Shown: piece after piece, positions 1-64,000 of the stretch
Position numbering within the stretch: the stretch's first letter is position 1
Layout of the letters: each line of letters begins with the position of its first letter
DNA from: a virus
Virus record (IMG/VR): IMGVR_UViG_3300036985_004568
Coordinates: 1 to 64,000 of that record
Strand: one strand, 5' to 3'
Length of the DNA: 64,000 nt
The notes under the pieces: generated by a model
Told to the model about the DNA's origin: nothing
What the model saw: the letters and a program-made list of their open reading frames with translations, nothing else
The model's database searches: none
Translations under genes and position numbers: made by a program

Positions 1-431
1 AAGACATTAGTAAACTTGGTATTGAAGATGAAAACTATGCAGTTCACGTTAAGTCTAATCAGGTCTTCAGTATATTTGGAAATATAGAAGTAGGGGAACA
101 AGACAAAGAGGACAAGACCACTGAACTAATATTAACTACAAGTAGTGGCTGGTCTTCTAAGGCTCTTTCTCTCTGCACTCCTGGCTCAGTTAGTCTTTCC
201 ACAAATATGTATCGTGGAAAGAGCTATGACGCAGACGTGATTCTGGGAGTATCTAGCGCGGCAACTTTCATAGAGTTCCTTAGGATTTCTGAGGAGCCTA
301 CTTATACCCAGATAATGGACCTGCTTCAGGAACATATTACCAAGTGCCAAGCTCACATAAAAGCGAAGCAGACTGCCTTAGATGTAGTTACAAATAAGTA
401 TGGGCAGTATTTGGTATTCAAAGAGTTATAA
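1..431 (+). CDS. Phage protein of unknown function, 5'-truncated at the window edge
   Basis: The frame is open from base 3 to the TAA at 429-431, so this is the C-terminal 142 residues of a gene that begins left of the window; the internal ATG at 207 has no clear ribosome binding site and is probably not the start. The last 45 or so residues resemble the end of the protein at 2030-2869 (both carry a L-R/Y-I-R/L-IS-E segment, a K-x-x-A-L-D-x-V helix and end in KYGQY....KEL), so the two are paralogues. No enzymatic motif is visible. It ends 15 bases before the next gene, in the same operon. Confidence 0.75.
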   Translation, partial: DISKLGIEDENYAVHVKSNQVFSIFGNIEVGEQDKEDKTTELILTTSSGWSSKALSLCTPGSVSLSTNMYRGKSYDADVILGVSSAATFIEFLRISEEPTYTQIMDLLQEHITKCQAHIKAKQTALDVVTNKYGQYLVFKEL

Positions 432-446
432 AAGAAAGGAGGACTA

Positions 447-725
447 ATGATGTTCGGATTAAATGTAGTAATCTTTAAGTGGGAGAAGTATCAGGCAGTA
501 ATGAAAGACGGAACCTTAAAAGAAAAGATAGCTAAAGGTAATTGTTCCTGCTGTAGAAAACAAATACCTAATGGAGTTGCTATAATTACCCAGACTTATA
601 GTAATAGGTTTGGTGGTGGTGTCCATAAGTATTGTCCCGCGTGTTCTGCGGCTGGGATGAAAGAACTTAAGGAAGCTACCAAGAACATAAAATTCCGAGC
701 CAAGATAGGCTGGGATAACTTTTAA
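447..725 (+). CDS. Small zinc-finger-like protein
   Basis: 92 residues, starting at tandem ATGs behind AAAGGAGG. A CSCC pair near residue 35-38 and a C-x-x-C pair (CPAC) near residue 70, with a His just before the second pair, suggest one zinc-binding module in the middle of the protein. A basic C-terminal segment follows. The family is not recognised. It lies in an operon of small proteins typical of a phage early region; a DNA- or host-protein-binding role is only inference. Confidence 0.75.
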   Translation: MMFGLNVVIFKWEKYQAVMKDGTLKEKIAKGNCSCCRKQIPNGVAIITQTYSNRFGGGVHKYCPACSAAGMKELKEATKNIKFRAKIGWDNF

Positions 726-741
726 CTAAAGGAGGCTAGTA

Positions 742-1029
742 ATGAAAAGACCAGCAAAAGTCACACTTCAAAGAGCAGTCAAGTTGTTAAGGGCTACCAA
801 TGGAACAGTCTTCAGGGCAACCTTCGTGAAGAGAACAGATGGTACCGTAAGGAACTTGGTAGGCAGGCTTGATGTGACCAAGGGAATCACAGGTAAGGGT
901 ATGGCATATGACCCTTTCGATAAAGGACTTATGACCGTATTTGATTTCCAGAAGAAGGCTTTCAGGATGGTGAATCTTGAATCCTTAACTGAGATAGTAG
1001 TGAAAGGACATACCTATGCGATTAAGTAA
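742..1029 (+). CDS. SH3-like beta-barrel phage protein
   Basis: 95 residues, basic, starting at ATG after AAAGGAGG. The pattern FVKRTDGTVRN, a central D-V-x-K-G-x-x-G-K-G, a GLMTVFD strand, then FRMVNLESL and G-H-T-Y, matches the general layout of a widespread small phage family usually described as having an SH3-like fold (K-x-D-G-x-x-R, then V-x-D, then Y-R-x-x-N-L). The biochemical role of that family is unknown. Its end overlaps the next start by 14 bases, so the two are translationally coupled. Confidence 0.7.
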   Translation: MKRPAKVTLQRAVKLLRATNGTVFRATFVKRTDGTVRNLVGRLDVTKGITGKGMAYDPFDKGLMTVFDFQKKAFRMVNLESLTEIVVKGHTYAIK

Positions 1030-1264
1030 GTATTACACACAAGGTGATGGTGAGGGTAATGTGTATACAATTAGAAAAATGAAAGGACCAGGTCTTAAGA
1101 ATTGGAGAGTTACTTATCAGGGTAGGTTCTTTAAAAATGGGGAAGAGTTTGTTTCGGACCCTAATGGTCAACATTATGACTATTATAACTATGCGGATAT
1201 TAGAAAGCACCTAGACCCCATTACTAAAAAACAACTTATGATTTTAGTATTAAAACACTACTAA
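1016..1264 (+). CDS. Small protein of the C-terminal tail family
   Basis: 82 residues, beginning inside the end of the preceding gene. The body is rich in Gly, Tyr and charged residues and looks like a small beta barrel. It ends in P-I-T-K-K-Q-L-M-I-L-V-L-K-H-Y, a variant of the tail (K/R)-x-L-T-x-x-E-x-x-hydrophobic-Y seen at the end of many small proteins in this window. No known domain is recognised. Real-gene status rests on codon-like composition, overlap coupling, and the shared tail. Confidence 0.7.
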   Translation: MRLSKYYTQGDGEGNVYTIRKMKGPGLKNWRVTYQGRFFKNGEEFVSDPNGQHYDYYNYADIRKHLDPITKKQLMILVLKHY

Positions 1265-1273
1265 GGAGGTATT

Positions 1274-1459
1274 ATGGAACAAGACTTGATTCTAGGATTC
1301 AAAGAACTTAGACGCAAGATCTGGGAAGGGATGTCAATAACAGAACTGTACCAAGTAAAGAATAGCAGGCTGGAGATGCTGGATTCAGGTATGCATATCG
1401 ATAAAAAAGATTTGGAAGAGATTAACAGGGAGTTAAGAAAGAGAGGGGAAAATGTCTGA
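1274..1459 (+). CDS. Small helical protein of unknown function
   Basis: 61 residues behind AAGGAGG with an ATG at the normal spacing. Predicted largely helical and rich in Glu, Leu, Arg and Lys (EINRELRKRGE at the C-terminus), so it may be a small coiled-coil or regulator. It overlaps the next start by eight bases (ATGTCTGA). The minus-strand frame over the same place is a shadow. No family is recognised. Confidence 0.6.
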   Translation: MEQDLILGFKELRRKIWEGMSITELYQVKNSRLEMLDSGMHIDKKDLEEINRELRKRGENV

Positions 1460-1610
1460 ACCATATGCTAGAACCAAGATACCAATTGAGACCTTGATGG
1501 ACGAAGCTTATGCTTGGTGGGAAAGTAAACTAGACCACGAGAAACAAAATATGTATTTAGAGTTGTATATGAAAGCTAAGAAGATAGGACCAGAAGAAGT
1601 TCAATACTAA
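1452..1610 (+). CDS. Small protein of unknown function
   Basis: 52 residues, starting at an ATG that overlaps the stop of the preceding gene (ATGTCTGA) and ending TAA just before the AAGGAGG of the next gene. The sequence has a YAWWES segment and a long charged helix (KLDHEKQNMYLELYMKAKK). Coupling at both ends and the perfect fit in the gap support it as a gene. Function cannot be assigned. Confidence 0.6.
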   Translation: MSEPYARTKIPIETLMDEAYAWWESKLDHEKQNMYLELYMKAKKIGPEEVQY

Positions 1611-1620
1611 GGAGGTTAAG

Positions 1621-1869
1621 ATGGCAAAGAGTACCAAGTTCAAGAAAGGTGAGTACGCGATTCAGATCAATGCTCCAATGGATAACTGCTTGGTAAGGAT
1701 TCTGGATAATGACACTGTATCAAAGGATGGTTTCTACAGGCATGAACATCTTGGGGGTGGAGGAAAAGACTTTATTAGTCAGCCCCAAATGGGAGTTGTA
1801 CACGGTAAGTTTCTTCGTAGGGCTACCAAGAAGGAAATTCTAATCCACGCCGTAAGAAAGGAGTATTAA
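1621..1869 (+). CDS. Small protein of the C-terminal tail family
   Basis: 82 residues with a strong AAGGAGG upstream. It opens with a F-K-K-G-E-Y-A segment like the F/Y-K-V-G-D-x-V opening of other beta-barrel-like members here, has a Gly-rich loop (HLGGGGKDF) and closes with R-R-A-T-K-K-E-I-L-I-H-A-V-R-K-E-Y, which fits the shared tail (T-x-x-E, hydrophobic run, terminal Tyr). There are no cysteine pairs, so it belongs to the non-zinc branch of the group. Function unknown. Confidence 0.72.
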   Translation: MAKSTKFKKGEYAIQINAPMDNCLVRILDNDTVSKDGFYRHEHLGGGGKDFISQPQMGVVHGKFLRRATKKEILIHAVRKEY

Positions 1870-1886
1870 AAAAGAAAGCAAACTAT

Positions 1887-2015
1887 ATGTACATAGTTCA
1901 CTGTAAGATACCAGTAATAGCAAAGACTGCTGTAGAAGCAAAGAAGAAAATAAAGTCTAAGTTAGGAACCACTATTAAGGGTGGTAGGAAATACTTTATT
2001 GAAGCCTTTAAATAG
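1887..2015 (+). CDS. 42-residue basic peptide
   Basis: ATG at 1887 to TAG at 2013, encoding 42 residues with a KTAVEAKKKIKSKLG helix and a C-terminal GGRKYFIEAFK strand. Such short beta-alpha-beta peptides are common in phage operons. The AAAGAAAG upstream is a modest ribosome binding site. It fills the gap between two coding regions exactly. No homologue is recognised. Confidence 0.55.
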   Translation: MYIVHCKIPVIAKTAVEAKKKIKSKLGTTIKGGRKYFIEAFK

Positions 2016-2029
2016 AAAGGAGTTACCAA

Positions 2030-2869
2030 GTGATATTTCCAAGAGAAGAAAAGTTAAAGTATGAGAAGTTACAAGCTAAGCTGGATCGCTTAAACGCATC
2101 CTGTAAGAAGATGGATATTAACACATTCTATAGCAACAAGTTCGAGACTATAGTTCTGTGTGCATCTCAAAAGTTAATATTAAGAACTGAGAAGATAAAA
2201 CTCACTGAGGGAGACTTCTATGGGGGGCACACATTCTCCCTTACCGGTTCTGGAATTCGTCAGCATTATGGATATGTAGGACACCACCATAGACCAGAGG
2301 GTAATTGGTTACACTTTCTTATTAATGGCCCTCATTGTAAGTCTTTGCAAAATAAGAAGTGGTTGGCAGATCTATCTAAGAAGTGGGATGAGATAAAGAA
2401 GATAGCAAAGGATCCCACGACGGTGGATAATCTAAAGCAGGTACTTGAAGATATCCGTAGTACTCACTTCTTTGGATCCAACTATAATGATGTTAATCTT
2501 ACACACGAAGAAAAGGTAGCGCTTGGTACTCCCGTAGAGATTCAAGGATCTGAGGAGATGGAGGCAAGTAAAGGGGAAAATGATAGTGATCACACATTTA
2601 CTGCTACTAGGTTAGTTGTTGAGCTTAATGATCGTGATATCTCAATTTCCTTAGAAAAGAACAAGGCTTCTCATGTATGCTTTCAGATAGTTGAAAGATT
2701 AATGCTCTCAGACTATATTCGGATCTCTGAACCGGAAACTTATGATGCTATTACCAAGTTGATTGATGGGTTGATCTGTCAGGTAGACGCCAAGGTGGCA
2801 GCCAAAACCCAGGCCCTTGATGCTGTCGTACAGAAGTATGGTCAGTATATCTGCTACAAAGAGCTCTAA
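2030..2869 (+). CDS. Phage protein of unknown function, paralogue of the gene at the left edge
   Basis: 279 residues from a GTG start behind AAAGGAG. The first 120 residues include a His-rich stretch (RQHYGYVGHHHRPEGNWLHFL) and the second half has a long acidic region. The last 70 residues align by eye with the gene ending at 431 (LSDYIRISEPETY..., then helix K-x-Q-A-L-D-x-V-x-x-KYGQY). It is the last gene before a 218-base gap. No enzyme family is recognised; the His cluster could bind metal. Confidence 0.75.
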   Translation: MIFPREEKLKYEKLQAKLDRLNASCKKMDINTFYSNKFETIVLCASQKLILRTEKIKLTEGDFYGGHTFSLTGSGIRQHYGYVGHHHRPEGNWLHFLINGPHCKSLQNKKWLADLSKKWDEIKKIAKDPTTVDNLKQVLEDIRSTHFFGSNYNDVNLTHEEKVALGTPVEIQGSEEMEASKGENDSDHTFTATRLVVELNDRDISISLEKNKASHVCFQIVERLMLSDYIRISEPETYDAITKLIDGLICQVDAKVAAKTQALDAVVQKYGQYICYKEL

Positions 2870-2931
2870 ATCCCGCGGAATAGTCTTGGTAAGCTCCTTA
2901 TCTAAATCTCATTAAGGAAAAATAACAACAC

Positions 2932-2957
2932 TAGTATTATATATTTATATAATACTA
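2932..2957. repeat. Perfect 12-bp palindrome in the intergenic gap
   Basis: TAGTATTATATA, two bases, then TATATAATACTA: 12 complementary bases on each side of TT, all A/T except one pair. It lies between the end of one operon (2869) and the next gene (3088). It has no GC stem or T tract, so it is not a typical terminator; a protein-binding operator or an unwinding element is more likely. Its right arm contains TATATAAT, as does the 16-nt element found elsewhere in the window. Confidence 0.7.
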
Positions 2958-2998
2958 AAGCTTTAAGTACTTGTATTATCCCCTGGGGGCCCCTAAGA

Positions 2999-3027
2999 TA
3001 GATTATATACCTAATTTAGGGTATAAT
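2999..3027 (+). promoter_or_regulatory. Weak candidate promoter
   Basis: A perfect TATAAT at 3022-3027 with TAGATT at 2999-3004, 17 bases apart. The -35 box is poor (three of six positions). It would serve the gene at 3088 after a gap with no other signal. Confidence 0.35.
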
Positions 3028-3087
3028 AGAATTATTTTAAAAATACTTGGTAGTCGCCCCACAAAAATAGGCTCAAAAGGAGGGATT

Positions 3088-3393
3088 ATGGCACAAAAGT
3101 ACAAAGTTGGAGATATAGTTAGGCTGGTTAGGGAGAGGGATGGGGAATCGTGGGAACGTGTTGCACGGATTGAGCATGTCAAATCTTGTAGTGCTTCGGA
3201 TTGTACCTATAGGGACGGAGGAACGCATAGGGAAGAAAGTGGGGAAGTTTGTAAGCAATGTGATGGTTCTATGTATGACTGTAGAGTTATTGCAGGTAAA
3301 GGAAGGAATTATCAAGAAGGTCATCTAGGAGCTTGGGCAGGATATAACATGCAGAAACTAACAGACGAAGAACTAGCATTCTATCTTCTGTAA
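3088..3393 (+). CDS. Zinc-binding beta-barrel-like protein of the tail family
   Basis: 101 residues from the ATG following AAAAGGAGGG; an in-frame upstream extension to 2971 lacks a ribosome binding site. It opens Y-K-V-G-D-I-V-R-L-V, has C-x-x-x-x-C (SCSASDC) and C-x-x-C (CKQCDG) pairs that probably bind one zinc, then G-Y-N-M-Q-K-L-T-D-E-E-L-A-F-Y-L-L. The proteins at 6742 and 7053 have the same three-part plan, including CSKCDGIMY against CKQCDGSMY. Cellular role unknown; the common tail suggests a common partner. Confidence 0.78.
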   Translation: MAQKYKVGDIVRLVRERDGESWERVARIEHVKSCSASDCTYRDGGTHREESGEVCKQCDGSMYDCRVIAGKGRNYQEGHLGAWAGYNMQKLTDEELAFYLL

Positions 3394-3407
3394 TGAGAGG
3401 AGGTTAT

Positions 3408-3761
3408 ATGAGTAAAGCTGTACGTAAGAACGCTAAATGGCACTTGGTAGATATCCCTGAGACTATGGTCCTTACGCCGGATCTACCACGAAGACAACGG
3501 GCCTTCAGAGGCAGGCATTGCAACCGGTGTGGCATTCCTATCTCAGCTGGAGAAGAACACCTAGCAATGTTCTTTAAGACAGACAAGTTCTTTATGATGC
3601 GGCATAACTTATGTTGTATCTGTGGGTTAGAACTATTATTAGAGTCCCTACAAAGGGCGGAAGCTTTGTATCTCTATGTCCAGCAACAGATCAAATCTGT
3701 ACGTAAGTACATTAAGAACAAGAACTTAACTCTAGTTAGGGATGTACATAACCACGTTTAA
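3408..3761 (+). CDS. Zinc-finger protein with C-terminal helix
   Basis: 117 residues, ATG at 3408 chosen because AGAGGAGG sits just upstream, although an in-frame ATG exists at 3393. C-x-x-C (CNRCG) near residue 40 and C-x-x-C (CCICG) near residue 72, about 30 residues apart, with His residues beside them, form a likely treble-clef or PARP-type zinc module. A coiled helix follows (SLQRAEALYLYVQQQIKSVRKYIKNKN). Base composition is richer in GC than the surroundings. Function not recognised. Confidence 0.72.
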   Translation: MSKAVRKNAKWHLVDIPETMVLTPDLPRRQRAFRGRHCNRCGIPISAGEEHLAMFFKTDKFFMMRHNLCCICGLELLLESLQRAEALYLYVQQQIKSVRKYIKNKNLTLVRDVHNHV

Positions 3762-3926
3762 GGCCCCTTGGTGGTCCTAAGAAGTCGCCTGAAGCCCAAT
3801 GCCTAGGTTCTACCAAGATCGTTTAAATTGGCTCTATAAAACGCCAGTAGCTAGGCCATTCTACCCTGGGGTAACAAGTGCAATAATTACAATTATTATT
3901 GGGAATAGCAATTAAGCACAATTTAC

Positions 3927-3955
3927 TTGACAAATCAACAAAGATGTGTTATACT
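3927..3955 (+). promoter_or_regulatory. Sigma-70-type promoter
   Basis: TTGACA at 3927-3932, 17-base spacer, TATACT at 3950-3955, preceded by TGT (extended -10). The first 12 bases around the -35 (ACTTGACAAATC) are repeated at the promoter at 6695. The next start, ATG 3982 with AAAGGAG, lies about 20 bases downstream of the expected +1. An AT-rich inverted repeat (AATAATT/AATTATT, 3882-3897) lies upstream. Confidence 0.85.
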
Positions 3956-3981
3956 TTAACCAAATAACTGAAAGGAGCATT

Positions 3982-4551
3982 ATGTTAGTAAGCAGAGGGA
4001 ACCATAAGTTGGGGACTGATACCTTGATCTTGAACATCACCAGCGCGGCCGATTGCATGTCTCGGAAGCTGGGTCTTTGTGCTCTAGGTACCAAGTGTTA
4101 TGCTATGAAGGCTGAGCGCATGTATAAAGCCGTCCTGCCTTACCGGAGTAAACAGACTGAGTATTGGGACCAGAATCATCCGGCCACGATTGCAATGGAT
4201 CTCTGGAAGGAAGTTTCCAGGACTACCAAGCAACCAATCAAGTACATTCGGATCTCAGAAGCAGGAGACTTCAGGGACCAAGCAGACGTAGACAAGTTGA
4301 TCAAAATAGCAGAAATACTTGGGGCTATTGATGTTACGTTATATGGATACACGGCCCGTAAGGACCTAGCCTTTGGTAAGTGCCCGAGCAACCTGATCAT
4401 GAATGGCTCAGGGTTTATGATTCACAATAGCTTCACGGCCGTACCTAAAGTTAGCCTGGCCCAGCACAAGGTAACATGCGCGGGGAACTGCCGGGGATGC
4501 AACCTTTGTAAGATCCGCGGGAAGCTGGCCATCAAAGTGGGGATACACTGA
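3982..4551 (+). CDS. GP88-like conserved phage protein with Cys clusters
   Basis: 189 residues from ATG 3982; the in-frame ATG at 3946 lies inside the promoter and is rejected. The pattern T-L-I-L-N-I-T-S-A-A-D-C, then L-C-x-x-G-x-x-C-Y-A-M-K-A-E, P-Y-R-x-x-Q and Y-W fits a phage family known as gene product 88, whose members have a Cys-rich N-terminal part. I see R-I-S-E-A-G-D-F near residue 95 and a second Cys cluster near the end (CAGNCRGCNLC), which could hold zinc or an iron-sulphur cluster. The gene is richer in GC than its neighbours. Biochemical function of the family is not established. It heads the transcript from the promoter at 3927. Confidence 0.65.
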   Translation: MLVSRGNHKLGTDTLILNITSAADCMSRKLGLCALGTKCYAMKAERMYKAVLPYRSKQTEYWDQNHPATIAMDLWKEVSRTTKQPIKYIRISEAGDFRDQADVDKLIKIAEILGAIDVTLYGYTARKDLAFGKCPSNLIMNGSGFMIHNSFTAVPKVSLAQHKVTCAGNCRGCNLCKIRGKLAIKVGIH

Positions 4552-4763
4552 TGAAGAGCACACATGGGCCCGTACGCTTACCAAAGTATACCAAGCGGAA
4601 ATGGATCTGTAAGAAGCTTAATACCTGTGGTTCTCCAGACTGTTTATGTTATAAGCCACATGAACATAGTTCTAGATGTGGTCACTTTTGTTCTGCTGAA
4701 CCTGCTGGATATGGTACCTGTAGGCCCCTAGTAAAGGGGGAGGAGCTAATCTATGGCTACTAA
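4551..4763 (+). CDS. Cys-rich tail-family protein
   Basis: 70 residues, start overlapping the preceding TGA (TGATG). I-C-K-K-L-N-T-C-G-S-P-D-C-L-C with P-H-E-H, then C-G-H-F-C, ends in C-R-P-L-V-K-G-E-E-L-I-Y-G-Y. First of six consecutive genes sharing the plan I-C-x(5)-C-x(4)-C, H-x-x-x-H, further Cys, C-R/K-x-L and a final Tyr. Probably binds one or two zinc ions through Cys and His. Function unknown. The last codons overlap the next gene by 11 bases. Confidence 0.75.
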   Translation: MKSTHGPVRLPKYTKRKWICKKLNTCGSPDCLCYKPHEHSSRCGHFCSAEPAGYGTCRPLVKGEELIYGY

Positions 4764-4986
4764 AATTAGAACAGATAGTTATGAACCAATAAAGGGAACT
4801 GTAATATGTAGGGGTCACCTAGACTGCCGTTCCAAAATGGGTTGTCCCCATCATAAGTTACATAAGTGGATAAAAAATGAAGAAGGCCGTCCAAGTCATC
4901 AAGAATGTTTCAACCAAATACTTGGTCCTTCCCACTGTGACTGTATCCCAATGACCAAAGTAGGACTTCTATTGGAGTCCTATTAA
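4753..4986 (+). CDS. Cys-rich tail-family protein, long N-terminal form
   Basis: 77 residues overlapping both neighbours. An N-terminal R-x-D-S-Y-E-P-I-K-G-T-V precedes I-C-R-G-H-L-D-C-R-S-K-M-G-C-P-H-H-K-L-H-K-W, then Cys residues near 51, 62 and 64, ending T-K-V-G-L-L-L-E-S-Y. The closest relative is the protein at 5449 (D-M-W-E-P-I-K-G-W-V-I-C-Q-G-Y-K-T-C). The block 4551/4753/4986 therefore looks like a duplicate of the block 5232/5449/5685. Confidence 0.75.
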   Translation: MATKIRTDSYEPIKGTVICRGHLDCRSKMGCPHHKLHKWIKNEEGRPSHQECFNQILGPSHCDCIPMTKVGLLLESY

Positions 4987-5168
4987 TGGTAAAGTTAATA
5001 TGTTCCAAGTGGTTAAAGTGTACTAATAAAGAGTGTCCCGCCAAGGTGGCCCATGTGGCACGCCATGGGTGTTGTGATGGCCCTAAGTGTTATTATGAAT
5101 CTAATATTGGGAGAAAGGTAAAGTGTAGAAAACTAACTAAGGAAGAGGAAATTTTAATCTATTATTAA
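4986..5168 (+). CDS. Cys-rich tail-family protein
   Basis: 60 residues, ATG overlapping the previous TAA. L-I-C-S-K-W-L-K-C-T-N-K-E-C with A-H-x-x-x-H, then GCCDGPKC and V-K-C-R-K-L-T-K-E-E-E-I-L-I-Y-Y, one of the clearest copies of the tail. Likely a compact zinc-binding fold. Third member of the first three-gene block. Confidence 0.76.
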   Translation: MVKLICSKWLKCTNKECPAKVAHVARHGCCDGPKCYYESNIGRKVKCRKLTKEEEILIYY

Positions 5169-5178
5169 AGGAGACTCA

Positions 5179-5247
5179 ATGAAACTAATGGAAAAGTTAT
5201 TCCCCCCTCAGGGCTACCAAGGGAGGCCTAAATGTCTAAAGAAGTGA
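5179..5247 (+). CDS. Possible 22-residue micro-ORF
   Basis: ATG at 5179 behind a very good AAAGGAG; reads 22 codons to TGA at 5245, overlapping the start at 5232 by 16 bases. It includes PPQGYQGRPK. It may be a leader that couples translation to the next gene, since the ribosome binding site for 5232 (GGGAGG) lies inside it. It could equally be a remnant. Confidence 0.35.
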   Translation: MKLMEKLFPPQGYQGRPKCLKK

Positions 5248-5459
5248 TCTGTGACCACTACAAAGAATGTAAAGCTAAAGGATGCCACCATATTAAACCA
5301 CATACAACTGTTGACTTTTCTGCTATACTAAGAAGATCCTTTGCTACAAAGACTACCTGCCTTGATCCTGATTTATGTACTGGCCTAACTCTATCATTTC
5401 CGGTTAGAGTAAGATGTAGAGCTTTAAAGAAGGGTGAGAAGCTAATCTATGCCTACTAA
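5232..5459 (+). CDS. Cys-rich tail-family protein
   Basis: 75 residues. V-I-C-D-H-Y-K-E-C-K-A-K-G-C-H-H-I-K-P-H, a middle segment with C-L-D-P-D-L-C, then V-R-C-R-A-L-K-K-G-E-K-L-I-Y-A-Y; the end closely matches the protein at 4551 (K-G-E-E-L-I-Y-G-Y). First member of the second three-gene block. Overlaps the next gene by 11 bases, the same overlap as in the first block. Confidence 0.75.
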   Translation: MSKEVICDHYKECKAKGCHHIKPHTTVDFSAILRRSFATKTTCLDPDLCTGLTLSFPVRVRCRALKKGEKLIYAY

Positions 5460-5685
5460 ACAACGTAAAGATATGTGGGAGCCAATTAAAGGATGGGTAA
5501 TTTGTCAGGGCTACAAGACCTGTTCATCCAAAAGAGCATGTCTTCATTCTAGGTTGCATAGGTGGAGAAGGTCCCCAAAGTTTAAAGAGGGGATAGATTG
5601 TTGCTATAATAGTGATTCTAGTAAACAAAATACTTGTAACTGCTCACATAAAACTAAAACAGAATTAATGCTGGAGGCCTATTAA
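5449..5685 (+). CDS. Cys-rich tail-family protein, long N-terminal form
   Basis: 78 residues. Resembles the protein at 4753 throughout: M-x-T-K-x-R at the start, E-P-I-K-G, V-I-C-Q-G-Y-K-T-C-S-S-K-R-A-C, H-S-R-L-H-R-W, later CC and C-x-C, and a T-E-L-M-L-E-A-Y ending. Second member of the second block, coupled to both neighbours by overlaps. Confidence 0.75.
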   Translation: MPTKQRKDMWEPIKGWVICQGYKTCSSKRACLHSRLHRWRRSPKFKEGIDCCYNSDSSKQNTCNCSHKTKTELMLEAY

Positions 5686-5870
5686 TGGAAAAACGAATCT
5701 GTCCACGCGCTGGAACTTGTTGTGATTATGCTCCCTGTAAGCATAGTCGGCCACATATACCCAATGATAACTGTTATGCTACCACCATTCTCTGTACATA
5801 CCACTGCTGTGAAGCCACTCCTGAATTACTGGAGAAGATAGAAGCAGAGAAGATAGTAAATAATTATTAA
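5685..5870 (+). CDS. Cys-rich tail-family protein
   Basis: 61 residues starting on the previous TAA (TAATG). R-I-C-P-R-A-G-T-C-C-D-Y-A-P-C-K-H-S-R-P-H, then CYATTILCTYHCC and a diverged tail (I-E-A-E-K-I-V-N-N-Y) that keeps the Glu, the hydrophobic run and the terminal Tyr. Last gene before a structured gap. Confidence 0.74.
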   Translation: MEKRICPRAGTCCDYAPCKHSRPHIPNDNCYATTILCTYHCCEATPELLEKIEAEKIVNNY

Positions 5871-5954
5871 GCACTTTGAGAAAGGTGCGTTAGCAAGTAC
5901 GCTAGAGGCACGATTAGCAAAAAACTCGATTTCGAGAACTCTGTGTTAGCAGAG
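5871..5954 (+). ncRNA. Intercistronic segment with four successive hairpins
   Basis: Directly after the stop at 5870 the transcript can fold into GCACTTT/AAAGgTGC (5871-5888), GCGT/ACGC (5887-5902, sharing two bases with the first), CTCG/CGAG (5925-5936) and CTCTG/CAGAG (5939-5954). TTAGCA occurs three times, once in or beside a loop each time (5890, 5914, 5946). There are no T tracts, so these are not ordinary terminators. It could be a processing site, a regulatory leader for the small gene at 5973 or a small RNA. No known RNA family is recognised. Confidence 0.45.
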
Positions 5955-5972
5955 AATGAGAGGAGAATTTAT

Positions 5973-6068
5973 ATGTCTCCCACCTTAATTCACTTATTTG
6001 ATGATATATTCAGTACTCTATTGGGTATTTTGGATGATATAGTCAATACTATACTAGGAGAAAACTAA
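5973..6068 (+). CDS. 31-residue amphipathic peptide
   Basis: ATG at 5973 behind GAGAGGAG, ending TAA with its last base shared with the next ATG. The product alternates hydrophobic residues with Asp (HLFDDIFSTLLGILDDIVN), giving an acidic amphipathic helix. Good ribosome binding site and coupling to the membrane protein at 6068 support it; no family is known. Confidence 0.5.
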   Translation: MSPTLIHLFDDIFSTLLGILDDIVNTILGEN

Positions 6069-6370
6069 TGTTAATTAGCCTATTTAACTGGTTTATTCAT
6101 TTAAATAACCCTATTGTAGCTGTTTTACTCATAGCTTTACCCTTTATAATTGCTGGATATATAGAAATAAATAGGGAGAAAGCCTGTAAAATAGGTAGAA
6201 TAGTCTATGATAAAGAGAGTAAGATAATAGGTAGAATTGATGGGGAAATAGATATGGACGGTACTATAAGACTTACGAATGACAGAGGAACTTATTGGTA
6301 TACGCAAGTGGGGAAGCTTAGAAGATTAACCCCTAAAGAAAGGTTTGATTATTATGTCCAATCTCTTTGA
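6068..6370 (+). CDS. Membrane-anchored tail-family protein
   Basis: 100 residues. One transmembrane segment near residues 14-32 (IVAVLLIALPFIIAGYI), then a cytoplasmic-type beta domain (I-G-R-I-V-Y-D-x-E-S-K-I-I-G-R-I-D) and the tail L-R-R-L-T-P-K-E-R-F-D-Y-Y-V-Q-S-L. It shows that the tail is also attached to membrane-anchored proteins. Overlaps the next gene. Confidence 0.7.
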   Translation: MLISLFNWFIHLNNPIVAVLLIALPFIIAGYIEINREKACKIGRIVYDKESKIIGRIDGEIDMDGTIRLTNDRGTYWYTQVGKLRRLTPKERFDYYVQSL

Positions 6371-6560
6371 AGTAGGTATGTGGGTAAATGACGGGCGAAA
6401 AGGTTGTGTGGGTCAAATAAAGATTTTAGGTAAGGAAACGGTGGAATTGTATTACCCCACTAAATACTCTACACACGGAATATGGTGGGATGCTTGGATT
6501 TGGGATATTGAATTTCTTACGGAACAAGAGCAATTACAAGTAATGTTAGATTTGCTTTAG
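6354..6560 (+). CDS. Small beta-barrel-like tail-family protein
   Basis: 68 residues from the ATG at 6354, inside the end of the preceding gene; a TTG three codons earlier is less likely. Opening F-E-V-G-M-W-V-N-D, then G-C-V-G-Q-I-K-I-L-G-K-E-T-V-E-L resembles KOW or SH3-type barrels. Trp-rich middle and tail F-L-T-E-Q-E-Q-L-Q-V-M-L-D-L-L. No cysteine pairs. Last gene before the promoter at 6695. Confidence 0.68.
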   Translation: MSNLFEVGMWVNDGRKGCVGQIKILGKETVELYYPTKYSTHGIWWDAWIWDIEFLTEQEQLQVMLDLL

Positions 6561-6694
6561 GCTTGAATGCTATATGCTCGATAGCAATTAAGATAAAACT
6601 CGGATTAATTATTGAAAATTAGATTTTAAGCTCAAATCATATTGATGGTTATACTAATTAATCCCTAACAATAGCCAATAATTCAAGGAAACAC

Positions 6695-6723
6695 TTGACA
6701 AATCCCACTTTATATGCTATACT
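6695..6723 (+). promoter_or_regulatory. Sigma-70-type promoter
   Basis: TTGACA at 6695-6700, 17-base spacer, TATACT at 6718-6723 with TGC in front (extended -10). Shares ACTTGACAAATC with the promoter at 3927. The gene at 6742 starts about 12 bases downstream of the expected +1, after AAGGAG. An ATAGCAATTAAG motif at 6581-6592 also occurs upstream of the other promoter (3905-3916). Confidence 0.85.
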
Positions 6724-6741
6724 TAACACAAGGAGAATAGA

Positions 6742-7056
6742 ATGTTTGAGATTGGAACATTTATAAAGTGTAAAAGGAAATCAAGATGGAAATATCAGGA
6801 AGATAAGATTCTCATATTTAAAATAGTAAGTACTAGGCTCTGTCAAGAAGCTAGCTGTATCTGGGGTAAAACTGAATCAGGCAAGAAGAAGATTTGTTCT
6901 AAATGTGATGGCATTATGTATCGGGGTTTAAATATACGAAAACCAGTTAAACCCAAGTCTTTTAATCTAGGGAAAAAGAAACCCTATGATTTTTCTTTGG
7001 CGGGATTTGATATGATACAAATTTCAGAAGCCGAGGTAATGGTGGAGCTGTTATGA
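6742..7056 (+). CDS. Zinc-binding beta-barrel-like tail-family protein
   Basis: 104 residues, first gene after a strong promoter. Opening M-F-E-I-G-T-F-I-K-C-K-R, Cys pairs L-C-Q-E-A-S-C and I-C-S-K-C-D-G-I-M-Y, then S-L-A-G-F-D-M-I-Q-I-S-E-A-E-V-M-V-E-L-L. Same plan as 3088 and 7053, including A-G-Y/F-N/D-x-x-Q before the tail. Likely one zinc site. Overlaps 7053 by four bases (ATGA). Confidence 0.78.
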   Translation: MFEIGTFIKCKRKSRWKYQEDKILIFKIVSTRLCQEASCIWGKTESGKKKICSKCDGIMYRGLNIRKPVKPKSFNLGKKKPYDFSLAGFDMIQISEAEVMVELL

Positions 7057-7325
7057 AAACATTTAAAGTCAAAGATATAGTTTTATTTAAGCGGCCTACA
7101 AATGGGGAAGAATTTAGAGTTATTATTGGCAGGATTACTAGCCTTGAAAAATGTACACCCGAAGTAGATTGTAGCTATAAGGGTACAAATAAGTTCTGTA
7201 ATAAATGTCACCACATAAAGTATAGGATTAAATCCCTAAATATAGCTAAGCCTCCGTTTGGGTATATGGCTGGCTTTAATTGTCAAAAATTAAATTCTGT
7301 AGAGGTTGCAGTCTATTTAATGTAG
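7053..7325 (+). CDS. Zinc-binding beta-barrel-like tail-family protein
   Basis: 90 residues. F-K-V-K-D-I-V-L-F-K-R opening, K-C-T-P-E-V-D-C and F-C-N-K-C-H Cys pairs, Y-M-A-G-F-N-C-Q-K-L-N-S-V-E-V-A-V-Y-L-M ending. Clear paralogue of 3088 (A-G-Y-N-M-Q-K-L-T-D-E-E-L-A-F-Y-L-L) and 6742. Coupled to 6742 by an ATGA overlap. Confidence 0.78.
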   Translation: MKTFKVKDIVLFKRPTNGEEFRVIIGRITSLEKCTPEVDCSYKGTNKFCNKCHHIKYRIKSLNIAKPPFGYMAGFNCQKLNSVEVAVYLM

Positions 7326-7334
7326 GAGGATAAA

Positions 7335-7631
7335 ATGCAAGATACAGAAACGGGGGAATCTAAATACCAAAGAGTAAGAAGGCATATTGACGAAATAAGT
7401 ATATTAGCTGGAATACTTTATAAGTATGTGAGTACTTTACGGGATGGTATAAAATCTAAAGAAATACAGATTGACGATGAAATGAAGCGGTTAAAGGAAA
7501 TCATTAGCTCCATTCGCAATAAACGAATAACCCTTAATAAAGATAAAACCTGTATTGAAGAATGCAAACAGGTATTAAAGAAGTGTTATAGGATAAATTT
7601 AGATGCCTTAGAAACAGCCGAGGAACTATAA
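7335..7631 (+). CDS. Coiled-coil protein of unknown function
   Basis: 98 residues behind TAGGAGG. Helical throughout with heptad-like Leu and Ile spacing (IDDEMKRLKEIISSIRNKR), two Cys near the end and E-T-A-E-E-L at the C-terminus. May oligomerise. Overlaps the next ATG by one base. No family recognised. Confidence 0.65.
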   Translation: MQDTETGESKYQRVRRHIDEISILAGILYKYVSTLRDGIKSKEIQIDDEMKRLKEIISSIRNKRITLNKDKTCIEECKQVLKKCYRINLDALETAEEL

Positions 7632-7861
7632 TGCCTAAACCAGAAATACACTTAACTGTACAAACAAACTATGTAGGAATTATTGCTTGTTCTAAATGTG
7701 GTTATGAATGTGCTTGGACTTCAAAGAATTATAATGATGGTAAATGTAAGCGATGCGGTAAAGATACCAAGAATATAATTACTAATTGTTCCGCAAACTC
7801 AAAACGACCATTAAATCAAACTATACAAGCTTACATAAGAGAACTTGGAGGAACAATATGA
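7631..7861 (+). CDS. Zinc-ribbon protein
   Basis: 76 residues. C-x-x-C-G-Y-x-C near residue 21 and C-K-R-C-G near residue 38 form a classic zinc ribbon in the first half; a short basic second half follows. Zinc ribbons of this size often bind nucleic acid or a polymerase; here that is inference. ATA-TGA overlaps the next ATG. Confidence 0.7.
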   Translation: MPKPEIHLTVQTNYVGIIACSKCGYECAWTSKNYNDGKCKRCGKDTKNIITNCSANSKRPLNQTIQAYIRELGGTI

Positions 7862-8199
7862 ATATTCTAGATGGTATTTTAGAATTAGAGGAATTACTTA
7901 CTCAATTAAATTATAAATCTAAAGAACCCTTTAAAGAGGGGGCTAAGGTTTTAATATGGGTAAATAAAACTTTTATATCAGCAACATTTGTAAAGTATAC
8001 CCCCTGTGATTCCGACAATTATGTAGAATGTAGAACATGTTTTAAGTATATGGAATTTAAAGATATTATACCGCCCTACCACGAAGTCTTACCACATATA
8101 TCACGATGTAACACAGCAACTGCCCATAATTCACATCGTAGAGTATTCCTAGCAGATGACCCAATAGTAGATGTAATAAAGATTCATTTTAATTATTAA
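7858..8199 (+). CDS. Phage protein with CHH-type metal motif
   Basis: 113 residues from ATG 7858 after TTGGAGG; the longer frame from 7786 is rejected for lack of a ribosome binding site. The segment G-A-K-V-L-I-W-V-N-K-T-F-I-S-A-T-F-V-K-Y resembles the barrel domains of nearby proteins, followed by C-R-T-C-F and a His-rich region (HISRCNTATAHNSHRR). The end (V-D-V-I-K-I-H-F-N-Y) keeps the hydrophobic run and final Tyr of the tail family but lacks L-T-x-x-E. Confidence 0.65.
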   Translation: MNILDGILELEELLTQLNYKSKEPFKEGAKVLIWVNKTFISATFVKYTPCDSDNYVECRTCFKYMEFKDIIPPYHEVLPHISRCNTATAHNSHRRVFLADDPIVDVIKIHFNY

Positions 8200-8265
8200 G
8201 CCAATAGGAATTGAGCTTAATTAGTTATATGTTGTTTAACAATTAAGTTTAAATAGGAGGAACAA

Positions 8266-8472
8266 ATGAAAACAAAGGCGTTTGTAGTAGGGGATAGAGT
8301 TGTAACAAAGGACTTAGAGGGAATTATTTCGGAAGTGATTGATTCAAAAAATGTTATGGTAAGTTGGATTGATTCCTTAATAATAGGGAATACCTGCTTA
8401 TCACGAGATTTACTGCATTGGGATGAAACAATGAAAGTATATGATGTTCAACAAGGTAAAACAAGGATTTAA
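8266..8472 (+). CDS. Small beta-barrel-like protein
   Basis: 68 residues behind AGGAGGAACAA. F-V-V-G-D-R-V-V-T-K-D-L-E-G-I-I-S-E-V-I-D is typical of KOW/SH3-like barrels, as in the tail family, but the C-terminus (Q-Q-G-K-T-R-I) lacks the tail. It may represent the ancestral barrel without the tail. Function unknown. Confidence 0.68.
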   Translation: MKTKAFVVGDRVVTKDLEGIISEVIDSKNVMVSWIDSLIIGNTCLSRDLLHWDETMKVYDVQQGKTRI

Positions 8473-8488
8473 CTAAAAGGAGGAACAA

Positions 8489-8758
8489 ATGTATAATGCC
8501 TTAATGAGTGCTTGGTTGTTCATCTGGGTAGGGTGTCTAGTGACGGCAATGGTATTCTTTACTTACTATGTGTTATTTGGAAGAAATGTAAAAAAAGAAA
8601 GCTTAATGGTAGTTGTTGAAGGAGAAAAGGTCGTGCCTTGTCAATGTTGCGGGGAGGCTTGTAATACAATAGAAGTTAAAAAGCCTAAGGTGGCTAAGAA
8701 ATTTGTTAGTAAAGGAAAAATTGGTAGCAAACGGAAAACACGGAAGAAACTGGGTTGA
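8489..8758 (+). CDS. Single-pass membrane protein with Cys motif and basic C-terminus
   Basis: 89 residues. One transmembrane helix near residues 8-30 (WLFIWVGCLVTAMVFFTYYVLF), then C-Q-C-C-G-E-A-C and a very basic end (KRKTRKK). Topology with the charged end in the cytoplasm is likely. The promoter for the collagen-like gene overlaps its last codons. Confidence 0.65.
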   Translation: MYNALMSAWLFIWVGCLVTAMVFFTYYVLFGRNVKKESLMVVVEGEKVVPCQCCGEACNTIEVKKPKVAKKFVSKGKIGSKRKTRKKLG

Positions 8759-8782
8759 TTATTTTAGAAAATATGTTATACT
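8755..8782 (+). promoter_or_regulatory. Sigma-70-type promoter, copy 1 of a duplicated pair
   Basis: TTGATT at 8755-8760, 16-base spacer, TATACT at 8777-8782 with TGT in front. About 30 bases here differ at only one position from the promoter at 26603-26630. Drives the collagen-like gene at 8812. Confidence 0.8.
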
Positions 8783-8811
8783 TGGCTTAACCAATAACAA
8801 GGAGGATTTAA

Positions 8812-9762
8812 ATGGTAAGACGTAAAGCAAAAAAGAGAATGGGTATACACAAGTTTATAGAAGCCAACTGGTCATTATTTATGGTAGGACTTATTGGGCT
8901 AATATTTCTTATCTTATTTGTTACCAAGGCTTTTGCAGGAGTAGAAACGGTTAAGGATAATAATGATGGAAATTTAGGGGATATTTTAGTAAATACGGGA
9001 ACAAAAAATGGACAAAGTGATGTAGGCACTTGGACAAATCCAACTTGTATACCCTCTTTAAAAGGAGATAAAGGAGACAAGGGAGATAAAGGAGCTACTG
9101 GTGCAACTGGATTACAGGGTATCCAGGGAAATCAAGGTTTTGTAGGAAATAATGGAACTAATGGTTTAAATGGTAAAGATGGTAAAGATGGAATTAATGG
9201 TAAAGATGGTAAAGATGGAATTAATGGTAAAGATGGTAAAGATGGAATTAATGGTAAAGATGGTAAAGATGGAATTAATGGTAAAGATGGTAACGATGGA
9301 GAAGTTGGACCAAAGGGTGACCAGGGAGATGTGGGATTGCCAGGAGTTCCTGGGGAAGAAGGCGCAAAGGGAGACATTGGAGACAAAGGGGAGCACGGGA
9401 TACAGGGAATGAAGGGCCTTGACTTTGATCCCGCAACTCTTAATGAACAGAATAGTAAACTTGATAATATGAACTCTCGTATTAACAAATTAGAAAGAAC
9501 GCAGTATGTATTTCAGGGGGAAGTAAGATTATTTGATACTCGCAAATGGACAGGAAAACCTTTTGTGCGATACAATATTCAAAGGCACAAGGTGGATACC
9601 GTTGGCTTTATACTCACCTACAAAATGGGTAAGAGTTATGAAGAACGCCAAATGGAGTTATTAAATACTCGTCTTGATCGAATGGAAAAAAACCAACCCG
9701 CAGTAATTGAAAGACATTATAATGCGGACGGAACAGTAAAGGAAATTAGTATCCACGATTAG
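8812..9762 (+). CDS. Secreted collagen-like protein
   Basis: 316 residues, ATG behind AAGGAGG. Basic N-terminus and a hydrophobic helix near residues 20-40 ending T-K-A-F-A-G, a plausible signal peptidase site. Residues about 84-200 are 39 uninterrupted G-x-y triplets, including tandem G-K-D-G-K-D-G-I-N. A coiled coil (LDNMNSRINKLERT) and a globular end follow. Collagen-like triplets form triple helices in phage fibres and bacterial surface proteins; a signal peptide is unusual for a virion fibre, which is normally assembled in the cytoplasm. It could therefore decorate the infected cell surface, or the hydrophobic helix could anchor it. It has its own strong promoter. Confidence 0.82.
   Translation: MVRRKAKKRMGIHKFIEANWSLFMVGLIGLIFLILFVTKAFAGVETVKDNNDGNLGDILVNTGTKNGQSDVGTWTNPTCIPSLKGDKGDKGDKGATGATGLQGIQGNQGFVGNNGTNGLNGKDGKDGINGKDGKDGINGKDGKDGINGKDGKDGINGKDGNDGEVGPKGDQGDVGLPGVPGEEGAKGDIGDKGEHGIQGMKGLDFDPATLNEQNSKLDNMNSRINKLERTQYVFQGEVRLFDTRKWTGKPFVRYNIQRHKVDTVGFILTYKMGKSYEERQMELLNTRLDRMEKNQPAVIERHYNADGTVKEISIHD
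9172..9300 (+). repeat. 27-bp in-frame tandem repeat
   Basis: Four identical copies of a 27-base unit (two GGTAAAGAT plus GGAATTAAT) followed by a partial fifth with one changed base, encoding G-K-D-G-K-D-G-I-N. Identity at synonymous positions points to recent expansion. The copy number is likely to vary between relatives. Confidence 0.9.
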
Positions 9763-9763
9763 C

Positions 9764-9839
9764 AGGTGAGTGCGTAGTAGCGAACAAAGCGGGTATGGTG
9801 GGGGAGACTTCCCCGAAAATAAGCAAGTTTTCCTCACCT
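9764..9839 (+). ncRNA. Compact multi-branch RNA structure between genes
   Basis: AGGTGAG (9764-9770) pairs with CTCACCT (9833-9839). Inside, GGGGA/TCCCC (9801-9814, four-base loop) and GAAAA/TTTTC (9815-9832) lie end to end and abut the closing helix, as in a coaxial junction; 30 unpaired bases (9771-9800) remain. It starts immediately after the collagen-like gene stop and ends 20 bases before the next start, so it could control that gene, define an mRNA end or be a small RNA. No known riboswitch class is recognised. Confidence 0.5.
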
Positions 9840-9858
9840 ACCTAATTCGGAGGTAAAA

Positions 9859-10035
9859 ATGAAAGACCCTAAAAGAATTAAAAGAATCTGTAAATTACTT
9901 GAAAAACAATGGTCAAAAGTACCAGACCAAAGGCTTGGTCAATTTATTGCTAATTATATTTTTGGACACCATACAGATACTTTTTATCAGGAAGACACTA
10001 CTTCAGAAGAATGCTTAAATAAACTTTCTTTATAA
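9859..10035 (+). CDS. Conserved small protein (DPKRI...PD.RLGQ family)
   Basis: 58 residues behind CGGAGG. M-K-D-P-K-R-I-K-R-I, then W-x-x-x-P-D-Q-R-L-G-Q-F-I-A-N and F-Y-Q-E-D. I recall this pattern from a widespread family of small uncharacterised bacterial and phage proteins. Function unknown. It follows the RNA structure at 9764-9839 and may be under its control. Confidence 0.65.
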   Translation: MKDPKRIKRICKLLEKQWSKVPDQRLGQFIANYIFGHHTDTFYQEDTTSEECLNKLSL

Positions 10036-10045
10036 AGAGGTGAAT

Positions 10046-10291
10046 ATGGAGACCCCCAATAAGGAAGCTTTAGAACAAAATGAGGCACAGAAACAAATCC
10101 AAGCACGTATGAAGGCACAGCAGGATATGAAGGATAAGATTGATAAGGTATCTGCAGAAATAAATGTTATCTTGGAACGAGAAGGACTGACATTAAAGGT
10201 GGAACATAGCATTATGGTAGTACCAAATGACCAGCTGCAGATGATGCGTCCGCCTAAACCGCCTACTCCTCCAGAAGAAAGTAAGGAGTAA
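10046..10291 (+). CDS. Coiled-coil protein with proline-rich end
   Basis: 81 residues from ATG 10046 behind AGAGGTG; a GTG two codons earlier is less likely. A Gln- and Lys-rich helix (residues 5-45) then a beta segment and a PPKPPTPPEE end. Similar short chaperone-like or virion proteins exist in phages, but no family is recognised. Located between the collagen-like gene and the glycosyltransferase. Confidence 0.65.
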   Translation: METPNKEALEQNEAQKQIQARMKAQQDMKDKIDKVSAEINVILEREGLTLKVEHSIMVVPNDQLQMMRPPKPPTPPEESKE

Positions 10292-10293
10292 AA

Positions 10294-11511
10294 ATGAAAT
10301 TATCAATCTTTACCCCAACACATGACCCAAAATATTTACAGGAGGCCTATGATTCAATTAAGAATCAGGACTTTGATGAGTGGGTTATAGTAGCCAACAA
10401 TACTTTAATACCAAATTTTAATGATTCTCGTGTAAAGGTATTCGAGTATAATGATGTTCATTTTGTTGGAGCTTTAAAGAAAGTAGCGTGTGGATATTGT
10501 ACTGGAGATATTTTAGTTGAGCTAGACCACGATGACCTTCTTACGGATGATGCCATAAAAGAAATTAGAAAGGCATTTGAAGATCCAAGAATAGGATTTG
10601 TACATTCAAATGCAACTAATTTCAAGAATAACTTCGAACCAACTCCTCTATATAGTACAGCTTTTGGATGGAAGTATCGTCCATTCCTATATAAAGGGCA
10701 TAAATTAGATGAGTATATTGCATTTGCTTCCACACCTGCAAGTGTTTCTCGTATTTGGTATTGTCCTAACCATGTTCGTGCATGGAGAAAAGATGCATAT
10801 ATTAAAGCTGGAGGACATTCCGAGAATATGAGGGTATTAGATGACCAGGATTTAATTGCAAGGACATATTTAATTACTGAATTTAAGCATATAGATAAAT
10901 GTTTATATCTATATAGAATTACTGGAGATAATACTTGGTTAAAACATAACGCTGAGATTCAGAATAATGTTTATCGCATCTATGATAAATATATATTTAA
11001 GATTGTAGAGAAGTGGGCTGATACTAATTTTTTCTTAAAATTAGATTTAGGTGGAAGATTTAATTGCCCTAAAGGATATAAGAGTGTTGATATGAAAGAT
11101 GCTGACTATAATATTGACCTAACAAAACCCTGGCCGTTTAAGGATAATTCAGTAGGAGTACTTAGGGCGCAAGATATATTGGAGCATCTAAAAGATCCAA
11201 TCCATGTAATGAAAGAAGCTTATAGGGTGCTGGCTCCTGGTGGATATTTTATGATCAATGTTCCAAGCACTGATGGAAGAGGGGCATTTCAAGACCCAAC
11301 CCATGTAAGTTTCTGGAATGAGAATAGTTTCTGGTATTATACTAAACATGACCAGGCACGATTTATTGATACTCCAGTAAGATTTCAGTCAATGCGGTTA
11401 TATAGTAGTAATCCTAATGAGTATTGCAAAGCTAACTATATCTGCTATGTAACCGCGCATCTAATAGCATTAAAAGGCCAATCCCGTCAACCAGGATTAA
11501 TTGAAATTTAG
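10294..11511 (+). CDS. Glycosyltransferase family 2 fused to a SAM methyltransferase
   Basis: 405 residues. Residues 1-230: GT-A fold opening L-S-I-F-T-P-T-H-D, the metal and nucleotide motif L-D-H-D-D-L-L near residue 75, and a D-D-Q-D-L acceptor-side motif near 190. Residues 245-390: a class I methyltransferase with D-L-G-G-R-F, V-D-M-K-D-A-D-Y near 268, then A-Q-D-I-L-E-H and V-L-A-P-G-G-Y-F, as in Methyltransf_11. The fusion suggests transfer of a sugar followed by its methylation. The substrate may be phage fibre protein, phage DNA or host surface glycan; proximity to the collagen-like gene favours protein or surface glycosylation (inference). Confidence 0.83.
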   Translation: MKLSIFTPTHDPKYLQEAYDSIKNQDFDEWVIVANNTLIPNFNDSRVKVFEYNDVHFVGALKKVACGYCTGDILVELDHDDLLTDDAIKEIRKAFEDPRIGFVHSNATNFKNNFEPTPLYSTAFGWKYRPFLYKGHKLDEYIAFASTPASVSRIWYCPNHVRAWRKDAYIKAGGHSENMRVLDDQDLIARTYLITEFKHIDKCLYLYRITGDNTWLKHNAEIQNNVYRIYDKYIFKIVEKWADTNFFLKLDLGGRFNCPKGYKSVDMKDADYNIDLTKPWPFKDNSVGVLRAQDILEHLKDPIHVMKEAYRVLAPGGYFMINVPSTDGRGAFQDPTHVSFWNENSFWYYTKHDQARFIDTPVRFQSMRLYSSNPNEYCKANYICYVTAHLIALKGQSRQPGLIEI

Positions 11512-11520
11512 GAGGGTACA

Positions 11521-11763
11521 ATGATTGTTAAACAAAGTTCTAACGTAACTAAAAATCTTCAACTTATGTATCAAGGACTTTGGTTAATGATTAAAGTGAT
11601 AGGTTGGTGTCTATGGCATTTGCTTATGGGATGGGCAATGGTAAATATGCTATTTTTTAAACCCAAGAAATGGGACATAGTTACTAAACTATTTTTATTA
11701 TTGGCTGGTAGAAAGTTCTATATGCACCTTACAAAACCAAAAGTTAAATGTAACCTAAGTTAA
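11521..11763 (+). CDS. Small membrane protein
   Basis: 80 residues after GGAGGG. A hydrophobic Trp-rich stretch at residues 18-45 (LWLMIKVIGWCLWHLLMGWAM) and a second weaker hydrophobic stretch near 60 are followed by a basic end. A membrane location is likely. No family recognised. Confidence 0.6.
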   Translation: MIVKQSSNVTKNLQLMYQGLWLMIKVIGWCLWHLLMGWAMVNMLFFKPKKWDIVTKLFLLLAGRKFYMHLTKPKVKCNLS

Positions 11764-11814
11764 GGAGTCCCGAATATGAAAAGTGAGCCACCCGCCCCAG
11801 AGAAAGGATGAGAG

Positions 11815-11988
11815 ATGAGAAAAAGCAAAGAATTTTTAATCCCAGATAGCAAGATACCAAAGTTATTTCAGCTTGCAACAGGAAGAAAATATAGTACTAA
11901 ACAGATTTGTATTAATGATTTGCGTAGGTTTTTTGAGTATTGCTTGATATATGTTACTCAGGAATATCAAAAAATTAAAAAGGACTAA
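11815..11988 (+). CDS. 57-residue basic protein
   Basis: ATG at 11815 behind GAAAGGATGAGAG, TAA at 11986. Basic with K-I-P-K-L-F-Q-L-A-T-G-R-K-Y-S-T-K-Q-I, a possible helix-turn-helix-like segment, then an aromatic-rich helix. Possibly DNA-binding. A small hairpin (CCCAC/GTGGG) lies just downstream. Confidence 0.5.
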   Translation: MRKSKEFLIPDSKIPKLFQLATGRKYSTKQICINDLRRFFEYCLIYVTQEYQKIKKD

Positions 11989-12026
11989 CCCCACGCTCCC
12001 AAAGGTGGGTAAAGGAGGAGGGATAG

Positions 12027-12227
12027 ATGAAAATACTTTCTTTAAATAAGAAACAGCCTGATCCAGCCAAAGCGTTGATACTTATTTGTGCAGAATTAAT
12101 ACGATTAAGTGGACAAAAAAGGATAACTCCTAATGACAAACTTTCCCTTGGATACTATGGAGTTATGGGACTATGCCACACAGCGAGGTTGTCTAAAGAA
12201 AGTAGGAGAATTAAAAGTGGAAAATAA
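12027..12227 (+). CDS. Small protein overlapping the RecA-like gene
   Basis: 66 residues behind an excellent AAAGGAGGAGGG. L-I-L-I-C-A-E-L-I-R-L-S-G looks like a natural helix. It overlaps the RecA-like gene by 95 bases, far more than other overlaps here. Either it is a separate small gene, or its first half belongs to the RecA-like product through a frameshift; the second half (residues 34-66) lies wholly within the overlap. Confidence 0.5.
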   Translation: MKILSLNKKQPDPAKALILICAELIRLSGQKRITPNDKLSLGYYGVMGLCHTARLSKESRRIKSGK

Positions 12228-12879
12228 TTTAAAACTACCAATTCCTAGAATTATTATCCCAACCGGAATAGTTGAGTTTGATATGGCTATTGGTGGGGGC
12301 ATTCAAGCAGGGAGATTTATAGAAATATTTGGTAATGCTGGAGTTGGTAAAAGCCTATTTGCTTTATATTTAATTAAAGTATTACAAAATAACCGATCCA
12401 CTGAAGTTTTATATGTGGATGCAGACCAGTCCTTTGATCCCATACACGCCTCTAAACTAGGCATAAATTTAAAGACACTAGCACTAGCCAGGATACAGTC
12501 TGGGGATTTAAGTGGCATACTAGATTGTGCAAATGAGTATGATGTAATAGTTGTTGACCCCATCGTTGGAATGGATGAGCCCGAGATGATAGTAGACTTC
12601 TTTGTAAAACATTTAGAAGCCTTAAGTCATTCAAGGGCCTCATTCGTATTACTAAATCAATTACGTGTTAACTTAGGTAAAGGCAATCTTATAGCCCCAT
12701 TAGGAAGGGCTTTCCACCAGTTCATTTCAATCCGAGTTCTTATTACTAAGAAGCGAGTATTAAGTTCAAAAGGTATAATTTGTGGATATGAGTTAAATTG
12801 TGATGTAGTAAAGAATAAATTAGCACCAACCACTGGAACATTTAAAGTTACAGTGCCTTATGAAGGGGGGATAAAATGA
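12133..12879 (+). CDS. RecA/RadA-family ATPase, first of two
   Basis: 248 residues. Walker A G-N-A-G-V-G-K-S near residue 65, Walker B D-V-I-V-V-D-P near residue 140 and F-V-L-L-N-Q-L-R-V near 175, in the order of the RecA core; there is no long C-terminal domain. It is shorter than the RecA homologue at 36789 and resembles RadB- or KaiC-like recombination accessory ATPases. It immediately precedes RuvB and DNA ligase, with a four-base overlap to RuvB, so it may help branch migration or strand exchange. The start is uncertain. Confidence 0.82.
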   Translation: MTNFPLDTMELWDYATQRGCLKKVGELKVENNLKLPIPRIIIPTGIVEFDMAIGGGIQAGRFIEIFGNAGVGKSLFALYLIKVLQNNRSTEVLYVDADQSFDPIHASKLGINLKTLALARIQSGDLSGILDCANEYDVIVVDPIVGMDEPEMIVDFFVKHLEALSHSRASFVLLNQLRVNLGKGNLIAPLGRAFHQFISIRVLITKKRVLSSKGIICGYELNCDVVKNKLAPTTGTFKVTVPYEGGIK

Positions 12880-13697
12880 ATTTCGTAGGACTTAAATCTA
12901 TATTATATGAATTAAAATTAATTGCAAGTAAAACCAGCACATTTCCACATTCCCTCTTCAAAGGTCCGAGGGGCTGTGGTAAAACTGTACTTAGTAGGGA
13001 AATCGGTAGAATAACTCATCAGAGATTTATTGAATTGAATGCTCCTGCGCTTGATAAGAAACGTTTATATGTAGTACTATTAAATACCAAGCCCAATGAT
13101 ATTATTTTTATTGATGAGATCCACAGGCTTACTCCTGTAGTTGAAGAAATCCTATATCAACCTATGGAATCAAAAATGTTAACCATACCCTGTGGTGGAC
13201 GATTAATGACAGTCCCCTTCGTTCCCTTTACTTTAATAGGGGCCACAACCAGACCGGCATTGATTACCAAACCCTTATTATCCAGATTTAAAATTACCAT
13301 TGATATTCCTCCCTATACTACAAGAGATTTGGCGAGGATAATTAAAGGTAAATATCAAATGACAAATAGGGAAGCATTAAACATCGCGAGGCACACATTA
13401 GTTCCAAGAGAGGCACTCAATTTAGCAGAGAGGGCCCTGGCATTAGATATGGGTGTTGCTACTGGATTAACTTTCCTAAACTTTAAGGATGGTTTATCTG
13501 CAGATGAAAGAGTATACTTAAAGCAATTAGCACAAGGGGATAGCCACTCCATACAGTCGATTGCCAGTGGGATGCAATTGGAACTTGATTCCATTACCTT
13601 TTTAGAAGATCGATTATTCAAATTAGGGTATATAGAAGTAACCAGTAAGGGTAGGCAATTAACTTATCTGGGCCTAGCAAAAGCAAGGAGCCTATAA
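12876..13697 (+). CDS. ruvB: RuvB-like Holliday junction helicase ATPase
   Basis: 273 residues, slightly shorter than bacterial RuvB. Walker A G-P-R-G-C-G-K-T near residue 32, Walker B I-I-F-I-D-E-I-H-R-L near 76, sensor segment F-T-L-I-G-A-T-T-R-P near 118, L-L-S-R-F arginine-finger region near 135, and a winged-helix C-terminus (L-E-D-R-L-F-K-L-G-Y-I-E-V-T-S-K-G-R). Cellular RuvB drives branch migration with RuvA; no RuvA is seen here, so it may use the host RuvA or work alone. It pairs functionally with the RuvC-like gene at 41202. Confidence 0.87.
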   Translation: MNFVGLKSILYELKLIASKTSTFPHSLFKGPRGCGKTVLSREIGRITHQRFIELNAPALDKKRLYVVLLNTKPNDIIFIDEIHRLTPVVEEILYQPMESKMLTIPCGGRLMTVPFVPFTLIGATTRPALITKPLLSRFKITIDIPPYTTRDLARIIKGKYQMTNREALNIARHTLVPREALNLAERALALDMGVATGLTFLNFKDGLSADERVYLKQLAQGDSHSIQSIASGMQLELDSITFLEDRLFKLGYIEVTSKGRQLTYLGLAKARSL

Positions 13698-14785
13698 TGG
13701 TATTTTCAACGCTATACGCTAATGCAAGTAACGGTAAGATAAAGATGTGGAGCATTGAGGCTGATGGTAATACTATGATAATTCGTAGTGGATATGAGGG
13801 TGGAAAAATGGCCGAGCAAAGAAAAACCATTGTGGGTAAGAATATTGGTAAAGCCAATGAAACTTCAGATGGACAACAATGTCATTTGGAATGCAAATCT
13901 AAGTGGCAGAAGAAGATAGATGAACAATACTGTGAAGACCGTATGAAGATTAAGGAATATGGTGAACAAGAGATATTACTTCCTATGTTGGCCTTGAACT
14001 TTAGAGATAGGGAACACGACATTAAATTTCCCTGCTATGTCCAACCTAAAATTAATGGAGTAAGGTGTATCTATCAAGGAGATAAGTTTATATCCCGTAA
14101 AGGAAAAGAATATACAACTCTCAAGCATCTTGCTATAGAATTAAAGGAACTTGGAATCACTATGCCGGATGGAGAGATTTATGTTCACGGAATGGCCTTT
14201 CAAGAGATAATCCGTAGGGTAAAAAAAGATCGGGGTGTAAAGACACAGGCCTTAGAATATTGGATTTATGATCAAGTTAATGATCAGAAGTTTAAGGCGC
14301 GTAATGATGAAATTAGTAATAAATTTAAGGATTATTTTATCCAGGCTCCTAGTATTAGAAAGTGTAAGATAAAATATGTTGAAACTGTTTTAGTTAACTC
14401 TAAAGAAGAAATTAAACAATGGCACGGTAAATTTGTACAGCAGGGATTTGAAGGAGTAATTATTCGTAATGTGGATGGATTATATAAAGTGAAGCATCGT
14501 TCTCAGGATCTCCAAAAATATAAGGAGTTCTTTGATGCTGAATTTGAGATTGTAGGTTATCACGAAGGAACGGGTACGGATGATGGAACAGTTATATTTG
14601 AAGTAAAAACTAAAAAAGGACAAGTATTTAGTGTCCGGCCCAGGGGAACACATGAAGTAAGGTCGGAGTATTTGGAGGACATTTCTAGCATCATTGGGAA
14701 AGAACTTACAGTTAGATATCAAAACCTTAGTGAGGAAGGTATTCCAATTTTTCCAGTGGGAATATCTATTAGAGACTATGAATAA
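13697..14785 (+). CDS. ATP-dependent DNA ligase with WGR-like N-terminal region
   Basis: 362 residues, coupled to RuvB by a TAATG overlap. Residues 1-75 resemble the WGR-type module that precedes some phage ligases (L-Y, W-S-I-E, G-K-N-I-G-K-A-N-E-T). The nucleotidyltransferase domain has motif I K-I-N-G-V-R near residue 117, motif III P-D-G-E-I-Y near 155, motif IV E-G-V-I-I-R near 252 and motif V Y-K-V-K-H-R near 262; the OB domain ends the protein. Seals nicks during replication and recombination, using ATP and the motif I lysine. Confidence 0.87.
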   Translation: MVFSTLYANASNGKIKMWSIEADGNTMIIRSGYEGGKMAEQRKTIVGKNIGKANETSDGQQCHLECKSKWQKKIDEQYCEDRMKIKEYGEQEILLPMLALNFRDREHDIKFPCYVQPKINGVRCIYQGDKFISRKGKEYTTLKHLAIELKELGITMPDGEIYVHGMAFQEIIRRVKKDRGVKTQALEYWIYDQVNDQKFKARNDEISNKFKDYFIQAPSIRKCKIKYVETVLVNSKEEIKQWHGKFVQQGFEGVIIRNVDGLYKVKHRSQDLQKYKEFFDAEFEIVGYHEGTGTDDGTVIFEVKTKKGQVFSVRPRGTHEVRSEYLEDISSIIGKELTVRYQNLSEEGIPIFPVGISIRDYE

Positions 14786-14960
14786 AAGAATGATCTGCAT
14801 ACATAGAACTGAGAAGTGTGTAAGAACAGAATGTGTACATTGCGTACCACATGAAGAGAGACTAGGTATATGTGATAGAAAAGCGTGTGGCTATGCCTTT
14901 AATCAAAAAGCACATTGTAAAGTACTAACTAAAACAGAGTTAATTATTGAATCTTACTAA
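14778..14960 (+). CDS. Cys-rich tail-family protein
   Basis: 60 residues, ATG overlapping the end of the ligase gene by eight bases. M-I-C-I-H-R-T-E-K-C-V-R-T-E-C-V-H-C-V-P-H, then I-C-D-R-K-A-C and H-C-K-V-L-T-K-T-E-L-I-I-E-S-Y. A clear member of the group at 4551-5870, eight kilobases away. Likely zinc-binding; function unknown. Confidence 0.76.
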   Translation: MNKRMICIHRTEKCVRTECVHCVPHEERLGICDRKACGYAFNQKAHCKVLTKTELIIESY

Positions 14961-14970
14961 GGAGGTTACA

Positions 14971-15261
14971 ATGAATGCTCCAATTATTGAACAAGGCAGT
15001 AATAATCTTTTTGCAGAACAAGTACCAGAACAGGTTGGATTGGATTTAAAGTGTCCTGGATGTGGAAACAACCTTACAATGAATGATAAGGGATTGGTAT
15101 GTCCCGTATGTGATAAAGAAAAGAAGGTATTGGTAAAAAAGCATTGGTTATTCGGATACAAGGTTATTGAAGCACATAATGTTTTTTGTGGGGAATATCT
15201 AACCATTGAACAGTGTGAGGAACTTACTAAAAAGGGAGTAGACATTAGTGTTAAATACTAA
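14971..15261 (+). CDS. Zinc-ribbon protein
   Basis: 96 residues from ATG 14971 after AAGGAGG; the frame upstream to 14947 lies in the previous gene and is rejected. L-K-C-P-G-C-G-N and V-C-P-V-C-D-K form a four-Cys ribbon at residues 29-50. No tail motif. Possible nucleic-acid binding. Confidence 0.7.
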   Translation: MNAPIIEQGSNNLFAEQVPEQVGLDLKCPGCGNNLTMNDKGLVCPVCDKEKKVLVKKHWLFGYKVIEAHNVFCGEYLTIEQCEELTKKGVDISVKY

Positions 15262-15478
15262 ACTATTTAAAGCATATTTAGTTGAAGTAACTGATGAAGC
15301 TTCCTTTTTGGAGAAGCACATTGTTATACTATTACTACAACCCACATTGGACTCAGTACCAACTATCTTTGATTATACGGAACTAAAAATAATTAGAACT
15401 GATAGTATCTATAAACTTATAAAAGAAATTAAGATGCCTAAGGATGCCGAGGCCAGGTTATTATTAACCTATTATTAG
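15248..15478 (+). CDS. Small protein with tail-like end
   Basis: 76 residues from a GTG overlapping the previous TAA by 14 bases. A beta-rich body with two predicted strands (AYLVEVT, HIVILLLQP) and the end M-P-K-D-A-E-A-R-L-L-L-T-Y-Y, which keeps the Glu, hydrophobic run and terminal Tyr of the tail family. No Cys. Function unknown. Confidence 0.6.
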   Translation: MLNTKLFKAYLVEVTDEASFLEKHIVILLLQPTLDSVPTIFDYTELKIIRTDSIYKLIKEIKMPKDAEARLLLTYY

Positions 15479-15480
15479 GA

Positions 15481-15624
15481 GGGGTTCTTTTCATAAAACA
15501 GTTTGTACCCTATCCTGAAAATTGGTTACATTTAGATATTGCCTCTTCTGCTTTTGGTAAGGATGGTAAGGCCAATGGGGCGCCAATAAAAACATTAATT
15601 AAATTTATTGAAGGGTTAATATAG
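15481..15624 (+). pseudogene. Fragment resembling the C-terminus of leucyl aminopeptidase (M17)
   Basis: An open frame with no ATG, GTG or TTG start encodes about 47 residues reading F-I-K-Q-F-V-P, then P-E-N-W-L-H-L-D-I-A-S-S-A, G-A-P-I-K-T-L-I-K-F-I-E. This matches by eye the last 45 residues of M17 leucyl aminopeptidases (F-L-x-x-F-V, W-x-H-x-D-I-A-x-x-A, G-A-T-G-x-x-V-R-T-L). The catalytic residues of M17 enzymes lie upstream and are absent. AGGAGGGG at 15477 sits before an ATA codon at 15493, so translation from a rare start is conceivable; otherwise it is a captured relic. Confidence 0.55.
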
Positions 15625-15626
15625 CA

Positions 15627-15803
15627 ATGGCCAAAGACATGATCTGCCCGGGATATAAAAAATGCCACCCTACAGCTTGTGCTTGTAGGGAGTTGCATGA
15701 ACAGGTCCACATATGTACTTCTTTTACCAGATGTCCTGAAGTAAATAGAAGAATTATATGTCGTAAGGCTACTAAAGAAGAAAAAATATATTTTAACTAT
15801 TAA
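15627..15803 (+). CDS. Cys-rich tail-family protein
   Basis: 58 residues. M-I-C-P-G-Y-K-K-C-H-P-T-A-C-A-C-R-E-L-H, then I-C-T-S-F-T-R-C and I-I-C-R-K-A-T-K-E-E-K-I-Y-F-N-Y. It has the same order of Cys, His and tail elements as the genes at 4986 and 5685. The 143-codon minus-strand frame over this region is a shadow. Confidence 0.75.
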   Translation: MAKDMICPGYKKCHPTACACRELHEQVHICTSFTRCPEVNRRIICRKATKEEKIYFNY

Positions 15804-15812
15804 AGGACAAAT

Positions 15813-15977
15813 ATGAAGAATAGAATATGTCCACGTTATAAAAAATGTAAAGAAGTCTGCTATCATAAAACAGTCCATGAAGTGGAAGACGGATGTGGGT
15901 ATAAATGTACCCCTAATGGAAAGATTGTAAACTGTAGACAAGCTACAATGGGAGAAATAATTATAGCGAATTTCTAA
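15813..15977 (+). CDS. Cys-rich tail-family protein
   Basis: 54 residues, ATG behind AAAGGAC. R-I-C-P-R-Y-K-K-C-K-E-V-C-Y-H-K-T-V-H, then G-C-G-Y-K-C and V-N-C-R-Q-A-T-M-G-E-I-I-I-A-N-F. The closest relative is its direct neighbour at 15627, suggesting tandem duplication. The 16-nt-type promoter follows its stop. Confidence 0.75.
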   Translation: MKNRICPRYKKCKEVCYHKTVHEVEDGCGYKCTPNGKIVNCRQATMGEIIIANF

Positions 15978-15981
15978 TTCT

Positions 15982-16000
15982 GGTATATAATATATAATAG
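15982..16000 (+). promoter_or_regulatory. Variant of the 16-nt promoter-like element
   Basis: GGTATATAATATATAATAG: the GGTATATAATATATA core is identical to the four exact copies, with AT inserted before the final AG. It lies 20 bases before the GTG at 16021 and has no TTGACA-type box 17 bases upstream. Confidence 0.6.
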
Positions 16001-16020
16001 GAACACTAAAAGGAGGAAAT

Positions 16021-16179
16021 GTGATTAATTTAACAAAAGAGCAGGTAAAATTAGGATGTAAGGCAGTAAGTATTATATTGGCAGTTATAGGCTTAGGTAT
16101 AATTTTTAAAACTAGTCCTATTGCCGTGGTATTAGTAATAATGGGTGTTGTTGGTTTTTACTTCTCAGATAAACCCTAA
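16021..16179 (+). CDS. Small two-helix membrane protein
   Basis: 52 residues from GTG behind AAAGGAGG. Two hydrophobic segments (residues 14-29 and 33-48) with a short loop, resembling small holin-like or membrane-stress peptides in size, but too short to assign. First gene after the element at 15982. Confidence 0.6.
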   Translation: MINLTKEQVKLGCKAVSIILAVIGLGIIFKTSPIAVVLVIMGVVGFYFSDKP

Positions 16180-16192
16180 ATCGGAGGTACTA

Positions 16193-17257
16193 ATGTCTCG
16201 TGTATTTAAAAGTATTATTGCCGGGTTAATTCTTATTGCTTTAGCTTTACAGGCCAAGTTCTTACAAGGAATAAATAATAAACTGTCATTTATGGACCAA
16301 GGACAGAGCATTATTACTTATGATTTAGATATACTTAATAAGAATTTACTAAATACTAATAATAATGTAATAGAAGGAGCACAGGCCACATTTGAATTAA
16401 ATAATGTGATGGTTAAAATTATGCAGGCAATAGATGGAAATAGTGTGGAACGGGATAATCAATTAACTGTTCAATTAGATAAATTAGTGGAATCTCTTGC
16501 CAAAGAAATTAAACTTAATAAAATACGAGATGCTTATTTAGCCAAAGTAACTAATTTTATTCTTAAAAAAAACCGTGATGAAGTAATGACACAAGAATTA
16601 TTTGATAGAGAAATTGAAGGGATAAGAAAACTAATTTCCCAATCAGAAGATGCGACAAGATTAGGAAGGGAATTAATTGAACATAATATAATGTTAAGCA
16701 ATATTATGCTTTATAATAATGAGGAGGGCACACAGGGATCTGGAATTACTATTAAGTTAAAAGATAAGTATTTTATACTTTCTGCTGCCCATTTAGTCTC
16801 AAATGATAAACAAATACTACAATTAGTAGAAAATGGAATTACTGTTTGTGATGTGCGCGTGGTACGTTGGGACAAAAAATTTGACTTACTCCTATTGGAA
16901 ACAGTTGATCCAGATATACAACCAAGAGTATGGACTACAATTGCCGTTAATGAGCCTCAAAAAGGGATTGATTCAATTTATGTTTGTGGAAATCCAATAG
17001 GTCTGGAAGACGTTTTAAGTACAGCAAGGGTAATAAAATATACAGGAGATTTCTTTTATTATTTAAATCATAGTTATTTCGGATCTTCTGGTGGGGGAAT
17101 ATTTAATATATCAGGAGAATTAGTTGGTACCATATCCCACTTGATTGCAGTTGATCCTACACCAGTAGGAATTGTAACGCAACGCTCCCCCATGTTTGTA
17201 ATTCATGGAGCTACGCGTACTCAAGCTATTCATAAATTCTTGGAAGGACTAGAGTAA
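16193..17257 (+). CDS. Membrane-anchored trypsin-like serine protease
   Basis: 354 residues from ATG 16193 behind CGGAGG. N-terminal transmembrane or signal segment (residues 6-22), a long helical stalk (about 40-165), then a chymotrypsin-fold domain with the triad H200 (L-S-A-A-H-L-V), D231 (F-D-L-L-L-L-E) and S299 (G-S-S-G-G-G). A HtrA-like PDZ domain is absent. Presumably acts at the outer face of the membrane or in the periplasm. Targets unknown; possibilities are processing of phage surface proteins or attack on host defence or receptors (inference). Phage-encoded trypsin-like proteases are uncommon. Confidence 0.83.
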   Translation: MSRVFKSIIAGLILIALALQAKFLQGINNKLSFMDQGQSIITYDLDILNKNLLNTNNNVIEGAQATFELNNVMVKIMQAIDGNSVERDNQLTVQLDKLVESLAKEIKLNKIRDAYLAKVTNFILKKNRDEVMTQELFDREIEGIRKLISQSEDATRLGRELIEHNIMLSNIMLYNNEEGTQGSGITIKLKDKYFILSAAHLVSNDKQILQLVENGITVCDVRVVRWDKKFDLLLLETVDPDIQPRVWTTIAVNEPQKGIDSIYVCGNPIGLEDVLSTARVIKYTGDFFYYLNHSYFGSSGGGIFNISGELVGTISHLIAVDPTPVGIVTQRSPMFVIHGATRTQAIHKFLEGLE

Positions 17258-17260
17258 ATT

Positions 17261-17335
17261 TGCGGGGTGACGCATTGGTAGCGTGAAAGGCTCATAACCT
17301 TTAAGTAGGAAGTTCGATTCTTCCCCCCGCTTCCA
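17261..17335 (+). tRNA. tRNA with CAT anticodon (Met, or Ile if modified)
   Basis: Acceptor GCGGGG pairs with CCCCGC, T at position 8, D arm ACGC/GCGT, anticodon arm AAAGG/CCTTT with loop CTCATAA (anticodon CAT at 17293-17295), T arm GGAAG/CTTCC with loop TTCGATT, and an encoded CCA at 17333-17335. The 1-72 pair is T-T. The anticodon stem has two, not three, G-C pairs, so a typical initiator is unlikely; elongator Met, or Ile after lysidine modification, fits better. It lies inside the operon, 27 bases before RNA ligase. Confidence 0.88.
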
Positions 17336-17361
17336 AAAAAGTATATGAAAGGACGGACTAA

Positions 17362-17958
17362 GTGGAAAATATAATTACCCCAAAATTTCAGGAATTTAAA
17401 AAGATTCCTAGACTTAGTAGGGATATAATTATTACTGAAAAACTGGATGGGACCAATGGTGTAATTTATATTGGTGAAACTGGGGAATTTCTGGTAGGAT
17501 CAAGGTCACGATGGATTACGCCAGCAGATGATAATCATGGTTTTGCACGATGGGCCTATGAGTATAAAGATGAATTATTACAATTAGGGGTGGGCTGGCA
17601 TTATGGAGAATGGTGGGGAAGTGGTATCAATAGAGGATATGGTTTAATTAAAGGGGAAAAAAGATTTTCTCTCTTTAATTCTGGCAGATGGGTAAAGAAA
17701 ACTCCCGAAGAAATTCCACCTCTTGGGGAAAAGCAAGAATATTGTCCTGATTGTTGTCATGTGGTTCCTATATTATATCAAGGAATATTTCATACATCAA
17801 TGATTTTTAATGCCTTAGGTTATTTAGAAGAAAAGGGTAGTATAGCTGCCCCGAACTTTATGGATCCTGAAGGAATAGTTATTTATCACGTTGCTGCCAG
17901 GCAATACTTTAAAAAGACTATTAAAAATGACCAAGTTCATAAAGGAGAAGTGCAATAA
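17362..17958 (+). CDS. RNA ligase family nucleotidyltransferase
   Basis: 198 residues from GTG behind AAGGAC. Motif I E-K-L-D-G-T-N-G near residue 27, the F-L-V-G-S-R-S-R motif near 48, Y-G-E-W-W-G-S-G-I motif III near 82 and P-E-G-I-V-I-Y motif IV near 170, ending with a K-K-T-I-K motif V. This matches the core RNA_ligase domain without extra C-terminal domain. Joins RNA ends using ATP. Its position directly after a tRNA gene suggests repair of tRNA cut by host defence nucleases (inference). No polynucleotide kinase is seen nearby. Overlaps the exonuclease by one base. Confidence 0.85.
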   Translation: MENIITPKFQEFKKIPRLSRDIIITEKLDGTNGVIYIGETGEFLVGSRSRWITPADDNHGFARWAYEYKDELLQLGVGWHYGEWWGSGINRGYGLIKGEKRFSLFNSGRWVKKTPEEIPPLGEKQEYCPDCCHVVPILYQGIFHTSMIFNALGYLEEKGSIAAPNFMDPEGIVIYHVAARQYFKKTIKNDQVHKGEVQ

Positions 17959-18728
17959 TGCCTAAGCAGATATTGGCAGTTGACTTTAGTGAGGTGTTCT
18001 TCTCTTCTGTGTTTGGCCATCAAAGGGCCTGCCAAATGGGTATGAAGTTACCATTAGAGTTTATTGTCTTAAAGAAACTATTCTCCTATCTTAAGGCATT
18101 TCCAGGGAGAGACATTTATATTATGTGCGATGGTACTAAGACTTGGCGCAAAGAAGTATACCCTGAGTACAAGGCACAAAGAAAAGCACAAAGGGAAAAG
18201 CATGAAGACCTGGATTGGACTGATATATTTTTAAAGTATGGTCGGATGATTAGTGATATAGAAAATTACACACCCATGCTCACCTTTAGGGATGATATTT
18301 TAGAGGCAGATGACCTTGAGGCCATCCTCGCTAAAGATGGGGAAGATATAATTATATTTAGTTCGGATAAAGACCTTAACCAGCTAACTATATACCCTAA
18401 CCTAAAATTAGTATCTCCAAAAGGAAAGAAAGTAAAGGGTAAATTTGTTTTTAAAGTAATAGAGGACCCAATAAAAGAATTAGATAAATTAGTGATGAAG
18501 GGGGATGTTGCAGATAATGTACCTAGGGCTTCCTCAGAAGCACAGAGAATAATAAATAATAAAATAGTTAATCTAATAAATCTTCCCACTAACATTGAAG
18601 AGCGTTGTAGGGCTGTACTCAATCAAGCACGATGTAAAACCCCTGACTTAATTGGCTTTTGTAACCTTTATAATTGGCAATTCGTTAGAATAGAGCTTAA
18701 AAAGATTTATCCTAATCATGCACTATAG
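17958..18728 (+). CDS. 5'-3' exonuclease / flap endonuclease
   Basis: 256 residues, FEN family as in T5 exonuclease and T4 RNase H. A-V-D-F-S near residue 6, M-C-D-G-T-K-T-W-R and Y-P-x-Y-K-A-x-R near 56-75, E-A-D-D-L-E-A near 115, S-S-D-K-D-L-N-Q near 135 and V-M-K-G-D-V-A-D-N-V-P-R near 178, the last being the helix-hairpin-helix metal site. Removes RNA primers and 5' flaps, cooperating with the PolA homologue and ligase; the PolA homologue here lacks its own 5' nuclease, which this gene supplies. Confidence 0.85.
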   Translation: MPKQILAVDFSEVFFSSVFGHQRACQMGMKLPLEFIVLKKLFSYLKAFPGRDIYIMCDGTKTWRKEVYPEYKAQRKAQREKHEDLDWTDIFLKYGRMISDIENYTPMLTFRDDILEADDLEAILAKDGEDIIIFSSDKDLNQLTIYPNLKLVSPKGKKVKGKFVFKVIEDPIKELDKLVMKGDVADNVPRASSEAQRIINNKIVNLINLPTNIEERCRAVLNQARCKTPDLIGFCNLYNWQFVRIELKKIYPNHAL

Positions 18729-18963
18729 AGCAAAGTTAAAGTTAAAGATAGGTGGATGGTACAGGACACAGAAGGGGGAGATTTATAAAATTGTGAAATG
18801 CCCCCATGAAGGATGTAGTGGAGACCACTGTTCTAACCAATTGATGGTATGTATGTATTCTCCTAAACGGATCATACGAAGTACGCTCTGTGGTAGTGGA
18901 TCAATACGGGCCGAACTTATCTATTATTGTACAGATGAAGAAATAACATTTCATTCATTATGA
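18718..18963 (+). CDS. Zinc-binding beta-barrel-like tail-family protein
   Basis: 81 residues starting inside the end of the exonuclease gene. K-I-G-G-W-Y-R-T-Q-K-G-E-I-Y-K-I-V-K-C resembles the barrel opening, followed by C-S-G-D-H-C, further Cys, and C-T-D-E-E-I-T-F-H-S-L, a tail variant with Thr and Glu-Glu. ATGA overlap couples it to the next gene. Confidence 0.66.
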   Translation: MHYRAKLKLKIGGWYRTQKGEIYKIVKCPHEGCSGDHCSNQLMVCMYSPKRIIRSTLCGSGSIRAELIYYCTDEEITFHSL

Positions 18964-19232
18964 AGCCAAAAATATTAAAATATAAAAAAGGGGACCTCTT
19001 TAAACATATTGATCATTTTGGTAAAGTTGAGTACTTTGTTGTTAGAGAATGTCGTTCAAGGGGATTTTGTGAACTAGCAGTAGCCAAAGCTACTATAAAT
19101 AAATTAGACTGTAAAGGGTTAGGTTTATACGCACTAGATAAGAAAGATTGGATATCCAGTTGCTCTAATTCTCAGCACCACCAGGAAATGAAAAAGTTAA
19201 CTGAAGCTGAAAAAATGTTAATGGGATACTAA
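18960..19232 (+). CDS. Zinc-binding beta-barrel-like tail-family protein
   Basis: 90 residues. Y-K-K-G-D-L-F-K-H-I-D-H-F-G-K-V-E-Y-F-V-V-R-E-C opening, C-R-S-R-G-F-C pair, later C and H residues, and M-K-K-L-T-E-A-E-K-M-L-M-G-Y, a near-ideal tail. Adjacent tandem relative of 18718. Function unknown. Confidence 0.75.
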   Translation: MKPKILKYKKGDLFKHIDHFGKVEYFVVRECRSRGFCELAVAKATINKLDCKGLGLYALDKKDWISSCSNSQHHQEMKKLTEAEKMLMGY

Positions 19233-19508
19233 ATGACGCAACTAAAGCAATATAAATTATCTTTTGACCAATTATGTAATGTGGCTCCGGATCATACCCT
19301 TAAAGGTTTATTAAATTATTTAGTAAGGACTAATCCAGAGGAGAGGGGGCATGGAACCACCTATAAGTATACTTGCCCTACCTGTGGGCAGTTACATCTA
19401 AGCTTAGCACATTATGCATGTAAGATTGAACTGGATATGGCTAATACTGATAAGTTATGCCCATATTGCACTAGTTTATTAATAGCTTTAAACCTGGGAG
19501 AATTCTAA
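19233..19508 (+). CDS. Zinc-finger protein
   Basis: 91 residues, ATG directly after the preceding TAA. Y-T-C-P-T-C-G-Q-L-H and L-C-P-Y-C-T form two C-x-x-C pairs 30 residues apart in the second half, typical of a treble-clef or ribbon finger. N-terminal part helical. No tail motif. Confidence 0.7.
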   Translation: MTQLKQYKLSFDQLCNVAPDHTLKGLLNYLVRTNPEERGHGTTYKYTCPTCGQLHLSLAHYACKIELDMANTDKLCPYCTSLLIALNLGEF

Positions 19509-19509
19509 T

Positions 19510-19947
19510 ATGATAAAGCGAATAGTTACTGATAGAAAGATATTAAGTGTTCCTTGTGAATTAGTACTTCCAGGAGAAGACATTACACAAATAGTGCAGG
19601 ATCTTAAAGATACCTTTGAGCCCCTAAAGTCTCGGGGGTTTGGACTTGCTGCTAACCAAATTGGATATAATAAGGCAGTAGCTTATTTTATGTTTGCTGG
19701 TAAAGAGTATATACTAATCAACCCAAAGATTATAGTTAAGGACTTACCAATAGCCTTTATGGAAGGTTGTTTTAGTTTTAGTGGAATGCAGATTAAGACT
19801 AGACGATTTAACTATATTAAACTTATCAATGGCTTAGAAGTAAAGGAAGAAGAATATAAGGGATTACTTGCTATAATAATTCAACATGAATGTGACCATT
19901 TAGTGGGTTTAACTATCCTAGATAAAAAGTGGAGATCGAGTAACTAA
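19510..19947 (+). CDS. def: Peptide deformylase
   Basis: 145 residues. All three family motifs are present: G-L-A-A-N-Q-I-G (Q50), E-G-C-F-S (metal ligand C87, in place of the usual E-G-C-L-S) and H-E-C-D-H (H126, H130, catalytic E127). Removes the formyl group from nascent proteins at the ribosome exit. It is shorter than host enzymes, lacking the C-terminal helix, like known phage deformylases. May sustain maturation of phage proteins late in infection. Coupled to the next gene by a TAATG overlap. Confidence 0.9.
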   Translation: MIKRIVTDRKILSVPCELVLPGEDITQIVQDLKDTFEPLKSRGFGLAANQIGYNKAVAYFMFAGKEYILINPKIIVKDLPIAFMEGCFSFSGMQIKTRRFNYIKLINGLEVKEEEYKGLLAIIIQHECDHLVGLTILDKKWRSSN

Positions 19948-20183
19948 TGATTATTAACCCTATAATTGGTGAGCAATATTGGTGGAAGAACAATACGCAG
20001 TTTCGTGGAAAAGTAGTCGAAGTTATAGCACTCCACCACAATATGTCTCGCGTTTCCTCTTTTAAATACTTTGTCACAGTAAGAATTATAGAGTCAAGTT
20101 ATAAAGGGGAAGTTGGCTTAACCTCTAGTACAATAAATACTTGTTTATATGATCTTGCTACTATAGTCATGGAGGCCCTATGA
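19947..20183 (+). CDS. Small beta-barrel-like protein
   Basis: 78 residues. P-I-I-G-E-Q-Y-W-W, then F-R-G-K-V-V-E-V-I-A, F-V-T-V-R-I-I-E and a C-terminal helix D-L-A-T-I-V-M-E-A-L in the same place as the tails of the family, but without L-T-x-x-E. Probably a divergent relative. Overlaps the next gene by four bases. Confidence 0.62.
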   Translation: MIINPIIGEQYWWKNNTQFRGKVVEVIALHHNMSRVSSFKYFVTVRIIESSYKGEVGLTSSTINTCLYDLATIVMEAL

Positions 20184-20413
20184 AAAGAAGATTTATTCTA
20201 TTGATTGTACTATTTCTCCTATGCACAGTACCCGTATCAGCAGCTTGTCCTAAATTCAAACTAAATATAGTCCAATTGGATAATATGAAGGGAGTAAATT
20301 ACTCCATTAATTATCCAGTAAGCATAGACTATGATGGAGATAGTGATATGGACATTCTAATAATGTCAAAAGAAGGAACTTTATACTTTTTAGAAAACCT
20401 TAGTATTCCTTAG
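20180..20413 (+). CDS. Secreted protein with a VCBS/FG-GAP-like calcium motif
   Basis: 77 residues. Signal peptide at residues 1-22 (RRFILLIVLFLLCTVPVSAA, cleavage after VSA). The mature part has D-Y-D-G-D-S-D-M-D-I-L-I and G-T-L-Y-F-L-E-N, one blade-like repeat of the VCBS/FG-GAP type whose Asp residues bind calcium. A single isolated repeat is odd and may be a fragment of a larger propeller or bind to one. Confidence 0.66.
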   Translation: MKRRFILLIVLFLLCTVPVSAACPKFKLNIVQLDNMKGVNYSINYPVSIDYDGDSDMDILIMSKEGTLYFLENLSIP

Positions 20414-20421
20414 GAGGGAAT

Positions 20422-20766
20422 ATGAATAATTCTCAGAAGAAGGATATGGTAACTGTATTAAAAGTCTGGTTAGTATGGACGGTACTATTTTTACTATGGC
20501 TTATATTTACGCCAAGTACCTGTAGAGCAATGGACTTTAAAGGATATATTAATAGGCCAATTACCACTACACAGACTAAGGGGGAGCTTAGGATAGAGTG
20601 GAGTGATTTCTTTGGTTGTGATCTATTCCGCCCCTACTTTGCTATAAAAGACATGGAACGTTCCTTCACAAATTTTACAGCCTTAGATATGGGGAAACTT
20701 AAGGGAAGACTAAGATTTGGGGATGGGTATAAAACAGTAGAGTATAAATTTAAATATGAATTCTAA
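20422..20766 (+). CDS. Membrane-anchored or secreted protein
   Basis: 114 residues behind AGGAGGG. Basic start, a hydrophobic segment at residues 14-32 (WLVWTVLFLLWLIFTPSTCRA) that may be a signal peptide, then a beta-rich domain of about 75 residues. The Cys near the end of the hydrophobic stretch is not in a convincing lipobox. No family recognised. Confidence 0.62.
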   Translation: MNNSQKKDMVTVLKVWLVWTVLFLLWLIFTPSTCRAMDFKGYINRPITTTQTKGELRIEWSDFFGCDLFRPYFAIKDMERSFTNFTALDMGKLKGRLRFGDGYKTVEYKFKYEF

Positions 20767-21925
20767 TAGCAAAATGAACCCTAAAGTTAAATTAGTTTTT
20801 GGACTATCCATATTGACTTATTTTCAACAGGGAGTTGAGGGACTTCCTGCGCAAGGTCTATTCGTGTTCATGAAGACTAAGCTTGGCATGACTCCCCAGG
20901 CTATTATGTGGTTTGGCACATTTATTGGAATAGCATGGCTTATAAAGCCCGTTTTGGGGGCAATTATTGACAGGTTCTTTGGCAAAAAATGGTGGTATTT
21001 TGGGGCTGTTTTGCTAAGTATGGTAACTTGTGCCTTCTTAGCTAAATTAAGCCTACCTATCATCTTCCTAGGATGTTTACTGGCCCTTTTAAGCACTGCT
21101 GCCAGTATCCGGGATATATCTGTAGATGGAATTGCAGTATGTGCTGGTAAAGCTAATGGTATCTGTGACAAACTACAATCTGTACAGTGGATCGCGGTTA
21201 CAGTAGGTAGTCTCTTGGTAGGTATAGGGGGAGGTTATATTGCACAATATTTACCCTATCAAGTAGGATTTATGATATTGATTCCAATATATGCTTTAGC
21301 TGGTTGCCTAATTTTAAAATATAAACCTGAAGCGGAGCAAACCAAAGTAACTTTTGGATCAGTATTGGTGTTATTTAAAGATAAACGGTTTATTCTAACG
21401 TGCTTATTTATCTTTCTATATAAATATAGCCCTTCATTTGGTACTCCCTTGGGATTTATTATTCGGGATAAGTTTAAGTGGTCAGAAATATTTATTGGAT
21501 TTCTTGGAACAATAACTGCAGTGATGAGTATCATTGGAGCCTTAATATATTATAGAATTTCTAAAAAGATAGACCCCAAGAAATGGATTACTATTTCCAT
21601 CTGGTTAGGGGCAATTACTACATTACTGTACCTTTACTATACTCGTTATACTGCAGTAGGTTATGATGTAGTATTTAGTTTAACTGGAATGTTTTTTCAT
21701 CTAATAATTATGTCTTGGATGGCGGAGAATTCAGTAACTGGACTAGAAACTACATCGTTTGCAACCCTTTGTGCCATTAGTAATTTAGCAGGAACGGCTG
21801 GAAGTGCATCGGGAGCATGGTTACTTCCAATTATAGGACTACCCGGATTAATTATTCTATCAGCAGCTACGTCATTTTTATGCTTACCTTTAGCACCGAT
21901 TATATTTAGAAAGAATAATGAATAA
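20756..21925 (+). CDS. MFS transporter, BT1 / folate-biopterin-like
   Basis: 389 residues with about 11-12 hydrophobic helices. The opening Y-F-Q-Q-G-V-E-G-L-P-A-Q-G, L-G-M-T-P-Q-A and W-L-I-K-P-V-L-G-A-I-I-D resembles the BT1 branch of the major facilitator superfamily (folate, biopterin and related solutes), where K-P and a D in loop 2-3 are typical. Located in the inner membrane. The substrate is not determinable by eye. A full-length nutrient transporter is unusual in a phage and could maintain uptake in infected cells. The start overlaps the preceding gene and lacks a clear ribosome binding site. Confidence 0.76.
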   Translation: MNSNSKMNPKVKLVFGLSILTYFQQGVEGLPAQGLFVFMKTKLGMTPQAIMWFGTFIGIAWLIKPVLGAIIDRFFGKKWWYFGAVLLSMVTCAFLAKLSLPIIFLGCLLALLSTAASIRDISVDGIAVCAGKANGICDKLQSVQWIAVTVGSLLVGIGGGYIAQYLPYQVGFMILIPIYALAGCLILKYKPEAEQTKVTFGSVLVLFKDKRFILTCLFIFLYKYSPSFGTPLGFIIRDKFKWSEIFIGFLGTITAVMSIIGALIYYRISKKIDPKKWITISIWLGAITTLLYLYYTRYTAVGYDVVFSLTGMFFHLIIMSWMAENSVTGLETTSFATLCAISNLAGTAGSASGAWLLPIIGLPGLIILSAATSFLCLPLAPIIFRKNNE

Positions 21926-22109
21926 ATTTGTTATTGGGGATTTTGTTTCATCCTGTCCCCATAATACTCGTTCTAATTTTATGCCTGGGGTTGGGGAGGT
22001 AATAGCGATATTCAAATTAGATAAGACCCCTACTCTTTACGTTTGTGAACACAATACTAACTACTTCTTATATGAGGAAGACCAAATATATCTTTATGAT
22101 CCATATTAG
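21918..22109 (+). CDS. Small beta-barrel-like protein with tail-like end
   Basis: 63 residues. K-F-V-I-G-D-F-V-S-S-C-P-H opening, G-V-G-E-V-I-A-I-F strand, T-L-Y-V-C-E-H and ending E-E-D-Q-I-Y-L-Y-D-P-Y. Resembles the barrel branch of the tail family; the end is a loose match only. Overlaps the transporter gene by eight bases. Confidence 0.6.
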   Translation: MNKFVIGDFVSSCPHNTRSNFMPGVGEVIAIFKLDKTPTLYVCEHNTNYFLYEEDQIYLYDPY

Positions 22110-22119
22110 GGGGGGTATA

Positions 22120-22686
22120 ATGAAAATCTGGTTTACAGCGGACTGCCACTTCTTCCATTATAATATTATAAAGTACTGTAAGCGTCCTTTTAACTCTATG
22201 GACGAGATGAACTTAGTGATGATAAAGAATTGGAACTCTAGGGTAAAAAAAGAAGATACTATATTCATAGTGGGTGACTTTATATTCACAAATAGTCCTG
22301 GTGGTAAGCCCGGGGAAGGGGCTCCTATTAATGTACCTACTTTTATGTCCTTACTCAATGGTAATAAAATATTTATAGAGGGCAATCATGATAAAAATAA
22401 TCACACTAATAGCCATATTCAGAAATTAGTTCTAGACTATGGTGGACGAAAGTTAAATTTAGTGCACAATCCTGACCATGCGGATTATAGATATGATATT
22501 AATTTAACTGGGCATGTGCATGAAAAATGGGAAATAAATAGGTATAGGAACGGAGAGTTATTTACTGATTGTATAAATGTTGGTATGGATGTATGGAATT
22601 TCCTGCCAGTAAATTGGGAAGAACTTAATAGTCGATACGCAAAATGGTTGAAATTAAATGGAACATGCACAAGATTTGGTATATAA
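22120..22686 (+). CDS. Calcineurin-like metallophosphoesterase
   Basis: 188 residues from ATG 22120; the frame to 22045 lies in the previous gene. Metal ligands in order: T-A-D-C-H-F-F-H-x-N, V-G-D-F near residue 50, G-N-H-D near 88, H-N-P near 113 and G-H-V-H near 130. Fits the small phage/bacterial phosphoesterase family with two-metal catalysis; possible substrates include phosphoesters of nucleotides or RNA. The exact substrate is not visible. A copy of the 16-nt element overlaps its last codons. Confidence 0.82.
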   Translation: MKIWFTADCHFFHYNIIKYCKRPFNSMDEMNLVMIKNWNSRVKKEDTIFIVGDFIFTNSPGGKPGEGAPINVPTFMSLLNGNKIFIEGNHDKNNHTNSHIQKLVLDYGGRKLNLVHNPDHADYRYDINLTGHVHEKWEINRYRNGELFTDCINVGMDVWNFLPVNWEELNSRYAKWLKLNGTCTRFGI

Positions 22687-22693
22687 TATATAG
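22678..22693 (+). promoter_or_regulatory. 16-nt promoter-like element (exact copy)
   Basis: GGTATATAATATATAG, followed at once by TAGGAGG and the ATG at 22706. Contains a consensus -10 but no -35 at 17 bases. Identical to the copies at 25826, 35854 and 44351. Confidence 0.7.
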
Positions 22694-22705
22694 TAGGAGG
22701 CGTAC

Positions 22706-22879
22706 ATGAGTGAATTCAAGTACAAAAATGGAGCAAAGTTAGTATTTGGCCTATTTATTTTATCATTATTAATTATTATTGGCTGTGGTACGCTCAGTCA
22801 GTATGATATTGATAGTGCTAAAAAGAGGATTGATAGAGATAAACAGCCCCAAGCACCCTTTAGCATACCTAAAGAATAA
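22706..22879 (+). CDS. Small lipoprotein
   Basis: 57 residues behind GTAGGAGG. A hydrophobic helix ends I-I-I-G-C-G, a plausible lipobox with Cys near residue 27, followed by a charged tail with a Pro-rich end. It could be an outer-membrane spanin-like subunit if the host is Gram-negative; this is only inference. Stop and next start share one base pair boundary (TAAATG). Confidence 0.6.
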   Translation: MSEFKYKNGAKLVFGLFILSLLIIIGCGTLSQYDIDSAKKRIDRDKQPQAPFSIPKE

Positions 22880-23137
22880 ATGACCATACCCATAATAGCA
22901 CTATATGGACTCATCGGTTTTAGTTATGGTATATGCAAATTCTTTACTAGTCCAAATGTGCAATACACTCTGTGTGATGCTCTCTTCAGTGTATTATTTG
23001 GGGGAGTAATAGTTTTAGTTGGCTTACTAGTTTTTATTATAGAAGTACTAATAAATTTATTTATTTGGTTAAATAGGTTAGTAATAGTTGAAAAGGATAA
23101 TAAAGCAGCTATTATAAAGTGCTCAAAAAGGAAATAA
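22880..23137 (+). CDS. Membrane protein with two helices
   Basis: 85 residues starting directly after the lipoprotein stop. Hydrophobic segments near residues 3-20 and 35-68, the latter long enough for two passes, then a basic end (IIKCSKRK). Neighbour of the lipoprotein and the membrane protein at 23375, so this may be a lysis or envelope cluster; no family recognised. Confidence 0.6.
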   Translation: MTIPIIALYGLIGFSYGICKFFTSPNVQYTLCDALFSVLFGGVIVLVGLLVFIIEVLINLFIWLNRLVIVEKDNKAAIIKCSKRK

Positions 23138-23138
23138 T

Positions 23139-23366
23139 ATGGGACAACGCTCTGATTGTTGTATGGCTAAAGTGAACATTGTTGGAGATACAGATCCACA
23201 TTATGTTTGTCGTAAATGTAAACAGTCCTGTCACATTATTATGAAAGTACGTAAAGACTGGGGACTTAATCCTAGTACTCAGGTACTACCTACGAAGAAA
23301 AGAAATAAAAGATTTAGATTAACCCCCAAAGAAGAACGAGAAATTAGGCGAGATCTATTCTATTAG
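23139..23366 (+). CDS. Zinc-finger protein with tail-like end
   Basis: 75 residues. S-D-C-C-M-A near the N-terminus and V-C-R-K-C-K near residue 27 give four Cys for one zinc. The end R-F-R-L-T-P-K-E-E-R-E-I-R-R-D-L-F-Y contains the L-T-P-K-E element and a terminal Tyr, linking it to the tail family. Confidence 0.7.
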   Translation: MGQRSDCCMAKVNIVGDTDPHYVCRKCKQSCHIIMKVRKDWGLNPSTQVLPTKKRNKRFRLTPKEEREIRRDLFY

Positions 23367-23374
23367 GAGGTACT

Positions 23375-24076
23375 ATGAATGAATTAATGGTAGCAGTCAT
23401 TGGAGTAGTGAGTGCAGTCCTTGGGGCCCTCCTATTCCCTATAATTAAAGGATTTATTATGTCCGCTGGAACGAAGGTAATAAAGGAAAAGTTGGGGGTA
23501 GAGGTGAAGAATACCTATACTGGTAGTACACTATTGGCTAAAGTTAAGTATGACCTTCAGCCAATTAAGTTCCTAACTACCTCAATCCGGACCTTGGCAT
23601 TAGCTGCAGCAATAGCAGGAGCAGTATACGGGATTGGATTTTGGAGAGGGCAGGTAAATAAACCAGTCCACTTTAATCTTCAGGGTAAAGAGGCCACTAT
23701 TAAATTAAATGAGCATTTTCTTAAGATACTTTCTGATGGCACTGCACAGGTAATAGATAAACAAGGTAAGGTTTTAAAAGTTATACGTCCTAAGGATATT
23801 CCTGAATTAGAGAGAGAATTAAGGCCAATGGGATTTGAGTTTAAGCCAATAATGGTAATGGGGTTAGGGGTTGGGACGCTAGTAAAGTATGAGGCGGGAC
23901 TTGGGGTATCAGTATTTAAGTTTAATAAGTTTTCCCTTAATGCATTTATAACTAATGGCGGTGCCTATGTAGGCCCAAGTTATAAATTAACGCCAAATTT
24001 TGATGCTTTAGTTGGCGTAGGTAAGGACTATCAAATGGGTACCCGTGTATTTGCCGGGGGAAGGTGGAAATTTTAA
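23375..24076 (+). CDS. Membrane protein of unknown function
   Basis: 233 residues behind TAGGAGG. Hydrophobic helices near residues 4-28 and 72-92 (LALAAAIAGAVYGIGFW), a central soluble part (K-E-A-T-I-K-L-N, G-K-V-L-K-V-I-R-P-K-D-I-P) and a Gly-rich beta end with alternating hydrophobic residues (G-A-Y-V-G-P-S-Y-K-L), reminiscent of outer-membrane barrel strands. No family recognised. Confidence 0.62.
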   Translation: MNELMVAVIGVVSAVLGALLFPIIKGFIMSAGTKVIKEKLGVEVKNTYTGSTLLAKVKYDLQPIKFLTTSIRTLALAAAIAGAVYGIGFWRGQVNKPVHFNLQGKEATIKLNEHFLKILSDGTAQVIDKQGKVLKVIRPKDIPELERELRPMGFEFKPIMVMGLGVGTLVKYEAGLGVSVFKFNKFSLNAFITNGGAYVGPSYKLTPNFDALVGVGKDYQMGTRVFAGGRWKF

Positions 24077-24249
24077 TGCGCCCTAATTATGTTGATATTA
24101 TTACAAAAGGTTTAGTTTTACAGGGGTACATAGAAAAAGGCGGAAGTGACGTGTTTAGATTATTAATAAATCCCACTACTGGGCAACATATAAAAGTATT
24201 TTATACAGATTACGAGTTGAAGGAAGAAGTCATGGTGAGGGAGAGCTAA
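24076..24249 (+). CDS. Small protein of unknown function
   Basis: 57 residues from the ATG overlapping the preceding TAA (TAATG); an in-frame GTG at 24064 is less likely. A helix (VDIITKGLVLQGYI) then beta strands (GQHIKVFYTDYEL). Function unknown; coupled to its neighbours. Confidence 0.58.
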   Translation: MRPNYVDIITKGLVLQGYIEKGGSDVFRLLINPTTGQHIKVFYTDYELKEEVMVRES

Positions 24250-24837
24250 ATGGAACTTTCAATGGTAGTTACAGGAATAAAGACCATACCTTCCACTACC
24301 ACAATTGAGGAATGCATGTTGCTGTACTCATATGTTAAACAACTTCCATTAAATGCTATTATTGTGGAATTAGGCACTGGTTTAGGAAGATCAACGGCAG
24401 CTATGGCGTATGCCTGTAATGGCACAGGGCGTAAAATTTATACAATAGATAATTATTGTCAAGGTAAAAAGTTTACCCAGGAAGTGGCTGGAGAGTGGTC
24501 AGCTAGTAAAGCTAAGGAGAATCTAAGAAGACTTCACCTAGAGCAGTATATTACATTCTTAAACTATGAAACTACGGATACACAAGTCCTACATTTTATA
24601 CCTACCCCATTTGACTTTATCTTTATAGACGCGGGCCATTCCTACCAAGGAGTTATTGAGGATATCCTTCTCTGGAAACAGTATCTTAGGCCAAATGGTA
24701 TTATGTGTGGGCACGATTGGAGTTTTGCATATCCAGAAGGAATTATGGTTATTAAAGCAGTCTCCTCTACTATATTAGACCCAAGACATCCCTTTGAAGT
24801 GCAGCATAGGATTTGGAAGTTAGCGAGGTATTGGTAA
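24250..24837 (+). CDS. Class I SAM methyltransferase, Methyltransf_24-like
   Basis: 195 residues. I-V-E-L-G-T-G-L-G-R-S-T near residue 38 is the SAM-binding glycine loop; I-Y-T-I-D-N-Y near 62; D-F-I-F-I-D-A-G-H-S-Y near 120; L-R-P-N-G-I-M-C-G-H-D-W near 143. This pattern is typical of methyltransferases linked to sugar and polysaccharide biosynthesis. The adjacent pyruvyl-transferase-like gene, joined by a TAATG overlap, supports a glycan substrate (inference). Confidence 0.8.
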   Translation: MELSMVVTGIKTIPSTTTIEECMLLYSYVKQLPLNAIIVELGTGLGRSTAAMAYACNGTGRKIYTIDNYCQGKKFTQEVAGEWSASKAKENLRRLHLEQYITFLNYETTDTQVLHFIPTPFDFIFIDAGHSYQGVIEDILLWKQYLRPNGIMCGHDWSFAYPEGIMVIKAVSSTILDPRHPFEVQHRIWKLARYW

Positions 24838-25826
24838 TGGCAATTTACGCTTTCGGCGCGTTTGGAACAAATAACATAGGGGATGAGGCTATTTTTAATG
24901 GGCTCAGTGAAGAATACCCTGGTGCAATTCAGATGTATGTTAATAAAGTACCTAAGTGGGGGGCAGGAACCACACCTGCAGTATGGTACGCTGATTTTCT
25001 TACTGGAGTAAAGCATTTTGTAAAGGAGGATACATTAATTATAGGAGGAGGGGGATTATTACATAGTATGCAGGCAATAAATGATTATTATACTATGGCC
25101 CAATTGGTATTTGATGTGGGAGGTAAGGTTATTATAGAGGGGCTAGGGGCAGAAGGATTACAAACAGAATACAAACCTATTGTAAAAAACCTACTTTCTC
25201 TTGCAACACACATTTCTGTACGCACTACTACTTCTAGAGAATTATTACAGCCCCTAACAACTAAGAAGGTGGATGTTAGGGCCGATTTTGCTTATTCGAT
25301 GAAGTGGAAGCGGGCTCAATTAGGGCCCTTATTTAGAGCAAAATACATCGGTATAGTAGTAGGAGGGACCACTAATTTGCACGAATATGATGAGTTATGT
25401 GAGTTAATAAAGAAGTACTCAGTTGGTGCAACTCATTTTAATTTTTTAATTTTACCCCATTCTATATCCTATACCAACCCAATGAACAATGACCGATTAG
25501 TGGCTCAATATATTTGGTCTAATTGCGATATATACCATTCATATAGGGAAGATAGAATCAACATATTAGAATATTTACCTAGTTGCCCAGAAGATATGGT
25601 TAGTCTATATAGTGAATTGATGTATGGGGTAATTGGATGGAGATACCATTCCTTAATATTTAGTGAACTGGCTAATAAGCCAATCCTTCTAGCTGCACCT
25701 ACATTTAAGAATATGGCCTATGTTAAAGATGTTAAAAGATCCAACTTAATTGTGAAGCAAAATAACGAGACCCTCGAGCAGGCTTTTCTAAATCTTATAC
25801 CTTTACTGGCAGTTGAGCAGTTTTAG
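24837..25826 (+). CDS. Polysaccharide pyruvyl transferase family protein
   Basis: 329 residues from ATG 24837; the upstream frame lies in the previous gene. N-terminal G-A-F-G-T-N-N-I-G-D-E-A-I, then L-I-I-G-G-G-G-L-L near residue 66, S-V-R-T-T-T-S near 125 and the C-terminal R-Y-H-S-L-I-F-S near 272, which are the hallmarks of the PS_pyruv_trans family (CsaB-like GT-B fold). Such enzymes add ketal pyruvate to wall polysaccharides or make related glycan changes. In a phage it may modify the host surface to block superinfection or alter fibres (inference). Confidence 0.82.
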   Translation: MAIYAFGAFGTNNIGDEAIFNGLSEEYPGAIQMYVNKVPKWGAGTTPAVWYADFLTGVKHFVKEDTLIIGGGGLLHSMQAINDYYTMAQLVFDVGGKVIIEGLGAEGLQTEYKPIVKNLLSLATHISVRTTTSRELLQPLTTKKVDVRADFAYSMKWKRAQLGPLFRAKYIGIVVGGTTNLHEYDELCELIKKYSVGATHFNFLILPHSISYTNPMNNDRLVAQYIWSNCDIYHSYREDRINILEYLPSCPEDMVSLYSELMYGVIGWRYHSLIFSELANKPILLAAPTFKNMAYVKDVKRSNLIVKQNNETLEQAFLNLIPLLAVEQF

Positions 25827-25841
25827 GTATATAATATATAG
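25826..25841 (+). promoter_or_regulatory. 16-nt promoter-like element (exact copy)
   Basis: GGTATATAATATATAG beginning at the last base of the preceding stop codon, 59 bases before the ATG at 25885, the longest leader of the six copies. No -35 box at the usual distance. Confidence 0.7.
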
Positions 25842-25884
25842 TAAGTACTACTATTTTTAACAAACAACTAACTAGGAGGTTAAG

Positions 25885-26343
25885 ATGGCAGAAGGAATTC
25901 TTCAGGAGTTAAGTGGGGAATTAGTGCGCGTTGATTCCAAATGGTATAAAGTATTACAACCACAATATGTTCCAAAAGAAATGGGAATTAAGATTTCATT
26001 TAGTACAGAGGATTCTGATCCCGGAACTATTAAGTTTATAAAGGCGTTTGTGGCAGGAGAATCAAAACCCGCAAGTAAAACCTATTCAAAACCATATGTT
26101 AAAAAGGCATATGGTGCCCCAGTTGCAGAAAAAGCCCCCTCTACATCCCCTACATCGGCTCCTACAAAACAAACCGGATATGGTAGTGCCGAAGATGTAA
26201 AGGGTAAAGAAGTTGGCTGTGCTATAGGAGCTGCAGCTGAAATATTATCTGGTAGTCAAGAGGCCACTTCTGTTATTTTAGTTAAGATGAAACAGTTGGT
26301 TGAGGGGATCTTAGCTATATCAAAGGAATTTAAGGCAAAATAA
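25885..26343 (+). CDS. Phage protein with linker and C-terminal helix, possibly OB-fold
   Basis: 152 residues behind TAGGAGG. Residues 1-65 are beta-rich (G-E-L-V-R-V-D-S-K-W-Y-K-V-L, I-K-F-I-K-A-F-V), then a Pro-, Ser- and Ala-rich linker (70-105) and a helical end starting K-G-K-E-V-G-C-A-I-G-A-A-A-E-I-L. The layout resembles small phage single-strand binding proteins, but no diagnostic motif is seen. First gene after a 16-nt element. Confidence 0.6.
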   Translation: MAEGILQELSGELVRVDSKWYKVLQPQYVPKEMGIKISFSTEDSDPGTIKFIKAFVAGESKPASKTYSKPYVKKAYGAPVAEKAPSTSPTSAPTKQTGYGSAEDVKGKEVGCAIGAAAEILSGSQEATSVILVKMKQLVEGILAISKEFKAK

Positions 26344-26344
26344 A

Positions 26345-26593
26345 ATGGAAAAGCAGATAACTATAAAAGTCTGTGATAGATGTACTTGCAAGACTCCCAA
26401 GCGGGCATCCGTGCAGTGTATTATCTGCAAACGTGATGTCTGCTCGGAACATAGGAGTTACAATGATTTCTTCCAGGAGCTATGTAGTGAATGTAGTAAT
26501 GCAATAGAAGGGCTTAAACCAGCACAGAGGGCGCATTTACAGCGGCAAATGGCGGATATATTAGCCCCAATTGTAGTTGTACAAAAATTATAA
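26345..26593 (+). CDS. Zinc-finger protein
   Basis: 82 residues. C-D-R-C-T-C-K, C-I-I-C-K-R-D-V-C-S-E-H-R and C-S-E-C give at least eight Cys/His in FYVE- or RING-like order for two zinc ions in residues 9-55, then a helix with L-K-P-A-Q-R-A-H-L. Eight-ligand cross-brace fingers are rare in phages. Function unknown. Confidence 0.68.
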   Translation: MEKQITIKVCDRCTCKTPKRASVQCIICKRDVCSEHRSYNDFFQELCSECSNAIEGLKPAQRAHLQRQMADILAPIVVVQKL

Positions 26594-26602
26594 AATACTT
26601 TG

Positions 26603-26630
26603 TTGATTATTTTAGAATATATGTTATACT
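26603..26630 (+). promoter_or_regulatory. Sigma-70-type promoter, copy 2 of a duplicated pair
   Basis: TTGATT at 26603-26608, 16-base spacer, TATACT at 26625-26630 with TGT in front. Matches the promoter at 8755-8782 at all but one of about 30 positions. It heads the operon starting with the small gene at 26653 and the sigma-like gene. Confidence 0.8.
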
Positions 26631-26652
26631 TGTCTAGGAAAGGGAAACTAGC

Positions 26653-26820
26653 ATGAGACTATTGGGTAGGACTGCCACAGATGTTATTAAGCGGGGGCTA
26701 CTTGAGGGAAAGAACTCAATTCAACTATTCCTCATGGTTAAAGATGAATTTCCCCGTTATTCTGACAAGGCGTTGAGAAAACTCATATCAGTCCATAAAG
26801 CTAGGTTCTTAAAAAAATAG
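26653..26820 (+). CDS. Small basic helix-turn-helix-like protein
   Basis: 55 residues, ATG 23 bases after the promoter; the ribosome binding site (AGGAAAGGGAAA) is moderate. Sequence T-A-T-D-V-I-K-R-G-L-L-E-G-K-N-S-I-Q-L-F and then Y-S-D-K-A-L-R-K-L-I suggests two helix pairs like a compact DNA-binding domain. Being first in the transcript with a sigma-like gene next to it, a regulatory role is plausible. Confidence 0.55.
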   Translation: MRLLGRTATDVIKRGLLEGKNSIQLFLMVKDEFPRYSDKALRKLISVHKARFLKK

Positions 26821-26827
26821 GAGCAAT

Positions 26828-27208
26828 ATGAAGACAAAGGTACAAGTTAAAACCATTGATTCAATTGTATCCGCTCTCCGAAACAAGAATAATGTAACTA
26901 ACCAGGAATATCAGAAAGTTTATAGGCACTGTAAACGGGTATCTGGTAGAGCGTTTGACCATTACGGGATGAATTCCATTGTGTATAATCCTAGTGTTAA
27001 GGAAGACATAATTGAAGATATAGCCACCATATCCTTAGTTAAGGCCATTAAAGGATATAATCCCAATAAAAATGCTAAATTTTTTACTTATTACTTTAAT
27101 AAAGTACGTTCCTACACAAGAGCACATGCAGGAAAGGCCTATCGTAGAAGGAGCCTCCTTAATGCATCGAGTTTAGACGAGTATACTAAAGAAGGTCAGG
27201 ACGATTAA
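26828..27208 (+). CDS. Sigma-70 region 2-like transcription factor
   Basis: 126 residues. The segment K-E-D-I-I-E-D-I-A-T-I-S-L-V-K-A-I-K-G-Y-N-P-N-K-N-A-K-F-F at residues 58-86 followed by T-Y-Y-F-N-K-V-R-S-Y matches sigma region 2.1-2.4 (D-L-x-Q-E-x-x-x-G-L-x-x-A-x-x-x-F-D-P-x-x-G-x-x-F-x-T-Y). No region 4 is present, as in T4 gp55 and other minimal late sigma factors. Would bind host RNA polymerase core and recognise a -10-only promoter; the 16-nt element is the obvious candidate target. Overlaps the next gene (TAATG). Confidence 0.68.
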   Translation: MKTKVQVKTIDSIVSALRNKNNVTNQEYQKVYRHCKRVSGRAFDHYGMNSIVYNPSVKEDIIEDIATISLVKAIKGYNPNKNAKFFTYYFNKVRSYTRAHAGKAYRRRSLLNASSLDEYTKEGQDD

Positions 27209-27576
27209 TGCGCCTACTCATATGTGGAGACCGTAACTGGAAAAATAAGGAATTAATCTTAAATGTTATTAGGGCTATAAGACCTAAGCCTAAAGTTGTA
27301 ATATGTGGTGGTGCCAGTGGCGCTGACACTCTTGCAAAAGAAGTGGCTCTAGAGTTGGGGATTCCAGTTAAAGAATTTATGGCAAATTGGGCACAGTTTG
27401 GTAAGGCAGCTGGCCCAATGCGAAATAAACAAATGTTGCAAGAAGGCAAGCCCACGTATGTTATTGCCTTTCATGATGATATAAAGAACTCTAAAGGTAC
27501 GGCTCATATGCTTTACATTTCTAAGTATTATAAAATACGTACAACTTTATATACTACGAGAGGAATTGAAAAATGA
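27208..27576 (+). CDS. SLOG-domain protein, YspA/DUF2493-like
   Basis: 122 residues. L-L-I-C-G-D-R-N-W opening, I-C-G-G-A-S-G-A-D near residue 33 (nucleotide-binding loop), F-M-A-N-W-A-Q-F-G-K-A-A-G-P-M-R-N near 60-76 and V-I-A-F-H-D near 86. Matches the cpYpsA-related SLOG family, Rossmann-like proteins thought to bind nucleotides or NAD-derived ligands and often tied to phage-host conflict. Exact ligand unknown. Coupled to the primase-helicase by a four-base overlap. Confidence 0.82.
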   Translation: MRLLICGDRNWKNKELILNVIRAIRPKPKVVICGGASGADTLAKEVALELGIPVKEFMANWAQFGKAAGPMRNKQMLQEGKPTYVIAFHDDIKNSKGTAHMLYISKYYKIRTTLYTTRGIEK

Positions 27577-30500
27577 TTAAGAACCTCGGATCCACTTTAG
27601 AGACTTTAAAACCTTTTCTTAGGAAGTACCTACTGGTTAAAGGCACACAGTTTAAGGGTAGGTTGTTCTCCTGTCCTAATAAACAGGCTCATAAAAACCT
27701 GGATATTAAACCAGGTTGTAATTTTCTGGATAAAGAGGAAACTAAATTTTATTGCTATGTTTGCCTCCCCGGGCATGAAGAAGTAAGGACCTCATTAGGG
27801 CTTAAACCTATTAAAGATCTACTTATAGGGGAAAAGGTATATACAAGACTGGGACAAGAGACAACCCTTATTAATAAAGTAAAACATGATCCCCAGTATG
27901 CTATCATAAATTTGCAAACCGGCCTTACTCCTATTGGCCATAGTATGACCCAAAATCATGCGATTCCCATAATTAAACAAGAGCAAGTATATACAATGCC
28001 CTATATTGAATTAATTCCAAATAGGTATAAATTTTCTAGTAGGGCCTTTTATAGAAACCATATTTCTAAATATACTGATGTTTTAAATATCTTTAAAGTG
28101 CCCGCTAAAGATATTAGAGTTGGGGATTATTTATTATATCCAGAAACTAGACATATTACCGATTACTCTAAAATCTATACAGATAGAATAATTAAAAAAT
28201 ATACAAAAGGCCCCATGAATAAACGTATTACAAAAATTCCACTAGAGGACGACATTTTATGGATGTTTGGTCTCTATATTGCAGAGGGTAATACATATAG
28301 AGGAGGGGTAAGGTTTACTTTACATAAAAATGAAACTGCCTATCAAATAAAATTAAAGCAAATTTTTAAAACATATTTTGCTAAAGACTTAGTTGAGCGC
28401 GTTCATAATAATTCTTGGACTGCTACTTGTTCATCTACAGACCTAGAGCTTATTTTTAGAGAATTATTTAATGATTTAGCAGAAAATAAAATATATCCAT
28501 ATTTCTTTAATTATCTCCCTATTGATAAGCGGCATGCCTTATTTTCTGGAATAATGGCTGGGGATGGATCTAAAACAAGAGAATTTATTAAAATAACTAG
28601 TTCTGCCCTGATTGCACAATTATTTGATTTAGGTATATCCTTACATAAAATCCCTAGTTATCAAGAATACCCAGAATATACGGATAACATGGGAATTAGG
28701 CATTTAAAAACTTATAGTCTTTCTTTTATAAGACCCTCACTCAGGGGATTTTTTGAGACTATTGAAGGTGTTACTTATTTATTACAACAAGTAACTAAAA
28801 TTTCCTTATGTGGACAGGAGCCGGTATATGATATAACCGTAAAAGATCAAGATCATTCCTTTGTTGGAAAATTCTTTACTTTTTATAATTGTGGCGCATC
28901 TGGTGATATCGTAGATGCAGTACATCTTTTAGAGGCTAGACCTATAACTGGTTCAGGTTTTCATGATACAATAGAATACTTATGTAAGTTAGTTAAGGTA
29001 CCATTTGAATTGGCTGAAGAGACCCCAGAGTCTAAATTTATGCAAGAGGTAGAGGCCTTCTTGGGTGCTTTAGTGTCCAAAGCCCATACTAATCTTAAAA
29101 ATTTAGTAGTTACTCAGCCCGAACATCCGGCGGTTAAACTATTACAGACTAAGGGATGGTTAAATAGTGTAGACACCTATAAACTTGGATTGATCCAAGC
29201 GGTTAAGGAGAATAAGTCCCAGAAATTGATGGATGTTTGTAACTTTTTAAATTTAGACCTTAATCACTTAGTTAATGGTATTATTATTCCAATTGAGTTT
29301 AAGCATAAGTTAATAGGATTTCAGATCAGAGCCACTGATTTAAATACATTAGGGGGCATGAAGTATAAGACTTATTTATCTACTAGTAAAGGATTGTTTA
29401 ACCTAGATAATATTGATGCCTCCCAACCAGTCTATATAGTAGAAGGGGCCTCATCTGTTATAGTTATGCATAACTTTGGAATAGACAATGTTGTTTCTAC
29501 CTTAGGTAACGGATTAAATGAATCCCACTATGAGGCATTAATTTCTAAGGATGTTAAAGATGTATGTGTATTATATGACAATGATGAAGGTGGAGAGTTA
29601 GGTAGAAAACGGGGTTGTGAGACATTTGTAGGTAAGGGCGAGATCAAACTAAACTTCAAACTATTGTCTAAGGAGAATGACCCGGCCGATTATGTGTTGG
29701 CAGGTAATAAATTAGAAACTTTACCAACATTAACTTTATGGGATTACCTTTTACACAAAGGATATAAAGAGTTGATGTTAAAGTATGTAGCAGCACAGCA
29801 GGATTTAATTGATAAAGAGAAGTTGGTTAATATACTAGCTAAAGAACTAGATGTTCCTAAGAGCATACTCTTGGAAGAAATCCATAAGTATGAAAGCACA
29901 ATAAGTGAAGTTCCCACCATCATGTCTTTAAAAGAGAAGGAAAGTATTATTGAGACTATTAATACTTTCGAAAAATGGGCATGGAGTCGTGGGGAATTAC
30001 TGGGAATAAAATCATTTGATTGCTTTGATAAATGCTTTGATGGATTACAGGAAGGATTGATTTTGGTAGGTGGTGCGCCTAACGTAGGAAAATGCTTAAG
30101 TGGGGAGACTCTTATCCAAACTACTTTAGGGTTAGTTCCGATACAGAACCTATTTAAAGAAAAAAATAAAGTAATAGGTACATTTACTAATCCTACAGAT
30201 AAATTCTCAGTTCCCGGCCCACTTAGTTTAGAGCCAGTAACCAAACTTTATTATACAAAAAGTAAATGTTATAAGGTAATTTTAAATAATGGCCGAGAAA
30301 TTATAGGAACGCCAGAACATCCCCTCTTAACTAATATTGGGGTATTTAAACAGCTTAAAGAACTCACTTTAAAGGACCAACTAATAACTAGTAATGGGGC
30401 AAATATTTGGGGGACTAAAGTTACTTTAAATAAATTTGTGCCTTCCCAACAATTATTGGCTACTGCAACCATAATTCCTAAAATGTATCCAATAGAATTA

Positions 30501-32129
30501 ACCAAAGATTTAGCCTTTTTACTCGGATTATATATAGGAGATGGCGCATGTTTTGCTCCAGATTTTTCTATTACCCAAAAAACACCGTATAATACAACTA
30601 TAAATAAACTGATTAAAAAACTCTTTGGTATTAGGCCCCACACATATAAATTGGAATTGTCGGCAGGTAGGTTAATTCGAACCTATTTTGAGGAAATATT
30701 AGGAGTGCCCTATGTTACAGGTGGGTATAAAGAAGTCCCTTCTTGTATATGGACTGCCCCCAAAGAGGTTGTAGCTGCATTTATAAGTGGTTATTTTGCT
30801 GCCGATGGATATATAAATAAAACTAGAGTCGAGATTAGTTTAACTACAAAATCTTATAAAATGTCCCAACAATTGGCTACACTATTAGATAATTTTGGTG
30901 TAAGAAATTATATTAGGGTAGTAAATAGATGTGCATCTAATACTAAATTAAAAATTAAACGAAACTATTATACAGTTACAGTACGTGGAACCTATGAAGA
31001 TGCTGTACGTTTTAGAAGTGAAGTTTGTAGTAATCGTACGGGAAGATCCGGAAAATTCCATGCTCTAGAAAAATTAACTGGACAGTTTAATAGAAGTTAT
31101 CAGCCACTTAGGACGAATACAGGTATACGGTTTGAGCCTATGGGAATAAAAGAAATAATTTATTTAACAAAAGAACAAGAAGTATATGATATTAGTGTAC
31201 CAACAACGCACCAGTTTATTGCTAATGGCATTGTAAGTCATAATAGCGCGCTTACAACGTCAATAGCCTGTAGAATTATGGAGACCACTCCAAATCCCTA
31301 TATTATCTATTTGAGTATAGACGATTCTGCTATTATAACTACGGCTAGATTTTTAGCTAACTTATCTGGTATTCCTATTAATATTGTTTCAAATCCTAAA
31401 CATCGTATTGTTGAAAATAAGTATTATACGGATGCCGAAAGAAAAGATTTGATGGTGCGTAGAGAAAAGGCCCTAGAGTATATGCGTAAACATGTGACTG
31501 TCTTTAATTTGAAGGATGCGTCTAGTGGATATACTATTGAATATTTAAATACACTCTTTAAATCCCTAGAACCTATTATTAAAGATAAGAAGGTTGTCTT
31601 AATAGTGGATAATCTGCATAAATTACGAAGTCTTAGGGATTTTAAGAGTGATAAGTCTTTGGTGGACTCTGTATGTAGTAATTTAAAGATTCTTTCAGGT
31701 GTGTACAAGTGCCCAGTAATAGCCACTGTTGAACATACAAAGGCATCTATACAATTAGGTGAAGTTGGAGGTTCGGCGATAAAAGAGTCCTCTTCGTTGC
31801 ATTATGATGCTAATTTAATTCTGACTGTTGTGCTAAAGCAGGTGGTTGGTACCTTTAAATTGGTTGATGTAATAGTTAGTAAAAATAAAATGAGTACTTT
31901 TATTGGAGCCCTACCCTTTAGACTATATCCTGATCAAAGTAGAATGGAAGCCTGTGATGGAAATGCCTCTAACTTTGGATTACCCCAGGATGGACCTGTA
32001 TCCCAAGAAGTTAAAACTGAACCTATTACTCAAGGAGAACCTGATGGAAAAATTTCAAGTAATGGAGAAGGAAATCCTATTAATAAAGAACAAGGAACTC
32101 CAGGAGTGGGTACGGAAGAGCCTAAATAA
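27573..32129 (+). CDS. Bifunctional primase-helicase with two inteins
   Basis: 1518 residues, of which 758 remain after excision of inteins at residues 64-439 and 841-1224. The N-terminal zinc domain has C34, H40, C61 and the Cys just after intein 1; a Toprim domain follows (I-V-E-G-A-S-S near residue 623, L-Y-D-N-D-E-G-G near 668) and a DnaB/RecA-type helicase whose Walker A G-G-A-P-N-V-G-K/S is split by intein 2. Walker B is V-V-L-I-V-D-N near 1345. The plan is that of T7 gp4-type primase-helicases: RNA primer synthesis plus hexameric unwinding at the fork. Both insertions hit essential sites, so the product is inactive until spliced. The end overlaps the HD gene by 86 bases. Confidence 0.88.
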   Translation: MIKNLGSTLETLKPFLRKYLLVKGTQFKGRLFSCPNKQAHKNLDIKPGCNFLDKEETKFYCYVCLPGHEEVRTSLGLKPIKDLLIGEKVYTRLGQETTLINKVKHDPQYAIINLQTGLTPIGHSMTQNHAIPIIKQEQVYTMPYIELIPNRYKFSSRAFYRNHISKYTDVLNIFKVPAKDIRVGDYLLYPETRHITDYSKIYTDRIIKKYTKGPMNKRITKIPLEDDILWMFGLYIAEGNTYRGGVRFTLHKNETAYQIKLKQIFKTYFAKDLVERVHNNSWTATCSSTDLELIFRELFNDLAENKIYPYFFNYLPIDKRHALFSGIMAGDGSKTREFIKITSSALIAQLFDLGISLHKIPSYQEYPEYTDNMGIRHLKTYSLSFIRPSLRGFFETIEGVTYLLQQVTKISLCGQEPVYDITVKDQDHSFVGKFFTFYNCGASGDIVDAVHLLEARPITGSGFHDTIEYLCKLVKVPFELAEETPESKFMQEVEAFLGALVSKAHTNLKNLVVTQPEHPAVKLLQTKGWLNSVDTYKLGLIQAVKENKSQKLMDVCNFLNLDLNHLVNGIIIPIEFKHKLIGFQIRATDLNTLGGMKYKTYLSTSKGLFNLDNIDASQPVYIVEGASSVIVMHNFGIDNVVSTLGNGLNESHYEALISKDVKDVCVLYDNDEGGELGRKRGCETFVGKGEIKLNFKLLSKENDPADYVLAGNKLETLPTLTLWDYLLHKGYKELMLKYVAAQQDLIDKEKLVNILAKELDVPKSILLEEIHKYESTISEVPTIMSLKEKESIIETINTFEKWAWSRGELLGIKSFDCFDKCFDGLQEGLILVGGAPNVGKCLSGETLIQTTLGLVPIQNLFKEKNKVIGTFTNPTDKFSVPGPLSLEPVTKLYYTKSKCYKVILNNGREIIGTPEHPLLTNIGVFKQLKELTLKDQLITSNGANIWGTKVTLNKFVPSQQLLATATIIPKMYPIELTKDLAFLLGLYIGDGACFAPDFSITQKTPYNTTINKLIKKLFGIRPHTYKLELSAGRLIRTYFEEILGVPYVTGGYKEVPSCIWTAPKEVVAAFISGYFAADGYINKTRVEISLTTKSYKMSQQLATLLDNFGVRNYIRVVNRCASNTKLKIKRNYYTVTVRGTYEDAVRFRSEVCSNRTGRSGKFHALEKLTGQFNRSYQPLRTNTGIRFEPMGIKEIIYLTKEQEVYDISVPTTHQFIANGIVSHNSALTTSIACRIMETTPNPYIIYLSIDDSAIITTARFLANLSGIPINIVSNPKHRIVENKYYTDAERKDLMVRREKALEYMRKHVTVFNLKDASSGYTIEYLNTLFKSLEPIIKDKKVVLIVDNLHKLRSLRDFKSDKSLVDSVCSNLKILSGVYKCPVIATVEHTKASIQLGEVGGSAIKESSSLHYDANLILTVVLKQVVGTFKLVDVIVSKNKMSTFIGALPFRLYPDQSRMEACDGNASNFGLPQDGPVSQEVKTEPITQGEPDGKISSNGEGNPINKEQGTPGVGTEEPK
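27762..28889 (+). other. Intein 1 of the primase-helicase, with LAGLIDADG endonuclease
   Basis: 376 residues from Cys64 to Asn439. It begins C-L-P-G-H-E-E-V and ends K-F-F-T-F-Y-N before a +1 Cys. Two LAGLIDADG-like motifs, F-G-L-Y-I-A-E-G-N and F-S-G-I-M-A-G-D-G-S, mark a homing endonuclease. Block B is M-T-Q-N-H-A-I-P. The residue before the final Asn is Tyr, where His is usual, so splicing may be slow or use another helper residue. It splits the zinc-binding domain just before its last Cys ligand. Confidence 0.85.
30093..31244 (+). other. Intein 2 of the primase-helicase, with LAGLIDADG endonuclease
   Basis: 384 residues from Cys841 to Asn1224, ending I-V-S-H-N before a +1 Ser. Block B is G-T-P-E-H-P-L-L-T; endonuclease motifs L-G-L-Y-I-G-D-G-A and S-G-Y-F-A-A-D-G-Y are present. 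Inserted exactly between Lys and Ser of the helicase Walker A loop, a favoured site for inteins in P-loop ATPases. Confidence 0.9.
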
Positions 32130-32586
32130 TACTCCCGACTATTTCTTTAAGGGTTGGGCATCCTCCACAGGTAAATACCATCCCGCGTGTACCTGTAAAG
32201 ATGGGGGCCTAGTAGTGCATGTTAAACGCGCTGTTTACATTGCTAATAGGCTATGTGGTGGGTGGGGTTTAGTAGAAGAAAATAGGGATATAGTTCTAGC
32301 TGCAACTATTCTACATGATATAGCTAAAGTTGGGCAGGGATCTGGTCCTTATATAGACTATGTTAATCATCCATTAAATGCTGAGAAGTATTTAATACAA
32401 GACAGCCTTACTCCAGAATTATATACTAAAATTAATAATTGTATACGTCATCATATGGGACTATGGACTCCCGATGGAGTTAAGAAGCCCCTTACAGAGT
32501 ATAGTTTGCTAGAATTGGCAACCTACTCAGCGGACTATATGGCAACTACTAAGGACTTGATTACTCCGGAGGACACACTTGGATAA
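32044..32586 (+). CDS. HD-domain metal-dependent phosphohydrolase
   Basis: 180 residues from ATG 32044 behind AAGGAG, within the end of the primase-helicase frame; the longer frame to 31903 is rejected. G-G-L-V-V-H-V near residue 58, I-L-H-D-I-A-K-V-G near 90, N-H-P near 110 and I-R-H-H-M-G-L-W near 135 supply the His/Asp ligands. The order resembles the HD domain of YhaM-type 3'-5' exoribonucleases and related nucleotide phosphohydrolases. Substrate unknown; a nucleotide is likely given the replication neighbours. Confidence 0.8.
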   Translation: MEKFQVMEKEILLIKNKELQEWVRKSLNNTPDYFFKGWASSTGKYHPACTCKDGGLVVHVKRAVYIANRLCGGWGLVEENRDIVLAATILHDIAKVGQGSGPYIDYVNHPLNAEKYLIQDSLTPELYTKINNCIRHHMGLWTPDGVKKPLTEYSLLELATYSADYMATTKDLITPEDTLG

Positions 32587-33256
32587 ATTAGCCTTAGAGC
32601 AGAGAATTAAGGAACTAGCGCCCTGGTTTCACTATATAGAATTTCCTTATGGTTTAAAGTCCAGAGAGTGCAAGGACCTCAAACATGATGTCTATAACCA
32701 TCCTTTATCCCTAGCAGATAGATTGGAGAAAGTACTTCCAATTAATAGTGTAAAGGATAAATTGATTCTAGATATGGGGTGTAATGGAGGTTACTTTACT
32801 TACCTATATGCTAAAAATGGGGGTAGAGTGGATGCAATGGACCTTAATCGACGTTATGTGGATCAAACTAAATTTGTACGGGAAGTCTTCTCTGAGGAAT
32901 TTAGTACCATGCCAACAGTGTCTATGGCCGATATTGAAACATTAGCAATGCCTCCAGAAACTTACGATATAAGTTTAGGACTAGGTCTTTTATATCACGT
33001 CCCTAATCCCGTCCTTGCCTTACATAATTTCTATAAGGTAACTAAAACGGGAGGACTTTGCATCTTAGAGTCTAATTGCTCTCCTAAAATACCAGAAGGT
33101 ACTGTAGAATTTATGGGAAATATTAAACCATATAGTGCAGTCTGGAGATTTTCTGCACAGACATTAAGAGATATGGTAGAGTATGTCGGATTTAATGTAG
33201 AGGAAAGTATTGTATTTTCTGCCGGTAATAGGATAATCATATACGCCACTAAATGA
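32579..33256 (+). CDS. CmoB-like SAM-dependent methyltransferase
   Basis: 225 residues from TTG with GGAGG upstream, overlapping the HD gene by eight bases. P-W-F-H-Y-I-E-F near residue 15 and the class I motif I-L-D-M-G-C-N-G-G-Y-F-T near 63, A-M-D-L-N near 85, G-L-L-Y-H-V near 137 and L-E-S-N near 162. The P-W-x-H-x-I-E start and spacing resemble tRNA wobble-uridine CmoB and the DUF1698 group, which act on tRNA; that assignment is tentative. It might instead modify phage DNA bases. Confidence 0.72.
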   Translation: MDKLALEQRIKELAPWFHYIEFPYGLKSRECKDLKHDVYNHPLSLADRLEKVLPINSVKDKLILDMGCNGGYFTYLYAKNGGRVDAMDLNRRYVDQTKFVREVFSEEFSTMPTVSMADIETLAMPPETYDISLGLGLLYHVPNPVLALHNFYKVTKTGGLCILESNCSPKIPEGTVEFMGNIKPYSAVWRFSAQTLRDMVEYVGFNVEESIVFSAGNRIIIYATK

Positions 33257-33513
33257 GTATTAGAAATAATAAATTTAAAGTAGGCCAGATTTGGAAACGG
33301 ACCTTTTCTGATGCAGTCATGTATCAGATTGTATCTTGTAATAAGGGTAAAAATACGTATGCTGACTTTGATCCTATACTATGTAAACGATGTACTATTA
33401 ATTCCATGTTACTACCACCAAAGTGTAATTTAGGATATTGTTGTAGACTACATGTAAATAATACTCATATTAAAAAGTTAACAAAACTTGAAGCATTACT
33501 GGAGAATTTTTAA
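33253..33513 (+). CDS. Zinc-binding beta-barrel-like tail-family protein
   Basis: 86 residues, coupled to both neighbours. F-K-V-G-Q-I-W-K-R-T opening, Y-Q-I-V-S-C, L-C-K-R-C-T pair, C-x(5)-CC, and H-I-K-K-L-T-K-L-E-A-L-L-E-N-F tail. It sits immediately before the DNA polymerase, so the tail family also reaches into the replication operon. Confidence 0.75.
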   Translation: MSIRNNKFKVGQIWKRTFSDAVMYQIVSCNKGKNTYADFDPILCKRCTINSMLLPPKCNLGYCCRLHVNNTHIKKLTKLEALLENF

Positions 33514-35843
33514 TGAAATTTACTTGTACAGATTGTGCATTAAAGAAGGTAGGTTGTGTGACTGGGGAAGGTTTAACTCCGGCACTAATTATGATTGTTT
33601 CAGATAGGCCTACACTGGATGAGGTTAATAATAAGACGGGATTTTCTGGTAAATCTAATGAACAAATAAATTCCTATCTTACTTTGGCTGAAATTCCATT
33701 AGATAAGGTCTATAAGACCTACATAGTTAAGGGATATGTAAAGTCTGGAGCAACAGTTGGTATTGTATCTATTCGTAAGTGTGTACCACATTTAGTCGAA
33801 GAAATTAAATTAGTAAAACCAAAAGTAATAGTACTTCTTGGAGCTACTGCATATAAGGGATTCAAAGGTAAGTCGGGATCTGGAACATACTACTATGATG
33901 AGGAGTTTAGTGCTTGGATAGTCTACAGTTTCCATCCAATGAAGCCAATATATTCTGGGCAAGAGGACGACTTTATGCAGATCGTCTCTCATTTTAAATT
34001 AGCCAAGGAATTAGTAACTCGTAATACTACTCAGACTTTAGCAAAACCAAATGTGGTAGTTGTGCACACCCTGGAAGAATTACAGGCCGTAAAGTCCACA
34101 CTTATGGTAGCCAGTGAATGTGGGATTGACTGTGAAACTACAGGATTAAATCTACAGAAAGATAAATTATTAACTATAGGGTTTGCTACAAAAGAGTTTG
34201 TTATTGGAGTAATCTATAGAAAGGAAATGCAGCAAGATCTTCAGGATATTTTTAATGTACGTAAAATTATTGGGCATAACTTAAAATTTGATATTCAAGT
34301 ATTAAGAAGTAATGGTTTAATCTCTAAGAATGTGGCTGCAGATACAATGCTAGAGCATTATGTGTTAGAACCAATCTCCACAAGTAGGGACCTAGTAAGT
34401 TTGTGTCTTAAGGAGTTTCAAACTACTTTCGAAAAGAACCTAGACTATACCACTCTTTTTGTTAATGGGATAACTTCAGAAATTGAGAACTTACTCGCGG
34501 AACGCGGGGCCCTGGATGCCTATTTATCATTCCTACTCCATGAAAAATTTATTGCTCGTATCCAAGCAGACAAGACTATGAGTAGTTTCTTTTCCAATTG
34601 TGTTATGCCAATTTTAGATTTACTTTGTGAAATAGAGTTTAATGGAATCCATATTGATCAAAATGAGTTGTTCTCTGCTGAAACAGTACTAAACTATGAG
34701 TTGAAGGCTAGGGAGGCGGATATACTAGCTGACCCTGTAGTACAACATTTCGCACAAAAGGAGAATCTAACAGAGATAAATCTTGGCTCACCTAAGCAAA
34801 TGAGTACCTTAATATATAAGTATCTTCACTTTCCAGTACTACGAGAGCAAGGAAGGACAACAGCAAAAGATGTTATAGAGAAGTTAAATGAGACACAAAA
34901 GAATCCTTTTATAACTAAACTCTTAGAGTATAGAAACATGTCCAAGCTACGAGATACTTATATTAAAGGGCTTAAAGAGGCCCTAGATCGTTCTGGTGAA
35001 GATAGGGTACATGTGCAGTATAATCAGACGGTAGTAGTTACTGGACGCTTGAGTTGTTCCGCGCCTAACCTTCAGACTATTCCTAAGGCAGTAGAGAACG
35101 CTAAGACAATTAGAAAGATGTTTGGTGCGCGTTTGGGTTATTCTTTAGTAGAAATGGATTTTAAGCAACTAGAATTTAGAATTTGGGCACATCTTTCCAA
35201 AGATGCAGCAATGTTAAACATGTTAGAGGCTGGAGGGGATATCCATAGAAATATAGCCGCCCTATTAAATGGCGTAGCTGAGCCCCAGGTAACAGATTCC
35301 CAAAGATACCAAGCAAAAGAAATTTGTTTTGGTTTGATTTATGGCATGGGTGTAACCACTATGTCTGATAGAACTGGAATAACGGTAGAAGAGGCAACAC
35401 GTATAAAGAATGACTTCTTCTCAACTTTTCCTGAAGCTACTATATGGATTAAACAGGTACAAGACTTTGGATTAAAGCATAAGTATGTGCTAACTCCTTT
35501 TGGACGTAAAATTCCAATTGTGTATAATCCTAATGATAAAGAACAGATAGCCAGTGCACAACGTCATGCAGTTAACTATCCTATCCAAAGCACCGGTGGA
35601 GACCTTACAAATATTACTGGAGTATATCTAAAGAAACTGATGATTACGGAAGGGATTAATGCTAAAATTGTACTAAACGTCCATGACTCCTTAGTATGGG
35701 AGGTCAAGGACGAGGAAATAGTTAAATTTAAGCCAGTTGCCCTAGAAGCAATTAAAATGATTAGTGATAAGATCAATTTTAGGGCATTTTTACAGGCCTC
35801 TTTTACTCAAGGTAAGAATCTTGGAGAGTTAGTTGAACTTTAA
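33513..35843 (+). CDS. Uracil-DNA-glycosylase-like domain fused to family A DNA polymerase
   Basis: 776 residues. Residues 1-170 resemble family 4 uracil-DNA glycosylases: C-T-D-C-A-L-K-K-V-G-C and a fourth Cys (I-R-K-C-V-P-H-L near 92) for an iron-sulphur cluster, F-S-G-K-S-N-E-Q, V-I-V-L-L-G-A-T-A and S-F-H-P-M near 148; the usual catalytic G-E-A-P-G is replaced. Residues 185-340 are a DEDD 3'-5' exonuclease (I-D-C-E-T-T-G-L, G-H-N-L-K-F-D, A-L-D-A-Y). The PolA core carries motif A M-D-F-K-Q-L-E-F-R near 547, motif B K-E-I-C-F-G-L-I-Y-G near 604 and motif C V-H-D-S-L near 722. No 5' nuclease domain; gene 17958 supplies it. The principal phage replicative polymerase. Confidence 0.88.
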   Translation: MKFTCTDCALKKVGCVTGEGLTPALIMIVSDRPTLDEVNNKTGFSGKSNEQINSYLTLAEIPLDKVYKTYIVKGYVKSGATVGIVSIRKCVPHLVEEIKLVKPKVIVLLGATAYKGFKGKSGSGTYYYDEEFSAWIVYSFHPMKPIYSGQEDDFMQIVSHFKLAKELVTRNTTQTLAKPNVVVVHTLEELQAVKSTLMVASECGIDCETTGLNLQKDKLLTIGFATKEFVIGVIYRKEMQQDLQDIFNVRKIIGHNLKFDIQVLRSNGLISKNVAADTMLEHYVLEPISTSRDLVSLCLKEFQTTFEKNLDYTTLFVNGITSEIENLLAERGALDAYLSFLLHEKFIARIQADKTMSSFFSNCVMPILDLLCEIEFNGIHIDQNELFSAETVLNYELKAREADILADPVVQHFAQKENLTEINLGSPKQMSTLIYKYLHFPVLREQGRTTAKDVIEKLNETQKNPFITKLLEYRNMSKLRDTYIKGLKEALDRSGEDRVHVQYNQTVVVTGRLSCSAPNLQTIPKAVENAKTIRKMFGARLGYSLVEMDFKQLEFRIWAHLSKDAAMLNMLEAGGDIHRNIAALLNGVAEPQVTDSQRYQAKEICFGLIYGMGVTTMSDRTGITVEEATRIKNDFFSTFPEATIWIKQVQDFGLKHKYVLTPFGRKIPIVYNPNDKEQIASAQRHAVNYPIQSTGGDLTNITGVYLKKLMITEGINAKIVLNVHDSLVWEVKDEEIVKFKPVALEAIKMISDKINFRAFLQASFTQGKNLGELVEL

Positions 35844-35853
35844 ATCTAAATCT

Positions 35854-35869
35854 GGTATATAATATATAG
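35854..35869 (+). promoter_or_regulatory. 16-nt promoter-like element (exact copy)
   Basis: GGTATATAATATATAG in the 39-base gap between the polymerase and the gene at 35883, followed by GAGGGAG and the ATG 13 bases on. Would restart transcription for the recombination cluster. Confidence 0.72.
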
Positions 35870-35882
35870 TGAGGGAGTAATA

Positions 35883-36287
35883 ATGGGAAAAACTGTAATA
35901 AGGGCAAATGACTGTGGGGCAACCTTAAAGAAGGTCACTGAACGTTCCGGTAAGAATGGTCCCTACTTAATGTGGGAATTCCAAGATGACGGTGGGGAAC
36001 GTAAGGTTGGTTTCACAGATAGTGAAGTAATCCTAGGCAATAGGACATGGACATGGCTTCATATGTTAGGAATTTCTTTAAATGTTGGAGATACTATAGA
36101 ATTACAGGATTTGCAAGATATAGAATGTTTTATATTTCTGGATGATAAGGGCACTGTGAGAATGGTAACAGAGACCCTAACACCAGAACAAGTAGACAAT
36201 TCAGTAGAGCCTAACAGTGGTGTAATAACGCCAGTGGTTACTCCGGAGCTTCCGGAGAAATCAGAGGCCGAGGGGTTATTCTCCTAA
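35883..36287 (+). CDS. Probable single-stranded DNA-binding protein (SSB-like)
   Basis: 134 residues. Residues 1-95 are beta-rich (T-L-K-K-V-T-E-R-S-G-K-N-G-P-Y-L-M-W-E-F) with W-T-W-L-H-M, a Pro-rich spacer and an acidic end (E-K-S-E-A-E-G-L-F-S). An OB-like body plus acidic tip with a Phe near the end is the layout of SSB proteins, whose tip recruits partners. Position between polymerase and recombination nuclease agrees. Assignment rests on layout, not on a clear family motif. Confidence 0.58.
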   Translation: MGKTVIRANDCGATLKKVTERSGKNGPYLMWEFQDDGGERKVGFTDSEVILGNRTWTWLHMLGISLNVGDTIELQDLQDIECFIFLDDKGTVRMVTETLTPEQVDNSVEPNSGVITPVVTPELPEKSEAEGLFS

Positions 36288-36622
36288 TGACTAGTCATGA
36301 ATTCGGTAAAAGACTACAGGATCAGGTGGCCGATATGTTTAAAGATATTTTTCCTAAGGCTAGATCCACCTCGGGTAGTGGTAATAGAGGGGAACATGGG
36401 GATGTGCAGCAGCCCTGGTTTATCATAGAATGCAAAGCTCGTTTTACTGACTCCATAACTATTAGTAGGAATGTGTGGAGAAAGTTAAACTCGGACATTC
36501 CAATTGGAAGTAAAAGACTACCGTTATACATTATAGAGAATAAGCATGGAGAGCAATTTGCAGTATTAAGTCTTGTGGACTTTATAGATATATTTAAAAG
36601 AAGTATTAAGGAGGAAAAATGA
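36287..36622 (+). CDS. PD-(D/E)XK nuclease, Holliday junction resolvase-like
   Basis: 111 residues. F-G-K-R-L-Q-D-Q-V near residue 6, S-G-S-G-N-R-G-E-H-G-D-V near 30, and F-I-I-E-C-K-A-R near 46 form the catalytic D...E-x-K site; the order matches small VRR/Hjc-like endonucleases. Probably processes branched replication intermediates or acts in recombination. Ends with G-G-A-G-G-like ribosome binding site (AAGGAGG) for the next small gene inside its codons. Confidence 0.75.
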   Translation: MTSHEFGKRLQDQVADMFKDIFPKARSTSGSGNRGEHGDVQQPWFIIECKARFTDSITISRNVWRKLNSDIPIGSKRLPLYIIENKHGEQFAVLSLVDFIDIFKRSIKEEK

Positions 36623-36789
36623 AATACTTAGTATTCTTTCAAGTTGAGAGTATGCGGAATACTCGGACTTATGTTGCTAGGGAATGTGACACAATTGGGG
36701 AAGCCCTTGAGCAACGAGAAGAGCTTATTAATCACGGTTGGCATGATGAGACAGTAATTTTCACGGAAATAAAAGAAGGGACAAAATAA
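36619..36789 (+). CDS. 56-residue protein of unknown function
   Basis: ATG overlaps the preceding TGA; ends on the TAA that overlaps the RecA start (TAATG). Y-L-V-F-F-Q-V-E-S at the N-terminus and A-L-E-Q-R-E-E-L-I-N-H-G-W resemble a small beta-alpha-beta fold. The good AAGGAGG upstream and double coupling support translation. Confidence 0.6.
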   Translation: MKYLVFFQVESMRNTRTYVARECDTIGEALEQREELINHGWHDETVIFTEIKEGTK

Positions 36790-37775
36790 TGTCTGAAGAT
36801 AAAAAAACAATAAAAGAAGTTATTAAAGAGTTAAATAAGAAATTTGGTAGGACGTCTATAAACTTTGCAGATACAGTTAAGGATAGAACACGTATCCCAT
36901 TTAAGCAGAAGTACTTAAATGATTTAACTGGCGGTGGAGTTCCTTGTGGCCAGTTCACAACTATATGGGGTGGTTCAAGTTGTGGAAAGTCCTCCACTAT
37001 ACTAGATTTAATAGCTGAGGCGCAGAAGAAGGGGTTAACTTGCGTATATTGTGACCTTGAGCACTCCTATGACCCAAAGTGGGCTGCCAAACATGGCGTG
37101 GATGCCAGTAAATTGATCTACGGTGACTTTGGTAGCGCCGAAGAGCCCATGGATGCACTAATTGCCTTCTGTAAGGCACAAGTGGCTGATTTGATCATCG
37201 TAGACTCAATTCAGGGCCTTTCTCCAAAGGGCGAGCAGGAAGAAAAGAGTGGCAAGGAAAAGTCTGTCCAGGATGATACAATGGCACTATTAGCTAGAAA
37301 GTTATCCCAGTTTTTTAGGATGGCTGCTGGTCTAGTAAGTCAGGCAAATACTGCAGTAGTATTAGTTGGGCAGACTAGAATGGACTTGGGTGGCTTTATT
37401 AAGCTTGAGACTCTGTCTGGTGGGCATGCACTGTTGCATTGGTCTAGTATTATCTTACATTTAAGACGCGGTCAAAAAGCAGATGCTCCAACCACTGAGA
37501 TTGTTAATGAAGAAGGAAAGAAGGAAAAAGTAATTATTGGATTTAACTGTGTTATTAAATTAAATAAATGTAAAGTATCTGGAGCAGTTGAAGGAAATGA
37601 AATGAGCCTTCCTTTTTATTTTGGATCTGGTTTAACAGATGGGGAAGCACCTGAAGTAATATCGGTGGAAGAAAAACCAACAGTAGAAGAGGTAATTGCG
37701 GAAGTTAATGCTGCAGACCCGTGTCCTGATGTTAAAGAAAAAAAGAAGCGGGGACGGAAGCCTAAAGTTAACTAA
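36789..37775 (+). CDS. RecA/UvsX-like recombinase
   Basis: 328 residues. Walker A W-G-G-S-S-C-G-K-S-S near residue 60, Y-C-D-L-E-H-S-Y near 88, Walker B L-I-I-V-D-S-I-Q near 135, and V-L-V-G-Q-T-R near 195 with L2-like segment G-G-H-A-L-L-H-W; the C-terminus is acidic, then K/R-rich (K-K-K-R-G-R-K-P-K). Catalyses homologous strand exchange, with SSB, SbcCD and RuvC-like partners nearby. This is the larger of two RecA-family proteins in the window and the likelier main recombinase. Confidence 0.85.
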   Translation: MSEDKKTIKEVIKELNKKFGRTSINFADTVKDRTRIPFKQKYLNDLTGGGVPCGQFTTIWGGSSCGKSSTILDLIAEAQKKGLTCVYCDLEHSYDPKWAAKHGVDASKLIYGDFGSAEEPMDALIAFCKAQVADLIIVDSIQGLSPKGEQEEKSGKEKSVQDDTMALLARKLSQFFRMAAGLVSQANTAVVLVGQTRMDLGGFIKLETLSGGHALLHWSSIILHLRRGQKADAPTTEIVNEEGKKEKVIIGFNCVIKLNKCKVSGAVEGNEMSLPFYFGSGLTDGEAPEVISVEEKPTVEEVIAEVNAADPCPDVKEKKKRGRKPKVN

Positions 37776-37777
37776 AT

Positions 37778-37927
37778 ATGAATACTCTTTATTGTAAATG
37801 TAGGCGCCCACTACACCAAGATTGGTGGCTAGTTATTATAGATGGGGTTCGCACTGAGATATGTGCAAGATGTATAGGCTTAATAAAACCAAAGGTAAAG
37901 AGGAGTAAGCATGACAACAAAAGATGA
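37778..37927 (+). CDS. Small four-Cys protein
   Basis: 49 residues starting two bases after the RecA stop. L-Y-C-K-C-R-R-P-L-H near the N-terminus and I-C-A-R-C-I-G near residue 30 form a short zinc knuckle, followed by a basic end. Overlaps the next gene by 17 bases. No clear ribosome binding site, but the close stop suggests re-initiation. Confidence 0.55.
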   Translation: MNTLYCKCRRPLHQDWWLVIIDGVRTEICARCIGLIKPKVKRSKHDNKR

Positions 37928-38339
37928 CATTAAGGCATTCTGTGACTCCAAGTTAGAGGGACTAAAGCCCTATTTTACTAAAATTGAGGAGATCTCAAAA
38001 CAGTTTTACACAGATGCTGACATAATGTCCTTTCCCCAATATGGGCCATTAGAGAACAGACTAGTTGGCATGTTTACTTTTATAAATACAGTATATAAAG
38101 AGCTTGATGCCCTTACGGATACCTATTCTGCAGTAAGGTTCAACCAACTTAAAGTAAAGGCTGAGATCGATAGTATTAAGTTTGTAGCGGATGTGGCTAA
38201 GCATGATGCACAAGAGTTTACCTCAGACCTAAGATTAACGCGGGCTATATTAGAGGGGTATGTACACAATATAGAGCAACTTTTAGCCACCTGCAGAAGG
38301 CACCTTTATGTAACAAAAAAAGAGCAGCACTATGGATAA
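37911..38339 (+). CDS. Helical protein of unknown function
   Basis: 142 residues behind GAGGAG. Almost all helix: K-A-F-C-D-S-K-L-E-G-L, R-F-N-Q-L-K-V-K-A-E, F-V-A-D-V-A-K-H-D-A and L-R-L-T-R-A-I-L-E-G-Y-V with a final Cys-Arg-Arg-His. Resembles helical phage proteins found beside RecA and nuclease genes; no function recognised. Confidence 0.62.
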   Translation: MTTKDDIKAFCDSKLEGLKPYFTKIEEISKQFYTDADIMSFPQYGPLENRLVGMFTFINTVYKELDALTDTYSAVRFNQLKVKAEIDSIKFVADVAKHDAQEFTSDLRLTRAILEGYVHNIEQLLATCRRHLYVTKKEQHYG

Positions 38340-38799
38340 ACATAATCTTCATGAGTTTGAAACAGTCCTTTTTCTAATGGAGCAGTTAGATGAAGTAATT
38401 ACTGCTTATAAGATGCAGCACGGTGTAGCTCCTGTTGCATATTCATACTTATATGAACTTTGTATTCTACGTTTACTGGAATTATTTAAGGGGAATCCCG
38501 AATTTATAAAGGGAGTTTCCGATGTTACAACCGCTACAGTATTGGCTCTTTTAAAACTTATTCAAAAACCAGTAGAAAAGGATAAGGAACTCACGGATAA
38601 ATTAAACAAATTTAAGGAGTTATTGGCAGGTACTAATATTGTTATACCCGACACAGTAAACAAATTTTTAAAGAAGTACCCACATAGTACTTGTTCTACT
38701 AATGAGAACATGGATAAAAATAAAAGTACATCCGATAAATTAATAGATGAGTATTTAAAAAAGAAGAAGTTAAATAATAAAAAGAAACGGAACAAATAA
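38332..38799 (+). CDS. Helical protein with basic C-terminus
   Basis: 155 residues overlapping the previous gene by eight bases. Residues 1-105 helical, rich in Leu and Glu; residues 115-155 lysine- and asparagine-rich (KKKKLNNKKKRNK), likely disordered and DNA-attracting. Function unknown. Confidence 0.6.
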   Translation: MDKHNLHEFETVLFLMEQLDEVITAYKMQHGVAPVAYSYLYELCILRLLELFKGNPEFIKGVSDVTTATVLALLKLIQKPVEKDKELTDKLNKFKELLAGTNIVIPDTVNKFLKKYPHSTCSTNENMDKNKSTSDKLIDEYLKKKKLNNKKKRNK

Positions 38800-39431
38800 T
38801 GCTTCCAAGGACTCTTCTACAAAATAAATTAAATGAGCTCCTTAGCCAGGACTCTTGGGGGCATAGGTGCTTATATTGTAGACTACCCCTAGGCCCATCT
38901 TCACTTACACTCCCAGGTTTTAATGTGAGTAAGCTACATGCGGATTGTGTAACTCCCTTCATGAATTACTGGGCATGCATGCTTCTAGGAGATTTACTTC
39001 CAGTGTCCACAAATCAGGTGCTGTTTAACAGTCAGATAGTATCGGATGGGCTACTCAGGAACAGTTCTATGGAGGAGGGCGTTTTAGATTTAATTATACA
39101 TAGAGTAGCCCATGAAGTGAGTGAAAAGTTACCATTTAATGCAAAGATAGATAAGAGTGAGATACAACACACCCGTAATCCAAGTTCTTTGACTTCAACT
39201 ATCTCTATACGCCTCCACTATCATGTTAACTGCATGTTCTGTGGAGGATCTTTAAGGGTAAGTCAACTGCCTTATAAACCCTGGGAGCAGAATGATTTAA
39301 TCTTTCCCGATCAGGGCACTAGGTTCGAGGAAGTACTACAGTCTGAAGATAAAAAATTTGCTTTTCATAAGTCCTGTCTAAATGATACATTACAGATGCT
39401 CACTACTTACCATGGAGGAATACATGAATAA
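38799..39431 (+). CDS. Protein with two treble-clef-like Cys motifs
   Basis: 210 residues, TAATG-coupled. C-L-Y-C-R-L-P-L-G-P near residue 24 with L-H-A-D-C near 48, and C-M-F-C-G-G-S-L near 147 with F-H-K-S-C near 194. Both copies have C-x-x-C and a later H-x-x-C, a pattern used by treble-clef zinc fingers, so the protein looks like an internal duplication separated by a beta-rich middle. Function unknown. Confidence 0.6.
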   Translation: MLPRTLLQNKLNELLSQDSWGHRCLYCRLPLGPSSLTLPGFNVSKLHADCVTPFMNYWACMLLGDLLPVSTNQVLFNSQIVSDGLLRNSSMEEGVLDLIIHRVAHEVSEKLPFNAKIDKSEIQHTRNPSSLTSTISIRLHYHVNCMFCGGSLRVSQLPYKPWEQNDLIFPDQGTRFEEVLQSEDKKFAFHKSCLNDTLQMLTTYHGGIHE

Positions 39432-40068
39432 AAAGGGAGTAGAGGTTGAAGCTGGTGTAGATTTAAGGGTGCGTTTAGATCCGGGTTGTCTATCCTGGGA
39501 CCTCTTTCTTTTTGGGGAAGTAGAGCATAGAAGAATTTCGGAACTTATTCAACATATGTTAGTTTTAGATGCTACAAATGATAAACGTTCAATTAATTTA
39601 ATTATTTGTTCACCGGGAGGATACTGTTCCGCAGGATATGCCCTAATAGATACAATGGCTGGCATGAGACATGTAGTTAGAACAATAGCCCTGGGGGAGA
39701 TTTGCTCTATGGGGTCTCTAATCTTTATAGCAGGTACTCCTGGCCAAAGATATATTGGAAGTAGGACCCAAGTTCTTTTTCATCCTATGAGTGAGGAAGT
39801 TGCAGATTATGGTTCTTTTATTAAAGACCGCGTAAAAAGCATTGATCATGCCCAAAAATTAGCAAAAGACCTAATGCGTTCAAGAACTGGTTTACCTAGT
39901 GATATGGTTGAGCTCTCCGAACGAGGAGAAATATGGTTAGATTCTGGAGAGGCCTTAAAATATAAGGTTGCGGATACTATTATTACTGATAATGAGGTAA
40001 TATCGGGGATGTACAAGGAATTACTTAAAGAACGTATAAAAGTTTCACCTAAAAAGGCAAAGAAATAA
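39424..40068 (+). CDS. ClpP-like serine protease
   Basis: 214 residues from ATG 39424 behind ATGGAGG (in-frame ATG at 39412 is possible). I-C-S-P-G-G near residue 61, catalytic S95 in G-E-I-C-S-M-G-S, H120 in V-L-F-H-P-M, and an Asp near 170, in ClpP order. ClpP forms barrels with Clp ATPases; phage copies may degrade host or phage proteins, or serve as prohead protease. It is far from the portal gene, so a head-maturation role is uncertain. No ClpX-type ATPase is encoded here. Confidence 0.83.
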   Translation: MNKKGVEVEAGVDLRVRLDPGCLSWDLFLFGEVEHRRISELIQHMLVLDATNDKRSINLIICSPGGYCSAGYALIDTMAGMRHVVRTIALGEICSMGSLIFIAGTPGQRYIGSRTQVLFHPMSEEVADYGSFIKDRVKSIDHAQKLAKDLMRSRTGLPSDMVELSERGEIWLDSGEALKYKVADTIITDNEVISGMYKELLKERIKVSPKKAKK

Positions 40069-40985
40069 TGGTAAAGGTAATTTGTACAGCAGACTTGCAT
40101 ATTGCAGAAAGATTCGACCTAGAACAACAGAAACGTTTATTAGATGTGGTTATATTAGAGGCCAATAAACGCGATGAACTATGGATCTTAGGCGACCTAT
40201 TTCATACTAACCGTATATCTCCTTTAGAACTAATGTTGTTTATTGATTTTATAAAGCAGATTAAAGTGCCAATTATATTAATTGCCGGAAATCATGATAT
40301 GGCTGCAGAAAATTCTTTACTAGACTGGATGCCTAAAGTTTTACCAGTAACAGTTTCCAAAACCTCAATGAGGATTGAACGTGAGGGGGTCTCTGTATTA
40401 TTGGGACATTATAGTGTGGAAGAATCAGTACTTGGTGCATATGATATAAGGTTAAATTCTGGAATATCTGTAAATCAATTAGATGTGGACTTAGCATTGC
40501 TAGGACATATCCATCGCGGCCAGCATATTCAGGGCACAAAGACACAAGTCGTCCATCCGGGTTCATTATTTTATATTGATTTTAATGAACGCAATGATAC
40601 TAAGGCCTTAGTGGAAGTTACATTTGATCAGGGTAAATATATGATAGAACATATAGAGCTCAATCCAGATCCAATTGTACAATTAGATATTACCCCAGAT
40701 AGCGACTCTGATATTTTAAAAGACTATCCTTCTAATTGTAGAGTAAAATTAATTGTACATTACTCAGACCCTAGTCTTAATAAAAAAGAAGTATATAAAA
40801 GATTTGCTAAATTTCTATTTAAAGACCTAAAAGTAGTATTCCTTTATGAGAATAAAAATTTACTTGGAGTAAGTTTACAAGAAGATCATAAAGAAGAAGC
40901 AGGATTACTTAGATTAGACAGGTATCTTACGGAACATACTACTAGTGAGATTAAAGAACTGATATTAATGTTATTAAAGGAGTAA
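40068..40985 (+). CDS. SbcD/Mre11-like recombination nuclease subunit
   Basis: 305 residues. T-A-D-L-H-I near residue 7, L-G-D-L-F-H near 42, A-G-N-H-D near 75, G-H-I-H-R-G near 148 and H-P-G-S-L near 168 provide the two-metal site. C-terminal region (about 200-305) matches the DNA-binding cap length of T4 gp47. Works with the SbcC-like ATPase at 41765 to trim double-strand ends for recombination; two short genes separate the pair. Confidence 0.85.
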   Translation: MVKVICTADLHIAERFDLEQQKRLLDVVILEANKRDELWILGDLFHTNRISPLELMLFIDFIKQIKVPIILIAGNHDMAAENSLLDWMPKVLPVTVSKTSMRIEREGVSVLLGHYSVEESVLGAYDIRLNSGISVNQLDVDLALLGHIHRGQHIQGTKTQVVHPGSLFYIDFNERNDTKALVEVTFDQGKYMIEHIELNPDPIVQLDITPDSDSDILKDYPSNCRVKLIVHYSDPSLNKKEVYKRFAKFLFKDLKVVFLYENKNLLGVSLQEDHKEEAGLLRLDRYLTEHTTSEIKELILMLLKE

Positions 40986-40987
40986 TA

Positions 40988-41233
40988 TTGTCTTATCCAA
41001 ATAAACAAAATAGAAGTATAGTTATAGGAAGTAAATATGGCAACTATACTGTTATTAGAAAAACTAAACGATATAAATTAGGCCATTATAAAACAGGGCA
41101 AATTCGTAATTTTATATGTTCTAAATGTAACTGGGGGTTGGGATGTTTCAATGATTCCCCACTTTATCTTACACGTGCCATTAAATATTTAAAGGAGTAC
41201 AATGGGAATTCTTCTGGCCTTAGATCAAAGTAG
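40988..41233 (+). CDS. Small basic protein with a Cys pair
   Basis: 81 residues from a TTG behind AAAGGAG. Basic (K-Q-N-R-S-I-V-I-G, T-K-R-Y-K-L-G-H-Y), I-C-S-K-C-N-W near residue 43 and another Cys later. Overlaps the RuvC-like gene by 32 bases. DNA or RNA binding possible. Start codon less certain than most. Confidence 0.58.
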   Translation: MSYPNKQNRSIVIGSKYGNYTVIRKTKRYKLGHYKTGQIRNFICSKCNWGLGCFNDSPLYLTRAIKYLKEYNGNSSGLRSK

Positions 41234-41765
41234 CACTGCAACTGGGTATTGTGTTATGCGTAATGGTAAAATATCAGAAGTAGGTTGTATTAATGTAAGG
41301 GCGTCTTTAGACCTTTTTGAACGTACTGTAGAAATGAGTAAGGACATTCGGGAATTATTGAATAAGTTTAAGCCAGATTATCTTTGTCTTGAGGAGATAT
41401 ATGGTCTGCCGGGGCGTTATACGGCCCTTAAAGCACTCGCTATAGTACGTGGCGCCCTTATTTTAGTATGGTATGAATATAAACATGAGGCACCTATTGT
41501 TATTAATTGCTCCTCAGCTAGATGTAAAATAGGAATAAAGGGCAATGCTAAGAAACCGGAGGTTATGGCTGCCGTTAATGCTAAGTTTAATCTTAAGATT
41601 GAAAATGAACATGAGGCTGATGCAGTAGTATTGGGAGTAGTAGGTAATGATATGCTTCCAGCTAAAGAGCCTGAAATAGAAGTGACCAATACTGCGGTTA
41701 AAGTTAGAAGTAAGGGAACTAAAGTGGGAAAACTTAGTAAAGGTGGAAAGAAGGGGAAGAAGTAA
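41202..41765 (+). CDS. RuvC-like Holliday junction resolvase
   Basis: 187 residues. RNase H fold with L-A-L-D-Q-S-S-T-A-T-G near residue 5 (Asp8), L-C-L-E-E-I-Y-G near 65, and H-E-A-D-A-V-V-L-G near 138 supplying the acidic site; A-V-R-G segment A-I-V-R-G-A near 83. Basic Lys/Gly-rich end (K-G-G-K-K-G-K-K). Cuts four-way junctions, complementing RuvB from 12876. Lies between the two SbcCD subunits in one operon. Confidence 0.83.
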   Translation: MGILLALDQSSTATGYCVMRNGKISEVGCINVRASLDLFERTVEMSKDIRELLNKFKPDYLCLEEIYGLPGRYTALKALAIVRGALILVWYEYKHEAPIVINCSSARCKIGIKGNAKKPEVMAAVNAKFNLKIENEHEADAVVLGVVGNDMLPAKEPEIEVTNTAVKVRSKGTKVGKLSKGGKKGKK

Positions 41766-43273
41766 TGAAATTTAAGTCCTTACATTTAGAAAACTTTCAA
41801 AGTTATGACAAGGCAGATATCCTCTTTACTGATTTTAAAATAACTTTTGTAACAGGTTATAATCAGGATACTGGTAGTAGTAATGGTGCCGGTAAAAGTG
41901 GTATTAAAGAGGCCCTTTTCTACTTATTATTTGGTAGATCTAAAGTTAAAGGTCCAGATTTAATTAGAAGGGGGCAAAAGTCACTAAAAATATCTGGTAG
42001 TATTGAGCACAATTCCTATACATTAAATATTAGTAGAACACGAAAAGCGCAAACTGCAACTCTAGAATTAGAAGTCAACGGAGTACCAAGTGTAGGAACT
42101 GCTTCTGAATTGCAAACTAAAATAGAAGAATTACTTGGTATTAATATTGAATCTTTTACTACTTATTCAGTTATTGACAAAGTAAGACAGACAGATTTAA
42201 CCCAATTATCTTCAACAGATTTACGTTTAGTACTACAAGACCTATTGGGATTGGATAGATTACAAGGAGTATTGGTCTCCTTAAACTCTCATAAAAATGA
42301 TTTAGAGAAGTATTTATTACGTGCCCATACTCGCTTTTACCCATCTCAAAAACGCCTAGATATACTACATGTTGTTCATGCTGAGTTAAAGAAACGTTGT
42401 GATGAGTATGGTGCACAAGTAGTTGAGTTATCTAGCAAGAAAAGTACACTAGAGTATGAGATTAGATCAATCAAGAACTTGAGGGAAGGTCTGTTAATGC
42501 AAAAGGAAGATTTATTAAAAAATTCTTCCTGTCCTACTTGTGGGGCCTCTATAATTTTAAGTAAACGAATGGAAGACCTTAATAAATGTGAAGAAGCAGT
42601 ACTTAAATTCAATCAACAAATTGATACCAATACAAAAGAAGCGATGAGGATTGGTGGAGATATTGCAGGAGCCATGCACCTCAACAACTCCCTTGGGAAT
42701 AAGGTAGCCAAGTGTATTACTCGTATTGCACAATTATCGGACAGCATGAAGGAACAACAAGACATCAATGTAATAAAGGTAGAGCAGGAGACTTACTCTT
42801 CTGCTCTAATAACTCTGCAAAATTATATTACGTCTGTTTTGGTAGATGTAGCATTAAAGATCGAAGACCAAATGAACCTGGAGTTATCAAGATTTAGTGA
42901 TTTATTTTGTAAAATTAACCTATCTAAGACTACGCATGATGGCTTGATTGTACCCAATTGCTCTATTGTATTATTTAGAGACCAGTATGAATATACTTTT
43001 GATATGTTATCTTCTGGGGAACAGGCCCTAGTATCCCTTATATTTAAGTTAGTAATAAGTAATCTTAGGGGTAATATTTCAATGTTATTTGTTGATGAGG
43101 GACTTGATGCCTTAGATGAGGTTAATAGAGAAAGGATATTATCCCTATTAGAAGTAAGTCCCTATACACAAATATTCATTATTTCCCACCGAGAAGACTC
43201 AGCCCACATAAAAGCTGGCCAAAAGATCCTATTAAGAAAGACTGATGGCATCACACAGATAATCTCAATTTAG
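41765..43273 (+). CDS. SbcC/Rad50-like recombination ATPase
   Basis: 502 residues. Walker A G-S-S-N-G-A-G-K-S near residue 38; coiled-coil arms on both sides of a zinc hook C-P-T-C near 258; signature L-S-S-G-E-Q-A-L near 418; Walker B M-L-F-V-D-E-G near 440 and I-I-S-H-R-E near 475. Shorter coiled coils than cellular Rad50, as in T4 gp46. Partner of the SbcD-like protein in end resection. The gene end overlaps a variant of the 16-nt element. Confidence 0.86.
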   Translation: MKFKSLHLENFQSYDKADILFTDFKITFVTGYNQDTGSSNGAGKSGIKEALFYLLFGRSKVKGPDLIRRGQKSLKISGSIEHNSYTLNISRTRKAQTATLELEVNGVPSVGTASELQTKIEELLGINIESFTTYSVIDKVRQTDLTQLSSTDLRLVLQDLLGLDRLQGVLVSLNSHKNDLEKYLLRAHTRFYPSQKRLDILHVVHAELKKRCDEYGAQVVELSSKKSTLEYEIRSIKNLREGLLMQKEDLLKNSSCPTCGASIILSKRMEDLNKCEEAVLKFNQQIDTNTKEAMRIGGDIAGAMHLNNSLGNKVAKCITRIAQLSDSMKEQQDINVIKVEQETYSSALITLQNYITSVLVDVALKIEDQMNLELSRFSDLFCKINLSKTTHDGLIVPNCSIVLFRDQYEYTFDMLSSGEQALVSLIFKLVISNLRGNISMLFVDEGLDALDEVNRERILSLLEVSPYTQIFIISHREDSAHIKAGQKILLRKTDGITQIISI

Positions 43274-43286
43274 TATATAATATAAG
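43272..43286 (+). promoter_or_regulatory. Diverged copy of the 16-nt promoter-like element
   Basis: AGTATATAATATAAG immediately after the SbcC stop and eight bases before the ATG at 43294. Matches GGTATATAATATATAG except at the first base and near the 3' end. Confidence 0.5.
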
Positions 43287-43293
43287 GTGAGAG

Positions 43294-43500
43294 ATGCTAT
43301 ACGAATACCATAGTGAGTCTATATATTGTGAAGTATGCAAAAAATGGTACAATATTTATAGAGAGGTATATCAGCTAGAGGGGTGGGGTGCACCAGGACC
43401 CCTTCTCTGCTTAGAAGGAGACCATATAGTTGGATATACCTGGGAACTACCAGAAATATTTTTACCTGGGTACAAACCACAAAAGTATACAGCGGAGTAG
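43294..43500 (+). CDS. Small protein with Cys pair
   Basis: 68 residues behind AAGGTGAGAG. I-Y-C-E-V-C-K-K-W near residue 11 and one later Cys, many Tyr and Trp, E-G-D-H. A small zinc-knuckle fold is possible. No family. Confidence 0.55.
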   Translation: MLYEYHSESIYCEVCKKWYNIYREVYQLEGWGAPGPLLCLEGDHIVGYTWELPEIFLPGYKPQKYTAE

Positions 43501-43508
43501 GAGGAAGC

Positions 43509-43664
43509 ATGTTAGTCAAGGTATTACTGCAATATACGGCAACTCTTTCTTTTGTAGGGCTAACTATTGTAGGACTAGTAGAGAAGGACTGGAACTTTGG
43601 GGTCGGGGTCAACCTGGGATTAGTAATATTATATATATTTCTTTACTTTACCCCAATTAAATGA
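43509..43664 (+). CDS. Small two-helix membrane protein
   Basis: 51 residues from ATG 43509 behind GTAGGAGG. Two hydrophobic helices (residues 4-22 and 29-47) with a W-N-F loop. The two other frames open across the same bases are shadows. It overlaps the next ATG (ATGA), forming a membrane pair with 43661. Confidence 0.58.
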   Translation: MLVKVLLQYTATLSFVGLTIVGLVEKDWNFGVGVNLGLVILYIFLYFTPIK

Positions 43665-43927
43665 TATTTATACTAGAACTTATATTAGCAGTTACTGGTA
43701 TGTTCCTCCTCTTACTAACTATGGTATTATTAAATCTAATTGCTGTAATAGGTTATTCCTACTTAATTGACCCTAAAGAAGATGGGGACGAGTTATATTC
43801 CCTATTGGGTAAATTATCTAGGCAGGTTCAAGTGATAACGTTATTCCTATTTATACCGATTGGACTAATTATTTTAATAAAACAACGTAGATTGGAAAAA
43901 TGGAAAACATATTTAGAGAGATTATAA
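43661..43927 (+). CDS. Membrane protein with two helices
   Basis: 88 residues. Hydrophobic N-terminal helix (2-30), charged loop (P-K-E-D-G-D-E), second helix (52-71), basic C-terminus. Coupled to 43509 and 43900. A holin-type size and topology, but without a diagnostic motif. Confidence 0.58.
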   Translation: MIFILELILAVTGMFLLLLTMVLLNLIAVIGYSYLIDPKEDGDELYSLLGKLSRQVQVITLFLFIPIGLIILIKQRRLEKWKTYLERL

Positions 43928-44337
43928 ACCTACGTGGGGAAGATGCAATGGATATCATAAAATACGCCATGTATAGAAGATATTCGGCTATTAGAGTTGC
44001 ATTTAGGGAAGTCAAGTGGTTTATTCAGCGGGGTAAGCGTGGATACGCAGACTGTGATACCTGGGATTTTGATACATACTTATCAAAAATAATTTGTGGG
44101 GGTTGCAAAAGACTCAAAGAAGGGGATTCCTCTTTACCCTTTTCCCTATCTATTAAATATTCAAATTATGCTGATGCAGAAAAGAAATGGCGTGAAATAT
44201 TAACTAAAATAATTAGAGCGTTTAGTCTAAAGAGGCTGTGGATGGACGAATGCAGGTTCCCAACTAAGTCAGAACTTAAAGAAATAGAGGTTGGGTGGAG
44301 GCTGTTTAAGAAGTACTATGGTGATCTTTGGGACTAG
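43900..44337 (+). CDS. Conserved phage protein of unknown function
   Basis: 145 residues. R-G-Y-A-D-C-D-T-W-D-F-D-T-Y-L-S-K-I-I-C-G-G near residue 48 recalls a phage family with a W-D-F-D-x-Y-L-x-x-V/I-I-x-x-G-L pattern; function of that family is unknown. Helical C-terminus with Trp and Lys. Last gene before the element at 44351. Confidence 0.6.
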   Translation: MENIFREIINLRGEDAMDIIKYAMYRRYSAIRVAFREVKWFIQRGKRGYADCDTWDFDTYLSKIICGGCKRLKEGDSSLPFSLSIKYSNYADAEKKWREILTKIIRAFSLKRLWMDECRFPTKSELKEIEVGWRLFKKYYGDLWD

Positions 44338-44350
44338 ATAGCTCCAGTTT

Positions 44351-44366
44351 GGTATATAATATATAG
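44351..44366 (+). promoter_or_regulatory. 16-nt promoter-like element (exact copy)
   Basis: GGTATATAATATATAG, followed at once by TAGGAGG and the ATG at 44379, the same arrangement as the copy at 22678. Confidence 0.72.
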
Positions 44367-44378
44367 TAGGAGGGCTCA

Positions 44379-44723
44379 ATGAGGCTAGAACTGATTAAAG
44401 CAGATACTGTATACGAGGGGATGTCCATCTCAGAAGACGCTTGTAAATCTGTAGTAGATAGTTTTAAGGGTCCAGTATCCATAACATTTGCCACCACTAA
44501 GCTCATTATGGGTAAAATAGTCTCAGTTGAGTATGATCCTATTACTAAGGCCATTTATGGTGAAGTAGAGTTAGATATAGTGGTAATGGCAGGTGTGGAT
44601 GGAACGAAGTCTATAGATACCCCTATGGGTAAGCGCATAATAGACGGAATACTAACTTCAGGAATTTTAGTACCTAAATCTTTGATGCCCGGAGGAAAAA
44701 ATGCCCACAAAATGGACAAGTAA
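44379..44723 (+). CDS. Phage protein, possibly related to prohead protease folds
   Basis: 114 residues. T-V-Y-E-G-M-S-I-S-E-D-A near residue 10, F-K-G-P-V near 31, M-G-K-I-V-S-V-E-Y-D near 45 and G-E-V-E-L-D-I near 60. The order N-G-x-x-I-x-x-E-A, F-x-G-x-P-V, G-x-V-x-x-x-x-Y-D is like the N-terminal strands of head-maturation proteases, but it is too short and no catalytic His/Ser pair is evident. Overlaps the phosphoesterase gene. Confidence 0.55.
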   Translation: MRLELIKADTVYEGMSISEDACKSVVDSFKGPVSITFATTKLIMGKIVSVEYDPITKAIYGEVELDIVVMAGVDGTKSIDTPMGKRIIDGILTSGILVPKSLMPGGKNAHKMDK

Positions 44724-45774
44724 AGAAACCCAAATATTAAAGAAATTATTAGAAGACGGAAAGACTCTTCGTGAATGTGCCAATGTTATAAGTAGGCCCT
44801 ATAGTAGTGTTGAACACAAAAGTAGGGAACTACAATTTACCAAACCTGCCGTTCAATTAACAGGGACGATGAAGGACAAGGGCCTTTCTATTAAAATAAT
44901 TCAGACTTTAAAAGATAATTTACGAGGAGTTACCCCATATGTTGCAGCAACTCCTGCATATACTAAAGGGGATACTTTAGTAATACAACTTTCGGATCTC
45001 CATGCTGGTAAGATCGTTAAGGAACAAGATGGTTCTATTAAGTATGACGAGCATGTATTTAGAGTAAGGATTAATTGTCTATTTACACAGATACTTAAAC
45101 TATTGGATAATAATATCACCAAAAGTGTTAAGATCACAAATGTTGTTATATTATCTACTGGGGACCAAGCTAATGGTGAGGGCATCTATGCTACACAGGC
45201 TTATGAACAGGAAATGGCTCCACCCCACCAGGTTATGTTGGTTGTTGAAGTTATTCAGAAATTAATAGTATCTTTACTAGCTAGAAAATTAAATGTTAGT
45301 TTTTACGGAGTTAAAGGTAATCACGGTAGAACTGGTAAAGATATGGATACAACCTCAAACTGGGATTTAATGATATATATGATCCTAGATTTTTGGTCAA
45401 AACAAGTATTAAAGAACCCAAATCTTACAATTAAGTATGCTGAAACAGACTACATGACCTTAGCAATTAGAGGCCATAGGTATCTTATAAGGCACGTTGC
45501 CCCTGAACAGTCAGATAGCCCTTCAGGAAGAGTTAAATTTAATGAGTGGGCTAGAATGCACGGAGTTGAGGCAATAGTATATGGCCATTTCCACCATTTT
45601 GGTCTAAATGATTGTGATGGAGTACGTATTTTTAGGGGGGGATGTGTCCCTGGAGGAGATGCCCTATCAGAACAGATGGCTAAAAGCTCAAATCCTATTC
45701 AGTTGATTTGGGGAGTAAATGAAGCAAGGGTAAGTACATTTTTCTATGCAGTTGACTTGGGAGGGGAAAAATAA
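44701..45774 (+). CDS. Metallophosphoesterase with N-terminal HTH
   Basis: 357 residues. Residues 1-45 form a Myb/HTH-like region (W-T-S-K-E-T-Q-I-L-K-K-L-L-E, R-E-C-A-N-V-I). The phosphoesterase has L-S-D-L-H-A-G-K near residue 98, S-T-G-D-Q-A-N near 150, V-K-G-N-H-G-R near 202, and Y-G-H-F-H-H-F-G near 295. Such proteins occur in many phages and are usually annotated as DNA-repair-type exonucleases. DNA targeting by the HTH is plausible. Confidence 0.78.
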   Translation: MPTKWTSKETQILKKLLEDGKTLRECANVISRPYSSVEHKSRELQFTKPAVQLTGTMKDKGLSIKIIQTLKDNLRGVTPYVAATPAYTKGDTLVIQLSDLHAGKIVKEQDGSIKYDEHVFRVRINCLFTQILKLLDNNITKSVKITNVVILSTGDQANGEGIYATQAYEQEMAPPHQVMLVVEVIQKLIVSLLARKLNVSFYGVKGNHGRTGKDMDTTSNWDLMIYMILDFWSKQVLKNPNLTIKYAETDYMTLAIRGHRYLIRHVAPEQSDSPSGRVKFNEWARMHGVEAIVYGHFHHFGLNDCDGVRIFRGGCVPGGDALSEQMAKSSNPIQLIWGVNEARVSTFFYAVDLGGEK

Positions 45775-45775
45775 C

Positions 45776-46465
45776 ATGAATAAACTAGAATTGGCTAAAG
45801 TTATTGACCATACAAATCTTAAACCTGAATTAAATCGTAAGGGGATTATAGCCTTACTTAACGAAGCTAAAGAGTATAACTTTATTGCCGTATGTATTCC
45901 GGCAAGTTGGGTATATTTTGCTAAACAACGATTGGCGGGAACTGGGATCCAAGTAGCCACTGTACCCAACTGGGAATCTGGTGGTGGACTATTGAGATTA
46001 AAAGGAGAGTCTGCTTTTGAAGAAGCTGATGCAATTGACTATATTCTTGATATTCATAGGTTTGTTGTTGGTAAGGACTGGCCTAAAACAGCTATGGAAC
46101 TAGAGCAGATAAGGTTAAAGACCCGTGGAGAACTAAAAATAATTATTGAAACCACCGTTATTAGGGCCGTAGCAGAGGAAAAGAAAGAAAGTTATGAGCT
46201 ACTCCTTAAGAAAGCTTGTAAATTAGTACAAGAATCTGGAGCGAACTGGATAAAGACAGATAGTGGCTTATTTATGAGAGATCCAAAGACTGGAATGCAG
46301 GATTTACTCAATGATGTTAAATTAATGAGGCAGTTCTGCACTCTTCCAGTTAAAGCTGCAGGTGGGATAAAGACTAAGGAAGAAGTTGAAAAGTTAGTTG
46401 AATTAGGGGCTACTAGGATTGGAACATCTAGAGGAGTTTCTATAATTCAAAGTGCAAAGGAGTAA
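45776..46465 (+). CDS. deoC: Deoxyribose-phosphate aldolase
   Basis: 229 residues from ATG 45776. I-D-H-T-N-L-K-P near residue 10, W-I-K-T-D-S-G near 158 (Schiff-base lysine), V-K-A-A-G-G-I-K-T near 190 and G-T-S-R-G-V-S-I-I near 212 match the DeoC TIM barrel. Reversibly converts 2-deoxyribose 5-phosphate to acetaldehyde and glyceraldehyde 3-phosphate. In a phage it could burn deoxyribose from degraded host DNA or, in reverse, supply it. Near a deoxyribosyltransferase-like gene and a dNTP-hydrolase-like gene, suggesting a salvage set. Confidence 0.87.
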   Translation: MNKLELAKVIDHTNLKPELNRKGIIALLNEAKEYNFIAVCIPASWVYFAKQRLAGTGIQVATVPNWESGGGLLRLKGESAFEEADAIDYILDIHRFVVGKDWPKTAMELEQIRLKTRGELKIIIETTVIRAVAEEKKESYELLLKKACKLVQESGANWIKTDSGLFMRDPKTGMQDLLNDVKLMRQFCTLPVKAAGGIKTKEEVEKLVELGATRIGTSRGVSIIQSAKE

Positions 46466-46467
46466 AC

Positions 46468-46839
46468 TTGAATAGACTTATGTTGCAAGAGATTTTTGGA
46501 TTTGCCTTAATCCTAACTGGAATTTTAGATGCCATAAAGTACGTAATACAGGCATCTAAGATACGCAAGGAGAAGTCAGCAGAAGCAATGTCCCGGAGAT
46601 TTGTAAATTATGCCATACTCAATGATATAGTAAAATTAGGCTATGGACTGGTTATTAGAGACCTATTCATTATATCCACCTCAGTCCTAGCTTTAGTATG
46701 TATGCTGTACTTATTTTGGACAGTGTACATTTTTTATAGTTATGAGACCTACCCTAGGAGAGTGTACATAAAGCGCCCTAGTTTATGGAAATACACTATT
46801 AATTCAATAGTGCCAAACAATAAAAGAAAACATCTTTAG
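46468..46839 (+). CDS. SemiSWEET/PQ-loop-like membrane protein (candidate)
   Basis: 123 residues from TTG behind AAGGAG. Three hydrophobic helices (residues 7-25, 45-62, 67-92). Y-V-I-Q-A-S-K-I-R-K-E-K-S-A-E-A-M-S at the end of helix 1, Y-G-L-V-I-R-D in helix 2 and a final aromatic run match the SemiSWEET layout (Q-x-x-K-I-x-x-x-K-S-x-x-x-S, then Y-G). Such proteins form dimers that move sugars across the inner membrane. The C-terminal 35 residues are extra. Beside the aldolase, sugar transport is plausible but unproven. Confidence 0.5.
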   Translation: MNRLMLQEIFGFALILTGILDAIKYVIQASKIRKEKSAEAMSRRFVNYAILNDIVKLGYGLVIRDLFIISTSVLALVCMLYLFWTVYIFYSYETYPRRVYIKRPSLWKYTINSIVPNNKRKHL

Positions 46840-46848
46840 GAGTTAAAT

Positions 46849-48438
46849 ATGGCTGATAATAGAGTAGAAAATACCCCTCCCAGTATAGCACCAAAATTAG
46901 AAGCATTAGACTCCCAATTTAAGTTTGTTACTTATTTAATTGGAGCTATGCAGATCACTGCTGAAAAAGATGGTGGTGGGGAAAAGCGAGAAAATCTTGA
47001 TAAAGAACTTCGTTTAAGAAATGTATTTCCAATTAATCCCGTTAAACTAGAGGAATCCAAAACTGGTATGTCCTCAGAAGAGATTACTATTAAGATGAAG
47101 GGCTGGATAGCATCTGGATGTTGGGATAAATTTGGAGAACAAGCCATTAATATTTGGAAGGGACGTGATTATGTTGAAGCCAACGGAAGTCTCAAGCATG
47201 TACCCGGGGACATTGCTTACTGTACAATGTCTAGCTGGATTACTTTTAGGCTTTCTTCTGGCGACCAGCCTTGTATTGCTAACAATACTCCTATTACAAT
47301 GGCTGACTTTTCTACCAAAATGATTCAAGATATTGTTCCTGGAGATAAGATATTAGGATTTGTTAAAAGAAATAGGAAAACCTATTTAACTGAATCTACT
47401 GTTTTTGAGACGTTAGATAGGGGGATAAAAAGTACAGTGCAGTGTTTAGGGCCAAATTCATCCGTATTTGCTACTCCAGATCATCCATTTTTAACACCCA
47501 ATACACGATCTGGTTCAATTTATGCTCCAGTCAAAGATATTGGGACCTGTTTTGCCACAGATTGCAGTCCATTAACTCTAGAATTTATAAAAGGTTGGTT
47601 TTTAGGTTATACACAACATGATGGAAGTATGATAAATACAAAACATGGGGCGGCTTTAACTTTTTTGTCTAATAAGCAAGAAGAGATAAACAAGGTATAT
47701 GAAGTAATGCAGAAATTAGGACTAACACCTACTCCAGTTAAACGAGGTGGATTAAATTACAAATATTGGGTAGTTGGTACGTATAAAAGGTCCGACATTC
47801 TACTTGTACAAAAATGGCAGAATGAACTAACTGGAAAAGTGCAATTAAAAGGTTGGTTAAGTGGGAGTATTGATGCTGATGGTTATTATGAACTTGAGTC
47901 AATAAGGTACACCCAAGCAGAAGTACATAATAGGAATATAGAACAATTTAAAAAAGCACTTGAGTCTATTGGGATCAAGTATTCCCTACAAGTACGCAAT
48001 CGTAAAGGTCTATTTGGATTACGTAGTATTAATGCAACTCCGGAATACACGATTTGTATGCCGAAAAGTGTTGCTTTTACATGTCCCTCCCTATTAGCAT
48101 ATAAACGTTTAAATTTTAAGTATACTATTGATAAGTTACAGGTACCCATAACCACAATACCTGCTGGCAAGTTGCGAGTTTTTGATCTTGCTACCTCAAC
48201 AGGAAATTTTATGGCTAATGGTTTTATCGTACATAATTGTGGTTCTTACATGGAGTGTGGGATCGCTATGGAACACGGTATACCAATCTATCTTATAACG
48301 GATATACCTAAAAAAGAATTAAAGCAAAGTTTACTACAGGCAATATTAGTGACCCAAGGAGAAGTATTCAGGACTGAGAATGAATATTTACTCTTCATAG
48401 ATAAGAAGTATGATTTAAAGAGGAAAAATGCGGATTAG
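46849..48438 (+). CDS. Nucleoside 2-deoxyribosyltransferase-like protein with an intein
   Basis: 529 residues, 207 after removal of an intein at residues 142-463. Extein: Y-L-I-G-A-M-Q near residue 30, D-G-G-G-E-K-R, F-P-I-N-P-V near 60, a S-S-G-D-Q-P/C-G-S-Y-M-E-C-G-I-A motif across the splice site and I-P-I-Y-L-I-T. This is the Rossmann-like plan of deoxyribosyltransferase and related nucleotide hydrolase families, where the S-S-G-x-x-x-E motif holds the catalytic Glu. Probably cleaves or transfers a nucleoside glycosidic bond. Actual activity is unknown. Confidence 0.7.
   Translation: MADNRVENTPPSIAPKLEALDSQFKFVTYLIGAMQITAEKDGGGEKRENLDKELRLRNVFPINPVKLEESKTGMSSEEITIKMKGWIASGCWDKFGEQAINIWKGRDYVEANGSLKHVPGDIAYCTMSSWITFRLSSGDQPCIANNTPITMADFSTKMIQDIVPGDKILGFVKRNRKTYLTESTVFETLDRGIKSTVQCLGPNSSVFATPDHPFLTPNTRSGSIYAPVKDIGTCFATDCSPLTLEFIKGWFLGYTQHDGSMINTKHGAALTFLSNKQEEINKVYEVMQKLGLTPTPVKRGGLNYKYWVVGTYKRSDILLVQKWQNELTGKVQLKGWLSGSIDADGYYELESIRYTQAEVHNRNIEQFKKALESIGIKYSLQVRNRKGLFGLRSINATPEYTICMPKSVAFTCPSLLAYKRLNFKYTIDKLQVPITTIPAGKLRVFDLATSTGNFMANGFIVHNCGSYMECGIAMEHGIPIYLITDIPKKELKQSLLQAILVTQGEVFRTENEYLLFIDKKYDLKRKNAD
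47272..48237 (+). other. Intein in the deoxyribosyltransferase-like protein
   Basis: 322 residues from Cys142 to Asn463, ending F-I-V-H-N before a +1 Cys. Block B is T-P-D-H-P-F-L-T; LAGLIDADG motifs appear as G-W-F-L-G-Y-T-Q-H-D-G-S and S-G-S-I-D-A-D-G-Y, the first weakened. Inserted in the active-site S-S-G-x-x-x-E loop. Confidence 0.88.
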
Positions 48439-48634
48439 TGTATATTTTAAGTGTAAAGGGTGCATGGGGACGGGTTGGGCAACTCCCAATACTCCTTGTC
48501 CTACATGTAAGGGTAAAGGGGAGGCGCTCCACCAATTCATGGATGTTATAAAGGTAATAGAGTTTCCAGATAACACTGAATACGCAGAACTAGTAGTTAA
48601 GGAGAATAATGCACCCAGTACTAGTAGCAATTAG
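48428..48634 (+). CDS. DnaJ-type zinc-finger-like small protein
   Basis: 68 residues overlapping the previous gene by 11 bases. C-K-G-C-M-G-T-G and C-P-T-C-K-G-K-G form a C-x-x-C-x-G-x-G pair exactly like the DnaJ cysteine-rich repeat, in residues 8-33. Small free-standing versions are common in phages; the partner protein is unknown. Overlaps the next gene by 26 bases. Confidence 0.7.
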   Translation: MRISVYFKCKGCMGTGWATPNTPCPTCKGKGEALHQFMDVIKVIEFPDNTEYAELVVKENNAPSTSSN

Positions 48635-48935
48635 TCTTTTCGTAGTAGGGATATTGGAGAACTTCCTAATATCAGTGAATACTGATTTTCGTATTCAGAA
48701 GAGTAGGTGGGGATGCTTTATTACTTCCTTTATTATTGCAGTAACTTGGTGTTATATTGTGGGGACAGTTACTGAAAATCTTACGGTTCTTTGGCTTATT
48801 ACAATTTATTCTATAGGGTATGGTGTAGGGGACGTATTAGGGCTTCATTTTAATAAATACCTGGAGCATATAGTTAAGAAGTATAATCTTAAATTACGCA
48901 AACTTCGTAAGCGTAAACTAAGTAGAAAGAAATAA
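48609..48935 (+). CDS. Membrane protein, DUF2179/UPF0316-like (candidate)
   Basis: 108 residues. Hydrophobic helices near residues 4-20, 36-55 and 63-80, with E-N-F-L-I-S-V-N-T near 17 and Y-S-I-G-Y-G-V-G-D-V-L-G near 70, resembling the membrane part of UPF0316-type proteins (A-Y-A-L-G-x-x-x-G). Very basic C-terminal tail (KLRKLRKRKLSRKK). Function unknown. Confidence 0.5.
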   Translation: MHPVLVAISLFVVGILENFLISVNTDFRIQKSRWGCFITSFIIAVTWCYIVGTVTENLTVLWLITIYSIGYGVGDVLGLHFNKYLEHIVKKYNLKLRKLRKRKLSRKK

Positions 48936-49081
48936 TGGCAGATCATCCCATAGTTGGCGGAGGTGATACGGAGTATTCAAAAAATTATGATAAAATATTC
49001 CGTAAGCCCCTTAAGGTTCGCCTAATAGATAAGTGGAACAGGTTTCTAATTAAGTTATTTCTTGAGAAAAGAAAGGTATAA
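48935..49081 (+). CDS. 48-residue basic protein
   Basis: ATG on the preceding TAA (TAATG), TAA at 49079. Gly-rich start (HPIVGGGDTEY) and a basic amphipathic helix (VRLIDKWNRFLIKLFLEKRK). No family. Fills the gap exactly between two genes. Confidence 0.55.
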   Translation: MADHPIVGGGDTEYSKNYDKIFRKPLKVRLIDKWNRFLIKLFLEKRKV

Positions 49082-49082
49082 T

Positions 49083-49427
49083 ATGTACCGCTATAATACT
49101 ATACGAATTAGTGCTACGGGGTCTATAGAGTCAAGGTTCTTTCCTTATCATATAAATGCTGAGATCATTATGTTAGATTCTAAGCAAAGTACATTAGATA
49201 CAGACATTATAAAGGGCATCCTATCTAAAAACCTCAACTTAAAGAACGGTTCACTAGAGAATATAGCCCGGGTACTAAGTTTAAGATTATCCCGGTACGT
49301 TTTTAAGGCATATCCCTATGTATTAACTATTAAAGTTAAGGTACTTTGTAATGAGGATGGTATTAGCAGTGAAATGGAGCTTTCAGAAGAGGAATTAGTA
49401 ATTGAACAAAACAATGGAGGGTTATAA
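49083..49427 (+). CDS. Phage protein of unknown function
   Basis: 114 residues from ATG 49083; the frame upstream to 49062 lies in the previous gene. Beta strands at both ends (Y-R-Y-N-T-I-R-I-S-A-T-G-S, V-L-T-I-K-V-K-V-L) and an acidic end (E-L-S-E-E-E-L). Not recognised. TAATG overlap with the next gene. Confidence 0.6.
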   Translation: MYRYNTIRISATGSIESRFFPYHINAEIIMLDSKQSTLDTDIIKGILSKNLNLKNGSLENIARVLSLRLSRYVFKAYPYVLTIKVKVLCNEDGISSEMELSEEELVIEQNNGGL

Positions 49428-49642
49428 TGGAATTAGTTGCAATGAATATTCAGAATGCTAGGAATTTGGTATGGATAGGGGTTAATATCGGGATAGGTTT
49501 AACAATGGGGTACATAGTTGTATCTTTCATTGGGGGAATACTGTCTTACTTCACTACTCCTAAAAATAATGATGTAGATACTGAGCGGATGTTCCAGGAA
49601 TTATTAAAGAAAAAGGAAGAAGCCGATAATAAGGGGGAATAG
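49427..49642 (+). CDS. Single-pass membrane protein
   Basis: 71 residues. One hydrophobic helix at residues 14-40 (VWIGVNIGIGLTMGYIVVSFIGGIL), then a short coiled-coil cytoplasmic end (E-L-L-K-K-K-E-E-A). Function unknown. Confidence 0.58.
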   Translation: MELVAMNIQNARNLVWIGVNIGIGLTMGYIVVSFIGGILSYFTTPKNNDVDTERMFQELLKKKEEADNKGE

Positions 49643-49645
49643 ACT

Positions 49646-50035
49646 ATGAAATTTAATAAAGTTAAAGATTCTGGTAAGCGGCAGTCCTTTAAATCCGGGG
49701 CAGTTAGAGATACAGCAGAAGGCAAAGGTAGGTATGACCTATTGCCTACAAGGGCCCTTAGAAGATTAGCAGAGCACTATGAAAATGGCGCAAAGAAGTA
49801 TGGGGATGATAACTGGTTAAAAGGAATACCTCTTAAGCGCATGATGGACTCTGCTCTTCGCCATATGTTTAAAGCGCTAGAGGGAAAAGTAGATGAGGAC
49901 CATTTAACTGCTGCTGCTTGGAATATTGTAGGCATAATCGAATTGCAGGAACGAATTGAAGAGGGAATGTTACCAAAAGAACTTGATAATCTTCCAAAGC
50001 AAAAGAAGGTAGTCAAGGAAAGTGGGAGAGATTAA
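49646..50035 (+). CDS. dATP/dGTP diphosphohydrolase-like protein (MazG/MazZ-like, DUF5664)
   Basis: 129 residues. R-Y-D-L-L-P-T-R-A-L near residue 30, H-Y-E-N-G-A-K-K-Y-G-D-D-N-W near 43-57, S-A-L-R-H-M-F-K-A-L near 70 and E-D-H-L-T-A-A-A-W-N near 84 fit the all-alpha NTP-pyrophosphohydrolase family seen in phages. Would hydrolyse dNTPs to dNMP and pyrophosphate, changing pools in favour of phage DNA synthesis or base modification. No PurZ gene is visible, so 2-aminoadenine DNA is not implied. Confidence 0.78.
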   Translation: MKFNKVKDSGKRQSFKSGAVRDTAEGKGRYDLLPTRALRRLAEHYENGAKKYGDDNWLKGIPLKRMMDSALRHMFKALEGKVDEDHLTAAAWNIVGIIELQERIEEGMLPKELDNLPKQKKVVKESGRD

Positions 50036-50461
50036 ATGTGGAAAAGGACTTATAAGGCTAGAACAAAGAAGAGTTATTTGAATGTGAAAGAGTGCCCCCC
50101 AAAGATTAATGAGGTCATTGGGTACCTATCAATGGACTTTGCTAAGAACAATCTATTGGAAAGGGATGATCTGGCCCAAGATTTATATTTACTCTACTTC
50201 TCCATGCTTAAGAAGCGCCCCGAGTTAGTCAACGCACAACCTGGTTACTTCTTTATTAAATTTAAGTGGTTCTTACTTACTAAATGGAAGAAACGCATTA
50301 AGGACATTTGTAAAGAATGGGATTATAAACTCAGTAAACTTAGGGACTATGATATTCCATTAGATCCAGAAGAACACAACTACTACGCTGAACAGGAGAA
50401 AGAGAAGAAACTCCAACCAAAGGTAAGACTTACTAAGAAGCGTAAACGCTACGGATTCTAG
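50036..50461 (+). CDS. Second sigma-region-2-like transcription factor
   Basis: 141 residues, ATG immediately after the preceding stop. L-L-E-R-D-D-L-A-Q-D-L-Y-L-L-Y near residue 40 and P-G-Y-F-F-I-K-F-K-W-F-L-L-T-K-W-K-K near 64 correspond to sigma regions 2.1-2.2 and 2.3-2.4. Basic C-terminus (K-K-R-K-R-Y). No region 4. Lies directly before the terminase genes, the usual place for a late regulator. Could be the factor for the 16-nt element, or for another class of late promoter. Confidence 0.6.
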   Translation: MWKRTYKARTKKSYLNVKECPPKINEVIGYLSMDFAKNNLLERDDLAQDLYLLYFSMLKKRPELVNAQPGYFFIKFKWFLLTKWKKRIKDICKEWDYKLSKLRDYDIPLDPEEHNYYAEQEKEKKLQPKVRLTKKRKRYGF

Positions 50462-50469
50462 GAGAGACT

Positions 50470-50748
50470 ATGGCACATAATGAAGAGGTGGGTAACGTCG
50501 CTGCATATGAGTCAATGATGGCGCAAGTTAAGGAAGAACTTGGTGATACTATTTTTGTAATCGCGGAATTACTAAGTCATGGTTTAACTAAGCGAAAGGT
50601 GGCTAAGACCCTTAATATACCTTATCCAGAACTAAAACAGAAGGTTTTGCTTTTAAGAAAGTACTTTTCTAAAGAATATCATTTAGTGGGAGGTAAAAGT
50701 GGTGGAAAAAAGAAGCGTAGGACGGCCAAAAAAGGCGGATCAAAGTAA
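50470..50748 (+). CDS. HTH DNA-binding protein
   Basis: 92 residues behind TAGGAGAG. I-A-E-L-L-S-H-G-L-T-K-R-K-V-A-K-T-L-N-I-P-Y-P-E-L-K near residues 31-56 is a helix-turn-helix; the C-terminus is Gly- and Lys-rich (GGKSGGKKKRRTAKKGG). Upstream of the small terminase, it could bind the packaging site or regulate late genes. It overlaps the next gene by 50 bases. Confidence 0.65.
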   Translation: MAHNEEVGNVAAYESMMAQVKEELGDTIFVIAELLSHGLTKRKVAKTLNIPYPELKQKVLLLRKYFSKEYHLVGGKSGGKKKRRTAKKGGSK

Positions 50749-51295
50749 ACGGTTATCAATAGCCCAGGAGTACCTCTTAAAGGGGTTTAAGGACCATGAG
50801 ATAGTAGAAGAGATGGCTAAGTTATTCCCGGGTTATACTACTAATATGCTTGTTAGTGATAAGGAGACTATTACAGCCAACTACATCAAGGCTGTTACGG
50901 AGAATAAATATTTATTGGCCAAGCAAGCAGAAACTATCATGAAGCACTTGGACCAGTTAGATATGATTAAAAAGAAGTTATGGGAGATTGAATCCAAGGC
51001 CAATGGGGACACTAAAGGGCAAATTGAGGCCCTAAAGACCCTATTGACAGAATTGGAACATGAGTCCAAGATATTGAAACTTATTGATACCTCACATAAG
51101 ATTATTAAGAACTACATCCATATTGATAAAATTAATATCTTAATGGAGAAGTTGACTGGAGTTATTAGAGAGTTCGTTCCAGAGGATAAACAACCATATG
51201 CTTTTCAGAGGATTAAGGACATGGGTTCTGTTTTGGACACGGAATGTACAGAGATTGCAGACCAAGTAGAAGCAGAAGAAGAGAAGGGTAGATAA
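50699..51295 (+). CDS. Probable terminase small subunit
   Basis: 198 residues from tandem GTG codons. N-terminal K-R-S-V-G-R-P-K-K basic segment and helix-rich A-Q-E-Y-L-L-K-G-F-K-D-H-E-I-V-E-E-M-A, then a long coiled coil (residues 70-130) and an acidic end. This layout (DNA-binding head, oligomerising coiled coil, acidic end) and its place one base before the large subunit point to TerS. No strict family motif; the start is uncertain. Confidence 0.62.
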   Translation: MVEKRSVGRPKKADQSKRLSIAQEYLLKGFKDHEIVEEMAKLFPGYTTNMLVSDKETITANYIKAVTENKYLLAKQAETIMKHLDQLDMIKKKLWEIESKANGDTKGQIEALKTLLTELEHESKILKLIDTSHKIIKNYIHIDKINILMEKLTGVIREFVPEDKQPYAFQRIKDMGSVLDTECTEIADQVEAEEEKGR

Positions 51296-51296
51296 T

Positions 51297-53513
51297 ATGG
51301 GTATAGGTAGCTCTTGGGAAAATTTCTTCGATAAACAGGCAAAGAACACAGCTGCTACAGCTAAGTTCATTGAAAAGCCCACTTCTCCTGAAGTATTCTT
51401 CAGGGACTGGATGGGACAACCCCTATTTCCTGAGCAGTTAAATCCTATTAATGCCATGTTTACTCCAGATCTTGAGAACCTCAATCCTGATATTAATGAG
51501 ATTCTATTAATGTTTGGAGAAGGCGCTGGAAAAGACTTTCTATGTGAGCGCATGTTAATATATGTAGCTTATTGGTTACTGTGCCATAAGAGCCCACAAA
51601 AGTACTTAGGTAGGGCTGAAGGTACGCCTATCGACTTAGTAAATACTTCCGTAAATGAAGAACATGCATCCAATGTATTCTTTGAGCAGTTCTGTGAGGC
51701 CGTAAAATTAGTTATTAATCCCATAACTGGAAAGAATTGGTTTGAAGAACAAGGTATGGATATCCGTTCTGGTAGGGATATACTCACAACTAAAGTAAGG
51801 TTTCCAAAAAATATCACCGCCTATAGTTGTAACAGTGTTAAATACACCGCTGAAGGAAAGAACGTATTAATTGGAATCCTCGACGAGATCGCAGAATTCA
51901 AGTATGATAGGGCTAAATCATTATACACCAACCTTAAAGCTACCGCTACTTCCCGCTTCCCAAACTACCATAAGATAATTTTAATATCTTATTTAAGAGA
52001 CCAGTATGATTTTATGAACAGTCACTGGAACGAGATGGAGGCTTTACCAGAATCTTTGCGTAGGAAGGTATATATGTCAAAAAAGGCTACTTGGGAAGTG
52101 AACCTAATGGTCTCTAAGGCAGATTATGCAGATGCATACGCACAGGATCCAGAAGACTCGGCAAGAAGATATGAAAATATTATGCCTAGTAAAACTGGCC
52201 AGAAGTTTATAAAGAACGGAATTAAGATTACTAATGCTGTATATGACTTTGATGGTTCTCCCATTATATCGGAAACTCCCCATGTTAGTACTAATATAAA
52301 TGAGGAGACCCTGCAGGTTTGGTTTAAGGCGTTTTATATTAAAGAAATTTATAGATTGGAGCAGGAATTAGCCCTAAGTCCCAACAGTGCAGAATTAAGG
52401 GCTAAAATTGATGCATTAAAAGATAACCATAGTGGTGCTAATTATTATATTCATATTGACTTGGCAAAAGGTGCAGTTGACTATGCTGGGTTTTGTATGT
52501 TGCATACTTATCAGAAGACTGAGTCCCAGATTGGATATTACACCGATCTAATCGTACAGTTACAGCCGGATGGCAATGAGATAAATTTTGAGCAGATAAG
52601 GGAATTTATTTTTAAATTACAAAGTATGGGATTTCCAATCGCTAAGGTCTCACTAGATGGGTGGTCCTGTCAATTAGGTACAAATAAAATAAAATTACTT
52701 AATGGCACCACTAAAAGAGTTGACGAAGTAACTCAAAAAGAATGGATTTATGCTTTTGATTCCTCCACTAATAGGATTGTCCCTGCTGAATGTAATCCTG
52801 CACGGAAAACTGGGGAAAATATAGGTTGTTATGGGTTACTTTTAGATAATGGAGAACAGGCTTCGTTTACCGCAGAACATAAAATTTTAATGTTAAATGG
52901 GACTTATAAAAGAGTAATAGATTTAATCCCAGGAGACCAAATAAGGCCTTTAGAATTTAGGGAAAAGAATATTTGGGGTGGGGGAAGTACTTATTTACAA
53001 GTCCACCAACCCTCAAATAAAACTAAAAAATGGCAATTTGTCCATAAAATTGTATCAATTACTTATATTGGTAAAAAGGATGTATATGATTTAGAAGTAC
53101 CTAATTATCATAATGTTGGCCTAGAGTGTGGAATATTTGCACATAATTCAACAGATTTTATGCAATTATTGGATAAAAGGGGAATTCCATGTGAACTAGT
53201 GTCTCTAGATCGCACTATGCAGCCTTATAATACTTTAAAGGATTTATTATACCAGGAGATACTTGAATATTATTATAACCCTATACTACTTAGGGAGTTA
53301 AATGAACTACAGATTATAAATAACAAGGTAGATCATCCTAAAGAAAGTACAGAAAGGTTAAAGGAAGAGGGTAAAAGACTGGGTTCCAAAGACCTTGCTG
53401 ACTCCTTGGCCGGTGCTGTATTTACTGCATCTTCTGCGGGTGGTTCCGGTTCAGGTTGTGTGGTAGAATTAGTGCCGGAAGAGGCCGAAGATAAGTTGGA
53501 TAAACTCTTTTAG
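51297..53513 (+). CDS. terL: Terminase large subunit with a mini-intein
   Basis: 738 residues, 578 after loss of an intein at residues 458-617. ATPase domain: Walker A-like M-F-G-E-G-A-G-K-D near residue 72 and Walker B V-L-I-G-I-L-D-E-I near 190. RNase H-like nuclease: Y-I-H-I-D-L-A-K-G near 385, V-S-L-D-G-W-S at the intein junction and D-L-A-D-S-L-A-G-A near 700, giving three Asp. Packages and cuts concatemeric DNA in the prohead with the small subunit. Inserting an intein in the nuclease core means splicing gates cutting. Confidence 0.87.
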   Translation: MGIGSSWENFFDKQAKNTAATAKFIEKPTSPEVFFRDWMGQPLFPEQLNPINAMFTPDLENLNPDINEILLMFGEGAGKDFLCERMLIYVAYWLLCHKSPQKYLGRAEGTPIDLVNTSVNEEHASNVFFEQFCEAVKLVINPITGKNWFEEQGMDIRSGRDILTTKVRFPKNITAYSCNSVKYTAEGKNVLIGILDEIAEFKYDRAKSLYTNLKATATSRFPNYHKIILISYLRDQYDFMNSHWNEMEALPESLRRKVYMSKKATWEVNLMVSKADYADAYAQDPEDSARRYENIMPSKTGQKFIKNGIKITNAVYDFDGSPIISETPHVSTNINEETLQVWFKAFYIKEIYRLEQELALSPNSAELRAKIDALKDNHSGANYYIHIDLAKGAVDYAGFCMLHTYQKTESQIGYYTDLIVQLQPDGNEINFEQIREFIFKLQSMGFPIAKVSLDGWSCQLGTNKIKLLNGTTKRVDEVTQKEWIYAFDSSTNRIVPAECNPARKTGENIGCYGLLLDNGEQASFTAEHKILMLNGTYKRVIDLIPGDQIRPLEFREKNIWGGGSTYLQVHQPSNKTKKWQFVHKIVSITYIGKKDVYDLEVPNYHNVGLECGIFAHNSTDFMQLLDKRGIPCELVSLDRTMQPYNTLKDLLYQEILEYYYNPILLRELNELQIINNKVDHPKESTERLKEEGKRLGSKDLADSLAGAVFTASSAGGSGSGCVVELVPEEAEDKLDKLF
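52668..53147 (+). other. Mini-intein in the terminase large subunit
   Basis: 160 residues from Cys458 to Asn617, ending I-F-A-H-N before a +1 Ser. Block B is F-T-A-E-H-K-I-L-M; V-Y-D-L-E-V-P and V-G-L-E-C-G-I-F-A-H-N are the C-terminal splicing blocks. There is no LAGLIDADG motif, so it is a splicing-only intein without endonuclease. Confidence 0.88.
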
Positions 53514-53574
53514 ATTGAGGTATTTAGGTAGTTTTCAATATTACAGACAATAATATTATAATAGGAGGTTTAAT

Positions 53575-54864
53575 ATGTGGTATAATTTATTCGGAGTATT
53601 CCATAAAAAGACTGAGGCGCCTCTTGCAGAAGTTGAGTCCCCTGCTATTTCAGAAGGGGTTGCCTATGTTGCGCCTGAGGAGAGGTCTTTATCTGCAGAC
53701 CAACTTTCTACTTTATATCTAACCAATTCTTGGGTACGTAAGTACATAGATATTATAGTTAGCGGTTGTCTAAAGTATAAATTACAGGCAGTTCCTGCAC
53801 CTGGGGTTAATGCGGCTGTTGCTACAGCCCACATGCAAGAAGTAAACACCTTCTTATCCTATGCAAACGAGGTTGAGACATTTGGAGATGTTAGGGGTAA
53901 ATATCTTAAAGATCTTTTGTTATTTGGTAATGGTGCTTTAGAATGCCAACCAAAAACAGGTACTGCAATCAAGTTCTTATATGCGGCTCCGGGATATCTA
54001 TTAAGAGCTAAATTTGATGCTTATGGTAACCTTGCTAAGGCAGGTTGCTATGCATTTATGGATCCTAAAACAGGAGTAGAGAGTGAAACAACCTATGGCC
54101 AGGAAGACCTGGTACATTTTAAATTAGACCAATTAAGTGACCATTTCTACGGATCTTCTCCAATTGCATCCGCTTATAAGGAGTTAAATGCTGATACTAA
54201 GGCCCTTAAAGAGATGGAACGTGGAGATTTTGGTATTTCCCCCCAGGTATTAGGATTTCCTAAGCAGACAAAGACCTGGATTTCTACCGTTATGACAAGT
54301 ATCCAGTCGGTTATTACTGGTAAGGGTGGTAATAAGGTGGTGAGTGTAAATACTGACGATATTAAAAAGATTGCTTTATCTGATAAGACCTATAAGGATG
54401 AGTTTGAATTTCAGAAGTGGCTTGTACAGAGGCACAATGTCTTTGGTATCCCTCCCTTTAAGCTGGGATTTGTAGATTCTACCGGATCTATGTCTGCTAG
54501 GGAGCAGAGAGAAGAATTTCAGTCCCTTATTTGGACATTAGTGACCTATGAGTGTGAAAAGTTAACTTTAATACTATGTCGTTTACGTCTAAAGTATGAG
54601 GATGTTATTATTACATCCCCGGAACTTATTACACGGTTGGATTTTGATAAAGCCCGCGTCCTTGACCGTTTAGTAATGTCTGGTATTATCACTCCTAATG
54701 AGGCCCGAGTTAAATATCTTGGCCTTGATGCAATATTGGATAAGAACGCAGATAAACTCTATATGAAAAAGAGTTTGGATGTTGAGGTAGATCCTAAAGT
54801 TACTGAATTGGAAGATAAGAAGAGTAAACTTATAGAAAAATTACTAGAAGAACATAAGGATTAA
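53575..54864 (+). CDS. Portal protein
   Basis: 429 residues behind AGGAGG. Y-L-T-N-S-W-V-R-K-Y-I-D-I-I near residue 47, L-L-F-G-N-G-A-L-E near 118, Y-G-S-S-P-I near 202 and the clip-region G-I-P-P-F-K-L-G near 300 agree with HK97/Phage_portal-family proteins. Forms the dodecameric gate for DNA in the capsid vertex. Directly after the terminase, as is usual, but it is not followed by protease and capsid genes. Confidence 0.8.
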   Translation: MWYNLFGVFHKKTEAPLAEVESPAISEGVAYVAPEERSLSADQLSTLYLTNSWVRKYIDIIVSGCLKYKLQAVPAPGVNAAVATAHMQEVNTFLSYANEVETFGDVRGKYLKDLLLFGNGALECQPKTGTAIKFLYAAPGYLLRAKFDAYGNLAKAGCYAFMDPKTGVESETTYGQEDLVHFKLDQLSDHFYGSSPIASAYKELNADTKALKEMERGDFGISPQVLGFPKQTKTWISTVMTSIQSVITGKGGNKVVSVNTDDIKKIALSDKTYKDEFEFQKWLVQRHNVFGIPPFKLGFVDSTGSMSAREQREEFQSLIWTLVTYECEKLTLILCRLRLKYEDVIITSPELITRLDFDKARVLDRLVMSGIITPNEARVKYLGLDAILDKNADKLYMKKSLDVEVDPKVTELEDKKSKLIEKLLEEHKD

Positions 54865-54875
54865 TAGGAGGAATC

Positions 54876-55175
54876 ATGGAGTTATTTTCTAATCCAGAAT
54901 TAACAGAACAAATCACGGGACTTGAGGTTGAGTTAGGCATTGTTCCTGCTGGTGAATCTAAGACCTATACCTTTTTCCTATATAATGAACAAGATTGTCA
55001 GTTAACTAATATACAGGTTAAGGTTAGGCATCCTGAAGTCACTATTGTTAGGGCTCCCCAAACACTCGAAGCAAAGTCCTCTGGAGCTATAGAGGTGAAA
55101 TGGGAAGCTTCAGTTACAGTTAAACAGGGGCTGCATACTCCCATTGAGATATTTGCTGATGAACTCTGGAGATAA
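54876..55175 (+). CDS. Ig-like virion protein
   Basis: 99 residues, behind TAGGAGG. Strands G-I-V-P-A-G-E-S-K-T-Y-T-F, L-T-N-I-Q-V-K-V, and S-G-A-I-E-V-K-W-E-A spaced as in immunoglobulin-like or NEW3 beta sandwiches. Probably decorates the head or attaches fibres. Next to portal and collagen-like fibre genes. Confidence 0.65.
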   Translation: MELFSNPELTEQITGLEVELGIVPAGESKTYTFFLYNEQDCQLTNIQVKVRHPEVTIVRAPQTLEAKSSGAIEVKWEASVTVKQGLHTPIEIFADELWR

Positions 55176-55177
55176 AT

Positions 55178-56275
55178 ATGATATTACGTCAAACAGAATA
55201 TAATAACTGGAGAGGGGCATGGGATTCTGAAAGAGCCTATATAGTTTATGATATTATTGAATATAACGGTTCTGCCTATGTTTGTATTAAACAACATGCC
55301 GATCAAGTTCCTCCAAATTTAACTTATTGGAATTTATTAGCTGAAGGACAAATAGGTCCGCAAGGACCTCAGGGGGAAATTGGTAGTCAGGGGCCCCAAG
55401 GCTTTCAAGGCAACCAAGGACTTACTGGAGATACCGGTGACCAAGGTGGAGTTGGTGAGCAGGGCCCTATGGGACCACAAGGACACCAAGGCTTCCAAGG
55501 TTGGCAGGGCTATCAAGGAATTAAAGGGGACACTGGTGATCAAGGTGGACAGGGATTTCAAGGAGAAGAAGGAGAGATTGGTCCTCAAGGTGATGCTGGA
55601 ATACAAGGACCACAAGGCAATCAAGGGTTTCAAGGTAACCAAGGGCCACAGGGAAGTACCGGAAGTCAAGGTGCAACAGGATCCCAAGGACCACAAGGTG
55701 TGGCTGGTTCTACAGGCCCGCAAGGAACTCAAGGTGTACAAGGGGCAGTTGGTAGTCAAGGAAATCAGGGCAATCAAGGTAACCAGGGCGCACAAGGACC
55801 CAATCAGGTCTCTACGTCTACAGCAACTAATATTACCGGAATACTTAAGGGGAATGGAGCAAATGTTTTAGCTGCTACCCCGAGTACTGATTATCTGGTC
55901 CCTAATGATATTCAGAGCGCCTTTGCTGAGTCTCTTGGTGTATCCACATCTACCTCAGCAGTATATGCACAAAAATTAAGATTATCTTTTACACCTACTA
56001 CATCTGGTAATTATTTACTAATTTGGTCGTGTGAGACTGTGAACTCAAATGGCGGTGGTACTATTGTATATATTCAAGTTCAGCAGAATGATACTACTAA
56101 CTTAGCCGGAGAGTTTGTACATGAGGTATGGACTGGTAATTTATATGAAGCCCAAGCAGGTTCTGCTGTGGTGGCCTTGACTGCTGGTGTAGCTCAAACA
56201 TTTGATATGGACTGGAGACGCTCTGCAAATAATGGGCGCATTCGTGATGCTAGAATGGCAATACAAAAACTTTAA
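55178..56275 (+). CDS. Collagen-like fibre protein
   Basis: 365 residues. Residues 5-52 resemble a carbohydrate-binding fold found in fibres (W-R-G-A-W-D, Y-I-V-Y-D-I-I-E-Y-N-G-S-A-Y). Then 51 uninterrupted G-x-y triplets (about 56-208), rich in G-P-Q, G-N-Q and G-F-Q, and a beta-rich trimerising domain. No signal peptide, unlike the collagen-like protein at 8812. A structural virion fibre; Gln-rich triplets are common in phage collagens. The antisense open frame over this region is a composition artefact. Confidence 0.85.
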   Translation: MILRQTEYNNWRGAWDSERAYIVYDIIEYNGSAYVCIKQHADQVPPNLTYWNLLAEGQIGPQGPQGEIGSQGPQGFQGNQGLTGDTGDQGGVGEQGPMGPQGHQGFQGWQGYQGIKGDTGDQGGQGFQGEEGEIGPQGDAGIQGPQGNQGFQGNQGPQGSTGSQGATGSQGPQGVAGSTGPQGTQGVQGAVGSQGNQGNQGNQGAQGPNQVSTSTATNITGILKGNGANVLAATPSTDYLVPNDIQSAFAESLGVSTSTSAVYAQKLRLSFTPTTSGNYLLIWSCETVNSNGGGTIVYIQVQQNDTTNLAGEFVHEVWTGNLYEAQAGSAVVALTAGVAQTFDMDWRRSANNGRIRDARMAIQKL

Positions 56276-56284
56276 GGAGTTAAC

Positions 56285-56491
56285 ATGACTTATACTTATA
56301 CTTTAGTTTCTGAATCCCCGGATCTAGATTTTATTCACATACAAGTAGCAAGTTCTCTTATGGTTGATAAGCAAATTGATTATTGTAGGTATGATGAAGA
56401 TTTATGTCTGCTTCAGGTGATCTTTATTAATGAATTATCAGTGGAAGATAAGGCTATCCTTGATCAGATTGTAACACAACTACCTATTTAA
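56285..56491 (+). CDS. Small virion-module protein
   Basis: 68 residues behind AAGGAG. T-Y-T-Y-T-L-V-S-E-S, then I-D-Y-C-R-Y-D-E-D-L-C and S-V-E-D-K-A-I-L-D-Q-I-V. Alpha/beta with acidic character. In the fibre cluster, so probably a structural or assembly protein; not recognised. Confidence 0.62.
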   Translation: MTYTYTLVSESPDLDFIHIQVASSLMVDKQIDYCRYDEDLCLLQVIFINELSVEDKAILDQIVTQLPI

Positions 56492-56493
56492 CT

Positions 56494-57081
56494 ATGAAAA
56501 ATATTATTGTTAATACAGCTGCCATCTTTGATCTGGTTCTTCTCGGAACTGATGGTAAAAAAGTTGAAGGCCTGGATATTCTTTATGAAATCAGAAGGGC
56601 CGATGACAATTCCTTAAGTGATACCGGGATAATGGGGGAAGAATCAGGGAGATATTTTGTAACAATTAACTTATCTGTTAAAGCACAGTATGTTATGTTT
56701 TATACTACACCTGAGGGTTATGAGGACGGTATGGAGGATTTTGCGGTTATAGATGAGCAAGCCAAAGAGTCCTCTGTCCAAGCCATTTCTACAAAAATAG
56801 ACCTTTTAGCGGGAACTTTAACTTCTATAATTAATTCTTTAACTTCACACAGGGGATTAACTGAAGATCGTTTAGCTAGAATACTTGGATTAGTACAGGA
56901 AAATTTTAGAATTACTTCCCCTGTATATGATACTCTAGGAAACTTAATTAGTAGTGTTACCAAAATTTATGCATCAGCTTCTGATTGCAATGCAGATATA
57001 AATCCTATTGCTACCTATTCGGTTGCGGGTTCTTATGATTCCACTAATAAACTTCTAACTTATAAAGTAACCAAAAACTAA
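56494..57081 (+). CDS. Virion-module protein with beta-sandwich and coiled coil
   Basis: 195 residues. Residues 1-85 beta-rich (F-D-L-V-L-L-G-T-D-G-K-K-V-E-G, G-R-Y-F-V-T-I-N-L), like baseplate/upper-fibre domains with a G-x-x-V-x-G-L pattern; 90-140 helical; then N-L-I-S-S-V-T-K-I-Y beta region. Function likely structural. Start lacks a strong ribosome binding site but follows the previous stop by two bases. Confidence 0.65.
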   Translation: MKNIIVNTAAIFDLVLLGTDGKKVEGLDILYEIRRADDNSLSDTGIMGEESGRYFVTINLSVKAQYVMFYTTPEGYEDGMEDFAVIDEQAKESSVQAISTKIDLLAGTLTSIINSLTSHRGLTEDRLARILGLVQENFRITSPVYDTLGNLISSVTKIYASASDCNADINPIATYSVAGSYDSTNKLLTYKVTKN

Positions 57082-57082
57082 C

Positions 57083-57856
57083 ATGCCTGATCCTGAAGAT
57101 CCAATACCTCCTCCTGATGAAGACGATGATTTAGGTGGTCATGCTAGACATCGTACCCCACCAAATCAACCTACTGTTAAATCTGTTGTTTTAGCGGGAG
57201 TTGGCTTATTTAAAAATGTCCTTTCTGCTATTACTAGGGGATTATTGTCCCCAAAAGAACTTCCAGTTGGGGAAGAGCCAATTGGAGGGGGTGGAAAACG
57301 GAGGAAAAAGTCACAAAAGACCCCTTATTTCCCTGGAAGGATAGTTCCACAGAGTAAAAAGTATAAACTTACGGGAACTAAGAAATTTCCCTTCCATTTC
57401 AAGGCTTTTGTGCTTGGAAAACTGAAGATAAGAGTTAAAGCGAAGACTAAGGTGCGGGGAACCTTACTTGCCCCTACGAGCCTCCTAGCGCAAATAACGG
57501 GTATTAAGCTATTTAAGAAGATGCTTAGGGCGCTTATTGGTGGTACAAAATTGACAAGAACGTTGACAAGAATACGTATTTTTGGAGTTAAGTTATTTGC
57601 TTCCAAGAGGTTATGGTTTGTCAAGGGGATTAAATCCTTTACTTACCAAGTACGGCAGATCCTTAGAGGTACCAAGTCATTCTCCAACTTTAACAAGTAT
57701 ATCTTAGTAGGAATTAAAATCTTTAGTACCAAGGTAAAATTAACCCTAAAAGGAACAATATTTAAAGCAATTAAATGTTTAAAGCAATTGAGGGGTAAAA
57801 AGGATTTTAAGAAGTTTTTATTTGCTTTGGGGATATTTGAAAAGAAGAAACGCTAA
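57083..57856 (+). CDS. Very basic protein with a strict 14-residue repeat
   Basis: 257 residues. Acidic Pro/Asp-rich N-terminus (1-30) and a Gly/Lys linker, then from residue 93 about 11-12 units of 14 residues with pattern L-x-G-x-K-x-F and basic or hydrophobic residues after it. Gly occurs at 98, 112, 126, 140, 154, 168, 182, 196, 210, 224 and 238, exactly 14 apart; two earlier Gly (39, 53) have the same spacing. The DNA of the units has diverged. Such regularity suggests a solenoid or amyloid-like stack with a positive face. No family recognised. Last gene before the strand switch. Confidence 0.75.
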   Translation: MPDPEDPIPPPDEDDDLGGHARHRTPPNQPTVKSVVLAGVGLFKNVLSAITRGLLSPKELPVGEEPIGGGGKRRKKSQKTPYFPGRIVPQSKKYKLTGTKKFPFHFKAFVLGKLKIRVKAKTKVRGTLLAPTSLLAQITGIKLFKKMLRALIGGTKLTRTLTRIRIFGVKLFASKRLWFVKGIKSFTYQVRQILRGTKSFSNFNKYILVGIKIFSTKVKLTLKGTIFKAIKCLKQLRGKKDFKKFLFALGIFEKKKR

Positions 57857-58309
57857 TCCGAAGATCCAACCAATTCCCAGTTCAGTTACCCACACATTTA
57901 TTTCAAATCTCACCATAAAGTAATTTACTAAACATAATAGTAGGGTAAACATAAAATAGGTATACCAGTCTTTGGTATGATAAGCAATGGGTAAGAAAGC
58001 AATAAGCCCGTAAACTAATCCACATAGCGTACGGGCCTGCACATTTGTTAATCCTAGAACATGCTGAAAGATTGAGTTTTCCCCATATCCTAAACGTATA
58101 ATTAGTGCTGTAATAATAGATAAAATTCCAATAATCCAATTCTTAGAGTTAAAGCCAAACACAATACCACATAAAATAGGAATTATTGTATCTCTCCATC
58201 CTACCCAAGGCCACGGATTTGGATTAATTAGACCAGGGCCCCAACCCCCTAAACGCCACAGGGGGCCACATGCCAACCATAAGCATATATTAAAGACAAT
58301 TTTCCACAT
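57818..58309 (-). CDS. Multi-pass membrane protein
   Basis: 163 residues, five or six hydrophobic helices and a Trp- and Pro-rich N-terminal third (W-G-P-G-L-I-N-P-N-P-W-P-W). Its 3' end overlaps the convergent gene at 57083-57856 by 39 bases, so the two operons meet with no terminator between. Candidates are holin or envelope protein; no motif decides. Confidence 0.65.
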   Translation of the reverse strand: MWKIVFNICLWLACGPLWRLGGWGPGLINPNPWPWVGWRDTIIPILCGIVFGFNSKNWIIGILSIITALIIRLGYGENSIFQHVLGLTNVQARTLCGLVYGLIAFLPIAYHTKDWYTYFMFTLLLCLVNYFMVRFEINVWVTELGIGWIFGLAFLLFKYPQSK

Positions 58310-58312
58310 AGT

Positions 58313-59407
58313 TTATGGATTAGGAAGTATCCATTCAGAAGGAATACTAGAATAATTACTTAAACTTGTAGTGGAATTACCTGCTCCACTATAGCAGGAG
58401 GTTGCAGTTACAGTACCTGTACCAAAGTTACAATTCCAAATAGCTGGAGCTTCCCCTTGCACGCCTGTAAAACTAGTTCTAGTAAAGCACTCAGTAAACT
58501 TAACGGATTTATTTAAAAATCTTGTATTCTCTTCTCCTGGTGCATAAAATATGGAGGCATTTAAACAAAGTTTATCACATCCATAAAATGTCCAAATAAA
58601 ATCATTTGCTTGGACATTATATTTAAATAATTCCGTAGGAATGGTGGTAAGCCGGAAGCAGGTGTGGAAGGCCATTTGAAAGTTTGTTGCTAGTAGGTTA
58701 TACCTAAATAGGTCAGTTGGAATGGCCCCTATCCTAGTGGTACCAAAAAAAACTGATTTAAAAGTAGTTACTTTATCATTATACCTGAATAAATCTGTAG
58801 GGATGGTAGTTAAAAAAGCGTCATTACATCCGTAAAAAGTTTGTTCAAAACTAGTAACTATAGTATTATATTTAAATAAATTAGCAGGGATTGCGCGTAA
58901 ATCTGAACATCCTCGGAAAGCGCCAAAAAATCTAGTTATTTTTGTACTTCCAGAAAATGCGTCAGTAGGAATTGAAGTCAACTTTGTGCAGTCCCTAAAA
59001 ATATTTTCAGCAGTAGTTAAAGACGTTAATTCTTTCATATTACTTGATATGGCGGTTAGATTAGTACAACCATTAAAATTCAGAGTAGTAAAGCCCATAT
59101 CCCCAATAAAATCAATTATTTCAGTAACTTTTAACTTATCCCCAGCATTATTAAATCCAAATGCTATACATGTACCCACCATAGTTATAGTTCTTGTTCC
59201 TGCTGTAGCATATGTATGGACTCTAGTTGCACTGGTATATGCAGTAACAGTACTATCGGAAGTACCATCCCCCCAGTTAACCGTAAAATTATGTGTACCT
59301 ATTAAAAGAGGTAAGGTAAAAGTTTCATTTGTAGAAGTGGTTGTCACACTAAATTTAAAAGTACCACTGGGTAATGACTTAAAAAATGTAGGTAAAGGGC
59401 TTATCAT
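58313..59407 (-). CDS. Tail protein with PKD-like and BspA-type (DUF285) repeats
   Basis: 364 residues. Residues 20-90 are PKD-like (N-W-G-D-G-T-S-D near 47, H-T-Y-A-T-A-G-T near 65). Residues 100-310 are repeated units with F-x-x-C-x-x-L-x-x-I-P-x-x-L-F, typical of BspA-like leucine-rich or DUF285 surface repeats, often used for adhesion. Followed by a Ser/Gly end. Probably a receptor-binding or decoration protein of the tail. The start has no strong ribosome binding site and depends on the upstream gene. Confidence 0.76.
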   Translation of the reverse strand: MISPLPTFFKSLPSGTFKFSVTTTSTNETFTLPLLIGTHNFTVNWGDGTSDSTVTAYTSATRVHTYATAGTRTITMVGTCIAFGFNNAGDKLKVTEIIDFIGDMGFTTLNFNGCTNLTAISSNMKELTSLTTAENIFRDCTKLTSIPTDAFSGSTKITRFFGAFRGCSDLRAIPANLFKYNTIVTSFEQTFYGCNDAFLTTIPTDLFRYNDKVTTFKSVFFGTTRIGAIPTDLFRYNLLATNFQMAFHTCFRLTTIPTELFKYNVQANDFIWTFYGCDKLCLNASIFYAPGEENTRFLNKSVKFTECFTRTSFTGVQGEAPAIWNCNFGTGTVTATSCYSGAGNSTTSLSNYSSIPSEWILPNP

Positions 59408-59412
59408 ATTAT

Positions 59413-59667
59413 TTACTTAAGTTGTATTGATTTGTTGATGGTATGGTCTACTAAAATATCTAATTTTCCTTCAATTTTAGCAAGCCGTTCCCTTATATCT
59501 GTCTGACCATTAGTACATTCTTTTTGCTCTTTTGCAAGGCGTATTACTTCTTTGTGTAGATGGCGGACATCATTAAATTTGATAATAACAAAAAAAGCAC
59601 CTTGAATTACAAATAGAACTATTGAACTTACTGCTGGCCACAACCTCAACGCTGTATCCCACTGCAT
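59413..59667 (-). CDS. Small membrane protein with coiled coil (XhlA-like layout)
   Basis: 84 residues from ATG 59667 behind GGAGG. Hydrophobic helix near residues 10-32 (PAVSSIVLFVIQGAFFVIIKF), then a coiled coil (V-I-R-L-A-K-E-Q-K-E and I-R-E-R-L-A-K-I-E-G-K-L-D). Small membrane proteins of this shape assist lysis or anchor tail parts. Within the tail operon. Confidence 0.62.
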   Translation of the reverse strand: MQWDTALRLWPAVSSIVLFVIQGAFFVIIKFNDVRHLHKEVIRLAKEQKECTNGQTDIRERLAKIEGKLDILVDHTINKSIQLK

Positions 59668-59680
59668 GGTGTCCTCCAAA

Positions 59681-60457
59681 TTAGAAAGCAGATTTTAGGA
59701 ATTCCAAAGAAAAATTAGAATATTTTCCGGTTCCACCACTGGAAGACCCCCTAACAAAACAGACATTGGTAAGGGTATATGATGTCCCACCATATGTCAC
59801 TGTTAATGTGTCTGCCGTTGTTGATAAAGTAGTATATAGATTCACTAAATATTGTTCTATTTCTATCCTGGACTCTTTTTTTACGTACCCATTCACCGTA
59901 ATACCTAGTTTACCACCGCCAACATAACCAGTTGACATCATCTTAATACCAAGGGCAGTTGGTAGGATATAGTCAATTACATTACCGTCATAGGAAACAT
60001 TAACTGAAGCGTGATCTCCTATGTAAATACTGCCAAATTTTACTGTCTGTACTGCTGCAGTAGATCCAGGTATATCCTCTAGTTTTCCAGATTTTGAAAA
60101 AGTAAACGTAGAAACTACAAATTCCCCTTGCGCGGACTTAATAGAATAGGCCGTTACTTTACAATTTGCTAAAATTAAAGAAATCCCAGTAGTACCATCT
60201 GGACCACCTAAGGACAGGTATATATCAAAATATGCCCCAACATCCAATCCAGTATCAAAAGTGGCCTCTAAAAAGTCACAGTTAACCGTAAGATCTTCAG
60301 TCTCAGTATCCTCTGATGTTACTTGCCCTTCAGGACCATATTCCTTATGGGTATTAATTCTATAATCTAAAGCAATATTTCGGGCAAATTCTATCGTTTT
60401 AATAGTAGCCCCACTTTGCTTTAGTACTAAATTTCCTACAGAAAAGCTGTAAACCAT
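59681..60457 (-). CDS. Tail tube/baseplate-type protein
   Basis: 258 residues behind AGGAGG. Beta-rich with Y-S-F-S-V-G-N-L-V-L-K-Q, E-D-T-E-T-E-D-L-T-V-N-C, F-V-V-S-T-F-T-F-S-K-S-G-K and long alternating strands; a C-terminal Y-S-N-F-S-L-E-F-L end. Resembles repeated tail-tube or tail-hub folds in phage tail operons. Assignment is by layout and neighbours. Confidence 0.6.
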   Translation of the reverse strand: MVYSFSVGNLVLKQSGATIKTIEFARNIALDYRINTHKEYGPEGQVTSEDTETEDLTVNCDFLEATFDTGLDVGAYFDIYLSLGGPDGTTGISLILANCKVTAYSIKSAQGEFVVSTFTFSKSGKLEDIPGSTAAVQTVKFGSIYIGDHASVNVSYDGNVIDYILPTALGIKMMSTGYVGGGKLGITVNGYVKKESRIEIEQYLVNLYTTLSTTADTLTVTYGGTSYTLTNVCFVRGSSSGGTGKYSNFSLEFLKSAF

Positions 60458-60481
60458 TGGTATTCCTCCTACTATTGAAAA

Positions 60482-61873
60482 CTAACTAATAAGTTTAATA
60501 TGGCCTAATTGTAAGTTTATATTTCCTGATCCAGAAACAGTATCTCCTAGTACACAAATTGGAGCAATTGCGCAATTTCTAACATCATAACCACTGCAAG
60601 ATGAATGTAATCTAACCCCCCAAATACGAATATTACTAATATTATTTTTATTATACCCATATTCTAAAGCGGCAATAGAAGCAAGACTAAATACTCCACT
60701 TGCCAAAGGTTGCCAATGTTGTAGTCTATACCAGAGCATTCCTCCATCTGCTGGATCCCAGCAAAGATAACCTTCATCATCAACATATGCCCAAGACTCC
60801 CCTTCCGCATGACACTGTGTTCCAGCAATATTAGCTAAAACAAGAGTTGGAAACTTAACACTTCCATCTTTAAAAGAAATTGTAGCATCTAATTCTAAAA
60901 TACCATAATAATTGGAACCACTAACTGAAGTATCTTCCAATTTTATTTTCATATGATTATTAGCTTCTTCTATCAATAAAGTATCTGATAATTGAACTAA
61001 ATGTTTAAACACTGACATTACATAGTTCATACTTCCTAACGATATAGTAGCTGAGATACTAGAACTAGCAACTACTGAAATTTTTGCTTGTTTTTTCTCT
61101 TCATTAATCCAATCTTGATCAAATGAGTAAGAGCAACTTCCTCCTGTCATAACTCCAGCTCCATTACCATACCAGCATTCTCCTTCACGGTACCAATTAT
61201 TTAAAGCGTAAAGTCTTCCACCTGGCCAAAAATGTCCACCACCACCATAACCACCACCAGGAACAAAAGGATAAGTATAACTCCCAGAATCATGTATCAT
61301 TGGCTCTAGTGGAAGAGGTGGGTCTGTTACTGGGCCCTGTTCCCACGTTTCTTCCCACAATACATTTAGTAACATGCCTCTTCTTAGTTCTTCTATGTGT
61401 ACTGCTTTAATAGAGCATCGTTCGGGTAAATATGGGACTTTTTCAATCCTATCTACGTCTGTCCAATCTACTTGTGTAGTCTCATATTCTACTTCTCCAT
61501 ACTTATCCCCCTTAAAATAGTCCGCAATTGTAACTCCTACTTTTTCTAAACATTGTTCTACTATCAACCGTAATGACACGATATCTGCTTTTGTTATAGA
61601 TTTTTGTTTAGTAGTTAAAAATTGAGTTAGGCTAGGGGGAAATGGAACTAATAGTAAAGTACAAACAGAATTCCAATAAACTATTAGTTGATCAATATGT
61701 ATTTTTTTACTATTTGTTTTACCAGAATAACCTACTCCTGCTAAACTATGTTGTGTAAAAATAGGATCATTTAACCAAATAGGATCTGCACACCAAGATT
61801 CTAAATCTGCTGGTTGTGTTCCTATCGGCTTTAATTTACTTTTACAAATATTACAAATGGGATCTGTGGGCAT
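60482..61873 (-). CDS. Large virion protein with a Gly-rich central segment
   Basis: 463 residues. An N-terminal C-x-x-C pair (I-C-N-I-C-K), a helical region (85-160), then a Gly/Tyr/Trp-rich loop region (G-G-G-Y-G-G-G-G-H-F-W-P-G-G) around residue 210 and beta strands to the end. Adjacent to the FN3-containing protein, so a tail or baseplate component is likely. No family recognised. Confidence 0.65.
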   Translation of the reverse strand: MPTDPICNICKSKLKPIGTQPADLESWCADPIWLNDPIFTQHSLAGVGYSGKTNSKKIHIDQLIVYWNSVCTLLLVPFPPSLTQFLTTKQKSITKADIVSLRLIVEQCLEKVGVTIADYFKGDKYGEVEYETTQVDWTDVDRIEKVPYLPERCSIKAVHIEELRRGMLLNVLWEETWEQGPVTDPPLPLEPMIHDSGSYTYPFVPGGGYGGGGHFWPGGRLYALNNWYREGECWYGNGAGVMTGGSCSYSFDQDWINEEKKQAKISVVASSSISATISLGSMNYVMSVFKHLVQLSDTLLIEEANNHMKIKLEDTSVSGSNYYGILELDATISFKDGSVKFPTLVLANIAGTQCHAEGESWAYVDDEGYLCWDPADGGMLWYRLQHWQPLASGVFSLASIAALEYGYNKNNISNIRIWGVRLHSSCSGYDVRNCAIAPICVLGDTVSGSGNINLQLGHIKLIS

Positions 61874-61874
61874 A

Positions 61875-64000
61875 TTATGCGTAAGTACTAAGGCTTGAAT
61901 CTGGTTTAACTGATGTTTCTGCTACTTGGGCAGATTTACCAAATAAATCTTTAATTTTATTTACATTATATTCTAATGTGCTAACTGCTGGCTTAAGTGA
62001 CTCATTTTCTCTTTTACGCTCTTTATCCTTATTAAGTATATGTAACGTAGAGGCATATTCAGACTGTGGAATTGATAATTCTAATGACGTTCTAAATCCA
62101 TCATTAAAAGAATGATGCACTCTAACTACATCTAAACCATTAACTGTTGTACGTAAATCTAAAGTTTCATCCCCTAAAATTTGCAATGAGCCTTCTCTAA
62201 CTGGCAGGTCAGATTTATGAAATTCTGTATTTGCTGCGTCTATTAAAGTATCCATTACTTCATCTAAATTATCTCCTGGAAGCCCGTACTCTTCATCCTC
62301 TTCATTAAAAATAGGAGTTATCCCCTGTACAATATATCTATTGGGCAGCCCTGAGCCTACGGTATAAGAATAGCGTTTACCTTTATACGTATATAGTATC
62401 CTCATTTCGGCTATATATTGATCTGGGTCCTCTTCATAAGCAACTGTTAATTCTTCAGTTCTTAATTCTGCAGTTACAGGATCAAATATTTCGCGTTCTA
62501 AAGTACCATATATTATTGCTGCCTGGTATCTAACAGGTACCGAATTAAGTACAATATAAGCAGTTTTTCCAGTCTCATCATAGGAATAGTCTACTGAGGC
62601 GCTGGCATCTTGCCATTCTAGAGGATATGTCTCAAAGGATACAATTGCAGGTTTTGAAGAGAAGGAACCATCTCTCCAAGGATGTGCTACAGCAACTAAT
62701 TCTTCTAGTGCGGGATCCATTCTACTATATCGTTTTTCTAAAATATCCATAGGGGTAAATTCTACATTTCCTGTAGTAACCCATTTTGTAAATCCATAAT
62801 CTGTACCATAATCGCTTAAAGCGGGAACCTCTTCCATAATTTGTAATAATTTAGTTACCTTTGGTGCACTATTAGTACGGGCCTGAACTTTAACATTAGA
62901 AATTTCAGATTCAAATCCTCCTAAATTTAACTTAAAATAAAATCCCTTTACGTCATCTTTAGTTTTAAATGGAGTAAGCAGAGTACTAAAAGCAGTATTT
63001 TTAGGAGTAGGCATCTCATCATGTAGGGTAAAAGGAAATATTTGCTCCTGTTTATCTGGATCAGTAGTTTTAAATAAATTACCCTCTTTATTTGAGTCAA
63101 TAATTTGTAATTGTTTTATTTCAGTATATTGAGAAAAATCACTTACAGCAGTAACACTCTTAATCTGATTAGTTTTATCATTAATTAAATTTTCCTCTAA
63201 AATATTTTGGCCAATAGTATACGTTCGTCTACTTACAGGAAAACCATATCTATATTCACTTAATCCTCCAGTAATGGGAGAGGAATAAAGTACGGTACCA
63301 TGATAAGCCGCAATGGCAGCTCTAGCTTCTAATTCTGTATTTCCAACTAAAGAATCCTCGTCAAATTTAGAGATATAATTTTTCTTTGCTGGGGGCCAAG
63401 TTTGTTGTCTACAAAAAGTAGAATAATAATAAGCAAATCCAGTAACTGTGAAATTTACCTGTAGCGCTCCGCCACTCCATATCTCTTCTCGCTTAAATAA
63501 ATATCCTCCAAATACATATCTTCCATTTATTTTAATATATACCGTTTGGCCAGTAGCAAGTAATAGTTCGTCTGTTGGGCGTATATTTTTATGAAAAGAG
63601 GCCGTACAAAAGGAGGGACCATAGACTAATTCAATTGAATCTAATATGTAACCTGTAGAAATAATTCCACCAATACTTATCTCATATGCGGGATTTGTTC
63701 TATATTGGATATCAAAAGTAGGAGTTCCTAGAGTTAATGTTCCAGTGCTCTCTATTCCCTCACCATTCACTCCAACTACCTTAAAACTATAAGTAAGACC
63801 AGAAACTAATTCTCCAATCGTAGTTTGATAATCATATATTAATGTTTGATTTTGTTTAATCCAACTCCCACCAATATCTTTATAGACATTATACCCCGCA
63901 TTATCTGAACTTCCAGTCCAAGTTAAAAATAAAGCATCCCCTAATTTTGGATCTGTGGCAATTAGAGACGTAGGATTTACTGGGGCAGGATAAGCAACTT
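61875..64000 (-). CDS. Tail protein with fibronectin III domain, 5'-truncated at the right edge
   Basis: The frame continues unbroken past the GTG at 63770 to the window edge, so that GTG is not the start. In the extra 76 residues I read P-V-N-P-T-S-L-I-A-T, L-T-W-T-G-S-S-D-N-A-G-Y-N-V-Y-K and G-L-T-Y-S-F-K-V-V-G-V-N, a fibronectin type III domain. After it come beta-rich tail domains (Y-I-K-I-N-G-R-Y-V-F-G-G-Y, P-V-R-E-G-S-L-Q-I). The plan fits a tail or baseplate hub protein. Confidence 0.72.
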   Translation of the reverse strand, partial: VAYPAPVNPTSLIATDPKLGDALFLTWTGSSDNAGYNVYKDIGGSWIKQNQTLIYDYQTTIGELVSGLTYSFKVVGVNGEGIESTGTLTLGTPTFDIQYRTNPAYEISIGGIISTGYILDSIELVYGPSFCTASFHKNIRPTDELLLATGQTVYIKINGRYVFGGYLFKREEIWSGGALQVNFTVTGFAYYYSTFCRQQTWPPAKKNYISKFDEDSLVGNTELEARAAIAAYHGTVLYSSPITGGLSEYRYGFPVSRRTYTIGQNILEENLINDKTNQIKSVTAVSDFSQYTEIKQLQIIDSNKEGNLFKTTDPDKQEQIFPFTLHDEMPTPKNTAFSTLLTPFKTKDDVKGFYFKLNLGGFESEISNVKVQARTNSAPKVTKLLQIMEEVPALSDYGTDYGFTKWVTTGNVEFTPMDILEKRYSRMDPALEELVAVAHPWRDGSFSSKPAIVSFETYPLEWQDASASVDYSYDETGKTAYIVLNSVPVRYQAAIIYGTLEREIFDPVTAELRTEELTVAYEEDPDQYIAEMRILYTYKGKRYSYTVGSGLPNRYIVQGITPIFNEEDEEYGLPGDNLDEVMDTLIDAANTEFHKSDLPVREGSLQILGDETLDLRTTVNGLDVVRVHHSFNDGFRTSLELSIPQSEYASTLHILNKDKERKRENESLKPAVSTLEYNVNKIKDLFGKSAQVAETSVKPDSSLSTYA

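What the first reader, a model, noticed from the sequence alone, without database searches (positions are those of the whole stretch)
57083..57856. Protein with eleven exact 14-residue steps and strong positive charge
Gly recurs at 98, 112, 126, 140, 154, 168, 182, 196, 210, 224 and 238, always 14 apart, usually followed by x-K-x-F/L. Two earlier Gly at 39 and 53 keep the spacing. Strict period with diverged sequence means selection for geometry, as in beta-solenoids. Lys and Arg are abundant, and the N-terminal 30 residues are acidic. I cannot match it to a known repeat family. It ends the fibre cluster.
Basis: partly seen in the sequence, partly recalled or inferred. Interest (0 to 1): 0.75.

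Follow-up and report, generated by a model that had tools for sequence, protein, structure and literature searches.

The report
Cationic 14-residue-repeat phage virion protein
A strongly basic phage protein built from about a dozen 14-residue units is the last gene of a conserved packaging, portal and fibre gene block; its strict repeat is kept in two related phages even at 24% identity, so it is probably a real but undescribed structural protein that assembles with the virus's fibres, although neither its fold nor its job could be shown.

Summary
Window 57083-57856 encodes a 257-residue protein with Gly at 98, 112... 238: eleven Gly, ten exact 14-residue steps (chance about 1e-10). Two homologues were found, both in uncultured phages: G001 (56% identical) and G004 (24%). 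Both keep the period, the basic charge and the gene order TerS-TerL-portal-Ig-like-fibre-small-Ig-like-this gene. Eight of the 35 residues invariant in all three proteins are Gly of the 14-residue steps (six in the array, plus G39 and G53). The gene is under purifying selection (dN/dS about 0.4). Within each unit the residues after the G-[T/I]-K corner alternate hydrophobic and polar/basic, which favours one amphipathic beta-strand per unit. Two AlphaFold2 runs failed (pLDDT 40 and 46), so 'beta-solenoid' is neither confirmed nor refuted. No match was found in Pfam, PHROGs, NCBIfam, the PDB, named phages or plasmids. It is the most basic of the phage's 147 ORFs, and its operon neighbours are acidic in all three phages. 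Best reading: a cationic beta-repeat structural protein of the fibre module. The same phages carry another 14-residue repeat in their tail-tip protein, and a shared unit is suggestive only.

The parts
57083..57856 (+). Gene of the 14-residue-repeat protein, 257 aa, net charge +46
   Evidence: homologues in G001 and G004
57083..57130 (+). Acidic, Pro-rich N-terminal tail (residues 1-16), absent from both homologues
   Evidence: alignment A4
57197..57241 (+). N-terminal repeat unit (residues 39-53, GVGLFKNVLSAITRG) bounded by two Gly invariant in all three homologues
57284..57373 (+). Gly- and Lys/Arg-rich linker (residues 68-97); basic motif GGGGKRRKKSQKTPYFPGRIVP shared with the G001 homologue
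57374..57832 (+). Main array of 14-residue units (residues 98-250): G-[TI]-K-x-F-x-phi-x-phi-[KR]-phi-x-[VIL]-[KR]
57818..57856 (.). Convergent 3' overlap between the repeat gene (+) and the 163-aa gene 57818-58309 (-); a similar overlap exists in G001
56494..57081 (+). 195-aa neighbour (Ig/baseplate-adaptor-like by eye), acidic; homologous to the 161-aa protein at the same place in G004
   Evidence: 32% identity, E 2e-32
56285..56491 (+). 68-aa acidic small protein of the same operon
55178..56275 (+). Collagen-like fibre protein with a weak CBM5/12-like N-terminus (below Pfam's cut-off)
   Evidence: Pfam Collagen E 2.6e-23, PHROG tail fibre E 1.9e-63
54876..55175 (+). 99-aa Ig-like (by eye) acidic protein, conserved in G001 and G004
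   Evidence: 36% identity, E 1e-24
53575..54864 (+). Portal protein
   Evidence: PHROG portal E 6e-17; 37% identical to G004
51297..53513 (+). Terminase large subunit interrupted by an intein

Best explanation
The gene encodes a structural (virion) protein of the fibre module. About twelve 14-residue units, each a roughly ten-residue amphipathic beta-strand followed by a G-[T/I]-K corner, stack into a rigid elongated sheet, solenoid or shaft. The hydrophobic face is buried and rows of Lys/Arg lie outside. The strongly basic surface docks the protein on the acidic partners encoded just upstream (collagen-like or other fibre, Ig-like proteins), or on a negatively charged cell-envelope polymer, so that it acts as a cationic clamp or stalk in a fibre assembly. 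SHOWN: the period, its conservation, coding selection, the gene order and the charge pattern. INFERRED: beta-strand units (from alternation), virion location (from gene order). GUESSED: docking partner and assembly role.
For: Last gene of the block TerS-TerL-portal-Ig-like-fibre-small-Ig-like in three phages; between window and G004 the neighbours are only 32-37% identical. Period 14 kept in all three, with chance 1e-10, 7e-7 and 2e-7; invariant residues across the three include G39, G53, G98, G112, G154, G182, G196 and G238. dN/dS about 0.41, about 0.38 in the array. Hydrophobic/polar alternation at positions 4-13 in each homologue (p 0.016, 0.012, 0.024); beta propensity exceeds alpha propensity, as in the phage's tail proteins and unlike its alpha-helical proteins. 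Net +46/+57/+27, while every one of the four preceding operon products is acidic in all three phages (-2 to -21).
Against: No structural model: pLDDT 40 and 46, with low-confidence helix instead of strand. The helical hydrophobic moment is about as strong as the beta one in the window protein. No virion proteomics. No homologue with a known function. Strong basicity is unusual for an exposed fibre and would also fit a DNA-binding protein. Only three homologues are known.
Confidence: 0.45

Rival explanations
1. It is a nucleic-acid-binding protein, for example an internal head protein or DNA-packaging accessory co-expressed with terminase and portal, whose Lys/Arg ladder neutralises phage DNA.
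For: Most basic of 147 ORFs, +46 with the next at +26; same operon as TerS, TerL and portal; Gly/Lys/Arg-rich linker GGGGKRRKKSQK.
Against: A strict 14-residue Gly geometry with buried-face alternation is not needed to bind DNA non-specifically; the gene directly follows fibre and Ig-like genes in all three phages; the G004 member is much less basic (+27).
Confidence: 0.2
2. It is a membrane-active cationic amphipathic protein, made for lysis, for genome entry or as an antibacterial factor.
For: Units such as GIKLFKKMLRALIG look like cationic amphipathic peptides; low-confidence AlphaFold helices; helical hydrophobic moment z about 2; the convergent neighbour on the other strand is a hydrophobic protein.
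Against: In G004 the convergent neighbour is a tail protein, not a lysis gene, so a link to lysis is not conserved while the link to the fibre genes is. The spacing is unusually regular for a membrane-active peptide array. The G004 homologue shows hydrophobic/polar alternation of beta type.
Confidence: 0.12
3. It is a virion protein whose array uses the same 14-residue unit as the stalk repeats of the tail-tip protein in these phages (TIxSDAxIKGTxQx ... KDFxxxLxxxV), i.e. one modular beta-unit used both in a neutral tail-tip stalk and in a cationic fibre-associated protein.
For: Across the sequence examined in the two close phages (the whole of G000, part of G001) these are the only two proteins with 14-residue self-similarity. 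KDF-type tail units fit the array of this protein best in the one expected register (column-permutation p 0.006 window, 0.021 G001). SDA-type units rank that register first of 14 in all three homologues.
Against: SDA-type permutation p only 0.10-0.21; KDF units do not fit the G004 member; whole-array profile comparison finds nothing (hhalign probability 0.2%). Convergence on a 14-residue beta-unit is possible.
Confidence: 0.2
4. The ORF is spurious, or the period is a translated DNA repeat or shadow of another frame.
For: Odd composition; no clear Shine-Dalgarno sequence before the start.
Against: Conserved in three phages in the same place, dN/dS 0.41, no unusual synonymous constraint (z -1.4), unit DNA identity only 38%, no 42-bp tandem repeat, other frames contain many stops.
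Confidence: 0.02

Closest known systems
YadA-like left-handed parallel beta-roll heads of trimeric autotransporters (PMC9543794)
   Same: 14-residue layers with a Gly at one fixed position in each layer; multi-layer superperiods (triplets in BpaC; here self-similarity also at 28 and 42 residues)
   Different: No second conserved Gly in the unit, bulky F/L/I/V and Lys/Arg instead of the composition described for BpaC, not an autotransporter, no profile or PDB hit
Triple beta-spiral fibre shafts (adenovirus fibre, reovirus sigma-1; from memory)
   Same: One strand-plus-Gly-turn repeat per chain, alternating hydrophobics, virion fibre context
   Different: Canonical repeat about 15 residues with a different hydrophobic register; no detectable homology; trimerisation untested
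14-residue stalk repeats of the tail-tip protein of the same phages (L011 9740-13414 and relatives L014, L016, L017)
   Same: Period 14, superperiods 28/42, Gly-Thr after a hydrophobic-Lys pair, KxFxxx[LV] unit
   Different: Neutral to acidic, SDAxI core motif, in a large multidomain protein before a fibronectin III domain; whole-array homology not detected
Collagen-like phage fibre proteins (upstream gene 55178-56275)
   Same: Repetitive fibre-module protein of the same operon
   Different: Gly-x-y triplets; unrelated sequence and period

Membership tests
Beta-solenoid protein (general) | Regular repeat length kept by selection | tested here: met
   Period 14 in three homologues
Beta-solenoid protein (general) | Parallel beta-coils stacked along one axis | tested here: inconclusive
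   AlphaFold2 pLDDT 40 and 46, no usable model
YadA-like beta-roll head | 14-residue layers with Gly at position 8 and, in the BpaC type, a second fully conserved Gly at position 1 (criteria read in PMC9543794) | tested here: not met
   14-residue layers with only one conserved Gly per unit; no Pfam hit for this family in any member
YadA-like beta-roll head | Trimeric assembly with autotransporter anchor | tested here: not met
   Phage gene without any anchor or autotransporter domain in Pfam, NCBIfam or PHROGs; trimerisation itself not testable here
Triple beta-spiral shaft | About 15-residue repeat with Gly/Pro turn and hydrophobics on both sides of the turn | tested here: not met
   Repeat is exactly 14; no PDB sequence hit; consensus recalled from memory
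Phage structural (virion) protein of the fibre module | Conserved position in a portal/fibre operon | tested here: met
   Same gene order in three phages
Phage structural (virion) protein of the fibre module | Presence in purified virions | not testable with these tools
   Needs proteomics; host and virus uncultured
Known protein family (Pfam, PHROGs, NCBIfam, PDB) | Profile match above curated threshold or at a significant E-value | tested here: not met
Same repeat unit as tail-tip stalk | Detectable profile homology of arrays | tested here: inconclusive
   hhalign negative; unit register test positive for KDF units in two of three homologues

The most novel reading that the evidence does not exclude
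These phages use a so far undescribed 14-residue beta-repeat as a standard building element: a neutral version as a length-variable stalk in the tail tip, and a strongly cationic version in a separate protein at the end of the portal/fibre operon. The cationic version would form an electrostatic clamp or polyanion-binding ladder, with a new shaft or solenoid fold.
Probability: 0.2. Interest if true: 0.62.

Novelty: new variant of a known kind. Interest (0 to 1): 0.42.

Why it matters
It defines a small undescribed family of strictly periodic, highly basic phage proteins tied to fibre genes. A repeat kept exactly at 24% identity is a clean target for structure determination. If it is a solenoid or shaft with stacked lysine rows, it would be a new way to build or anchor a phage fibre or to hold on to charged cell-surface polymers.

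Tried and rejected
AlphaFold2 on the full protein with one homologue and on a 70-residue five-unit segment with six repeat rows: both below pLDDT 50, so no fold search was run. Viral-contig, GTDB-genome, named-phage and plasmid searches for further homologues: only G001 by sequence; G004 came through its tail-tip protein. Overlapping-gene or RNA function from synonymous constraint: not significant (z -1.4). Out-of-frame origin or DNA tandem repeat: rejected. Whole-array profile homology with the tail-tip repeats: not detected. Literature searches for a 14-residue phage repeat: no relevant paper in the held library. Promoter and terminator scans: no more than chance.

Full report
OBSERVATION. 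Translation of 57083-57856 gives 257 residues. Gly at 98 to 238 in steps of 14 is exact: eleven Gly, ten steps. The chance that 11 of 14 Gly in residues 85-257 share one phase is about 5e-12. Self-similarity by BLOSUM62 peaks only at 14, 28 and 42, six standard deviations above shuffles at 14. K at +2 occurs in 8 of 11 units and the full x-K-x-F/L in 7. Gly 39 and 53 form a separate N-terminal unit, three residues out of phase with the array. The protein carries net +46, the highest of 147 ORFs in the 95.4-kb virus record; the next is +26.

HOMOLOGUES. A first scan found one relative in uncultured phage G001 (IMGVR_UViG_3300036980_001087), 56% identical. Scans with neighbours, with the pair alignment and in GTDB genomes, named phages and plasmids found no more. 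The route through the tail-tip protein led to a 67-kb phage, G004 (IMGVR_UViG_3300005099_000100), with a 191-aa relative. Sequence support for that third member is modest (BLAST E 6e-6 against the G001 protein for a single comparison; genome HMM E 0.011). It rests also on gene order: the preceding protein is 32% identical to the window's 195-aa neighbour, and the Ig-like protein (36%) and portal (37%) are syntenic.

PERIOD IN HOMOLOGUES. In G001 10 of 21 Gly, and in G004 9 of 15, fall in one phase of 14 (p about 7e-7 and 2e-7). Of the 35 residues invariant in all three, eight are Gly of the 14-residue steps: G98, G112, G154, G182, G196 and G238 in the array, and G39 and G53.

CODING. Between window and G001 dN/dS is 0.41 overall and 0.38 in the array. 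Synonymous changes are slightly fewer than expected from other genes of the pair but not significantly so (z -1.4). Other frames carry many stops. Units share only 38% DNA identity, and no 42-bp tandem array is detected, so this is an old repeat kept by selection, not recent slippage.

UNIT ANATOMY. Pooled over three homologues the unit reads G-[TI]-K-x-F-x-phi-x-phi-[KR]-phi-x-[VIL]-[KR]. Even positions 4-12 are hydrophobic and odd positions 5-13 polar or basic in each homologue (p 0.016, 0.012, 0.024). Average beta propensity exceeds alpha propensity by +0.05 to +0.08, like the phage's tail proteins and unlike terminase small subunit, tape measure and portal. The hydrophobic moment is ambiguous, with peaks at both 110 and 170 degrees in the window protein. 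Two AlphaFold2 runs reached only pLDDT 40 and 46. Beta structure is thus favoured, not shown, and solenoid, meander and intertwined shaft cannot be told apart.

GENE CONTEXT. In all three phages the gene closes the block TerS, TerL, portal, Ig-like 96-99 aa, fibre, small protein, Ig-like 161-195 aa; 'Ig-like' and 'TerS' are readings by eye and by position, not profile hits. The fibre is collagen-like in the window and G001 and a different type in G004. The four products between portal and this gene are acidic in each phage (net -2 to -21), while this one is +27 to +57. The next gene is convergent: a hydrophobic protein in the window and G001, a tail protein in G004. The conserved link is therefore to the fibre block, not to lysis.

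RELATION TO THE TAIL-TIP REPEATS. In a scan of the whole of G000 and part of G001 for 14-residue self-similarity, only this protein and the tail-tip protein stood out. The tail-tip arrays (TIxSDAxIKGTxQx, ending in one or two KDFxxxLxxxV units before a fibronectin III domain) differ in length between relatives. KDF units fit this protein best in the expected register (p 0.006 window, 0.021 G001, not in G004); SDA units rank the same register first in all three but with p 0.10-0.21. Whole-profile comparison is negative. Common origin of the unit is possible but not demonstrated.

KNOWN FAMILIES. No Pfam, PHROG, NCBIfam or PDB match. The nearest formal analogue with 14-residue layers is the YadA-type beta-roll (PMC9543794), but its second conserved Gly and its autotransporter context are missing.

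VERDICT. The most likely role is a cationic beta-repeat structural protein of the fibre module (0.45).

Noticed in passing
window 52668-53147 (inside TerL 51297-53513): In-frame intein in the terminase large subunit (Pfam Intein_splicing E 4e-9); absent from G001, while G004 has an intein at a different TerL site.
   Followed up: partly
window 27573-32129: 1518-aa primase/DnaB-like helicase that by eye carries two inteins, at least one with a LAGLIDADG endonuclease.
   Followed up: partly
window 46849-48438: 529-aa protein interrupted by an intein with a LAGLIDADG domain.
   Followed up: partly
L011 9740-13414 (-), L006 875-4171 (-), L014 4343-7150, L016 530-4192, L017 5158-8424, L019 5986-8100: Tail-tip proteins with 14-residue TIxSDAxIKGTxQx stalk repeats of very different copy number (about 2 to more than 10) and swapped N-terminal domains (propeller-like or parallel-beta-helix-like by eye, F5/8 C by Pfam) before a fibronectin III domain.
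   Followed up: partly
L016 5732-6604 and 7374-8063; L019 345-905: ORFs that look by eye like free homing endonucleases, lying between or overlapping tail genes of relatives.
   Followed up: no
window 57818-57856: Convergent genes overlap at their 3' ends by 39 bp; G001 has a 51-bp overlap at the same place.
   Followed up: no
window 8812-9762 and L007 3597-5345: Further collagen-like proteins in the same phage; the second is the most acidic protein of the genome (net -68).
   Followed up: no
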